NCBI GenBank assembly: GCA_027021785.1
Contig: JALUTR010000145.1
Location: 1 to 48,493, forward strand
DNA: 48,493 nt
Source: Fidelibacterota bacterium
Lineage (GTDB): Bacteria; Fidelibacterota; Marinisomatia; Marinisomatales; JAADGP01
Reading direction: 5' to 3'
In this document: one piece after another, positions 1 to 48,493 of the stretch
How positions within the stretch are numbered: the stretch's first letter is position 1
How the letters are laid out: every line of letters starts with the position of its first letter
Translations under genes and position numbers: made by a program
Notes under the pieces: generated by a model
What the model was told of the DNA's origin: nothing
Database searches by the model: none
What the model saw: only the letters and a program-made list of their open reading frames with translations

Positions 1-1
1 A

Positions 2-991
2 TTGTACGATCCTTATCGTGGAATCGCGGATTTGCGCGCGAAGCGATTGGTTACGCCGCTGAACCCGGCGGAGACCTTTTCCGACGATCCCCTGCGCATG
101 CTCCGGGCGGCGTATTTTGCCGCTGAATTGAGATTTGATCTGGAAAAAGCGTGTGTAAAAGCTATGCGCGATCAGGCCGATCGGATACAAATTGTCTCCT
201 GGGAAAGAATTACCGGGGAATTACTCAAAATCCTGAAAGCTCCGAAACCATCCATCGGCCTGGTACTGTTACAAAAAACCGGATTGATGCGCTATGTTTT
301 TCCGGAAATCGATGTTATGTACGGCCTGCGTCAAAGTCCCGATTGGCACCACAAGGATATTTTCTATCACACCATGCAGGTCATCGATAATGCCGCTCAA
401 CTGACGGATAAAGTGGAAGTCCGGTTCGCCGCCCTGGTCCATGATATTGCCAAACCGCGGACCCGGCGATTGGATTCCGATAAAGGGTATACTTTCTACG
501 GCCATGATGATCTCGGCGCACAAATGGTAAAACGGGTTGCCCATCGGATGAAACTGCCGAATGATTTGCGGGATTACCTGGCGAAAATGACCCTGCTGCA
601 CTTGCGTCCGATCGCGTTGGCGAAGGAAGGCGTCACCGATTCGGCGGTGCGGCGCCTGATGGTGGCCGCCGGAGATGAAGTGGATGATTTGCTGACTCTC
701 TGCCGGGCGGACATCACCAGTAAAAACCCCCGCCTCGTGGAGCGCTACTGGGCAAATTTTGAACGGGTGGAAAGACGGATGAAAGACGTCCGGGAAAGAG
801 ATGCCATGCAGGCTTTCCAATCCCCCGTCAGGGGCGATGTGATTATGAAAGTGTGCAACCTGCCCCCGGGCAAAAAAATCGGACTTATCAAAAAAGCCAT
901 TGAAGATGCAATCCTGGATGGTGAAATAGAAAACACCTACGATGCGGCCTATGAATATTTATTAAAAATAAAAGATAAATATGTCGAGTGA
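2..991 (+). CDS. CCA tRNA nucleotidyltransferase / poly(A) polymerase family protein with HD domain (5' truncated by window)
   Basis: ORF is open to the window edge. DDPLRMLRAAYFAAELRF is typical of the class II nucleotidyltransferase RNA-binding region, followed by an HD motif (FAALVHDIAKP). Confidence 0.85.
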   Translation: MYDPYRGIADLRAKRLVTPLNPAETFSDDPLRMLRAAYFAAELRFDLEKACVKAMRDQADRIQIVSWERITGELLKILKAPKPSIGLVLLQKTGLMRYVFPEIDVMYGLRQSPDWHHKDIFYHTMQVIDNAAQLTDKVEVRFAALVHDIAKPRTRRLDSDKGYTFYGHDDLGAQMVKRVAHRMKLPNDLRDYLAKMTLLHLRPIALAKEGVTDSAVRRLMVAAGDEVDDLLTLCRADITSKNPRLVERYWANFERVERRMKDVRERDAMQAFQSPVRGDVIMKVCNLPPGKKIGLIKKAIEDAILDGEIENTYDAAYEYLLKIKDKYVE

Positions 992-1485
992 AACGTGATG
1001 CGTAAGCGTACGTAAGTAATTCCGCAGTTATGGGTGGGGAACCAATCCGCAGGTTGATTCCAGGATCGGATTATACTCTAACCCGACCATGAACAAAAGG
1101 ACATTCGCAGGAAGAAGACAAAGATTTGGAAACTGACAATCGGTGCCGGTAGATATTTCTGTTTTTCACGGTATCCTCTCCAATAATCCTGCAGACCGCC
1201 CGGTGGATTGGTTTCCCGACATCCGTCGCTCCGCTCAACTTGGCTTCCCGGCATCCACCGGTCCGCCTTGCGGACTCGCTTCCTGACTATCGTCGGGAGT
1301 CCTTGTTCGCCGCCGGGAAAATTTCCATTTAATAAATTGCCTCTGTAAACCTGATTAATAATATTAATAGTATCATTAAATATAATAATATGAATTGAAA
1401 TAGAAATTAAACATATTAATATTATAGGTTGTAATAATTCATGTTGCTTTGTTATTTTCCCCCATACTAAATCATCAGGATCGCA

Positions 1486-1839
1486 ATGAAAATAATTGAT
1501 TGTCCGGTCTGCCGCGAAAAAATGATCAGCACACAGTTATATTGTGAGCATTGTGACATACTCATTGACGGAAAGTTCGAACACGATCGGTTTGCCAATT
1601 TGGATAATGACACGGCTGATTTTCTTGAGGTTTTTGTGCTTGCCCGCGGAAATATTAAGGAAATCGAAAAGCAGTTGGGAATCTCATACCCTACCGTCCG
1701 GGCCAGGATCGACAGATTGGTGGAAGCTGTGGTGAATATTAAGGAAATGGAAAAACAGCACTTGGAAAAAGAACAAAAAGCGCGGGCCGATTCGGAGCGG
1801 AAAAACCGGATTGTAAAATCCATTATCAGGAAGTATTGA
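1486..1839 (+). CDS. DUF2089-family protein (N-terminal Cys pairs plus HTH-like region)
   Basis: CPVCREKM...LYCEHCDI zinc-ribbon-like start and LEVFVLARGNIKEIEKQLGISYPTVRARIDRL. Confidence 0.8.
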   Translation: MKIIDCPVCREKMISTQLYCEHCDILIDGKFEHDRFANLDNDTADFLEVFVLARGNIKEIEKQLGISYPTVRARIDRLVEAVVNIKEMEKQHLEKEQKARADSERKNRIVKSIIRKY

Positions 1840-1854
1840 AAGAAAGGGAGGCTA

Positions 1855-2172
1855 ATGATTATAGTCACAACGCCGGATATTCCGGGGAAGAGAATTGTGA
1901 AGGTGTTGGGAATCGCTCGTGGAAGTACGATTCGGGCTCGTAATTTGGGACGCGATATTATGGCGATCCTGAAAATGCTGGTTGGGGGTGAAATCAAAAC
2001 CTATACCGAAATGATGGCCAGGGCACGGGAGGAATCCATCACCCGCATGGAAACGGTGGCGAAAGAGATGGGAGCCAATGCGATTGTTAATGTTCGCTTA
2101 ACATCGGTTACCGTTCTTTCAAGCACGGCCGAAATATTGGCCTATGGTACAGCGGTGGTGATTGGTGAATAA
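1855..2172 (+). CDS. YbjQ/DUF74-family putative heavy-metal-binding protein
   Basis: About 105 aa with GKRIVKVLGIARGSTIRARNLGRDI...KEMGANAIVNVRL...AYGTAVV, the YbjQ pattern. Lies directly downstream of the DUF2089 gene. Confidence 0.85.
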   Translation: MIIVTTPDIPGKRIVKVLGIARGSTIRARNLGRDIMAILKMLVGGEIKTYTEMMARAREESITRMETVAKEMGANAIVNVRLTSVTVLSSTAEILAYGTAVVIGE

Positions 2173-2506
2173 TTGATCCCGCCGTGGCGACACGCAAACC
2201 CGGAGCCCGAATTGTTTGCTTGCGGGACCCAACGTGCAAGGCTACGGATGATCCGGGTTGAATATCGAACAGAAAACAACGAGTCTCGATCAAATGGTTG
2301 GTGTTCCTTCGGGAAATTCGTGTAATTAATGTCTGCCGAATAATCCGAATTAGACCAAGTGTCGGGTGACGATGGCAGATACGTTCAGGTTCGGAAAATA
2401 AGAAATGTCCTGAATTGAAAGGAAGTCAAAGCGTTTTTTTAAAATCCTGACAACCATCTTAAACCAAACAAGTCTAACGTAGTCTTATATTAAAAGGTAA
2501 GTGTGT

Positions 2507-3217
2507 ATGTACTTTATCAATAACCTGATTAACCTGTTTGTTTCTCCGGGTCGCTTGTTCGAAACAATCAGGAAGCGAACCAATTGGAAGGATGTTTTAA
2601 TTCCACTATCGGTATTGGTGGTTCTGGGGGTGCTTAGCCTGGGACTGTTGAAAGATTTATTGATTGAAGTCCAGCTCAGCCAGGCCGTCGCCCGGATTGA
2701 AAACGATAGTCGGATACCGGTGGACAAGAAAGATGAGTTCATTCTGCAAATGGAAGACCGGTTCACCAACCCGACGCCGTTCATGGAAGCCATCGCGTGG
2801 GTGAACGCCGGTTTATCCATACCCATCAGGGTATTGTTCATGGCGCTTGTGTTACTGGTTATCGGAAATGCGATGCTCGGAGGCGCGGTGGCCTATGGGA
2901 AATTGGTTCACATGACCGCCTATGTTTATCTGGTCAATATTGTCGAACAGGCGGTGAAAGTACCGCTGATGCTTAATCGGTGGAGCGTGGAAGTCTATAC
3001 CGGACTGGGTTTGCCGGGCCTGGGAGAAAAAGGTAGTTTCCTTCATAATTTTTTGGCCGGGATGGACTTTTTTGCGTTCTGGCGAATTGTTTTAATGGCA
3101 ATCGGGATGGGGATCCTGTATCAACGGGAAACGAAATCGTTTCTCTGGGCGTTAATTGTCTTTTGGTTACTCCAGGTAGCCATCCTAGCCGGACTAAATA
3201 TGATTGCTTATTCGTGA
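2507..3217 (+). CDS. YIP1-family integral membrane protein
   Basis: Five or so hydrophobic segments and an N-terminal 'NLFVSPGRLFETIRKRTNW' typical of bacterial Yip1 domain proteins. ATG at 2507 preferred over GTG at 2501. Confidence 0.65.
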   Translation: MYFINNLINLFVSPGRLFETIRKRTNWKDVLIPLSVLVVLGVLSLGLLKDLLIEVQLSQAVARIENDSRIPVDKKDEFILQMEDRFTNPTPFMEAIAWVNAGLSIPIRVLFMALVLLVIGNAMLGGAVAYGKLVHMTAYVYLVNIVEQAVKVPLMLNRWSVEVYTGLGLPGLGEKGSFLHNFLAGMDFFAFWRIVLMAIGMGILYQRETKSFLWALIVFWLLQVAILAGLNMIAYS

Positions 3218-4560
3218 AAAAAACAAGAATACAGTTTAACACCCTGTTTTTTATTTGGCTGGTTTCCTTTACGCTGGTATCGGGACAGGCTTTAACCTTA
3301 ACGGAGTGTGTGCAAATCGCGCTGAAGAATAAGGAGACGGTAAAGTCAGCCGTATTGGATATTCAGTCCGCCGAAGCGGGGAGACGGAGCGCTTTAAGCA
3401 ATGTCCTCCCCAGCCTGCGATTGTCCGGGGGATGGAATGAATCCCGGTTCCCGGGGAGGGATTTCACCATTGATCCGGTAACAGGTGAACCGGTTGGCGT
3501 ACCCGGCACCTCCATATCGAGTTTGACAACCTGGTCCAGCGGAGTGGGTTTGAACCAGATTCTGTATGATGGTTCCGGTTCCTGGAATCGCATTGCGCAA
3601 GCCAGGGAAAATTACCGGTTGGCAATTCAGCGCGACCGGCAGGCGCGAATCAACGTGATTCGGGATGTGTATCAAGCCTTTTACCAGTTATTGAAAGCTC
3701 AGCAACTGTTGAAGGTGGCCCGTTTGAATCTCGAGCTGACGGAACAGCAGGTGGAACTGGTTCAGCGGCAGTATGAATTAGGGGCGGTTAAGAAAACCGA
3801 CTTGTTAAAAGCGGAAGTTCAGGCAGGACAGGCGAAAGTCGATCTGGTCAATCAGGAATCCGCGGTAAATAATGCCATGTTCGCCTTGCGTAATGCTATG
3901 GGATTGATTGGTTCCGAACAACAGTTCACCATCAAAGAAACGGACCGTCCGTTACCGGAACTACCGGACCGGGAAAAGGCTTATGAACTATTACGGGATA
4001 ACAATCCTTCTCTGCAATCGGCGAAGATTCAACTGAAACAGGCGGAAATAAATTTCCGAATTGCCCGGGGCGCGAGACGCCCGGTTTTAAGCGCCAATGT
4101 CAATTATTCGGCGGCGTCGGAAGAGTTGAGCAGATTCGTCAGGGATTTCAATGAATCCTGGCGTTTTAACAGTAGTATCTCTCTTTCCCTGCCGTTATTT
4201 ACGGGGTTCGATATATCCGGCAAAATTCAACAAGCCCAATTGGCCGCCATGAAACAACAATATAACTATACAACTATTCGAAATGATCTGATTGTCCAAT
4301 TGGAAGCAATCATGGAAGTCCTTCGGAATTACGAAGAAATCATTTCCATCAACGAGGAAGTATTAACAGCCGCGGAAGAAGATTTGAAATTGGTGCAGAA
4401 ACGATATTCGCTCGGTTCGGCCACGATTCTTGAAGTGTTGGATTCCCAGGTTTCGTTAACCCGCGCCCGTTCCAACCTGGTGACCTCCCGTTACGATGCG
4501 CGGGTGCAGGAAGCCAATTACCGGGCTGTTTTAGGCGTTTTAGGTCAGGATATCGAGTAA
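3214..4560 (+). CDS. TolC-family outer membrane efflux protein
   Basis: ALTLTECVQIALKNKETVKSA..., repeated coiled-coil halves, signal peptide. GTG start overlaps the upstream stop (GTGA). Confidence 0.88.
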   Translation: MKKTRIQFNTLFFIWLVSFTLVSGQALTLTECVQIALKNKETVKSAVLDIQSAEAGRRSALSNVLPSLRLSGGWNESRFPGRDFTIDPVTGEPVGVPGTSISSLTTWSSGVGLNQILYDGSGSWNRIAQARENYRLAIQRDRQARINVIRDVYQAFYQLLKAQQLLKVARLNLELTEQQVELVQRQYELGAVKKTDLLKAEVQAGQAKVDLVNQESAVNNAMFALRNAMGLIGSEQQFTIKETDRPLPELPDREKAYELLRDNNPSLQSAKIQLKQAEINFRIARGARRPVLSANVNYSAASEELSRFVRDFNESWRFNSSISLSLPLFTGFDISGKIQQAQLAAMKQQYNYTTIRNDLIVQLEAIMEVLRNYEEIISINEEVLTAAEEDLKLVQKRYSLGSATILEVLDSQVSLTRARSNLVTSRYDARVQEANYRAVLGVLGQDIE

Positions 4561-4703
4561 ATGATTTTACAATGCGTAACGCTTTTTACCGGCCGTGATT
4601 CCTGCCGCGTGCCGATACACATCGCGTGTCGCAAAATATTCGGAAGTGAAAAATGAAACGGACCGTTTCGTCAAATATATATGTTTTGGGAAGGAAATAG
4701 ACA

Positions 4704-5996
4704 TTGGTTGTAAAACGTAAACGATTATCGAAAAAGACCCGTTGGATAGTGGTGATCATTATCCTGGTGGTTATTGGTGTTTTTGTCGTCGCGAATTTGA
4801 GAAAGTCGAATAGTGACGCCATCCGTGTGGAGACTGAAGAAGTGACCCGTCAGACCGTTGTACACAAGGTGAATGCCAGCGGTCAGATTCAGCCGGAAGT
4901 GGAAGTGAAAATCAGCGCCACCATTTCGGCCTGGATTACGGAAATTACGGTTCAGGAAGGGGACTATGTGGAGGTGGGACAGCTTTTAATCTCCCTCGAT
5001 GAAAAACAATACAAAGCCTCAGTTGAACAGGCGAAATCTTCGGTGAAATCCGCAAAAGCCAGGTTGAAACAAATTAAAGCCCAGAGGGATCGGGTTGAGT
5101 CGTTATTCCAACAGGGACTTGTTTCGGCGCAGGAACTGGAATCCATAACAGCGGAATTCGAATTGGCTGAAAGCCAGTTGGAACAGGCCCAGGCTGCGCT
5201 GGAATCACGCGAAGATGAATTATCCAAAACGCGTATTACCGCGCCCCAGGCCGGCATTGTGACCAAAATAAATAAGGAAGTAGGCGAAATGGCTCTCGGT
5301 TCGGTCTTTCAGGCGGATGTATTGATGACGATTGCCGATCTGAGCCGCATGGAAGTGGTTGTGGATGTGAATGAGAATGATGTGGTTTCAGTGACCGAGG
5401 GAGATACGGCGGAGATTGAAATTGACGCCTTTCAGGATACAGTGTTTTACGGAATTGTCAGTGAAATCGCCCATGTGGCGGAAACCAAGGCCCTTGGCAC
5501 GCAGGAACAGGTCACCAATTTTAAAGTGCGCATCCGGATACTTGAAGTACCGGATAAAATCCGTCCCGGGATGAGCGCCACGGCAAATATTATTACCGAT
5601 ATACGTCAAAATGTGTTGGCAATCCCGATCCAGGCCCTTACGATCCGCCCGGAAGGAGCGGAAAAAGAATCAATGAAAAAACGGAAAGGTAAGAAAACTC
5701 CGCGAAAAAGAGGGGAAAATCCGGGAAATAGAAGCAGAAAACGGAAGATGCAGGAAGTGGTCTTTGTTGTTTCGGATACATCCGCCAATGTCGATGATCA
5801 AAAGAATCTCGGAGAAAACCAAAAATACGCCCTGGTCCGTCCCGTTAAGGTTGGAATCGCCAGTGAAACCCATTATGAAGTTTTGAGTGGATTGAAGGAA
5901 GGGGATATCGTTATTACCGGCAGTTACAAGGCTATCAGTCGCGACTTGTATAACGATGCGGTGGTCGTGACGGGGAAGTCCGGGAATGATGAATGA
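4704..5996 (+). CDS. Efflux transporter periplasmic adaptor subunit (HlyD/MacA-like)
   Basis: N-terminal [36 protein letters not shown] lipoyl half-motif, coiled-coil hairpin, [15 protein letters not shown] start. Confidence 0.88.
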
Positions 5997-6675
5997 TCTG
6001 ATTGTTTTGAAAGGTATCACGCGGGTTTATGAAGTCGGCACGGAAAGAATCCACGCGTTAGCCGGTGTCGATCTGACCATACGCCGGAACGAATATATTT
6101 CGACCATGGGGCCGTCTGGTTCCGGGAAGTCGACACTCATGAACATCATTGGTTGTCTGGATACACCCACCAGTGGTACGTACGAATTTGAGGGTGAACC
6201 GGTTCATGAGATGGACGACAACCAACTGGCGTCGATTCGTAATCGTAAGATCGGCTTTGTGTTTCAGACTTTTAATCTGCTCCCCAAGTTAACGGCGCTT
6301 CGAAATGTTGAATTGCCGCTTATCTATGCCAACGTTCCCCGTGATGAGCGCATGAAACGGGCGGAACGGGCATTGGAGCAAGTCGGGCTGACTGACCGCA
6401 TGACCCACAAACCGAACGAATTATCCGGGGGACAACGACAGCGCGTGGCGATTGCGCGGGCATTGGTTACCAATCCTTCCGTTATTCTGGCGGACGAACC
6501 GACCGGAAATCTGGATTCAAAAAGCGGGGAGGATATCATGCGCTTGTTCGATGATCTTCATGAAGCGGGAAACACAATCATATTGGTGACGCATGAAAAA
6601 TACATCGCCAACCATGCCCAACGGACACTGCATATCCTCGATGGAAAGATTAACGAAGACACGTTGAATGGGTAA
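5986..6675 (+). CDS. ABC transporter ATP-binding protein (MacB/LolD type)
   Basis: Walker [10 protein letters not shown], signature [15 protein letters not shown], Walker [13 protein letters not shown]. Confidence 0.95.
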
Positions 6676-6823
6676 GAGATGATTCGAAAGAATGAAATCG
6701 ACAGCGATTTTGGCGATTGTGATTTTTCAGCGAACTGTGTTCGATGTGAATAAAGATTGTCGTTTCGGCAATAGAATGGGATTGTATTTCAATATTAACG
6801 ATTTCGTAAAAGGTCTCATATTT

Positions 6824-6866
6824 TCATTGCGATCCCGCGTCAGCGGGAGAAGCAATCTCCATGACA
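6824..6866. repeat. Small REP-like palindromic element (tCATTGCgaTCCCGCgtcaGCGGGAgaaGCAATCtccatgaca)
   Basis: Nested inverted repeats ATTGC/GCAAT and TCCCGC/GCGGGA around a GTCA loop in the ABC-permease intergenic region. Confidence 0.55.
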
Positions 6867-6935
6867 TCATTGTATTCTTCACGATTTCGTCGACATTTAT
6901 TATCATTTGTCCCATTTGAAACGCATAGTGTAATC

Positions 6936-8153
6936 GTGTTCGGATTATTCATCGGTAATGCGAGAATCGCCCTGGAGGCGATTGTGGCCAATAAGGCGCG
7001 GACGCTGCTAACCACTCTGGGTATCATTATCGGTATTTTGGCTGTGACCCTGATGGGAACGTTAATCTCGGGGCTTGACCGGTCATTTGAAAGGAGTATG
7101 TCTTTTTTGGGAAGGGATGTGTTGTTTATTTCCAAGCATGAGTGGTTTGGCAACCAGGAATGGTGGGAAGTTCGAAACCGCCCGGATATCAAACTGGATT
7201 ATGCCGAAAAATTAATGGAGTATTCGAAATACGTCCGGGCCGTGGCGCCGGTAATGCGGAGAAGAATGGAAGTGGTTCACAAAGAAGAAAGTTTGTCCGA
7301 CGTAACGGTCGTAGGTACAACGCCGGAGTATATGCTGACGTCGACGATCGACATTGAAAACGGTCGTTTTATCACGAGTGGGGAAGAACGCTCGGGGTCA
7401 CGGGTGGTTGTGATTGGATTTGATGTGGCTCAGGCCTTGTTTGAAGGTGAAAATCCCCTGGATAAAAAAATCAGGATGGGCCCCTACTCGTTCCGTGTGA
7501 TCGGAGTGGTTGAAAAGCAGGGAAAATTCCTGGGGTTGTTCAGCTTGGATAACCAGGTGATTATACCTTTGGGGTCCTATTTACGGTTGTTTGCCCGCAG
7601 GGGCTGGATGCAATTGAATGTAAAGGTCGACAGTGACCATGTTTCCGAGGCCCGGGATGAAGTACGGGGAATTATGCGCCGTCTGCGCGGCCTGCATCCG
7701 CTGGAGAAAGACAATTTCGCCATTAACCAGCAGGACGCCTTTCGCAAACAATACGGCATGATCAAGTTGGCAATTGGAGGTACCGGTATCTTTATCACGA
7801 TTCTCTCTCTGGTGGTAGGGGGAATCGGTATTATGAACATTATGTTTGTATCGGTAAAGGAACGCACCCGGGAAATCGGTGTGCGCAAAGCGATCGGGGC
7901 CACCCGTGCGGTCATTTTGCAGCAATTTCTCCTGGAAGCGGTATTCATTTGTTTAATCGGAGGAGTGACGGGGTTGCTCCTGGCTTACGGGGGGAGTCTT
8001 TTGATTGATAAGTATGTTTTCCCCTCCACGATGCCGGTTTGGCTGGCGATTGCATCTATGGGCTTGAGTATGCTGGTAGGTATTGTTTCCGGTTTGGCCC
8101 CTTCGTTTAAAGCCGCGCGCCTGGACCCGATTGAGGCCCTGCGCTATGAGTAA
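6936..8153 (+). CDS. ABC transporter permease, MacB-like (MacB_PCD + FtsX domains)
   Basis: N-terminal TM, periplasmic domain, C-terminal GGIGIMNIMFVSVKERTREIGVRKAIGATR. The ORF-track start at 6861 lies in a palindromic repeat, so GTG 6936 is suggested; the true start is uncertain. Confidence 0.85.
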   Translation: MFGLFIGNARIALEAIVANKARTLLTTLGIIIGILAVTLMGTLISGLDRSFERSMSFLGRDVLFISKHEWFGNQEWWEVRNRPDIKLDYAEKLMEYSKYVRAVAPVMRRRMEVVHKEESLSDVTVVGTTPEYMLTSTIDIENGRFITSGEERSGSRVVVIGFDVAQALFEGENPLDKKIRMGPYSFRVIGVVEKQGKFLGLFSLDNQVIIPLGSYLRLFARRGWMQLNVKVDSDHVSEARDEVRGIMRRLRGLHPLEKDNFAINQQDAFRKQYGMIKLAIGGTGIFITILSLVVGGIGIMNIMFVSVKERTREIGVRKAIGATRAVILQQFLLEAVFICLIGGVTGLLLAYGGSLLIDKYVFPSTMPVWLAIASMGLSMLVGIVSGLAPSFKAARLDPIEALRYE

Positions 8154-9405
8154 AAGTAAACGCAGTCACCTCAAGAATACCATCAAGGAAAGCCTGCGAA
8201 TGGCTCTGGAGGCCATCCGTGACAATAAATTGCGTTCTGTTTTGACATTATTGGGGATTACCATCGGTGTCTTTTCGGTTATTGGCGTGATGACCGCTAT
8301 CCGGACACTGGAAACATCGATTGAATCCGGTCTGAATGTGTTCGGTACCAATACCTTCCTGATTCAGAAATATCCGGTTGTGACGATCGGCGGCCATTCA
8401 AGGCGAAAGTACCGCAACCGGCGGAACATTACCTATGATCAATATGAAAAGCTGAAACAACAGGCCCGCCTGCCGATACTGATAAGCGTCATCGACGCCA
8501 CCGCCGGTCAGACAATTAAGTATCGCGACCGGCAGGCGAAGAAAAACGTGTATCTGCAAGGCGGAGACGAAGGCAGTTTAAGAACGCTGAATACCTTTAT
8601 CGGAGACGGTCGGAGCATAACCCAACATGACGTGGAATTTTCGCGCAGGGTTGCTGTTCTGGGGATGGATGCCGTCGACCAGTTATTCCCTTTCGAAGAT
8701 CCGTTGGAAAAAACAATTACCATCGACGGAATCGGCTATCTGGTGGTCGGGGTAGCCGAACGAAAGGGGAAAATGTTCGGCCAGAGTCAGGATAATTACG
8801 TCATAATTCCGATTACGACCTATTTGCAACGCTATGGCAACCGGTGGACTTCCCTGAGCATAACGGTGGAGGCCCCGTCGGCGGAACTATACGACAGGAC
8901 CAGGGATGAAGTAATTGGTATTTTGCGAATGATCCGAAAGGTTCCTCCCGGTAAAGAAAATGATTTTGAAGTGGCTTCCAACGCCCAGTTGATCGAAACT
9001 TTCGGTCAGTTCACCGTGGGGGTGAAACTATTCGCTTTAGCGATCAGCATTATTGCGCTGTTGGTGGCGGGAATCGGAATTATGAACATTATGTTGGTTT
9101 CGGTCAGCGAACGTATCAAGGAAATCGGTATCCGCAAGGCCATTGGGGCAACCCGCAGGGATATCCTGATTCAATTTCTGACCGAAGCCGTATTTCTAAG
9201 TGAATTCGGCGGAATTACCGGCGTTATTCTGGGTGTGTTGGGGGGGAACCTGGTTGCCATGGTTTTTCATATTCCGGCCGTAATTCCCCTGGACTGGGTG
9301 CTGATCGGGTTGGCGGTTTGTTCCGTTATTGGGGTCAGCTTCGGAATCTATCCGGCATATCGGGCGGCCAAATTGGATCCGATTACGTCATTAAGGTACG
9401 AGTGA
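8146..9405 (+). CDS. ABC transporter permease, MacB-like (second copy)
   Basis: MSKSKRSHLKNTIKESLRMALEAIRDNKLRSVLTLLGITIGVFSVIGVM and GIGIMNIMLVSVSERIKEIGIRKAIGATR. ATG overlaps the upstream TAA (ATGAGTAA). Confidence 0.92.
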   Translation: MSKSKRSHLKNTIKESLRMALEAIRDNKLRSVLTLLGITIGVFSVIGVMTAIRTLETSIESGLNVFGTNTFLIQKYPVVTIGGHSRRKYRNRRNITYDQYEKLKQQARLPILISVIDATAGQTIKYRDRQAKKNVYLQGGDEGSLRTLNTFIGDGRSITQHDVEFSRRVAVLGMDAVDQLFPFEDPLEKTITIDGIGYLVVGVAERKGKMFGQSQDNYVIIPITTYLQRYGNRWTSLSITVEAPSAELYDRTRDEVIGILRMIRKVPPGKENDFEVASNAQLIETFGQFTVGVKLFALAISIIALLVAGIGIMNIMLVSVSERIKEIGIRKAIGATRRDILIQFLTEAVFLSEFGGITGVILGVLGGNLVAMVFHIPAVIPLDWVLIGLAVCSVIGVSFGIYPAYRAAKLDPITSLRYE

Positions 9406-9445
9406 AATTCGGCGAAGCGCCGGGGCCCAATCCGTTGGTTGGTAA

Positions 9446-9528
9446 GAGCCAATAACCAAGAGCCAAGAGCCAATAACCAAGAGCCAAGAGCCAAGAGCCA
9501 AGAGCCAAGAACCAAAAACCAAGAACCA
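9446..9528. repeat. Heptanucleotide tandem array, consensus GAGCCAA (about 12 degenerate units)
   Basis: gagccaa taaccaa gagccaa gagccaa taaccaa gagccaa x4 gaaccaa aaaccaa gaacc. Confidence 0.95.
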
Positions 9529-9560
9529 GTCCGCCGTCGGAGAGGTCCGCCAACCGGATT

Positions 9561-9581
9561 TCACGTTTCACGCATCACGTT
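9561..9581. repeat. Heptanucleotide array, TCACGTT/TCACGCA (3 units), with a further single copy near 9620-9630
   Basis: tcacgtt tcacgca tcacgtt; later tatcacgtttcaa. Confidence 0.85.
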
Positions 9582-9717
9582 TCTCCTCCGTCGGGATCTC
9601 CACTTCGTTCCGACATGTATCACGTTTCAAATATAATAGTTTGGGATTATTTTCCTTTTTCTTGAAACAAGAAGGGGGTAGAGTCTAAATTTACCAACCG
9701 CTTTTGTTAATATATTG

Positions 9718-10044
9718 ATGTCGAACGAAAACAAAATCACCACTCAGGAAGTCCGTAAAATAGCGCGTTTAGCCCGTTTAGCGTTGACCGATGATGAACT
9801 TACGCAATACACCGGGCAGTTAAACCGGATATTGGAATATATGGATCAGCTTGGCGAACTGGACACTTCAAACGTGGAACCGATGAGCCATGTGCTGAAT
9901 CTGGTTAATGTGGCGCGGGACGATGTGCCCGGTCAAACGTTGGCATTGGAAACAGTACTGAAAAACGCTCCTGTGGAAAAAGACGGACATATCGCCGTAC
10001 CGGCCGTGATCGGTAGTCAAGAGGCTGGAAAGAGGACCCGTTAA
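9718..10044 (+). CDS. gatC: Asp-tRNA(Asn)/Glu-tRNA(Gln) amidotransferase subunit GatC
   Basis: VRKIARLARLALTDDELTQYTGQLNRILEYMDQLGELDTSNVEPMSHVLN, canonical GatC. Confidence 0.95.
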   Translation: MSNENKITTQEVRKIARLARLALTDDELTQYTGQLNRILEYMDQLGELDTSNVEPMSHVLNLVNVARDDVPGQTLALETVLKNAPVEKDGHIAVPAVIGSQEAGKRTR

Positions 10045-10749
10045 GTGGTTGTCGGAGTAATTCCGGCCCGTCTTCATTCCACCCGTTTCCCCCGTAAAAT
10101 ACTTGTCCCCATAAATAACAAACCGATGGTTGTTCATGTTTATGAAAGGGCGCAACAGGCGAAAAGCCTGGATCAGGTAATTATCGCGATTGATAATGAA
10201 TCGGTGGTGGAAGCGCTTGAGCCGTATTCAGTCGAAACCGTTATGACGGCCGAAAATCATGCCTCGGGGACCGATCGCATAGCGGAAGTGGTTCGGGAAA
10301 TGGAAGTGGATGTTGTGGTGAACATCCAGGGGGACGAGCCGTTTATCGATCCCCGTATTATTGATGAATTGGTTGGGGTATTTTCGGATAAACGGGTTGA
10401 AATGGGAACGGCCGTCAGTACGGTAATTACGGCGGAAGACCTCCTGGACCCGAATACCGTCAAAGTGCTGTTGGATATCCAACAGAATGCCGTCGTTTTC
10501 CGAAGGGAAGTGTTTGAAAAGGAGATCGGCGGCTATTATCGCCATATCGGTCTGTATGCTTTTCGCAAGGAAACCCTATTGAAATTCACACAACTTCGAC
10601 CGACCCAAAATGAATTGCAATTTCATCTGGAGCAGTTTCGGGCGCTGGATAATGGCATCCCAATCCGCGCCGTCATTACCGATTACCCTTACCGGGGTAT
10701 CGACACGGAGGAAGATATCCGGAAACTGCAATCCGAACGTGGTAAATGA
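10045..10749 (+). CDS. kdsB: 3-deoxy-manno-octulosonate cytidylyltransferase (CMP-KDO synthetase)
   Basis: VVGVIPARLHSTRFPRKIL...VVNIQGDEPFIDP. Confidence 0.95.
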   Translation: MVVGVIPARLHSTRFPRKILVPINNKPMVVHVYERAQQAKSLDQVIIAIDNESVVEALEPYSVETVMTAENHASGTDRIAEVVREMEVDVVVNIQGDEPFIDPRIIDELVGVFSDKRVEMGTAVSTVITAEDLLDPNTVKVLLDIQQNAVVFRREVFEKEIGGYYRHIGLYAFRKETLLKFTQLRPTQNELQFHLEQFRALDNGIPIRAVITDYPYRGIDTEEDIRKLQSERGK

Positions 10750-10789
10750 AACAACGAACTAAAAACCTTGAAATATACTGGATAATACA

Positions 10790-12412
10790 ATGACACCAAG
10801 ACTTCCGGTTAAGTACATTTTTGTGTTAGGTGGGGTTATCTCCGGGCTGGGGAAAGGAATCGCCGCCGCCTCGATCGGCTACCTGTTGAAAAGTTCCGGC
10901 CTGCGGGTGACCATCCTCAAGTTGGACCCCTATTTGAACGTTGACCCGGGGACGATGAATCCGTACCAGCATGGTGAGGTGTTCGTCCTGGACGATGGTT
11001 CCGAGACCGATCTCGATCTGGGCCATTATGAACGCTTCATCGATTTGAATATGAGCAAGGACAACAATGCCACAACGGGACAGATTTACCAGTCGGTGTT
11101 GGATCGCGAGCGGGCCGGCGAATACCTGGGTGAGACCATTCAGGTAATTCCCCATATTACCGATGAAATAAAAAGGCGTATTAAGGCGGTAAACACTCCC
11201 AAAAAATACGATGTCGTGATCTGCGAGGTGGGCGGTACGGTGGGTGATATCGAAAGTTTGCCTTTCCTGGAAGCGATTCGCCAATTATCGGTGGAAGTAG
11301 GATATCATAACCACCAGATTATCCATGTGACATTGGTTCCCTATGTAAAAGCCAGTGAAGAATTGAAAACCAAGCCGACGCAGCATTCGGTGATGAAATT
11401 GCGCGAGATCGGACTGTCGCCGGATATTATCCTTTGCCGATCCGAATACCGGATCACCCAATCGGTGCGGAATAAGATCGCCCTTTTCTGTAATGTGTCC
11501 CCCAACCATGTTATCGAGGGGCGGGAGGTAAAAAGTATCTACGAAGTGCCGTTGGTTATGTATCAACAAAATATCGGACGCATTGTGGCGGAAAGGCTGG
11601 AATTACCCTGTGAACCGGATATTTCGAAGCTAAGGCAATTTATTGAACGTTATAAACATCCCGGTTGTACGGTGACCATCGCCATGTGCGGGAAATACAC
11701 CGAGTTGCCGGATGCCTATAAGAGTGTGTTGGAGGCCTTCGTTCATGCCGGTGTGGAAAACAACGCCCGGGTAAAAGTGAAATGGGTGCCGACGGAAGAA
11801 ATAACGAGTGACGACAGCGCCCGCGAAGCCTTCGCGGGCGTGAACGGTATTTTGCTCCTGCCCGGTTTCGGATCCCGCGGTTCGGAAGGAAAAGTTCTTT
11901 CGGCCAAATATGCCCGGGAGAACAAGATCCCCTACCTCGGAATCTGCCTCGGATTGCAGTGCGCGGTAATTGATTTTGCCCGAAATGTATGCGGTATGGA
12001 AGGAGCCAACAGCACCGAATTTACCCCGAAAACGAAATACCCGGTCATTGATCTCATGGAATCGCAACGAGCCATAAAAGCCAAGGGGGGAACCATGCGT
12101 TTGGGAGCTTATGAATGCCGGTTGATCCCGGGGACCAAAGCTTACGCGGCATATCGGAAAAAGAAAATTTCCGAGCGTCATCGCCATCGCTGGGAAGTAA
12201 ACAATCGCTTCCGGGCAAGATTGGAAAAACACGGAATGGTTATTTCCGGCGTGAATCCCGAATTAAATTTGGTTGAAATAGTGGAAATACCGGATCATCC
12301 CTGGTTTGTTGCCAGCCAGTTTCACCCGGAATTGAAAAGTCGCGTAAACCGGGCGCACCCCCTGTTTCGCGAGTTTATCCACGCCGCGGTAAAATATAAA
12401 GAAACATTATAA
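10790..12412 (+). CDS. pyrG: CTP synthase
   Basis: KYIFVLGGVISGLGKGIAAASIGYLLKS...LDPYLNVDPGTMNPYQHGEVFVLDDG; GATase GICLGLQ and C-terminal QFHPE. Confidence 0.98.
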   Translation: MTPRLPVKYIFVLGGVISGLGKGIAAASIGYLLKSSGLRVTILKLDPYLNVDPGTMNPYQHGEVFVLDDGSETDLDLGHYERFIDLNMSKDNNATTGQIYQSVLDRERAGEYLGETIQVIPHITDEIKRRIKAVNTPKKYDVVICEVGGTVGDIESLPFLEAIRQLSVEVGYHNHQIIHVTLVPYVKASEELKTKPTQHSVMKLREIGLSPDIILCRSEYRITQSVRNKIALFCNVSPNHVIEGREVKSIYEVPLVMYQQNIGRIVAERLELPCEPDISKLRQFIERYKHPGCTVTIAMCGKYTELPDAYKSVLEAFVHAGVENNARVKVKWVPTEEITSDDSAREAFAGVNGILLLPGFGSRGSEGKVLSAKYARENKIPYLGICLGLQCAVIDFARNVCGMEGANSTEFTPKTKYPVIDLMESQRAIKAKGGTMRLGAYECRLIPGTKAYAAYRKKKISERHRHRWEVNNRFRARLEKHGMVISGVNPELNLVEIVEIPDHPWFVASQFHPELKSRVNRAHPLFREFIHAAVKYKETL

Positions 12413-12458
12413 GCAGGTTCCTTGCGTAATCTGTGAATAGTAACAGATGTGCTTTCTT

Positions 12459-12501
12459 GTCGGAATCCGCAACGGTTGGATATGCGGGTTTTCCGACTTT
12501 T
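12459..12501 (+). terminator. Hairpin followed by TTTT; possible intrinsic terminator after pyrG
   Basis: GTCGGAA-TCCGCA...TGCGGG-TTTTCCGAC followed by TTTT. Confidence 0.45.
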
Positions 12502-12609
12502 AACCGGCAACACGCGGGGAAGGCAATAAAATCGGGCTAAAATAAATTCCTCTTTTGCTCCATACTGTTATTTGTAGGTATCTTTAACGATGAAGGACGT
12601 GCAAAAATC

Positions 12610-13440
12610 ATGCCTACTGTCAAAGTAAACTCGGTAATATTCAAGGCCGATACCCTGCCGGTTATTGCCGGCCCATGTGTCATCGAGAGTCGCGACCATA
12701 GTTTGCGGATGGCTGAGGCAATCATTGAAATCACGAACCGGTTAGGCCTGCCGTATATTTTTAAAAGTTCGTTTGACAAAGCCAACCGGACATCGTTTTA
12801 TTCCTTCCGCGGACCGGGATTGGAAGAGGGCTTGCGGATCTTAGCGGATGTAAAATCCACGATTGGTGTGTCGGTCCTTACCGATATTCATTTGCCGGAT
12901 CAGGCGGATATGATAGCCGAAGTGGTGGACGTTTTGCAGGTACCGGCCTTTTTATGTCGCCAGACCGACCTGCTGACTGCCGCCGCCCGGACCGGGAAAC
13001 CGGTTAATGTGAAAAAAGGACAATTTTTGTCTCCCTGGAAGATAAACGGGATTATCGAGAAGATTGAGGCAACGGGGAACCAAAAAATCCTTCTTACCGA
13101 ACGCGGAACGACATTCGGTTACCATAGTCTGATTACGGATATGCGCGCCATCCCGATCATGCAGGGAACAGGATATCCGGTTATTTTTGATGCGACGCAC
13201 AGCGCCCAGATGCCCGGTATGGGGGGTGAGAACACCGGTGGATTGAGGGAATACATTCCCACGTTGGTTCGCGCCGCGGTGGCCGCCGGATGTGATGGCC
13301 TGTTTCTGGAAGTGCATGATAACGTGGTTCAGGCCAAGTCCGATGCGGCTACGCAGTGGCCGTTGGATCAATTGGAAGAAATACTAACGGTGGCAAAACG
13401 AATTTTTGATGTGATAAGGAATCATGACAGAACAAATTAA
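12610..13440 (+). CDS. kdsA: 3-deoxy-8-phosphooctulonate synthase
   Basis: VIAGPCVIESRDHSLRMAEAI...FKSSFDKANRTS...GPGLEEGLRIL. Confidence 0.97.
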   Translation: MPTVKVNSVIFKADTLPVIAGPCVIESRDHSLRMAEAIIEITNRLGLPYIFKSSFDKANRTSFYSFRGPGLEEGLRILADVKSTIGVSVLTDIHLPDQADMIAEVVDVLQVPAFLCRQTDLLTAAARTGKPVNVKKGQFLSPWKINGIIEKIEATGNQKILLTERGTTFGYHSLITDMRAIPIMQGTGYPVIFDATHSAQMPGMGGENTGGLREYIPTLVRAAVAAGCDGLFLEVHDNVVQAKSDAATQWPLDQLEEILTVAKRIFDVIRNHDRTN

Positions 13441-13966
13441 AGAGCGGTTAGCCGCAATCAAGCTGATCATTAGCGACGTGGATGGTGTGTTAACGGATGG
13501 GACGGTTATAATGGGGGCCAACGGTAAGGAGTATAAGCGTTTCAGCATCACGGACGGCGCCGGTATTGCCGTTGCCAGGGCGCTGGGTATCCGGATCGCG
13601 TTCATTTCCGGGCGTTATTCCACAGCCACCGAAAGCAGGGCCAAAGAGTTGAATATTGAGGATGTGTACAACGGAACACTCAACAAGATTCCGCCCTACG
13701 AAGAATTAAAAACCAAGTATAATTTAACCGATGCCGATATCGCCTATGTCGGCGATGACCTGATTGACATTCCCGTGATGGAAAAGGCAGGGATTGCCAT
13801 TGCGGTAAGAAATGCCTATCAGCCGGTGAAAAAAATTGCTCATTATATTACCGAAGCCAAAGGCGGCGAAGGAGCTTTGCGGGAAGCAATTGACTGGATC
13901 ATCCAGAGCCAGGGCCGCTATGAGGAAGCGATCGCCGTATTAAAAAGGCGCCTGATCAACGAGTGA
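13424..13966 (+). CDS. kdsC: KDO-8-phosphate phosphatase (HAD family, KdsC)
   Basis: IKLIISDVDGVLTDGTVIMGANGKEYKRFSITDGAGI, YVGDDLIDIPVM. Overlaps the end of kdsA. Confidence 0.93.
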   Translation: MTEQIKERLAAIKLIISDVDGVLTDGTVIMGANGKEYKRFSITDGAGIAVARALGIRIAFISGRYSTATESRAKELNIEDVYNGTLNKIPPYEELKTKYNLTDADIAYVGDDLIDIPVMEKAGIAIAVRNAYQPVKKIAHYITEAKGGEGALREAIDWIIQSQGRYEEAIAVLKRRLINE

Positions 13967-13990
13967 TTATTTCAAGGAACCGGCGACGCG

Positions 13991-14551
13991 GTGTATGATG
14001 AAAGTAAAAAGCAACTGGTTTTTATTGTTTGTTATTTGCTGTTCGGACTGATATTTGTCGGCTGCCGTTCGGCGAATACGCAACTGCCCAATGAAACACG
14101 CGAAGGACGACCGGACCAGGAGAGCTGGGGAGTGGAAATTACTCTTACCGATGAAGGCATCAAGCGCGCCGTGGTAGTGGCCGACCATTTGGAAAAATAC
14201 AATGAACGCCAATTCATTATGTTGGAAAATAATGTAGTGGTCGACTTTTACGATAATACCGAAAGCCACACCTCGCGTTTAACCGCTGAACGGGCTGAAA
14301 TCGAAGAGCAGTCCAATTTTATGCGTGCGATGGGTCAGGTGGTGGTGGTGTCCGATAGCGGTGTGACGCTTTATACCGATACCCTGGCCTGGGATAACGA
14401 ACTGGAGTTGATTTACACCGATGATTCCGTTATGGTGACCACCGAATTGCAAGACACCTTATATGGCGTAGGATTTGAATCGGATGTTCGTCTGGAATAC
14501 TGGAAAATAACGCAACCCTCAGGAGTAACGGATCGTGGGGAAGAAGAATAG
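13991..14551 (+). CDS. lptC: LPS export ABC transporter periplasmic protein LptC
   Basis: N-terminal hydrophobic segment ending ...FVGC, beta-rich LptC-like domain (LENNVVVDFYDNTESHTSRLTAERAEI...), directly upstream of lptB. Exact start uncertain. Confidence 0.8.
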   Translation: MYDESKKQLVFIVCYLLFGLIFVGCRSANTQLPNETREGRPDQESWGVEITLTDEGIKRAVVVADHLEKYNERQFIMLENNVVVDFYDNTESHTSRLTAERAEIEEQSNFMRAMGQVVVVSDSGVTLYTDTLAWDNELELIYTDDSVMVTTELQDTLYGVGFESDVRLEYWKITQPSGVTDRGEEE

Positions 14552-15278
14552 TCACCAAAAATTATCGGCGGTTAATTTACACAAGCAATACGGTCGGCGC
14601 TGGGTGGTGCGGAATGTTGATCTGGAAGTGAAAAAGGGAGAGATTGTGGGACTGCTGGGCCCGAACGGGGCCGGGAAAACCACAACCTTTTACATGATTA
14701 CCGGGATGATCAAGCCCACCCGGGGAAAAGTCTTTATTGATGAGGACGATATAACCCATGACCCGATGTACCTTCGGTCCCGCAAGGGAATCGGATATCT
14801 GGCACAGGAACCATCAATTTTCAGCAAACTGACTGTTGAAGACAATCTCAGATTGGTGTTGGAGATGACGGGGATCTCAAAACAGGAACAAAAGGAAAAG
14901 TTGGAGCAGTTGCTGGAAGACCTTTCCGTCCGGCACCTGAGAAAAAGTAAGGGTTTCACCCTTTCCGGGGGTGAGCGGCGACGGGTGGAGATTTGCCGGT
15001 CGCTGGCCATGGATCCGGATTTTATTCTGTTGGACGAACCTTTCGCCGGGGTCGATCCCATCGCCGTGGAGGATATTCAATCGATTGTTCATTCGTTGAA
15101 AGATCGAAATATCGGTGTGTTGATTACCGATCACAATGTGCGCGAAACGTTATCCATTACGGATCGATCCTATCTTTTGTATGACGGACAAATCCTGAAA
15201 GCGGGGACATCCGATTTCCTGGCCAATGACAAAGAAGCCCGTCGACTGTATTTGGGAGAGAAATTCAGGTTAAACTAA
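14535..15278 (+). CDS. lptB: LPS export ABC transporter ATP-binding protein LptB
   Basis: GLLGPNGAGKTTTFYMITG, GIGYLAQEPSIF, LSGGERRRVEICRSL, DEPFAGVDPIAVEDIQ. Confidence 0.96.
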   Translation: MGKKNSHQKLSAVNLHKQYGRRWVVRNVDLEVKKGEIVGLLGPNGAGKTTTFYMITGMIKPTRGKVFIDEDDITHDPMYLRSRKGIGYLAQEPSIFSKLTVEDNLRLVLEMTGISKQEQKEKLEQLLEDLSVRHLRKSKGFTLSGGERRRVEICRSLAMDPDFILLDEPFAGVDPIAVEDIQSIVHSLKDRNIGVLITDHNVRETLSITDRSYLLYDGQILKAGTSDFLANDKEARRLYLGEKFRLN

Positions 15279-16627
15279 TGCCCCGACTGGAACAAAAACT
15301 TACCCAGAAACAGGTTCTGACACCGCAGCAGATCCTGCAGGCATCGTTGTTGCAGTTGAACACAATCAATCTGGAACAAAAAATCCTGGATGAACTGGAA
15401 TCCAACCCGGTGTTGGAACCGGCTGAAACAACCCCGGAAGAAACACCCAAGGAAGAAGAAAAACCGGAAGATACATTGGACATACCGGATGACGACGATG
15501 AGTATGAACCGGCGAATATATATGACAATTCACAGCCGGAATGGAATCTTCCCATACCGGACCAACAGGATTTCGTCGAGGGTTTGGTCAAACAACTGGA
15601 TTTGACGGATTTGACGGGAGAGGACCGCCTGATTGCGGAAGAGATATTATGGAATCTGGATGATCGTGGGTATCTTGTTACGGAATTGGTGTTGATTGCC
15701 GATCGATTTGGGAAGACCGAAGAAGAAATTCTGCCCATTTTGCGCGTGGTCCAGCATTTGGATCCTCCGGGAATCGCGGCCCGGAATCTTCAGGAATGCC
15801 TGCAAATTCAGTTAGACGACCAGCCGGACTCGTTGGCATACAGAATCGTCAGCCACCATTTCGATGACTTTGTAAACAAACGGTTTGAAGTTATTCAGAA
15901 GAGGGTGGGATGCACCAAGCAGGAACTTGCCGAGGCCATTGACGTTATATCGCATCTGAACCCGCGTCCCGGAGAGGGACGAATCTTCACTCGCGATGAA
16001 CTGGTTGTCCCCGATTTGATTGTTCGTGAACAGGATGGGGAATGGCTGATCCAAACCAATGACGGGGGTTTGCCGGAATTACGGATTAGTCACGATTATC
16101 TGGAAATGATGGAGGCGAAATCCAAATTACCGGTGGATGCCCAACGATACCTGAAAAGAAAACTGGATTCCGGTCATTGGTTCATCCAGGCCATTCGTCA
16201 ACGGCGGGAAACCATGAAGGCGGTAATGAAAGCCATCATCGATCGGCAACCGGAATTTTTTGCCGGAAACATTCATAAACTGCGTCCCATGAAACTACAG
16301 GATATCGCCGACGACATCGGCATGGATATTTCCACGGTAAGCAGGTCGACGCGCGGGAAATATGTCGATACCGTGTTTGGGGTTTTCGAACTGAAATCAT
16401 TCTTTACCGAAGGGATGGCCCGCGAAGACGGTAGTATGGTGAGCACGCATCAAATAAAACGGGCGTTAAAAGAGATCATTGACAGGGAGGACAAACATCA
16501 TCCTTTAAATGATGAAAAATTAGTGGAAGAATTAAAAGCACGAGGATATTCCGTTGCGCGACGGACCGTGGCTAAATACCGGGAACAAATGAATATTCCG
16601 GTTGCGCGTTTACGGCGTCAATTGTAG
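15278..16627 (+). CDS. rpoN: RNA polymerase sigma-54 factor
   Basis: N-terminal Q-rich activator-binding region (LTPQQILQASLLQLNT), C-terminal RpoN box ARRTVAKYREQMNIP. Confidence 0.97.
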   Translation: MPRLEQKLTQKQVLTPQQILQASLLQLNTINLEQKILDELESNPVLEPAETTPEETPKEEEKPEDTLDIPDDDDEYEPANIYDNSQPEWNLPIPDQQDFVEGLVKQLDLTDLTGEDRLIAEEILWNLDDRGYLVTELVLIADRFGKTEEEILPILRVVQHLDPPGIAARNLQECLQIQLDDQPDSLAYRIVSHHFDDFVNKRFEVIQKRVGCTKQELAEAIDVISHLNPRPGEGRIFTRDELVVPDLIVREQDGEWLIQTNDGGLPELRISHDYLEMMEAKSKLPVDAQRYLKRKLDSGHWFIQAIRQRRETMKAVMKAIIDRQPEFFAGNIHKLRPMKLQDIADDIGMDISTVSRSTRGKYVDTVFGVFELKSFFTEGMAREDGSMVSTHQIKRALKEIIDREDKHHPLNDEKLVEELKARGYSVARRTVAKYREQMNIPVARLRRQL

Positions 16628-16647
16628 CGGAAAAGGAAGGAGAGACA

Positions 16648-17625
16648 ATGTCATATCGAAGAATCATCATCGGTGATTCGGAAATTAAAATCCCGGATAA
16701 ACTATTAACGTTAGGGGTGTTTCCGATTATCGGATTGGCAATATTACTTTGGTTGTTGACAGGATTTTATATTGTTGGTCCCGATGAAGTCGGGGTAGTA
16801 AGGACATTTGGAAAATTCAGTCGTACAGCTCAGTCCGGCTTGCGTTACCATTTGCCCTACCCCATTGAAAAGGTGGATACTCCCAAAGTAATGGAAGTTA
16901 AACGAGTCGAAGTGGGGTTCCGGACCCTGGGGAAAAATCAGTATCGAAAAATCGATCGGGAAAGCTTAATGCTGACCGGCGATGAAAATATCGTGGATGC
17001 TGAAATGATCGTCCAGTATAAGATCAAAAATCCGGCGGACTATTTGTTTAAATTTGTTAAGCCGATATTGACGGTCCGTGAAGCGGCGGAAGCTTCTTTA
17101 CGAACGGTAGTAGGCCGGAATAAGATTGATGAAGCCCTTACGGCCGGTAAATTAATGATCCAGGAGGAAACCAAAGCGCTGTTACAGGATATTCTGGACA
17201 AATATCAGACCGGTATTCAAATCGTGGCCGTTCAGTTGCAGGCGGTTTCCCCTCCCAAGCCCGTGATCGCGGCCTTTAAAGACGTTGCTTCGGCCAAGGA
17301 AGATAAAAACCGGATGATAAACCAGGCGGAAGGATATCGGAATGATGTTATTCCCAAGGCCCGGGGACAGGCGCAGGCGTTGATCCGGGAAGCCGAAGGT
17401 TACCGGGAGGCCCGGATTAAACGCGCCGAAGGAGACGTGGCCAAGTTCAAAGCGATTCTGAAAGAATACCGCAAGGCCAAGAATATCACGAAGAAGCGGC
17501 TGTACCTGGAAGCCATGGAAGAAATTCTCCCGAATATCAAGAAGTATGTAATCCCGGATGGAAAGGATGGCAATTTGTTGAATTTATTAAATCTTGGATC
17601 AACCAAGGGAGGGGGTAAAAAATGA
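16648..17625 (+). CDS. hflK: FtsH protease activity modulator HflK
   Basis: SPFH domain with YIVGPDEVGVVRTFGKFSRTAQSGLRYHLPYPIEKVDTPKV. Paired with hflC. Confidence 0.93.
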   Translation: MSYRRIIIGDSEIKIPDKLLTLGVFPIIGLAILLWLLTGFYIVGPDEVGVVRTFGKFSRTAQSGLRYHLPYPIEKVDTPKVMEVKRVEVGFRTLGKNQYRKIDRESLMLTGDENIVDAEMIVQYKIKNPADYLFKFVKPILTVREAAEASLRTVVGRNKIDEALTAGKLMIQEETKALLQDILDKYQTGIQIVAVQLQAVSPPKPVIAAFKDVASAKEDKNRMINQAEGYRNDVIPKARGQAQALIREAEGYREARIKRAEGDVAKFKAILKEYRKAKNITKKRLYLEAMEEILPNIKKYVIPDGKDGNLLNLLNLGSTKGGGKK

Positions 17626-18470
17626 AAAAGGTGATTATAGGTGTTATCATCCTGGCTGTTTTGGTTGTATGGTCAACCGTTTTTACCGTGGATATGACCG
17701 AACAAGTGGTGATTTTGCAGTTTGGAAAACCGGTGCGTATTATCAAGGAACCGGGTCTGAATTTCAAGTTGCCGGCGCCGTTTCAAAATGCAATCGTGTT
17801 TGACAAACGACTGCTTGAGTACGATGTCCCTCCCGAAGAAATTTTAAGTAAGGATAAAAAAACGCTGATTGTGGATAATTACGTTCGCTGGCGGATCGTC
17901 GATCCCCTGTTGTTTTTGCAAACCGTACAGGCAATTCCCACGGCGGTAACCCGGCTGGACGATATCGTGTACTCCGAATTGCGTCGTGAGTTGGGTACTC
18001 ACAACATGGTGGAAATCATCACCGAAAACCGGGAATTGATCATGGAAAAGGTGACGGAGGCCAGCAGCAAGGCCACGCAATCGTATGGTCTTGAAGTAGT
18101 GGATGTTCGTATCCGCCGTGTGGATCTACCGCCTGAAAATGAGAAATCCATCTATGCCCGTATGGACGCCGAACGGAAACGTAAGGCTAACAGGTTCCGC
18201 TCCGAAGGTTCGGAAGAAGCTCAGAAAATCCGGGCCAAAACCGATAAGGAGAAGACCATCATTCTGGCTGAATCTTATAAACAATCGGAGGAAATCCGTG
18301 GTGAAGGCGATGCCCGGGCGACGGAGATTTACGCCGGCGCTTATTCCGCCGACCCGGATTTCTATGAGTTTGTACGGACTCTGGAAGCCTATCGGAAGAT
18401 CGTCGATGACCAAACAACGCTGGTATTACCGGCCGATTCAAAATTGTTCGAGATCTTGCAGGGGAAATAA
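17622..18470 (+). CDS. hflC: Protease modulator HflC
   Basis: TEQVVILQFGKPVRIIKEPGLNFKLPAPFQNAIVFDKRLLEYD. ATGA overlap with hflK. Confidence 0.93.
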   Translation: MKKVIIGVIILAVLVVWSTVFTVDMTEQVVILQFGKPVRIIKEPGLNFKLPAPFQNAIVFDKRLLEYDVPPEEILSKDKKTLIVDNYVRWRIVDPLLFLQTVQAIPTAVTRLDDIVYSELRRELGTHNMVEIITENRELIMEKVTEASSKATQSYGLEVVDVRIRRVDLPPENEKSIYARMDAERKRKANRFRSEGSEEAQKIRAKTDKEKTIILAESYKQSEEIRGEGDARATEIYAGAYSADPDFYEFVRTLEAYRKIVDDQTTLVLPADSKLFEILQGK

Positions 18471-18555
18471 GGAATGCGCGGCAAGGTTTCGGTCGGTGAA
18501 ATATGCCGACGCTTTATCAATCGGGGGAACCCCGGAATGAAGGTTCCTGTTATGA

Positions 18556-18590
18556 GCGATCCCGGTCGGTTAAACCCCGACCGGGATCGC
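18556..18590. terminator. Perfect 14-bp stem / 7-nt loop hairpin between hflC and hslV
   Basis: GCGATCCCGGTCGG-ttaaacc-CCGACCGGGATCGC. No T-tract follows, so terminator versus other structured element is unresolved. Confidence 0.5.
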
Positions 18591-18658
18591 TGCATGCCGG
18601 AAGGATGAGTGAATATTTACTATTGAAACGATTACAATAATTATATAGGACAGTGTGA

Positions 18659-19200
18659 ATGGAAAAACAATTTCATGCCACGACAATCCTGGGTGTGCGA
18701 CGGAAAAACGACGTCGCTATCGGTGGGGACGGTCAGGTAACTTTTGGTGATATGGCGCTGAAACAAAAGGCGGTAAAAGTTCGTCGTTTTGATACGGAGC
18801 GTGGTCAGATTCTTGGTGGTTTTGCCGGCGCGGCGGCCGACGCGTTAACCCTGTTCGAAAAATTCGAACAGAAACTGGATGAATACGGCGGAGATTTGCG
18901 TCGTTCGGTCGTGGAGTTGGCCAAGGAATGGCGTACCGATAAATACCTGCGGCACCTAGATGCTTTGTTGGCATTAATGGATCGTAAAAACAGTTTTATT
19001 GTTTCCGGTGATGGAAATGTGATTGAGCCCGACGGGTCTGTAATTGCCATCGGATCCGGCGGCGGTTTCGCTCAATCAGCGGCCATCGCTTTTCTGGCAA
19101 GTACCAAACTGTCCGCGAAAGAGGTTGTTACACGATCACTGAAAATCGCCGCTGATCTTTGTATTTATACGAACGATTCAATAACGGTATTGGAGATAGA

Positions 19201-19204
<4 letters not shown>
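18659..19204 (+). CDS. hslV: ATP-dependent protease subunit HslV
   Basis: [36 protein letters not shown]. Confidence 0.96.
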
Positions 19205-21515
<2,311 letters not shown>

Positions 21516-21576
21516 GAGACACAACCCCTTTTCACACACCGCGTAATCGGGCTAAAGCCGGAAAAATAATCATATC

Positions 21577-21630
21577 TGAAACGTGAAACGTCATTTTGGT
21601 TCTTGGCTCTTGGCTCTTGGCTCTTGGCTC
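21577..21630. repeat. Adjacent heptamer arrays: TGAAACG x2 (21577-21590) then TTGGYTC x5 (21596-21630; reverse complement of GAGCCAA)
   Basis: tgaaacg tgaaacg tcatt ttggttc ttggctc ttggctc ttggctc ttggctc. Confidence 0.93.
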
Positions 21631-21643
21631 TTTAAACCGGAAT

Positions 21644-22432
21644 CTATTTGGTTTCTTCCCAACGAACAGTATAGGTACGATAAGCCACTTTCGATCCCTC
21701 GGGCAGCGGCACCGTAATTTTAAAATTTACCGTTTGTTCCGGAATGATCGCCGTATCGGTGATTACCCCGGACTCATATTTAACTTCCTTGCCGCCGACA
21801 AAAACCGAATCGCGTGCCACGAGTTCCGTGGTATTTGTCCATAAATGGGCAATGACGCGAACAAAGTCGGCACGTTTTTGGCCGACATTTTTCACGGCGC
21901 CGCTGATTTCTTCGCGGTCCGGATAAGCGTTCACAAACGGTTCCCCCAGCAATTCAACCTGCGCCGCCGGGGGTGATTCTTTCTCGATCCGGACAACATG
22001 GTTCCGGTCAATCGCCAGGCGCCCGATGCTTGTTCTGACAATTATTTGATCGGCCGTTTCACTGATAATTTCGCCCAGAACAACGGATCCGTTTTGGAGC
22101 GTGATCCGGTTTTGTATTTCGGGCATCCTGATCAGATCCAGGAGCTTCTCGTCAATTTGGGGCATGACCCGTTGTTTCTGGTAAATCTTAATTACTTGTT
22201 TCAGCGAATCAATTTGTGTTTGAAGCTGGTTGATATTGGATTTGTATTCAAAAAAGGGAACCCCGAATTGGAGTGTCTCCGGCGGAGTAGTGGTGGTACG
22301 AAGAGCGGGAAGCGAATCCGGAAAGACGGTGGCTGAATCGTTTGCGGTCGGTATTAACCGGGTGGTATCACCGGCCTGTCCCCAAAGGGCGCCGGCAATT
22401 AACAACATGGCGATCAGGAAACGGTGAATCAT
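21644..22432 (-). CDS. Exported hypothetical protein, possibly with C-terminal FxLYD-like beta domain
   Basis: N-terminal signal peptide (MIHRFLIAMLLIAGALWGQ), coiled-coil, then ISGAVKNVGQKRADFVRVIAHLW...NFKITVPL pattern. Confidence 0.5.
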   Translation of the reverse strand: MIHRFLIAMLLIAGALWGQAGDTTRLIPTANDSATVFPDSLPALRTTTTPPETLQFGVPFFEYKSNINQLQTQIDSLKQVIKIYQKQRVMPQIDEKLLDLIRMPEIQNRITLQNGSVVLGEIISETADQIIVRTSIGRLAIDRNHVVRIEKESPPAAQVELLGEPFVNAYPDREEISGAVKNVGQKRADFVRVIAHLWTNTTELVARDSVFVGGKEVKYESGVITDTAIIPEQTVNFKITVPLPEGSKVAYRTYTVRWEETK

Positions 22433-23559
22433 GGCCGGGTCGCGTTTTTATGGGCCCGGAACGCCAGACGCCTGCGCTCTTCGGAATACCGGGCCGTCAT
22501 TCCCAGCTCGTCAATCAGCGAATAAATAGGACGGTATAGGCGATAATTCTTTGCCTCTCCCAGCAAAGGGAGAAGTTTGTCTATCACCGCGGGATCGTTA
22601 AATTGTCCCAATTTACGAATGGCTTTTTTCCGGAGGGAAAGTGGGTAGTCGTTATTCAGGGCGATCTCCGAAAGAGTTAACTTGACCTCGGGATCATCGA
22701 AATCTCCCAGGGCATCCATCAGGGTATTCAATAAGCTGAAATATTGTTTTTTGCCGGTATTATAGGTGTCCAGTAGCGTCAGGATTAATTTTTCTTCCTT
22801 CACCCCGGCAAGGGTGTTGAGAGCGAAATCGCGGACTTCGAGATTTGTGGTCGGATCTCCCAGCAGTTCCGTGAAAGCGCTGACAACTTCGGTGGAATTT
22901 TTCTTGCCGAGAATCTCAACCGCGCGGTTGCGAACGCCGATACTGACATCGGGATCTTTGGCAATGTTCAGTAAAACCGGGATTACTTCCTCATTCCCCA
23001 AAGCGCCCAGGGTTTCGGTGAGTAATTTTTCGGTGCGGGAGAGGTTTGCCCTGGCCACTTCGTATAAATCCAACAGGGCAAGCAGTTGGTCCTTGGTACG
23101 AACTTTATTAAGGTATTTTACCAGGGTTAAATGAAGTTGGTTGGACTTTTTCTCCACGTTGTGCATGGCCTGCACCATTGCTTCCGGCGCTTTTGGGTTT
23201 TCACGGAATTCGGCCAATAATTCGATTGAGGCTTCCATAAAAGTAATGTCCATCGCGTCGGCGTTTGATACAACCTTGGCAATGGCATTCAGGGCCGTGG
23301 GATGCTGGGTTTCCGCCAGGGCTTTACCCGCAGCGATACGGACATCGAAAGGTTGGTTGGAATCATTGTAGATACTGATTAATTCTTCCAACGCCTGAAC
23401 GCGACCGTCCTGATAGGCCATGCGCAGTTTCTCAATATCGCTGTGCATGAGTTCACCATAACCCTTTTTCCCTCTTCCAAACAGGGTCAGTTGTTTGACC
23501 TTGGAACAGGCCGAAAAAAGCAGCAATCCCGATAGAAAAATGGTTAGAAGTTTATTCAT
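22429..23559 (-). CDS. HEAT-repeat-containing lipoprotein
   Basis: MNKLLTIFLSGLLLFSAC lipobox followed by repeated HEAT-like helices (e.g. DVSIGVRNRAVEILGKKNSTEVVSAFTELLGD). Confidence 0.75.
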   Translation of the reverse strand: MNKLLTIFLSGLLLFSACSKVKQLTLFGRGKKGYGELMHSDIEKLRMAYQDGRVQALEELISIYNDSNQPFDVRIAAGKALAETQHPTALNAIAKVVSNADAMDITFMEASIELLAEFRENPKAPEAMVQAMHNVEKKSNQLHLTLVKYLNKVRTKDQLLALLDLYEVARANLSRTEKLLTETLGALGNEEVIPVLLNIAKDPDVSIGVRNRAVEILGKKNSTEVVSAFTELLGDPTTNLEVRDFALNTLAGVKEEKLILTLLDTYNTGKKQYFSLLNTLMDALGDFDDPEVKLTLSEIALNNDYPLSLRKKAIRKLGQFNDPAVIDKLLPLLGEAKNYRLYRPIYSLIDELGMTARYSEERRRLAFRAHKNATRP

Positions 23560-24292
23560 CGGTTTCCCATTGCCGGAGCACGAAATCTTGCCCGTCAAAA
23601 TAACCATAAGAATTGTTATGAATCCAGTCGCCCAGAATTACCAATCGTCCACCCCCCACGGCTAAATCAACAGCCTGGTGATAATGCCCGGTAATTACGT
23701 AATCGTATCCGTTCATCATATGACTTAAAGCGTAGGTTTTTAATTCCCCCTGTACCCGCAGATTATAGGCTTCGGGATGCGTATTCTGGTGCCCGCGATT
23801 GGCGATCCATTGGGCGAAGTTATACCCAATCGTCGGATGTAACCAACGGTAGAACCATATAAAGACCGGGTTTCGAATGATTGCTTTCAATAGGCGATAA
23901 CCTTTATCCCAGGAAATAATACCGTCACCGTGGGTTACGTAGAATTTCTTGCCGGCTAATTCGAACGAGGTGTCGTTAAAATATGTCTTTGTGGTCAGCG
24001 TGTCGGTAACGAAATCCAACACCCAGTAATCGTGGTTTCCCAACACGTAATGGATTTCAATCCCCTGTTGCTTTAGTTGGTGAAGTTTGCTGAAAAATTC
24101 AAAATACATCTTGGGAATCAGGTGGGGATACTCGAAATAGAAGTTGAATAAATCCCCCACGATAAACAACGACCCCCCGGTTTGGACAATCTGTTGGAAA
24201 AACCGGAACAACCTTTGCTGTCGTTCAATCCCTTGCCGGGTTGGTGACAGCATTAAATGAATGTCGGAAATAAAATAAACGGGTAAACGCAT
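23552..24292 (-). CDS. Metallophosphoesterase, UDP-2,3-diacylglucosamine diphosphatase-like (LpxH-like)
   Basis: YFISDIHL...FIVGDLFNFYFEY...YVLGNHDYW...VTHGDG...VITGHYHQ. Confidence 0.8.
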   Translation of the reverse strand: MRLPVYFISDIHLMLSPTRQGIERQQRLFRFFQQIVQTGGSLFIVGDLFNFYFEYPHLIPKMYFEFFSKLHQLKQQGIEIHYVLGNHDYWVLDFVTDTLTTKTYFNDTSFELAGKKFYVTHGDGIISWDKGYRLLKAIIRNPVFIWFYRWLHPTIGYNFAQWIANRGHQNTHPEAYNLRVQGELKTYALSHMMNGYDYVITGHYHQAVDLAVGGGRLVILGDWIHNNSYGYFDGQDFVLRQWETDE

Positions 24293-24487
24293 GAACGGGC
24301 GAACTTAGCGTTTCGAACCGGTTCAGGCAAATAAATTGTCAGGCGGATTGGCGCTGTCAATGGGGACTGTTTCGGATCCCTTTACCCGACGAAAATCCGG
24401 GGGGAAGGAAACCGTTTCGAGGAAGCTGGGGTTTTTGCCGATGTCCGTCCCGCTTATATGGCGGGATTGATGAAACGGGATAAGTGA

Positions 24488-24952
24488 TTAATCCTGGGAG
24501 TAGACGATTTTGTTATTAGTAAAAAAAAGCTCATTTACGATTACCGTCCGAGTGGAAATATCGGGTATGTCGTTTTGGATGGAACGGATTATTTGGTTCA
24601 GTTCCTGAATGGATCTGGTATATATTCTGACCGTAATATATTTTTCACCAACCGTTGTATTCGCCGACCGGACACCATTGATCGTGGAGATATAATCCAG
24701 GGCCCGTTTTTCCACTTCAGGGGTGAAAGACCGTTTAAATATGATATCGACATAGGCAATGATTCCTCTACCGAGGCGTTCATGATCCAGGTCGGCACAA
24801 AATCTGCGAATAAATCCATTGTCGATCATTTTTTTCACGCGTCGACTGACGGCCTGCCTGGTTAGTCCAACCTTTTTCCCAAGATTTTGAAATGGAATCC
24901 GGCCATCTTCCTGCAGGATATCCAATATTCTGTAATCAATGTCATCCAACAT
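24488..24952 (-). CDS. Lrp/AsnC-family transcriptional regulator
   Basis: LDDIDYRILDILQEDGRIPFQNLGKKVGLTRQAVSRRVKKMIDNGFIRRF HTH, C-terminal RAM-like domain. Confidence 0.9.
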   Translation of the reverse strand: MLDDIDYRILDILQEDGRIPFQNLGKKVGLTRQAVSRRVKKMIDNGFIRRFCADLDHERLGRGIIAYVDIIFKRSFTPEVEKRALDYISTINGVRSANTTVGEKYITVRIYTRSIQELNQIIRSIQNDIPDISTRTVIVNELFFTNNKIVYSQD

Positions 24953-25036
24953 GATGAATGTCCGGGTTGTTAATAATTCTGACCATATTTGAAATTTTTT
25001 TCATGCTCAACAAACACACAAATATAATGAGCAGTA

Positions 25037-25110
25037 TTGCATAATGCAATTAATACTGATATATGATTGCTATATGCAACCAATCATGTATAAATAGTTG
25101 CAAATTTGAG
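25037..25110. promoter_or_regulatory. Putative phased operator cluster (TTGC-N5-GCAA)
   Basis: TTGCATAATGCAA (25037-25049), TTGCTATATGCAA (25067-25079) and weaker TTGCAAATTTGAG (25098-25110), centres about 30-31 bp apart, between divergent lrp-like and SSS genes. Confidence 0.55.
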
Positions 25111-25203
25111 AAATATATTTTAAAATGATTGCGTATAGACTACTGCTTGATACAATTACATCCCTTCGGCCCGTAAGGATATACTTAAAAAGAAAGATCA
25201 GGT

Positions 25204-26799
25204 ATGCCCGCATTCAACATAAATCTTATCGATTTATCTATTGTAGGTGTCTATGTCATATTCATTGTCGCACTCGGTTTGCACTTCGCAAAAAAGCACG
25301 AAAGTGCGGAGGAATATTTCCTGGGCGGCCGCAGGTTTACCTGGCCTATCATTGGTTTATCGCTTTATGCTTCCAATATGTCAAGCAGCAGCCTGGTGGG
25401 ATTGGCCGGCAGCGCCTATGGAACGGGCATATCGGTGTACAACTACGAGTGGATGGCTGCCATTATACTGATTTTTTTTGCTATCTTTTTTCTACCGTAT
25501 TTTCTACGATCACAGGTGTACACCATGCCCGAATTCCTGGAGAAACGCTACGACAGCAGGGCCCGTTATTATTTCTCAGCGCTGAATATTTTTATGACGA
25601 TTGTGATTGATACCGCCGGAACATTGTATGCCGGGGCGTTGATTATTAACCTTATTTTTCCCGCCATCCCCCTATGGCAAACGATGCTGGCCCTGGCATT
25701 GGTCGCGGGAGCCTACACCATTGCCGGAGGGTTATCCGCGGTGGTTTATACCGATGCGATACAGGCCGTACTTCTCACCGCGGGCGCTGTCATAATCGCG
25801 ATAGTGGCATTTGTTAAGGTTGGCTCCTGGAGTGCCGTGACCGCGGTAACGCCCCCGGAAATGCTTAGTGTGTTTATGCCTTTGGATGATTCCTTCCTCC
25901 CCTGGCTTGGGATCTTAACCGGTGTCCCCATACTGGGGTTTTATTTTTGGTGCACGAATCAGTTCATGGTCCAGCGTGTACTTGGGGCGAAGAGCATTGA
26001 GCACGGACGCTGGGGGGCGTTGTTTGCCGGGTTGCTTAAACTGCCGGTGATTTTCATCATGGTTTTGCCCGGAACCATGGCCAGGGTTTTGTACCCTGAT
26101 TTGCCACGTGCCGATTTGGCGTTCCCCAGCCTGATGTTCGGTCTCCTGCCGGTGGGTGTCCGGGGATTTATAATGGCGGGCCTTTTGGCGGCCATCATGT
26201 CCAGTATTGACTCCACTCTGAATTCCGCTTCCACGTTGCTTACCATGGATTTCTTTAAGAAACTCCGTCCGAAAACGAGCAGCGAGGGATTAATGTGGGC
26301 CGGGCGTATTTTTACCTTTGTGTTTATGGCGTTGGCGGCAGCCTGGGCGCCGCAAATCCTCAAATTCCCCTCCCTGTTTCAATATCTGCAGACGGTTCTG
26401 GCATATGCCAGCCCACCCATCGTGGCACTGTTTCTGGTGGGATTGTTCTGGAAACGGGCGAATGCCCAGGGCGCTTTCGCGGGAATTGTCGTCGGGTTCA
26501 TTTTTGGCCTTGGCCAATTTATCATCCGGATAATCGCTCCGGATACCACATGGTTGCCGGATATTCATTTCCTTTATATGGCCCTTATTCTGCTTATATT
26601 AACAACCCTGACAATTATAACGGCAAGTTTGCTGACATCGGCGCCGGATAATGAAAAAGTTAAAGCCTATATCTGGAAACGGTCAGACTATGACGCGGAA
26701 ACCAAAGAATTGGCCTTGTTGCCCTGGTATAAAAATTTTCGTGTTCAAGCCGCTATATTATTTGTTCTAACCGTTCTGTTTGTCGGAATGTTTGCCTAA
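25204..26799 (+). CDS. Sodium:solute symporter (SSS family, SglT-like)
   Basis: EEYFLGGRRFTWPIIGLSLYASNMSSSSLVGLAG, multiple TMs. Confidence 0.9.
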   Translation: MPAFNINLIDLSIVGVYVIFIVALGLHFAKKHESAEEYFLGGRRFTWPIIGLSLYASNMSSSSLVGLAGSAYGTGISVYNYEWMAAIILIFFAIFFLPYFLRSQVYTMPEFLEKRYDSRARYYFSALNIFMTIVIDTAGTLYAGALIINLIFPAIPLWQTMLALALVAGAYTIAGGLSAVVYTDAIQAVLLTAGAVIIAIVAFVKVGSWSAVTAVTPPEMLSVFMPLDDSFLPWLGILTGVPILGFYFWCTNQFMVQRVLGAKSIEHGRWGALFAGLLKLPVIFIMVLPGTMARVLYPDLPRADLAFPSLMFGLLPVGVRGFIMAGLLAAIMSSIDSTLNSASTLLTMDFFKKLRPKTSSEGLMWAGRIFTFVFMALAAAWAPQILKFPSLFQYLQTVLAYASPPIVALFLVGLFWKRANAQGAFAGIVVGFIFGLGQFIIRIIAPDTTWLPDIHFLYMALILLILTTLTIITASLLTSAPDNEKVKAYIWKRSDYDAETKELALLPWYKNFRVQAAILFVLTVLFVGMFA

Positions 26800-26933
26800 C
26801 CAAAGTCCTGCCGGTTATGTATCTTCGGATTGATCTTTCTGAACTGAAAACATTCGCTCAATTATTATTTGCGCGATTTATTATCCCAAGTGTTATTATT
26901 ATGCGTCTGCCGGCGCGCTGAAAGAGAAAGGTG

Positions 26934-27830
26934 ATGAAAATGAAAAAAATATTATTCGTTGTGGCCATTCTCCTGGTTTTAACCGGTGGTTGCGAAAACA
27001 CAAATCGGAGTTCGCTTGGAAAGTTGACTCCTCCTGACGGGAATAATGTATTGGTTGTTGCTCATCGTGGTTATTGGAGAACCGCTCCCGAAAATTCATT
27101 GCAGGCAATTGAAAACAGCATTGAAATAGGTGCCGATATAGTCGAAATTGATGTCCGGAAGACAAAAGATAATCAATTTGTATTAATGCACGACGAAACG
27201 GTTGATAGAACCACGAATGGGAGCGGAAAGGTTGAAGATTATACATTGGATTCATTAAAACAATTGTATCTGAAAGATGTTACCGGGGCGCTGACCCAAC
27301 AGAAAATCCCAACCTTGAAAGAGGTTATGCTTTTAGCGAAAGGTAGAATACTGGTAAACCTGGATAAAAGTGAAAATTATATTTCCGAAGTGTATGAATT
27401 GTTACGGGAAACCGGGACCGTGCAACAGGCAATCTTTAAAGGATCAAAACCGATTTCGATCGTACGGCAAAAATACGGATCGGTTTTGGACAGTATCGTT
27501 TATATGCCCATTGTAAACCGGGAAACGAGCCCGACGGCGGATTATATAAACGAATTTGAAAAAGGTATTAATCCGATGGCTTATGAAGTAATATATGAGA
27601 CAGAGGATTCACCGATAATAGAATATATTGAAACCATTAAGGAAAACAAGGACCATGTTTGGGTAAATACTTTATGGGCTTCACTATGTGCCGGACGCGA
27701 TGATGACAAAGCAGTCGACAATCCTGACGAAGCGTGGGGCTGGGTAATACAAAACGGAGCCACCATTCTCCAGACTGATCGGCCGAAACTGATGTTGTCG
27801 TATTTAAGAAAAAAAGGATTGCATAAATGA
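26934..27830 (+). CDS. Glycerophosphodiester phosphodiesterase-family lipoprotein
   Basis: Lipobox LVLTGGC; VVAHRGYWRTAPENSLQAIENSIEIGADIVEIDVRKTKDNQFVLMHDETVDRTTNGSG. Confidence 0.9.
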   Translation: MKMKKILFVVAILLVLTGGCENTNRSSLGKLTPPDGNNVLVVAHRGYWRTAPENSLQAIENSIEIGADIVEIDVRKTKDNQFVLMHDETVDRTTNGSGKVEDYTLDSLKQLYLKDVTGALTQQKIPTLKEVMLLAKGRILVNLDKSENYISEVYELLRETGTVQQAIFKGSKPISIVRQKYGSVLDSIVYMPIVNRETSPTADYINEFEKGINPMAYEVIYETEDSPIIEYIETIKENKDHVWVNTLWASLCAGRDDDKAVDNPDEAWGWVIQNGATILQTDRPKLMLSYLRKKGLHK

Positions 27831-27922
27831 AAGCGGGACGGCATCCGATAATCATTACCCGCGAGTCGGACCTTGGTTTTGGAAACGAAGTGATAAATAA
27901 TTATGAACAATAGGAGATTTTC

Positions 27923-29773
27923 ATGTTGGATGTCATCATAGTATTCGCATTTATAATCTACAGCATCGGTTCCGGTTTCAGGGCCAAATCCAAGGCTTCC
28001 GAAAACCTGGAGGAGTATTTTTTGGCCGGCCGTACCGTCAGCGGCTGGAAAGCAGGTTTCAGTATGGCTGCCACGCAATATGCCGCGGATACTCCCCTGT
28101 TGGTCACGGGATTGATTGCCACCGGGGGTATTTTCATGCTCTGGCGGCTCTGGATTTACGGCCTGGCGTTTTTAATGATGGGGTTCATCCTGGGCCGGGC
28201 CTGGCGCCGCGCGATGGTGTTAACCGATGCCGAATTAACCGAAATCCGTTATAGTGGTGAAGGTGTGTTGGCCCTGAGAAGCTTAAAGGCTATTTATTAC
28301 GGCACGGTGATAAACTGCACCGTGATGGCTATGGTGCTGGTGGCCGCCACCCGGATATCGGAGACGTTCCTCTACTGGCATTTGTGGCTGCCGCAAGGGC
28401 TTTACAGCACCATTCTGGGTTGGATTCAGGCGATGGGAATTAATCTTTCGTCCGGGGCAACCCATTTGGATCCGATGGTGGCTACCACGAATAACGTTAT
28501 CAGTATTTTAGTGATTGTGGCTTTCACGGCCCTTTATTCCACAACCGGTGGGTTGCGCAGTGTTATTGCCACGGACGTCGTTCAGTTCTCGATAGCAATG
28601 GTTGCGACGTTGATTTACGCTGTTGTCGCCGTGTCCCGGGCCGGCGGACTCGATACCATGATTGATAAAATGGTATCCCTGTATGGCGCGGCCCGGACAA
28701 GTGAAATTCTTTCCTTCAGTCCCGATGGCTGGGATATGTTGTGGCCTTTTCTGATTCTCATCGGATTGCAGTGGTTCTTCCAGATGAACAGTGATGGTAC
28801 CGGTTACCTGGCACAACGGACCATGGCCTGCCGGACGGATCGGGGCGCACGCTCGGCGGGGTTCATTTTCACGGTGGCACAGGTCCTTATTCGCAGTCTG
28901 TTCTGGTTACCTATCGGAATAGCGCTGTTGGTGATTTATCCCTACGAAGCAAGTGCCGTTGGCAAGGAAACGTTTGTCTCCAGTCGTGAAATATTGTTTG
29001 CTACCGGAATAAAGGAATTATTACCGGTCGGAATAAAAGGGCTCATGCTCACCGGTTTGCTTGCCGCTTTGGCGTCGACGATCGACACGCATCTTACCTG
29101 GGGCGCCAGTTACTGGAGTAACGATATTTATTTACGCCTGATAAACAAAACATGGTTAAAGCGTAAACCCTCATCAAAAGAACTGGTAATCGTTGCCCGC
29201 CTCTCGAACATTCTGATCCTGGCAATCGCCCTCACGATCATGGCCAACCTCGGTTCCATTCAGACGGCATGGTACATTACCCTGCTGTTTGGCGCCGGCA
29301 CAGGTTCGGTATTGATTCTCAGGTGGTTCTGGGAAAGGATCAACCTCTATTCCGAACTGGCTGCCATGGCCGCTTCACTGATTATCGCCCCCATCATCCT
29401 GTTTACGGTTGACGCGGAATGGCTCAAATTATTGTTGATGTCGGCCTCCTCCACCGTGATCGTGCTGATCGTAACCTGGTTAACGCCGGATACCGACAAG
29501 GATGTTTTGGATCGTTTCTACCAACGGGTCGAGCCTCCCGGTCTTTGGCGAAAAACCGCTGCCAGGTTAGAACTGGATGTCCAAAACCCAGGGCGGGAAT
29601 TTCGCCAGGGCGCTTATCTGGTACTGACTACCGCCGCGACCGTATACTTGCTGTTGGTGGGAATCGGCAAATTGATGCTCCCGGATCCCCTGGGCTCGTC
29701 CCTGTGGGCCTGGATTTACGTACTCCTGGGAATCGCCAGTGTCCCCCTGTGGTGGAAAAAGGTGTTCGCGTAA
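27923..29773 (+). CDS. Sodium:solute symporter family protein (616 aa)
   Basis: EEYFLAGRTVSGWKAGFSMAATQYAADTPLLVTGL; SSS-like multi-TM protein. Confidence 0.85.
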   Translation: MLDVIIVFAFIIYSIGSGFRAKSKASENLEEYFLAGRTVSGWKAGFSMAATQYAADTPLLVTGLIATGGIFMLWRLWIYGLAFLMMGFILGRAWRRAMVLTDAELTEIRYSGEGVLALRSLKAIYYGTVINCTVMAMVLVAATRISETFLYWHLWLPQGLYSTILGWIQAMGINLSSGATHLDPMVATTNNVISILVIVAFTALYSTTGGLRSVIATDVVQFSIAMVATLIYAVVAVSRAGGLDTMIDKMVSLYGAARTSEILSFSPDGWDMLWPFLILIGLQWFFQMNSDGTGYLAQRTMACRTDRGARSAGFIFTVAQVLIRSLFWLPIGIALLVIYPYEASAVGKETFVSSREILFATGIKELLPVGIKGLMLTGLLAALASTIDTHLTWGASYWSNDIYLRLINKTWLKRKPSSKELVIVARLSNILILAIALTIMANLGSIQTAWYITLLFGAGTGSVLILRWFWERINLYSELAAMAASLIIAPIILFTVDAEWLKLLLMSASSTVIVLIVTWLTPDTDKDVLDRFYQRVEPPGLWRKTAARLELDVQNPGREFRQGAYLVLTTAATVYLLLVGIGKLMLPDPLGSSLWAWIYVLLGIASVPLWWKKVFA

Positions 29774-29831
29774 AATAAGCGCGAGCGTAAAAACTGTTCA
29801 TTAATTTTATTTCGAAATTCAGGAAATCCTT

Positions 29832-32800
29832 ATGTCAAAACTATCATTCACGGCCGTTATTTTTGATCTGGACGGTGTCATTACCCAAACCGCGCTGGTT
29901 CACAGCCGGGCCTGGAAGGAAATGTTCGATGAATATCTGCGCTTCCGCGAAAAACAATATGGCGAACCGTTCCGGGAATTCACCCATGATCGTGACTACC
30001 TTCCGTACGTTGATGGAAAACCAAGATACGAAGGGGTGCAATCGTTCCTGAAAGCAAGGGGCATCGATATTCCCCGGGGAGATCCCCAGGATCCTCCGGA
30101 TGAGGAAACCGTCTGTGGTCTGGGAAACCGGAAAAATCAAAAATTCAATGAAGTCCTGGAACGGGATGGAGTCGCGGTATACAAGAGCACGGTTTCGTTG
30201 GTCAAACAGTTGAAGGATGAAGGGATTCGTGTCGGTGTGGCTTCTTCCAGCAAGAATTGCAAGACGATCCTGGAAACGGCCGGGATAGAGGACCTTTTTG
30301 AAGTGCGCATCGACGGCGTTTCATCGGTCGAACTCAATCTGAAAGGGAAACCGGAACCGGATATTTTCACTACCGCCTGCGATTATCTGGGCGCTGCATA
30401 CGATCGGTCGGTTGTGGTGGAGGATGCCGTGGCCGGTGTTCAGGCCGGCGCCAACGGCAACTTCGGTTTGGTTGTGGGGGTCGCGCGCGAAAACAATGAA
30501 CGGGAATTGAAATTGAACGGCGCCGATATTGTGGTGCGGGACCTGGAGGAAATCGGTATCGAAAAAATCGAGGAATGGTTTCGCAAGGGGTTGGAAGAGG
30601 ATCAATGGAGTCTTAATTATTATGACTACGTTCCCGAGCGGGAACGAACCCGGGAAGCATTGTGCACTGTCGGCAACGGGTATTTCGGTACGCGGGGAGC
30701 GGCGGAAGAATCCGGGGCCGATACGATTCATTATCCCGGCACCTATCTCGCGGGAGTCTACAACCGGTTGCAGTCCGAAATCCACGGCAAAAACATCGTT
30801 AACGAAGATCTGGTCAACTGTCCCAACTGGTTGCCGATCCGGTGGCGAATCGGGGCCGGCCCCTGGACGGAACCGAATAACGTGGAAATAATCGATTTCC
30901 ATCACCGGCTTGATCTGAAAGGCGGAATTCTGCACCGTAACATGGTCGTACGCGATGAAAAAGGACGGGAAACACGGGTGGAATCGGAACGCCTGGCCAG
31001 CATGGCCGATCCGCATTGCGCCGCCCTCCGATACCGTTTGACCCCCCTCAATTACAACGCCACGATCACGGTCCGTTCGGGCCTTGTGTACGACGTTACC
31101 AATACGGGCGTTGAACGATACCGGGACCTGGCAAACCGGCATCTCGAACTTATCGCAAAAGGCGGTGACGGAAATTCCGTCTACGTTCTCATGGAAACGA
31201 ATCAATCCGGGATACGGATTGCCGAGGCCGCGAAAACTTTGGCTTTCGTCGCGAATCAGGAAGAGAATGCGGACGGTATTTTAACGGAAGTTGAAGGTGG
31301 AATATTTACCGGCATTACCACGCCTCTGACCACCGGACAAACGCTGACGATAGAAAAACTGGTATCCATTTATTCCTCGCAGGACACGGATGAGAAGGAT
31401 CCCCTGACGGCGGCGCGGAACTGTGTCGAAACATTAAGAAGATACCGTGGAGTTAAACAAGACAGCGAAAAGGCCTGGGAATCCATCTGGCGGGAAACCG
31501 ATATACGGATCACGGGTGACCGGTTTGCGCAAAAACTGATCAGGTTGAATCAGTACCACCTTCTGATCACAAGATCAATTCACAACGTTGGGATTGACTG
31601 GGGCATACCGGCCCGCGGTCTTCATGGCGAGGCCTATCGGGGTCATATTTTCTGGGACGAATTGTTTTGTCTCCCTTTCTATTGTCTGCATCTCCCGGAA
31701 ACGGCGAAATCAACGCTGCTTTATCGCTACCGGCGCCTTGACAAAGCCCGGGAGGCTGCCGGGGATAGCGGATACCGCGGCGCCATGTTTCCCTGGCAAA
31801 GCGGCAGCGACGGGAGCGAAACAACCCAAAAGTTCCATCTGAATCCGCTGTCAGGCGAATGGGGGGAAGACCACAGTTATTTGCAACGGCATGTATCGAT
31901 CGCGGTTGCCTGGAATGTCTGGAATTATTATCAAATGACGGCGGACAGGGAATTCCTGGCCCGGTACGGGGCCGAAGTGTTCTTTGAGGTCGCCCGGTTC
32001 CTGGCCAGCCTGACAACATTCAATCCGCGAACGGAACGGTATGATATTGAAAAGGTCATGGGACCCGACGAGTTTCACGAAGGGTATCCGGATGCCCGGG
32101 AGGCGGGGCTGAGAAATAACGGTTACACCAACCTCATGGCGGCCTGGGTGTTCGACAAGGCGCAGGAACTTCTTGGTCTGCTTTCTCCCGGCGCCCGACA
32201 ATCGGTCATGGAAAAGATCGGTCTCACGAGCGAAGAAATGTCACGCTGGAAAGACATCGGCAACAAATTGACGATCGGGATTTCCGCTCAGGGCGTCATT
32301 GAACAATTTGACGGGTTTTTCGCGCTGAAGGAATTGGATTGGGACGACTATCGGGAGCGCTATGGAAATCTTTCCCGGCTGGACCGGATCCTGAAAGCCG
32401 AAGGCGATTCTCCGGACCGGTACAAGGTCCTCAAACAGGCCGACACGCTGATGCTGTTTTATCTCCTGGATCCGGAGGAAGTGCGATCCATCCTCATGGA
32501 ACTTGGCTATTCCGCGGACGATCAAATCCTGAAGAAGAATTTCGATTATTATTTTCAACGAACCTCCCACGGCTCAACGCTTAGCTTCATCGTGCACGCG
32601 GCGTTGGCGAATGAAACCGAATATACCCGCCGGGCATGGGAAATGTTTCAGCAATCCCTGTGCAGTGATTATCGCGATATTCAGGGGGGAACCACGGGAG
32701 AGGGCATCCATACCGGTGTGATGGGAGGGGCGATCATGCACGTGTTGAACGCCTATGCCGGCCTGGATTTTTCCGGGGAAAGGCTGCAAATCAATCCCGC

Positions 32801-33005
32801 TTTACCACGGACGTGGCGGGAGATACGGTTTAACGTTATTTTCCGTAAGGTCGGCTATCGATTACGGATTACTTCCAATAGAATCGAAATTACCGCCGGG
32901 GAACGCAATGCCGATCCGGTCGATATTGAAGTCCTTGGTAAAAGGTATTCCCTTCAAACTGGTGTTTCTTTGGAAATAGAATTAACCAGTAAAAATGGAT
33001 CGTAA
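29832..33005 (+). CDS. Fused beta-phosphoglucomutase-like HAD / GH65 family glycoside phosphorylase
   Basis: N-terminal AVIFDLDGVITQTALVHSRAWKEMF...GKPEPDIF; C-terminal GH65 with GTRGAAEE, HGEAYRGHIFWDELF and catalytic-region MGPDEFHEGYPD. Confidence 0.92.
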   Translation: MSKLSFTAVIFDLDGVITQTALVHSRAWKEMFDEYLRFREKQYGEPFREFTHDRDYLPYVDGKPRYEGVQSFLKARGIDIPRGDPQDPPDEETVCGLGNRKNQKFNEVLERDGVAVYKSTVSLVKQLKDEGIRVGVASSSKNCKTILETAGIEDLFEVRIDGVSSVELNLKGKPEPDIFTTACDYLGAAYDRSVVVEDAVAGVQAGANGNFGLVVGVARENNERELKLNGADIVVRDLEEIGIEKIEEWFRKGLEEDQWSLNYYDYVPERERTREALCTVGNGYFGTRGAAEESGADTIHYPGTYLAGVYNRLQSEIHGKNIVNEDLVNCPNWLPIRWRIGAGPWTEPNNVEIIDFHHRLDLKGGILHRNMVVRDEKGRETRVESERLASMADPHCAALRYRLTPLNYNATITVRSGLVYDVTNTGVERYRDLANRHLELIAKGGDGNSVYVLMETNQSGIRIAEAAKTLAFVANQEENADGILTEVEGGIFTGITTPLTTGQTLTIEKLVSIYSSQDTDEKDPLTAARNCVETLRRYRGVKQDSEKAWESIWRETDIRITGDRFAQKLIRLNQYHLLITRSIHNVGIDWGIPARGLHGEAYRGHIFWDELFCLPFYCLHLPETAKSTLLYRYRRLDKAREAAGDSGYRGAMFPWQSGSDGSETTQKFHLNPLSGEWGEDHSYLQRHVSIAVAWNVWNYYQMTADREFLARYGAEVFFEVARFLASLTTFNPRTERYDIEKVMGPDEFHEGYPDAREAGLRNNGYTNLMAAWVFDKAQELLGLLSPGARQSVMEKIGLTSEEMSRWKDIGNKLTIGISAQGVIEQFDGFFALKELDWDDYRERYGNLSRLDRILKAEGDSPDRYKVLKQADTLMLFYLLDPEEVRSILMELGYSADDQILKKNFDYYFQRTSHGSTLSFIVHAALANETEYTRRAWEMFQQSLCSDYRDIQGGTTGEGIHTGVMGGAIMHVLNAYAGLDFSGERLQINPALPRTWREIRFNVIFRKVGYRLRITSNRIEITAGERNADPVDIEVLGKRYSLQTGVSLEIELTSKNGS

Positions 33006-33209
33006 ACATATCGAAATTGAAAAAGACTTAGAACTAGGCAAAGGCTGAGGAGAAATTCCAGTTGCATTACTCCGGCATATCTTAATCGTTTTAAATAATG
33101 GAATTTCCAATTTTTAATACCCTCGCCTGCAACTTAGCCTTAATGAATACTAAAAATGGAAAATGCGATAATTTGGGAATAGACATAACATGAAAGCAGG
33201 AGCAAAAAC

Positions 33210-33848
33210 ATGATTGGTGACGTACTCTTAATTACGGAAAAACATACCCGCGCGGCTTCGCAGTTAAAGGAAATAATCAAACAACGGAAGGCGGAAAAAC
33301 CGGTGGTTGCCATTGCCGGAGAATCGGGCAGCGGAAAATCAGAGGTTGCTCATGAGCTGCGCCGACTGTTAAAAAAAGATGGCTACCTGGTTAAAATCCT
33401 TCACGGCGACAACTACTATAAAACATCACCGACCGAAAGAACCGCCTGGCGAAAAAAACACGGGATCGAAAGCATCGGTGAAAATGAATACGATTGGGAG
33501 TTGCTCAAGGGGAACATTGAGGATTTTCAAAAGGGAAGGGAGTCGGTTTTACCTTTTTTAGACCTGTTTACGAACCAGAGAGACCGGTTAATCACCGATT
33601 TCAAGGATATTAATGTGCTTATCCTGGAAGGACTCTATTGCCTGCGCGCGCCGGCGGATTTGAAAGTGTTAATCGATCTGACTTACCACGAAACAAAGAA
33701 AGCGCAAATCGTGAGGGGCAAGGAGACCCTTGATGAATACCGGTTACAGGTACTCGAACGTGAACATCAGGTAATCCAGTCGCACCGATCATTAGCGAAT
33801 TTTTTGATTACCAGGGATTACAATGTTATCGAACAGGGGCTATCCTGA
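33210..33848 (+). CDS. Uridine kinase / phosphoribulokinase-like P-loop protein
   Basis: VVAIAGESGSGKSEVAHELRRLL, HGDNYYKTSPTER, LILEGLYCLRAPADLKVLIDL. Confidence 0.75.
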   Translation: MIGDVLLITEKHTRAASQLKEIIKQRKAEKPVVAIAGESGSGKSEVAHELRRLLKKDGYLVKILHGDNYYKTSPTERTAWRKKHGIESIGENEYDWELLKGNIEDFQKGRESVLPFLDLFTNQRDRLITDFKDINVLILEGLYCLRAPADLKVLIDLTYHETKKAQIVRGKETLDEYRLQVLEREHQVIQSHRSLANFLITRDYNVIEQGLS

Positions 33849-33884
33849 TGAAAGTTAATAACTGACATTATCCACTTCGAAAAG

Positions 33885-33905
33885 CGTGAAGCGTGAAACG
33901 CGAAT
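33885..33905. repeat. Heptamer array CGTGAAG/CGTGAAA/CGCGAAT (3 units)
   Basis: cgtgaag cgtgaaa cgcgaat, same family as TGAAACG. Confidence 0.7.
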
Positions 33906-34080
33906 TTTGATTCAGAGGTCAGAAACTTGAAATTTTGATGTATGTTCTTGTAAGGACTCCCTTGTCATTGCCATATGGCACAATTTTAGGCGTTAAATAA
34001 TATCTGTCCGTGTCCTTTTCGGGTTTGTGGAATCTCTTTTCTTGACGTATCTGTGATGGTTTATCGGAACGGGTACAATC

Positions 34081-35508
34081 TTATTCTATTTCTTTTATGA
34101 AAATATTCCTGAAGGAAACGGAAGTCTCCCAGTCGTGATTTTGCAGACCGATGTACCCTTCCCTGGCAAAATCCGCGACCTTCCCCCGGGGTTCGGCCAT
34201 CCAGTCAATGACCTCTTTACCATTTAATTCCACCCGGATATTGGATCCCTTGAATGTAATCTTGTAATGGTTCCATTCCCCCGTGGGCCTGGACGCGTTC
34301 ATTTTCGGTGCTTCGGCGTCGTAGACGGCGGCCGTCTTGTGAACACCTTCGCTGGCGTCATCGATCTGTATTTCAAAAGAGTGATAAATATAGTTGTCGC
34401 TCACCGGCACGTCGGGGACCCTCAAAAATATTCCCGAATTGGATTTGAAATCGGAGCACTTGAAATCAAGTTCCAACACGAAGTCCTTGTACTTTTTTAC
34501 ACTGTACCAAAGCAGTCCCATTCCACCATGCGTTTTAAGAACGCCGGTTTCCCGGTCTAACTCAAAGTAACCCGGGCCGTAGTGGTTCCAGCCGTGTTTG
34601 GCGTACTTGCCCTGCCGGAAGCTGAGCAGTTCCTCGTAGCCTTTGTAGTATGTGATACTATCGATGTATTCCAGCCCCTTGCGGATGATTTGTGAAGGGT
34701 TAAAGGTTTCGTCTTCCTGCTCGAGCTCAATGGCGAGGATGCCGTCAAAATGCTGCAGGGTCAGTTCCGCCAGGAGGTCGTGGATATTGGTCTTGCCCCG
34801 GCCGAAAGGAACGGTGCGGGCATCTTTGGAGCCAAATGTGTCCAGATCTTCCAGATGCACATCGAGAATCCGGCCCTTTAACATTCTGAGCCCATCAATA
34901 ACGTTCACCCCCGTTCTTACCCAGTGGCCCACATCGGCACAGGCCCCGATGCGCGGGTCCAGGCCGTTTACAACCCTCAGAACCGCTTCGGGACGGGCAT
35001 ACCTGGACGGCGCCGGATGATTGTGAACGGCCACGCGAATGTTGTATTCCTTCACCATCTTTTCGATAAGCGAAAAGTCGTCGTAGTCCGGTTCCGTCAC
35101 AATCGTCCGGATGCCCATCTTTTTCGCGAAATCGAAGACTTCGCGCATACTCTGTTCGTTGTTCTCGAACTTCACCACGCCGTAGCCGGCCAGTGTGATC
35201 CCGGCTTTCCCGAGGGCTTGTTTAACGGCGTCCATCTGTTTTTCGTTCAGGTAGTGGTCGAACTTTACATCCGGATCATCTTTGCTCAGGATTTGGCCCG
35301 GGTAGGCCTCAAGATACTTGAGGCCCAACGCCTTTACTTTTTCCACACTTTCAAAGAACGAAAATTTTCTGAACGTCCAGGTCTGGACGCCGATGTTCAT
35401 TTCTTTTATTCGTACTTCCTGATAATTCACGGTTGCTTTCTCCTCCTGTCCGACGCAAGTGAGCCAGAGAAGTCCGATAATCGGGATTAGAAGCGTTGTT
35501 TTTTTCAT
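34081..35508 (-). CDS. Exported TIM-barrel sugar phosphate isomerase/epimerase-like + DUF1080 (3-keto-disaccharide hydrolase family) fusion
   Basis: Signal peptide MKKTTLLIPIIGLLWLTC; TIM barrel (NIGVQTWTFRKFSFFESVEKVKALGLKYLEAYPG...IGACADVGHWVRTG); DUF1080 (GGMGLLWYSVKKYKDFVLELDFKCSDFKSNSGIFLR...GEWNHYKITFKGSNIRVELNGK...GYIGLQNH). Confidence 0.88.
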   Translation of the reverse strand: MKKTTLLIPIIGLLWLTCVGQEEKATVNYQEVRIKEMNIGVQTWTFRKFSFFESVEKVKALGLKYLEAYPGQILSKDDPDVKFDHYLNEKQMDAVKQALGKAGITLAGYGVVKFENNEQSMREVFDFAKKMGIRTIVTEPDYDDFSLIEKMVKEYNIRVAVHNHPAPSRYARPEAVLRVVNGLDPRIGACADVGHWVRTGVNVIDGLRMLKGRILDVHLEDLDTFGSKDARTVPFGRGKTNIHDLLAELTLQHFDGILAIELEQEDETFNPSQIIRKGLEYIDSITYYKGYEELLSFRQGKYAKHGWNHYGPGYFELDRETGVLKTHGGMGLLWYSVKKYKDFVLELDFKCSDFKSNSGIFLRVPDVPVSDNYIYHSFEIQIDDASEGVHKTAAVYDAEAPKMNASRPTGEWNHYKITFKGSNIRVELNGKEVIDWMAEPRGKVADFAREGYIGLQNHDWETSVSFRNIFIKEIE

Positions 35509-36755
35509 GATTTCCTCGGGTTCCATTTTCCTTCAGCCACGGCCGGGATAAAGTTTTCAAGGTTGGGTGGCGGGAAGGCAATCGTCTTCCCTTGTTCGAC
35601 GCTCATGTAGGCGGTCATTAACAATTCCGTAACGTTAACTCCGTCACTGAAGTTTTCTTCCGGTCGTTTGCCCGCCAGAAATGACCGGACCATGTGGCGG
35701 TTTTCCGCGGTATAGCCATATTCATCCTGCTCGTTACTGATCACCGGCATGAGACCCATTTCAGCGTTCTGCTTTTCCACCAGGTCTTCTCCGGCGCTGC
35801 CCACCACGTTACGACTGAAAAACACCTTCAGACCGGTATCCAGCGTATTGATGGAGAGCGAATACTCCGGTCCCAGCAATTCCATGCTCAATCTCAGGCC
35901 GGCCCCCACAAAACTCCAGGAAGTGGTTGTTTCCACTACCAATGTTTCACCCTCCTCTGTTTTGTATTCGATAAGGGAACGGGCGAAATCTTCCGCCGGC
36001 CGGTTGAGATAGTCGGTTTTGCCGCCGCTGTTTTCGGAAAGAATCCGGGCGTATTTCTCGCGCTGCCATTTCAGGCAATTGGCGTACGCGTTAACCGACA
36101 CCGGCGTCAGGACCGAGCGGTCGGCGCCGGGGGGCGTGAGCATGAACCGGGCTTCTTCGACGGAATGGCACATCATGTCGTTCAGGACGCCGCCGCCCTG
36201 GAGTTCGCCTTCCCAGAACCACGGCATGTGGGGCCCGCTGTGTTCCTCCGCCGCGCGGGCCAGGTAGGGCCGGCCGGCGATGGAGGCGCCCCGCGCCCAG
36301 ATGATTTCCTTTCCGCGGGTGACGGCGGGAGCGAAAACCTGGTTTTCCAGATAGCCATCCAAAAGATTTACTTTTTGCGCCAGTTCCAGCATTTTCCGCG
36401 CTTCCGCCACGTTGCGACCAAGGGGCTTTTCACAGGCAACGCCCACCAGTTCACCCTTCCCGGATTCGATTGCCGCCGCGATTTCTTCCATGACTTCGAT
36501 ACGGGTAAAATTGGGAGAACAGATCCAGAGCGCGTCGATGTCCGGGTCGGTCACCATTGCGGTTATGGAGTCGAACACCTTCGCGTCGCCTACGCCGATT
36601 TCTCCGGCCAGGGAAGCGGTTTCCGCGGCTGATTTTCTTGTTTTGGACAATACCCCGGCAACGTCCACATCCCGAACCCCGATCAGTGACCTGATATGAA
36701 AGCGCGAGATGAAACCGCCGCCGATGAAGCCGATCCTTAATCTTTTTGTGCTCAT
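35505..36755 (-). CDS. Gfo/Idh/MocA-family oxidoreductase (no signal peptide)
   Basis: LRIGFIGGGFISRFHIRSLIGVRDVDVAGV Rossmann start; VACEKPLGRNVAEARKMLELA; GGGVLNDMMCHSVEEARF. Confidence 0.92.
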   Translation of the reverse strand: MSTKRLRIGFIGGGFISRFHIRSLIGVRDVDVAGVLSKTRKSAAETASLAGEIGVGDAKVFDSITAMVTDPDIDALWICSPNFTRIEVMEEIAAAIESGKGELVGVACEKPLGRNVAEARKMLELAQKVNLLDGYLENQVFAPAVTRGKEIIWARGASIAGRPYLARAAEEHSGPHMPWFWEGELQGGGVLNDMMCHSVEEARFMLTPPGADRSVLTPVSVNAYANCLKWQREKYARILSENSGGKTDYLNRPAEDFARSLIEYKTEEGETLVVETTTSWSFVGAGLRLSMELLGPEYSLSINTLDTGLKVFFSRNVVGSAGEDLVEKQNAEMGLMPVISNEQDEYGYTAENRHMVRSFLAGKRPEENFSDGVNVTELLMTAYMSVEQGKTIAFPPPNLENFIPAVAEGKWNPRKS

Positions 36756-36783
36756 AAAAATCCTTTCTTAATTGCCGGTTATA

Positions 36784-38007
36784 TTACGTCGAGGAGGCGG
36801 GTGCGGGAGATGGAACCTCTTCCTCCCGGAAGAAAATGAGAAACACCGCCGCGGAAAGTACCGTCAGGAAAAAAGGCACGAGAAAAACACCGGTCCAGTC
36901 TGTCTCACTGCCGGAAGTAAAAATGCTCTGAATAAAACCGGCGAAATTGCTGCCGATATAGCTGCCGACGCCTAATACTACCAGATTGATAAGGCTTTGT
37001 GCCGAATGACGAATGTCTTTCGCCGCTATGCGATCGACGTAAATGAAAGCCACCGTAAAGAAAAACACATAACAGAAACCATGCAGCGCCAGGGAGGCGA
37101 TTACCAGCCATGTCGGCGTACCGATGGCAAAGATCAGGTACCGCAACGGCCAGGCCAGGATTCCCAGGATCATTGTTTTCCTGATGCCGTACCGCGGCAG
37201 GAAGTAAGGCAAAAGGAAGGCCATGACAATGATTTCCGCAATTTGTCCGATGACCATTACCCCCGCCACCGTGGAACTGTCGATCCCGATCTTCGCCGAC
37301 GTCAGGAACGGCGCCGTAAGAACGTAGTAGAACATCAGTTCCGTAGAAACAATGAAGGCGATGATGAAAAAGATGAGCGTGTTTTTGTTTTTCAACATTT
37401 TAACGGCTTCCAGGAAAGCTAACGGGTTGGCGGCCGTTTTTTCCGGTGGCGTATCGGGTAGCGCGAGGGAGACCAGACCCATAACGAGGGAGAATATTCC
37501 CGCCAGGAGGAGAGTGTCACCGGCAAACCCCATGGAAGCTTCGCCTTTTGCCACCACTCTCCAGCCCGAAAGAGCCAATCCCGCCACAATCCATCCGATG
37601 GTTCCCCAGACGCGGATCTGACCGAACTCTTTTTCCGAATTCTTCAGGTTTATCAGGGCGATGGAGTTGGTAAGCGCAAGGGTCGGCGCGTACAGCAGGC
37701 AGTAGATAAACATCAACCAGAGCATGGTCGAATAATCGGAGATAGTGGAAATATAGATCAGGAGGGCGCCTCCCACCAGTTGCAGTAGAGCAACTACTTT
37801 CTGAGAAGCAAAGTAGCGATCCGCAATCTGCCCGCCGATGAAGGGGGAAATGATAGTGGCGAGGGGTAAGAGGCTGTAAATGATTCCAACCTGGGTGCCC
37901 GTGAATCCCAGATCGTTAAGGAGATACGCGGAGAGAACCGGCGCCCACGCTCCCCAGATGGCGTATTGAAGAAACATCATGGCGCCGAGACGAATTTTTA
38001 CTCCCAT
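36784..38007 (-). CDS. MFS transporter (nucleoside:H+ symporter-like)
   Basis: About 12 hydrophobic segments; MMFLQYAIWGAWAPVLSAYLLNDLGFTGTQVGIIYSLLPLATIISPFIGGQIADRYF; FGQIRVWGTIGWIVAG. Confidence 0.85.
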   Translation of the reverse strand: MGVKIRLGAMMFLQYAIWGAWAPVLSAYLLNDLGFTGTQVGIIYSLLPLATIISPFIGGQIADRYFASQKVVALLQLVGGALLIYISTISDYSTMLWLMFIYCLLYAPTLALTNSIALINLKNSEKEFGQIRVWGTIGWIVAGLALSGWRVVAKGEASMGFAGDTLLLAGIFSLVMGLVSLALPDTPPEKTAANPLAFLEAVKMLKNKNTLIFFIIAFIVSTELMFYYVLTAPFLTSAKIGIDSSTVAGVMVIGQIAEIIVMAFLLPYFLPRYGIRKTMILGILAWPLRYLIFAIGTPTWLVIASLALHGFCYVFFFTVAFIYVDRIAAKDIRHSAQSLINLVVLGVGSYIGSNFAGFIQSIFTSGSETDWTGVFLVPFFLTVLSAAVFLIFFREEEVPSPAPASST

Positions 38008-38170
38008 TTTTTACCCTTTCTGTTAATTAGTCTGTGGGTTATTGTCCGGTTATCCTTCGTTATTATCGATTCAGGGCCGGGGTTTTGGCCGGGGGCAAGG
38101 TCCTTTTCCACGGGTTTCATCCGGCAGAAGAATTTCCGCGAACGATTTTTTTCGGCAGGGGAGACCGAAG

Positions 38171-39769
38171 TCAGACGATTTGCCTTTTGTCCGGATCCCA
38201 TTCAACTCTTCGACCGGTCAGATAGGATTCCGTGGCCATGTGGCAGGCGAGCGCTTCGTGCAAACCGACTTCAATATCGCATTTCGGTTGTCTGTTTTCC
38301 CGGATGGAATCCAGCCAGTCCTTTATATGCAGATGGGTGGGGTCCATGCGTTTCCCTTCACGATAAGTGTAAACCAGGCCCTTATTGGCAAAATATCTGG
38401 CAGTAGCCGAGGTGACACCGTCAATTTGCTTTGATCCCGGGGAATAAGTGTAAATGGGATAGCGGGTGTTTATTATTCCGCTTTCTATCCTTTCCCTGTA
38501 CCGGGTGGATTCCGGGTCGGCCGTTACGACCAGGCCGTGTATTTTGCTGTCCCCGGCTCCGCCGATTTGCATTGTCGCGTCATGGCCCATAAAGATATTC
38601 CCCCGGTTTTTATTGCTAGACAGGGTGGCGCTGTACAGCAGGGTCAAATCCTTATCCGGGTATTCCAGGATGGCCTGGAACACGTCGGGCACATCACGAC
38701 CATCCTTGTAGAAATAAATGCCTCCCGAGGCGGATACGAATTTCGGCGCGCCCAGCTCCATGACCTGGTTAACGGCATCGAATTCATGTGAAAATAAATC
38801 GCCGGAGAGGCCGGTACCGTAATCGTACCAGCAACGCCACCGGAAGAATCTTTTCAATGCTTCCCGGCCAAACGGTATCTTTGTCGGAGCCGGCTCCTGG
38901 AACGTATCCCAGTCGATTGTTCGTCGGTTTCCCTTGGGGTCAATGTCCCAGACCCAGGCGCCCCAGGGGGAATTGCGGTTGGTCGTTACCTCCACAAGGT
39001 TGACCGGCCCAAGCAGTCCCTGTTGGACGATTTCCCGCGCTTTCTCAAGACTATCCACCTGGCGGTTTTGATGGCCGAGTTGAAAAACAATGCCGGTTTC
39101 TTTCACCGTATCATACACGTCAATGGCCTCCTGAAATGTCCTTGTCATTGCTTTTTCACAATAGACATGCTTTCCCGCCCTGGCGGCATCGATGATGATC
39201 CGCGAATGCCAGTGATCCGGTGTGGCGATGATCACGGCATCGATATCATCGTTTGCCAGCATTTCCGTGTAATGTCGATATCTTTTGGCCGCCTCCTTTG
39301 GTTTCCCGCCGGGACGTATTTCATTTGTTGAAGCGGCTAAAGCGGCTCTGGCCCTTACATTGAAGAGGTCGCACACACCAACCAGCGACACATTAAGGTC
39401 ATCCTGTTGCATGAATGTGGCATACCCTTTATCCAGCTTGTTTTTTTGGGCATTGGCCGCTGCTTTTTCAACCCATTCGGGGGTCGCGAAACCGGCGCCC
39501 CGCACCAGGTGCTGACCCCGGCCGCCGTAACCGATAATGCCTAACCGAAGGTGCTCACCGGGACTTTTTGAGGATATGACTGCCGGCGCCTGGTGCTCCG
39601 AAATAAGGTCGGAAAGTAAATTGGATTTCCTCAGCGCATCCCGTTTCATTTTTCTCAGGATATTGTAGAACAACACTCCCACAACCGGAAGTGTTGCCAA
39701 ACCTTTTAGTATTTCCCTCCGATCAAGATCCGTCCCGGAGGCTTTTGAATCGGTATGTTCTTCTTTCAT
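38171..39769 (-). CDS. Gfo/Idh/MocA-family oxidoreductase with Tat-type N-terminus
   Basis: DLDRREILKGLATLPVVGVLFYN twin-arginine motif; LRLGIIGYGGRGQHL Rossmann; VYCEKAMTRTFQEAIDVYDTVKETG. Confidence 0.9.
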   Translation of the reverse strand: MKEEHTDSKASGTDLDRREILKGLATLPVVGVLFYNILRKMKRDALRKSNLLSDLISEHQAPAVISSKSPGEHLRLGIIGYGGRGQHLVRGAGFATPEWVEKAAANAQKNKLDKGYATFMQQDDLNVSLVGVCDLFNVRARAALAASTNEIRPGGKPKEAAKRYRHYTEMLANDDIDAVIIATPDHWHSRIIIDAARAGKHVYCEKAMTRTFQEAIDVYDTVKETGIVFQLGHQNRQVDSLEKAREIVQQGLLGPVNLVEVTTNRNSPWGAWVWDIDPKGNRRTIDWDTFQEPAPTKIPFGREALKRFFRWRCWYDYGTGLSGDLFSHEFDAVNQVMELGAPKFVSASGGIYFYKDGRDVPDVFQAILEYPDKDLTLLYSATLSSNKNRGNIFMGHDATMQIGGAGDSKIHGLVVTADPESTRYRERIESGIINTRYPIYTYSPGSKQIDGVTSATARYFANKGLVYTYREGKRMDPTHLHIKDWLDSIRENRQPKCDIEVGLHEALACHMATESYLTGRRVEWDPDKRQIV

Positions 39770-40287
39770 GTCAGCAAATCCTCAGTTGGTTGTGTGTTGT
39801 TCCTGAAAATTAATCTGTCCAAACCAATAATATTGCTCGTGGGGAATACATAAAGCACATACAAGGCACAAGCTTCGATCAAATTCTTATTCACGATAAT
39901 GTAACTGCCTTCCCACGGCCGGGAATATTCCAGTCCTAATAACGGCGGTGTAAAGAAATAATATATCAGGAGCAATACCATGCCGGCAATGGAAGCGTAG
40001 CGCCCCAGCAAACCTAACATTAAAGCCAAACCGATAAGTGTCAAGCCCCACATATTCAGATAGTCCACAATGCCCAATACCACAGGATTAGCCACGATTG
40101 ATTTAGCCAACCCGGAAAAGATCCATTGCACGTCCAATAAATATGCTGCGGATGACCAGTAGGGATTTAGTAGTTTCGCCACACCTTCATAAAGCAGGTG
40201 CCAGCCGATAAGAACACGGAGCAATGATAAACCGATTAATTGATTATTGGTGTATTTTAATGATACCGGTACGGCTTTATTCCCCAT
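39766..40287 (-). CDS. DoxX-family membrane protein
   Basis: LIGLSLLRVLIGWHLLYEGVAKLLNP...GLTLIGLALMLGLLGRYASIAGMVLLLIYYF. ATG at 40287 has an upstream AGGAGGA; the longer ORF runs through repeat DNA. Confidence 0.85.
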   Translation of the reverse strand: MGNKAVPVSLKYTNNQLIGLSLLRVLIGWHLLYEGVAKLLNPYWSSAAYLLDVQWIFSGLAKSIVANPVVLGIVDYLNMWGLTLIGLALMLGLLGRYASIAGMVLLLIYYFFTPPLLGLEYSRPWEGSYIIVNKNLIEACALYVLYVFPTSNIIGLDRLIFRNNTQPTEDLLT

Positions 40288-40422
40288 GGTAGTTCCTCCT
40301 GCGATCGTGGTTTTATAAGAATCAATGTAGTTCAAATTGTCCATAATTGCAACCGTAAGAGAACCTCCCTTGTAATCCCTCATGGGTGGAGAACCAATCC
40401 CCGGAAGCTCCGGGATTTCGCT

Positions 40423-40475
40423 TCCCGACATTCGTCGGGAGATCTTGGTTCCTGGCTCTTGGCTCTTGGCTCTTG
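40423..40475. repeat. TCCCGAC-ATTC-GTCGGGA hairpin plus 4-unit TTGGCTC heptamer array
   Basis: Hairpin 40423-40440; array ttggttc ctggctc ttggctc ttggctc 40445-40472. Confidence 0.9.
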
Positions 40476-40629
40476 GGACCATGACAGGCAAACTATCGTG
40501 GGGTCACAACCTGAAGAGAAAGCTTGAAACACCTGGGTTTTAGAACTAAGATTATACACGTTCATCCGGCGCTATTCCGGTGCTATCTGAAATTCTTGAG
40601 AAAAAAGGAGGGGTACGGGAACGGGAATC

Positions 40630-42513
40630 ATGTTCCAAATTATCCGCAATAAAACAGTCCTGTGGTCAATTTTCCTGTTGATGTTTGGTAGTCATTATGG
40701 GAAAGAACCTGGGGATGATAAAGTTTCACCGGCAGCGAAAGTAACCGTTTATAAGGACCCCACAAAATCGGTTACCGACCGGGTGGAGGATCTCCTGAGC
40801 CGGATGACACTGGAAGAGAAAATCGGTCAGATGACACAGGTTGACAGGCAATTTCTTGAGCGGGACAGCGATATAGCGACCCGTTATTTGGGTTCTCTTC
40901 TGAGTGGCGGGGGATCCACCCCGGACGAAAACCGTCCCCAATCCTGGGCTGACATGTACGATCGCTATCAGAAGATCGCGTTGTCCTCCCGGCTGGGAAT
41001 ACCGATCCTCTATGGGATTGATGCCGTCCATGGGCATAATAATGTTGTCGGTGCAACTATTTTCCCCCACAACATTGGTCTGGGATGTGCCGATGATCCC
41101 GATCTGGTTGAGGAAGTGAGTCGCATTACAGCCCTGGAGGTCGCCGGGACCGGAATCGACTGGACTTTCGCTCCCTGTATAGCCGTACCCAGGGATGAGC
41201 GTTGGGGAAGAACGTACGAGGGTTACGGGGAAAGTCCGGATATTGTGGCCCGGCTTGGAAAAGCGGCCGTTCGCGGGTTTCAGTCCGGTAAATTGGGGAG
41301 CCCCGGGAATATTTTGGCCTGCGCGAAACATTTTATTGGCGACGGGGGCACCAAGTGGGGAACGGGGCGGAACGGCAAAGCGGACAGAGGCGATACGCAG
41401 ATTTCCGAGGAAGAATTAAGAGCGATTCATTTGCCCGGTTATTTGAGCGCCATAGAAGCCGGTGTTGGGTCGATAATGGCTTCTTACAATCAATGGAACG
41501 GCACTTACTGCCACGCCAGCAAGTATTTATTAACGGATTTGTTAAAGGAAGAGCTTGGATTCGAAGGTTTTGTAGTGTCCGATTGGGAAGGAATTGATCA
41601 GATCCCGGGTGATTACAAAGCGGACATTATTACGGCCATAAATGCCGGGATAGATATGGTAATGGTCCCGGGCGCGGTCCCTTTCGGCGGTGAATCTTAT
41701 ACCCGTTTTATCGAACTCCTGAAAGAAGCGGTCGAAGAGGGATCCATACCGAGGAGCAGAATTGACGATGCTGTACGGCGAATCCTGAAAATTAAATTCA
41801 GAATGGGACTTTTCGAAAACCCGTTTACCGACCGATCGCTTACCGAAAAGATTGGTTCAAAAGAACATCGTGCTGTCGCACGGCAGGCCGTGCGACAGTC
41901 GTTAGTTCTCCTCAAAAATAATAACGGTTTACTCCCGTTGTCAAAGAATATGGAACGGATACTGGTCAGCGGTAAAAATGCGGATGATTTGGGAAACCAA
42001 TGCGGTGGCTGGACAATCTCCTGGCAAGGGGAAAGTGGGTCGGTCACCGAAGGCACGACGATTCTTGAAGGTATAAGGGAAGTGGTTTCACCGGCTACGG
42101 AGGTTCTCTTCTCCCGGGACGGGTTTGGAGCAAAAGACGCGGATGTGGCCATCGTGGTGGTGGGCGAAACACCTTATGCGGAATGGGAAGGAGATAAGGC
42201 TGACCTCACCCTGGACAATGAGGATCGGGAGACGCTCAGGCGGGTAAAAAGCGCCGGCATCCCGCTGGTTGTTATTATTGTTTCGGGACGTCCGCTTATT
42301 ATTGAATCGGAAATTGATGATTGGGATGCGCTTATCGCGGCCTGGTTGCCCGGCACGGAAGGACAGGGAGTGGCCGATGTGCTCTTCGGCGATTACAATC
42401 CCACCGGGAGGCTTTCCATGTCCTGGCCCCGCTCCATGTCCCAAATACCCATTAATGTAGGGGACGAAAAGTATGATCCCCTTTTTGAATATGGTTTCGG
42501 CCTGAGTTATTGA
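40630..42513 (+). CDS. Glycoside hydrolase family 3 (beta-glucosidase-like), exported
   Basis: [49 protein letters not shown] nucleophile region; ends YEFGFGLSY-like YGFGLSY. Confidence 0.95.
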
Positions 42514-42566
42514 TCGGGCGAACAATCCTGACACGAATAGATCATGAAAATAAAAGGAAAAATATA

Positions 42567-43865
42567 GTGAATCCTCGAATTACATTAGTTGGCGCCGGGA
42601 GCGCGACTTTCGGTCTTGGTACCATCGGCGACATTATTAATAACAAGGCCCTGGAGGGTAGCACTATCGTGCTCCACGATATTGATTCCGGCGCTTTGGA
42701 TCGTATCGCCAATATCTCCAAACAATATATTCAGGAGAAAGGCTTCCCATATAAATTGGAAGCAACCCTGTCCCGGGATGAAGCTTTGCAGGACGCTGAC
42801 TTTATTATCATTTCTATCGAAGTCGGTGATCGCTTTGCTCTTTGGGAACAGGATTGGCAGATTCCCCTGAAGTACGGTATCAAACAGGTTTATGGGGAAA
42901 ACGGAGGCCCGGGGGGTATTTTCCATGCCTTACGGATCATTCCGCCTGTTTTGGATATTTGTGAGGACATCCAAAACATTTGCCCGGAAGCCCTGATTAT
43001 TAATTTCAGTAACCCAATGACCAAGATTGTCCACGCGGTTCGCACGCGCTACCCGGACCTGAATTTCGTGGGGTTATGCCACGAAGTAGCGTCCCTGGTG
43101 GAACATTTACCGAAATTGCTGAACGTGCCGTTTTCCGACTTGTCTATTCGCGCGGGCGGCCTGAATCATTGCAGTATTCTGGTGGAAGCCACGTACCGGG
43201 ATTCCGGGAAGGATGCCTATCCGGATATCCTTGAAAAGGGCCCCGATTATTTTTTAACGGCGCCGGCCTCCTTCAATCATATTGGTGAGCGGTCCTTGTT
43301 CTTGGAAATCCTGCGCCGGTTTCAGGTTCTGCCGATTACCACCGACAGTCATATCGGTGAATATATCCAGTGGGCATGGGACGTTGCGGATCATGACGGG
43401 ATTCGGCTGTTTTATGACACATATAAGAAATCTATGCTTTCGAGAAAAGGTCTTCCGATCGAACTATTGGAACATGGCATGGATGAAAAAGAATATTGGC
43501 GGGTAGTGCCTATCATCGCGGGGATTCTCACGGATTCCGGCCACGAAGAGCTGGCCGTGAATATTCCGAATGATGGATTTATTGACGCATTGCCACGGAA
43601 TCAGATTGTGGAAGTGCCGGCGGTAATAGACCGGAACGGTATTCATGGGATTAAACTTGATCCTTATCCCCCAGCGTTCGCGGGTCTGCTCAAAAACCAG
43701 GTGGCGGTCCACGACCAGTTAACCGAAGCGGTTCTCACGGGATCAAAACAAGCCGTGTTGCAAACCTTACTTGTCGACCCGGTAGTGGACCGGATACAGT
43801 CCCTGGAGGAGATGCTGGACACCATGCTGGCTTTGCAGAAACCGTATTTGGATTATGTAAAATAA
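42567..43865 (+). CDS. Glycoside hydrolase family 4 (NAD+/Mn2+-dependent glycosidase)
   Basis: ITLVGAGSATFGLGTIGDII; NFSNPMTKIVHAV; GLCHEV; RAGGLNHCSI. GTG at 42567 preferred. Confidence 0.92.
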   Translation: MNPRITLVGAGSATFGLGTIGDIINNKALEGSTIVLHDIDSGALDRIANISKQYIQEKGFPYKLEATLSRDEALQDADFIIISIEVGDRFALWEQDWQIPLKYGIKQVYGENGGPGGIFHALRIIPPVLDICEDIQNICPEALIINFSNPMTKIVHAVRTRYPDLNFVGLCHEVASLVEHLPKLLNVPFSDLSIRAGGLNHCSILVEATYRDSGKDAYPDILEKGPDYFLTAPASFNHIGERSLFLEILRRFQVLPITTDSHIGEYIQWAWDVADHDGIRLFYDTYKKSMLSRKGLPIELLEHGMDEKEYWRVVPIIAGILTDSGHEELAVNIPNDGFIDALPRNQIVEVPAVIDRNGIHGIKLDPYPPAFAGLLKNQVAVHDQLTEAVLTGSKQAVLQTLLVDPVVDRIQSLEEMLDTMLALQKPYLDYVK

Positions 43866-43866
43866 A

Positions 43867-43906
43867 GAGCCAAGAACCAAGAGCCAAGAGCCAAGAGCCA
43901 AGAGCT
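43867..43906. repeat. GAGCCAA heptamer array (5 units plus partial), starting 1 bp after the GH4 stop codon
   Basis: gagccaa gaaccaa gagccaa gagccaa gagccaa gagctc. Confidence 0.93.
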
Positions 43907-44104
43907 CCCGGCAGACATCGGGAAGCGGAGCGAAAACACGGCGAATGTCGGAAAACTCGATTGAGCCCGGCAAAGAACCGTAAGTCGGGCATCCCTATTG
44001 TAATACGAATGCTCCGGGCTTCCGCACGCCACCCATAAAATGTTGCGATTTCAACTCTGCTCTAAGAATGTAATCGATTTTTTCATACATAATGCCCCTG
44101 TGGT

Positions 44105-44124
44105 CCTCTTTTCCTTAAAAGAGG
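44105..44124. terminator. Possible bidirectional terminator hairpin between convergent GH4 and SSS genes
   Basis: CCTCTTTT-cctt-AAAAGAGG, perfect 8-bp stem. Confidence 0.45.
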
Positions 44125-44209
44125 AGAGGACGATACCTCCGGCAAGTAATCCGGCGGATCGTTTGTTAAGTTAACAGCGGAATACAGGGAGGACGAAATT
44201 CAGTTGAAA

Positions 44210-45835
44210 TCAGCCCCTGAAGTAGATCCAGATCGCGAATACGGTTAAACTGAGAAGGACCGAAAGTATTACATCCCGTCTTCGCCAAAGCGGATCGTAT
44301 TCCAGTTCAGCCGTCTTCAAAGTGGTCGCGTACGTCAGGTTCTTAAGTTTTTCATCCGAGGGTTGCGGCGCTGATAAACTCACAACAATCAGAACGACCG
44401 AGCAAACGATGAATAAGAACACCGCAAAATGCAAAAAGTTGATATCGGCATAATTGTACAACAGTCCGCTTAATTGGTCCTTGTTGATTTCGGCAACGAG
44501 GCGCCCGATTCCGAGGATGAATCCCACGATCAGGGAAGCCATGGCGCCGCGGCCATTCAACCGCTTGATGAAAAGGCCTAACAGGAAAACGGCGGCAATG
44601 GGCGGCGAAATATAAGCCTGGACACTCTGGAGGTATTTGTACAACTGACCGGAAATGGATTTAATGAACGGGATCCATAACAGCCCCAGGATAACAAGCA
44701 GACCGGTTGCTATTTGTCCCACCAGGACCAGACGCTTTTCGGATGTTTTCGGTTTAAATTTTTTGTAAACATCCAGGGCGATCAAGGTGGAGCAACTGTT
44801 AAAGACCGAGGACAGGGAACTCATCAAGGCGGCCAGTAGGCCGGCCACGACCAGGCCCCGGAAACCTACCGGAAGCAGAGCGCCAACGAGTGCCGGTAAG
44901 GCGGCGTCGGCATGATCCAGTTTGATTTGCCCTGTTTGCGCCAGGGAATAAGCGATTACGCCGGGAATCACGAAAATAAAAAGCGGTAATACTTTCAGGA
45001 ATCCACCGAAAATCGCGCCGCGCCGCGCCTGATCCTGGTTTTTAGCAGAGAGCACACGTTGAACAATAAATTGGTCCGTGCACCAATACCAGACACCCAA
45101 AATAGGAGCGCCGAACAGGATGCCGGTCCAGGGGAAATCGGGGTCGGACATGGGTTTCCACATATTGAAAAAACTGCTTCCGGCAATTTCGTACATCTCG
45201 TTCCAACCGCCGAGAGCGTTGAGTCCGATAACTGTGACCGTGACCGAGCCGGCGATCAGGACAAAAGTTTGCATCATGTCGGTAAAAATAACCGCCCGCA
45301 GGCCGCCGAAAATGGTGTAAATCCCGGTGGCAACAACCACAATAAAAGCGCCCGTCCAGAAATTGATTCCCAGTAAGGTTTCAAAAACAATCCCGCCGGC
45401 CGCGATGGTAACCGATATTTTCGTGAGCACATAACCGATAATGGATATCCAGGTAAGATAGGTACGCGCCCCGGGAGAATACCGGCGCTCTAAGAATTCG
45501 GGCATGGTATAAACCTGGCTTTTTAAATAGAAAGGTACGAACACCCAACCCAGAATCAGCAATATGAAGGAAGCGAGGATTTCAAATTGGGCGACCGCCA
45601 CGCCGCTGGCAGCGCCGGTTCCGGCCAACCCTACTAAGTGTTCGGAGCCAATATTGGAAGCAAAAAGTGAGGCGCCGATTACAAACCAGCCCACGTTACG
45701 GCCGGCCAGAAAATAGCCGGACGAAGTTTCGCGGGTGGATTTCTCGCGAAACGCGGCCCACCAGGCGATTAGAAATACGATGATGAAATATAACAGGATA
45801 ATAAAATAATCAATATTCCCCAGAATTTTTGGCAT
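44210..45835 (-). CDS. Sodium:solute symporter (SSS family, SglT-like sodium/glucose cotransporter)
   Basis: SGYFLAGRNVGWFVIGASLFASNIGSEHLVGLAGTGAASG; YWCTDQFIVQRVL. GGAGG upstream of ATG 45835. Confidence 0.92.
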   Translation of the reverse strand: MPKILGNIDYFIILLYFIIVFLIAWWAAFREKSTRETSSGYFLAGRNVGWFVIGASLFASNIGSEHLVGLAGTGAASGVAVAQFEILASFILLILGWVFVPFYLKSQVYTMPEFLERRYSPGARTYLTWISIIGYVLTKISVTIAAGGIVFETLLGINFWTGAFIVVVATGIYTIFGGLRAVIFTDMMQTFVLIAGSVTVTVIGLNALGGWNEMYEIAGSSFFNMWKPMSDPDFPWTGILFGAPILGVWYWCTDQFIVQRVLSAKNQDQARRGAIFGGFLKVLPLFIFVIPGVIAYSLAQTGQIKLDHADAALPALVGALLPVGFRGLVVAGLLAALMSSLSSVFNSCSTLIALDVYKKFKPKTSEKRLVLVGQIATGLLVILGLLWIPFIKSISGQLYKYLQSVQAYISPPIAAVFLLGLFIKRLNGRGAMASLIVGFILGIGRLVAEINKDQLSGLLYNYADINFLHFAVFLFIVCSVVLIVVSLSAPQPSDEKLKNLTYATTLKTAELEYDPLWRRRDVILSVLLSLTVFAIWIYFRG

Positions 45836-46119
45836 GCTCAACCCTCCTTCAAGACCGTTTAATAACCATTAATGAAAAAATTTGGTATCTGAACAAAACC
45901 CGTCTTATTCTCACTGTTGATCAGACAGCGCCTTTCATCGTGAACGAGTACGCGCATTCGTTCCCCGCTCCCGGGATAACCCGGAGCCAAAGACCAAATA
46001 CGACCAGCGAATAAGCAACGACAATTCGGTTTCACAAGAATTTGACCCCGATTCTATCGGCCTTTCCTGCATTTTGCGGCATTGCCGACGGTGAATAAAG
46101 CCACAAAAATCTTTCCGCT

Positions 46120-48493
46120 TTAATTCGGGGTACGCTCGAGCAAATATTGTACTGCCAGATCCGTGAGGTTCCATAGTTGTATATCGGAGGTGGTTGGATA
46201 ACGGGCCGGCAAAAGTTTATTATCAACGATCCGGTAGCTCCATAATTCGTTATGCTTAAGCCCTGATGCTTCCACGGCGGTGAGAGTCTTGTTCAGGATG
46301 GCGCGTAATTCGCGGACATACGAGTCCAGATTCGGATTTCGGATTTGGCCGGTGGAGTCATAAGCAGCCCGGATTTGTTTGGCCAGTCCCAGGAACAACA
46401 GGTTCACCTCGCGACCCCAAATGACCCGTGGGGAATGGTAAATATCGCGGCGGAAATTTTCCCACACTTCAGGAGACGCGTAGGTGTCGTTTGCCACTAC
46501 GGGTCCGATACCTTTCAGGTACAGACCAACCGGATAGGGAACGATAAAAATTTTCAGGCGCTCGATTACATCTCCGGGTTCCATTGTCCCGTTTAGAATT
46601 TTCATTGTTGGTTCTTCAAGGAACAGCCAGGTTGCAATATCCGTATTGGCTACCGGAATCGGTCGGCCTTTGGCGTCCAGCGCCAGGGCCGGAAAATCGA
46701 TTCCTTTTTTACCGGCCCGGTTTTTCGCGATTACTTTCTTCCAGTAAATTCGCTCTTTCCTGGGAAGCCATTTCAATTTTGCGCGAACTTTTTTTCGCAC
46801 CTCCCGTGCGCTCAGATGTACTTCGAAGTGTTTTTCGGCGCCCCGCCAGGTTTTTATCGCCCGGCGCAGGGCTTCGGGGTCCCGGGCGTATCTCCAGAGA
46901 CTTGTTCCATCGATTTCGGGCGTAAATGTTCGGAGGTCAGCCGTGGAAATACCGATCTCGCGGAGGGCGGAAAATATCTGTTCAACGGACTCCAACGCTT
47001 TGGGAACCCAGACAGCGTTGATGTCCATCGCGAAGCGGCCGTTGGCATAACCGGCCCCGCTGTCCCGCCAACTACCGGAAGACCAGCGTGTCGCATCGAT
47101 TTTGGGAAAGCTGATCAAATTTTCGGCGACCGGTTGATCGACATAAGCTTGTGTTGTTCGCGACACATAAAGGAGATTCCGCAGCAACAAGGTTAATCGT
47201 AAGGTTTCATTCCCTTGACCTACCGTGGATTCCAGGAAGGCGCGTTTGCGACTGCCGGGAATATCCGGTCTGGTGAGGTAGTGGGCGGTAAGGACGGGCA
47301 GTTGAAAATCGTCATCGACCATGCGATAATTTTCCGTCACCTTTTGAAGGTCTCCGAGCAGGCTTTTGGCTTTGGAAAGCGCCTGGCCGGCCCGGGTCTC
47401 ATCTTTCTGTTTTTGCCACTGTAAATATTCCCGGATGAGTTTATTGTACCGGGCGGCATTCTCACGGATTGCCTGTCCCCCAAGGCCTTCTTCATGACTG
47501 ACCTCTCCCGTGGGCGTCAATTTTCTGAGAACACTTACGATAACGTGCTCGAGCATCGCCGGCGTCCAAACCGGTTCCAGCATGAGCGCCGACATCATCA
47601 TGTCACGGCCGAAGTAGGTCGCGAAATTGGGCATCCCGGCCATGAGTTTCTCTTTCGAACTTAAAAGTTCCATGCTTTTTACCTGGCGGTCCAGGCGTTT
47701 GAAGCGTAACCAGCGATCATCGTTGGTGATGTCTTCTCCGGTCGTTCCGGCGCTGCGCGACAAACTGTCGTATTCGGCTTTGACGCTCTCGAAAAAGTTC
47801 ATGAAATCCCTGTTAAAGATATCATCACGCCACAAAGGCGTGAGGGAGGGAGAATCCGTCCCTATTTTAATGGTCAGCCGGATCGGTTGACCCCGGAGGG
47901 AACGGATGGAAATTTTGTTTTGTGAGGCAACGATAGCCGCCTGACTGCTGTCAATAGTCAGCGTAATCGATAAATGGTTTTTTCCGTCGAAGGTCGGTTG
48001 TTGAACCAGTACTTGTGACGTTGATCGGCGTTTTATTTCCGGAACCAGTCGTGAGCGGAGTTCTTCCGGCGTTTTCGCTCTGAGTAATGCAAGGTGGCGA
48101 TCACGCACGTTTGCCGGTAGTTGTTCGAGGTTGTCGATCAGATCGGTAAGTTCATTCATAATGAAGGGTTCGGAATCGAAGGGAAGGGTGTGCCGGTTTT
48201 GATATCCGAAATCCCGTTCAAAGCGCATCGTATTCAGGATAAAAAGTCCCATATCCAGCGCCGGCGCTTCCGACAATAATTCGTATTGAACGTACCGGGT
48301 TGTTCCTTCCGAAAGCATCTCGGCCCCCTGAGAACCCCACCGTAGTTTCGCCGGTCGGCCCGTTGTGTCGCGGGCCGTGAAGGACATGCTCTCATTGGCC
48401 GCGTCGGCCCAGATATTCATGACCCGACCGGTGTTTTGGTTGAGTGATATCTGGACGGTGTTGCCCTCGGAATCTCTGAAGAAGCGCGTGGTA
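46120..48493 (-). CDS. Large uncharacterised protein resembling glycogen-debranching / (alpha/alpha)6-toroid glycosidases (N-terminus beyond window)
   Basis: The frame stays open from ATG 48420 to the window edge (TTRFFRDSEGNTVQISLNQNTGRV-MNIWAD). Toroid-like motifs MPNFATYFGRDMMMSALML and WRDSGAGYANGRFAMDINAVWVPKAL. Confidence 0.6.
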   Translation of the reverse strand, partial: TTRFFRDSEGNTVQISLNQNTGRVMNIWADAANESMSFTARDTTGRPAKLRWGSQGAEMLSEGTTRYVQYELLSEAPALDMGLFILNTMRFERDFGYQNRHTLPFDSEPFIMNELTDLIDNLEQLPANVRDRHLALLRAKTPEELRSRLVPEIKRRSTSQVLVQQPTFDGKNHLSITLTIDSSQAAIVASQNKISIRSLRGQPIRLTIKIGTDSPSLTPLWRDDIFNRDFMNFFESVKAEYDSLSRSAGTTGEDITNDDRWLRFKRLDRQVKSMELLSSKEKLMAGMPNFATYFGRDMMMSALMLEPVWTPAMLEHVIVSVLRKLTPTGEVSHEEGLGGQAIRENAARYNKLIREYLQWQKQKDETRAGQALSKAKSLLGDLQKVTENYRMVDDDFQLPVLTAHYLTRPDIPGSRKRAFLESTVGQGNETLRLTLLLRNLLYVSRTTQAYVDQPVAENLISFPKIDATRWSSGSWRDSGAGYANGRFAMDINAVWVPKALESVEQIFSALREIGISTADLRTFTPEIDGTSLWRYARDPEALRRAIKTWRGAEKHFEVHLSAREVRKKVRAKLKWLPRKERIYWKKVIAKNRAGKKGIDFPALALDAKGRPIPVANTDIATWLFLEEPTMKILNGTMEPGDVIERLKIFIVPYPVGLYLKGIGPVVANDTYASPEVWENFRRDIYHSPRVIWGREVNLLFLGLAKQIRAAYDSTGQIRNPNLDSYVRELRAILNKTLTAVEASGLKHNELWSYRIVDNKLLPARYPTTSDIQLWNLTDLAVQYLLERTPN

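Follow-up and report, generated by a model that had tools for sequence, protein, structure and literature searches.

A DoxX-family membrane protein paired with a twin-arginine Gfo/Idh oxidoreductase that carries a flavinylation-like motif: a candidate route from periplasmic glycoside oxidation to the quinone pool

Exported NAD(P)-dependent oxidoreductases of the Gfo/Idh family are a common feature of Bacteroidota and related phyla, and the way in which they dispose of their electrons is unexplained in the literature that we examined. The question arises in concrete form at one locus of the window, that is, the whole stretch of 48,493 nucleotides analyzed here (contig JALUTR010000145.1), where a gene for a DoxX-family membrane protein runs directly into a gene for a Gfo/Idh enzyme. 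A first-pass annotation had given the positions of both open reading frames and their ATGA overlap, all of which the sequence bears out:

39766..40287, minus strand: doxX, DoxX-family membrane protein of 173 amino acids (ATG at 40287)
38171..39769, minus strand: Gfo/Idh oxidoreductase, Tat-type, probably membrane-anchored, 532 amino acids (open reading frame and Pfam)
39766..39769, minus strand: ATGA, the doxX stop TGA overlapping the gfo ATG (sequence)

Our reading, which we favor with moderate confidence, is that DoxX and Gfo/Idh together form a glycoside dehydrogenase, bound to the membrane and facing the periplasm, that passes its electrons to the quinone pool. Covalent FMN together with a dedicated DoxX partner would provide a concrete and testable answer to the problem of electron disposal.

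The DoxX protein belongs to PF07681 (31.4 bits, for a Pfam cut-off of 23.6), and PF04173 (DoxD), expected of a DoxDA subunit, is absent from it in Pfam. It has four predicted transmembrane helices, which are also seen in AF2 models of homologues. Alignments of 20 and 76 homologues show conservation of R24, W29-H30, Y33-E34-G35, K38, W44, P114, G127 and E138; the invariant residues include R24, W29, H30, Y33, E34, K38, W44 and E138, and these could form a quinone site. A profile search of the PDB with DoxX found no solved homologue. The partner matches PF01408 (58.4 bits in Pfam) and has both the Rossmann and the C-terminal domain of a Gfo/Idh enzyme; its closest solved chains are PDB 8tdh/8tdf (E 1.8e-24), and Pfam gives no match to FMN_bind (PF04205). 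The nearest curated family is NF058561, the BT_2158 glycoside 3-dehydrogenase, which it matches at 119 bits for an equivalog cut-off of 750; it was ruled out as an equivalog of BT_2158 and is a distant relative only. The residues expected of a working enzyme are conserved among 75 full-length anchored Gfo/Idh proteins:

39524..39541, minus strand: Rossmann glycine motif G77..G82, NAD(P) binding (G77, G80 and G82 in 75/75)
39152..39157, minus strand: E205-K206, Gfo/Idh catalytic lysine motif (75/75)
38786..38788, minus strand: H328, second catalytic residue, in a D-x-x-x-H motif (H328 in 75/75, D324 in 60/75)

A single-chain AF2 model was made of the doxX-gfo pair of one relative (L062) with the doxX stop codon read through as Gly. 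Its pTM of 0.73, which comes without PAE or coordinates, says nothing on the interface. Foldseek with the read-through model returned Gfo/Idh proteins only, among the matches listed, GFOR 1rye included.

The first-pass annotation had left the conservation of the adjacency to a genome survey, and the survey found it conserved. DoxX is present in 57 of 245 genomes of the phylum (Ca. Neomarinimicrobiota), and Gfo/Idh lies directly downstream in all 30 phylum loci that were fetched, the window included. Gfo/Idh proteins of at least 48% identity nearly always adjoin DoxX; those of the following group, with 37% or less, do not. A scan of named contigs in 84,980 species genomes gave at least 545 DoxX relatives, of which 80 loci were kept as a cross-phylum set; Gfo/Idh is directly downstream of DoxX in 72 of these 80, a set that overlaps with the phylum set in some genomes and is not independent of it. 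The loci come from Neomarinimicrobiota, Bacteroidota, Chlorobiota, KSB1, Aminicenantes, Latescibacterota, Acidobacteria, Calditrichota and Sumerlaeota. A separate sample of 297 Bacteroidota genomes had few members, and the survey therefore rests on the scan of named contigs. Among the eight other loci, Gfo/Idh is directly upstream in two (L090, L110), DoxX is fused to another domain in two (L111, L112), L113 and L114 are cut by contig ends, and L087 is the single clean exception. In the eighth (L107), DoxX and Gfo share one open reading frame; it was not counted as a true fusion, because the sequence has NN where the stop may be. The ATGA coupling itself recurs in L128. The DoxX-Gfo/Idh pairing is real, widespread and well above chance.

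What holds the enzyme at the membrane is suggested by its N-terminus:

39650..39721, minus strand: conserved twin-arginine helix, residues 17-40, RREILKGLATLPVVGVLFYNILRK; predicted uncleaved anchor

The N-terminus reads ..LDRREILKGLATLPVVGVLFYNILRKMKRDALRK, with several basic residues right behind the hydrophobic stretch. It has no AxA there, as the first-pass annotation had noted in suggesting that the enzyme may stay in the membrane. The stretch is real, and retention is supported by the basic flank and by the conservation of the helix; what had been overlooked is that this is a helix peculiar to DoxX partners. The pattern RRxxLKxxAxxPVxGxF, followed by K/R-rich sequence, occurs in 92% of 76 DoxX-adjacent Gfo/Idh open reading frames and in none of 18 non-adjacent Gfo/Idh frames that contain RR, from those loci too. 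The mean net charge at positions 20-32 after RR is +3.3 in the adjacent proteins versus +0.07 in the non-adjacent ones, and 56-63 residues separate RR from the Rossmann fold in the former versus 34-35 in the latter. The twin arginine, followed by two hydrophobic residues and K, is present in 75/75 anchored Gfo/Idh proteins; the invariance of P28 and G31 is due in part to selection, since the collection pattern contained both, and the figure of 92% is free of this effect. An AxA regular expression, tried as a discriminator of anchored and cleaved proteins, failed to separate the groups; flank charge and motif conservation were used instead.

The same RR helix is found in DoxX partners whose catalytic parts are very different. 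Two loci (L034, 6292-8291; L090, 2822-4805) have DoxX with a different, upstream Gfo/Idh of 25-26% identity that possesses the RR-PVxG helix and lacks the flavinylation-like motif described below. The helix is also present in the DoxX fusions L111 and L112 and their paralogues. These are single reading frames made of DoxX, the RR helix, a flavinylation-like motif and an aldo-keto reductase (AKR)-like barrel (L111, 7959-9548; L112, 3279-4853); others are L164, L165, L166 and L167, and the genome of L112 (G245) has five such loci. No Pfam family matches the fused catalytic domain, which AF2 models as a barrel most similar to the aldo-keto reductase 4exb (E 4e-7). As the helix is shared by Gfo/Idh and AKR-like partners, it travels with DoxX rather than with one enzyme fold. 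Judged from these comparisons, the RR segment is not an ordinary signal peptide; it is a conserved helix restricted to DoxX partners, and it may pack on DoxX.

The fusions resemble dual Sec-Tat proteins such as the actinobacterial Rieske protein (PMC5449189), in which an even number of transmembrane helices precedes an RR motif and one further such helix in a single chain: the fusions have four helices, an RR motif and one transmembrane helix, then basic residues behind that helix and a cofactor-type domain. Only the fusions L111 and L112 have the dual Sec-Tat architecture, the corresponding parts in the window being separate genes. The text of PMC5449189 contains neither DoxX nor Gfo, and the DoxX-AKR fusions are not a family described there.

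The electron route from cofactor through DoxX to quinone, as the first-pass annotation had drawn it, is plausible and lacked a carrier. A candidate is provided by a block inside the enzyme that had escaped that annotation:

38402..38422, minus strand: putative ApbE flavinylation motif D450-G-V-T-S-A-T456, predicted FMN acceptor T456

ApbE recognizes D-x-x-[S/T]-G-A-[S/T] and places FMN on the last residue (PMC12052999); the window's DGVTSAT agrees with this consensus at all positions except for Ser in place of Gly. The exact motif stands at the aligned position in two relatives (DAVTGAT in L095, DAISGAT in L105), and Pro or Ala variants in about ten. Among the 75 full-length anchored proteins, D is kept in 74, S/T at 453 in 72 and T/S at 456 in all 75. 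The strict motif is found in 56/75 DoxX-adjacent frames and in 0/363 other frames, and it is missing from non-adjacent Gfo/Idh (0/23, the joined L107 left out) and from the second Gfo/Idh of the operon, Gfo2 (0/25). In another protein, changing the Gly of the motif to Ala halved flavinylation (PMC12052999). Motifs of the ApbE kind also lie directly behind the RR helix in the DoxX-AKR fusions, exact (SGAT) in L164 and L166. In both AF2 models the segment that holds the motif has low confidence (residues 618-633 in the first, 217-230 in the second), which is what an exposed loop would give. The Gfo/Idh enzyme is probably flavinylated by covalent FMN, and this FMN would fill the chemical gap between hydride carrier and quinone.

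If this is so, apbE should matter to the pair. Bare presence or absence of apbE was rejected as evidence, the gene being found in 206/245 phylum genomes (Fisher 0.06 in high-quality genomes), and linkage conditioned on the absence of FMN_bind was used instead. The gene is far from DoxX in most genomes; among the roughly 33 for which both positions are listed, 10 have it within 10 kb. It is the next gene in L035/G186, is present at the DoxX locus of Dysgonomonas (L118), and opens the order apbE-doxX-gfo in L128, with an ATGA overlap at both junctions. Proximity is seen in 6/9 DoxX genomes without FMN_bind versus 4/26 with it (Fisher p=0.007), and DoxX is overrepresented among apbE-positive genomes that lack FMN_bind (12/28 versus 38/178, p = 0.018); both p values are optimistic, as the genomes are related, many are incomplete and shared descent is ignored. 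The genome of the window has two apbE matches, neither of them in the window; one of the two has an FMN_bind protein as its neighbor on contig C14. An apbE without other recognized substrate tends to sit with the DoxX pair.

The genes that follow the pair speak to the substrate:

36784..38007, minus strand: MFS transporter (Nuc_H_symport-like), probable uptake of pathway product (Pfam)
35505..36755, minus strand: second Gfo/Idh (Gfo2), without signal sequence, probable cytosolic keto-sugar reductase (open reading frame, Pfam)
34081..35526, minus strand: exported fusion of a xylose-isomerase-like TIM barrel and a 3-keto-disaccharide hydrolase, PF06439 (Pfam)

The order DoxX, anchored Gfo/Idh, MFS transporter, Gfo2 and isomerase-like/3-keto-hydrolase fusion is that of the window and of most Neomarinimicrobiota relatives; the transporter keeps its equivalent position in most of them, copies of Gfo2 in relatives are 72-91% identical, and an export signal is visible at the N-terminus of the fusion. 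The exceptional Latescibacterota locus (L087, 5163-9747) has DoxX, MFS transporter, Gfo2 and the 3-keto-hydrolase fusion; the anchored Gfo/Idh is missing from the locus, and none was detected elsewhere in that genome at E<=1e-30. Several Bacteroidota, among them Dysgonomonas sp. 25 (L118) and L119, have the DoxX pair followed by a BT_2158 glycoside 3-dehydrogenase (885 and 897 bits, above the cut-off) and then by a 3-keto-hydrolase-like gene, to which L118 adds an isomerase-like gene and apbE. BT2158 is a periplasmic glycoside 3-dehydrogenase required for disaccharide use (PMC11300592), and PF06439 proteins are tied to 3-keto-disaccharide hydrolysis (PMC9007349). Given the 3-keto-hydrolase of the operon and the BT_2158-type enzyme of the relatives, the generic sugar of the first-pass annotation can be narrowed: the gene content points to a 3-keto-glycoside pathway that begins with oxidation of glycosides at C3. 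In L118 (7986-14647) and L119 (7992-12545), where both occur, the soluble BT_2158-type enzyme and the anchored enzyme may work in series.

The scheme that we propose would run as follows. Gfo/Idh would be exported folded by Tat with NAD(P) bound, and its uncleaved RR helix, probably packed against DoxX, would keep it in the membrane. It would oxidize a disaccharide or glycoside at the C3 hydroxyl, giving the 3-keto-glycoside, the hydride passing to the tightly held NAD(P), from there to the FMN that ApbE would have attached covalently to T456, and then to a quinone bound at DoxX. The exported isomerase-like/3-keto-hydrolase fusion would cleave the 3-keto-glycoside, the products would enter through the MFS transporter, and Gfo2 would reduce the 3-keto-sugar in the cytosol. 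COX1 was found in the genome of the window, which indicates a respiratory host. More tentatively, DoxX, the RR-PVxG helix and a tethered FMN might constitute a general quinone-reductase module that accepts unrelated NAD(P)-dependent enzymes, Gfo/Idh and AKR-like ones among them; such a module, if true, would open the periplasm to nicotinamide chemistry with the respiratory chain as sink.

Other readings of the pair have to be weighed. Some Gfo/Idh enzymes keep their cofactor tightly bound and carry out reactions that involve no net change in redox state, and the anchored enzyme might likewise run a closed cycle of the GFOR or GH109 type, re-oxidizing its cofactor within each catalytic cycle and leaving DoxX as a mere anchor or assembly partner. 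These precedents, the appearance of GFOR 1rye in the Foldseek list and the few DoxX partners without flavin motif (L034, L090) speak for it; such an enzyme, however, could do without the conserved D-x-x-[ST]-x-A-[TS] motif and without a linked apbE. Moreover, the soluble BT_2158-type Tat enzymes found in such operons have neither the motif nor the RR-helix signature, so that periplasmic Gfo chemistry itself does not require either, and we consider a closed cycle unlikely. DoxX proteins as a group have diverse or unclear roles, which would leave room for a non-redox DoxX that helps in Tat export or cofactor insertion, or binds sugar, with D-x-x-T-S-A-T as a structural block. Conservation agrees with this in that, beyond one invariant His and several aromatic or charged residues, no redox residues can be assigned in DoxX. 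A merely structural block is, however, hard to reconcile with an acceptor that is always Thr or Ser and an Asp that is nearly always kept, as in the published motif, with the recurrence of the motif behind the RR helix in unrelated DoxX-AKR fusions (exact SGAT in two of them), or with the linkage of apbE; we hold a non-redox DoxX to be quite improbable.

The components could also run backwards, quinol feeding DoxX and then the flavin/NAD(P) enzyme, which would reduce a periplasmic keto-sugar or other carbonyl. Sequence fixes no direction, the second type of partner is AKR-like, a family whose members are often reductases, and direction is reversible in principle in flavinylated systems (PMC8238504). 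Against this, the operon of the window contains a 3-keto-disaccharide hydrolase and no other exported dehydrogenase, and the keto group is most simply made by the anchored Gfo/Idh itself; we hold reverse flow to be about as improbable as a non-redox DoxX. The quinone-reducing dehydrogenase is the reading that we retain.

Several known systems resemble parts of it. The periplasmic BT_2158 (BT2157-2158) pathway for 3-keto-glycosides in Bacteroides (NF058561, PF06439) likewise combines a Tat-type exported Gfo/Idh, a 3-keto-disaccharide hydrolase and an isomerase-like protein, and BT_2158 shares its catalytic residues with the window enzyme; the BT_2158-type enzymes of the studied loci differ in having no RR-PVxG helix, no flavin motif and no DoxX partner of their own. 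Enzymes of the LacABC type consist of a flavoprotein plus a cytochrome, and DoxDA includes a membrane protein of the DoxX/DoxD clan proposed to handle quinone. The LacABC glycoside 3-dehydrogenase of Caulobacter (PMC9007349) oxidizes disaccharides at C3 beside DUF1080/PF06439 hydrolases, a transporter and a sugar reductase; it is an unrelated three-component enzyme and not a Gfo/Idh with DoxX. DoxDA thiosulfate:quinone oxidoreductase shares the clan of its membrane protein with the window, where the partner is Gfo/Idh and not DoxA, and the membrane protein PF07681 and not PF04173. ApbE-flavinylated systems (NqrC, RnfG, NapH-, MsrQ- and PepSY-like; PMC8238504, PMC11334425) have the covalent-FMN motif in an exported protein that sits beside a membrane electron-transfer protein, with apbE linked; unlike them, the window enzyme has no FMN_bind domain, and its motif is inside the Gfo/Idh domain. 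The five membrane apparatuses described for these systems do not include DoxX, the two surveys mention neither DoxX nor Gfo, and ApbE substrates still to be identified remain (PMC8238504). Taken singly, extracytosolic electron transfer that depends on ApbE, glycoside dehydrogenases of the Gfo/Idh family in the periplasm, and DoxX proteins are all known, and we did not find their combination in the literature; no paper joining DoxX with Gfo/Idh or with Marinimicrobia was found in a search that covered few subscription papers, so that an earlier description is possible. Our model would give this branch of DoxX a function and make Gfo/Idh a new class of ApbE substrate, and it would tie the metabolism of 3-keto-glycosides to respiration, both in uncultured marine bacteria and in the cultured Maribellus, Maribacter and Dysgonomonas.

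The surroundings of the operon contain further genes of glycoside metabolism. A GH3 glycosidase and a GH4 enzyme are encoded at 40630-43865, divergently from the DoxX operon. Catalysis by GH4 enzymes itself involves NAD and an oxidation at C3, so that two C3-redox strategies may be neighbors here. At 29832-33005, a HAD hydrolase and a GH65 domain are joined in one protein, probably a disaccharide phosphorylase that includes a phosphoglucomutase-like part; an SSF transporter precedes it. Finally, short arrays of a 7-base unit (TTGGCTC/TTGGTTC) occur, far above chance, at 9460-9522, 21596-21630, 40445-40472 and 43867-43901 of the window, one of them just upstream of doxX.
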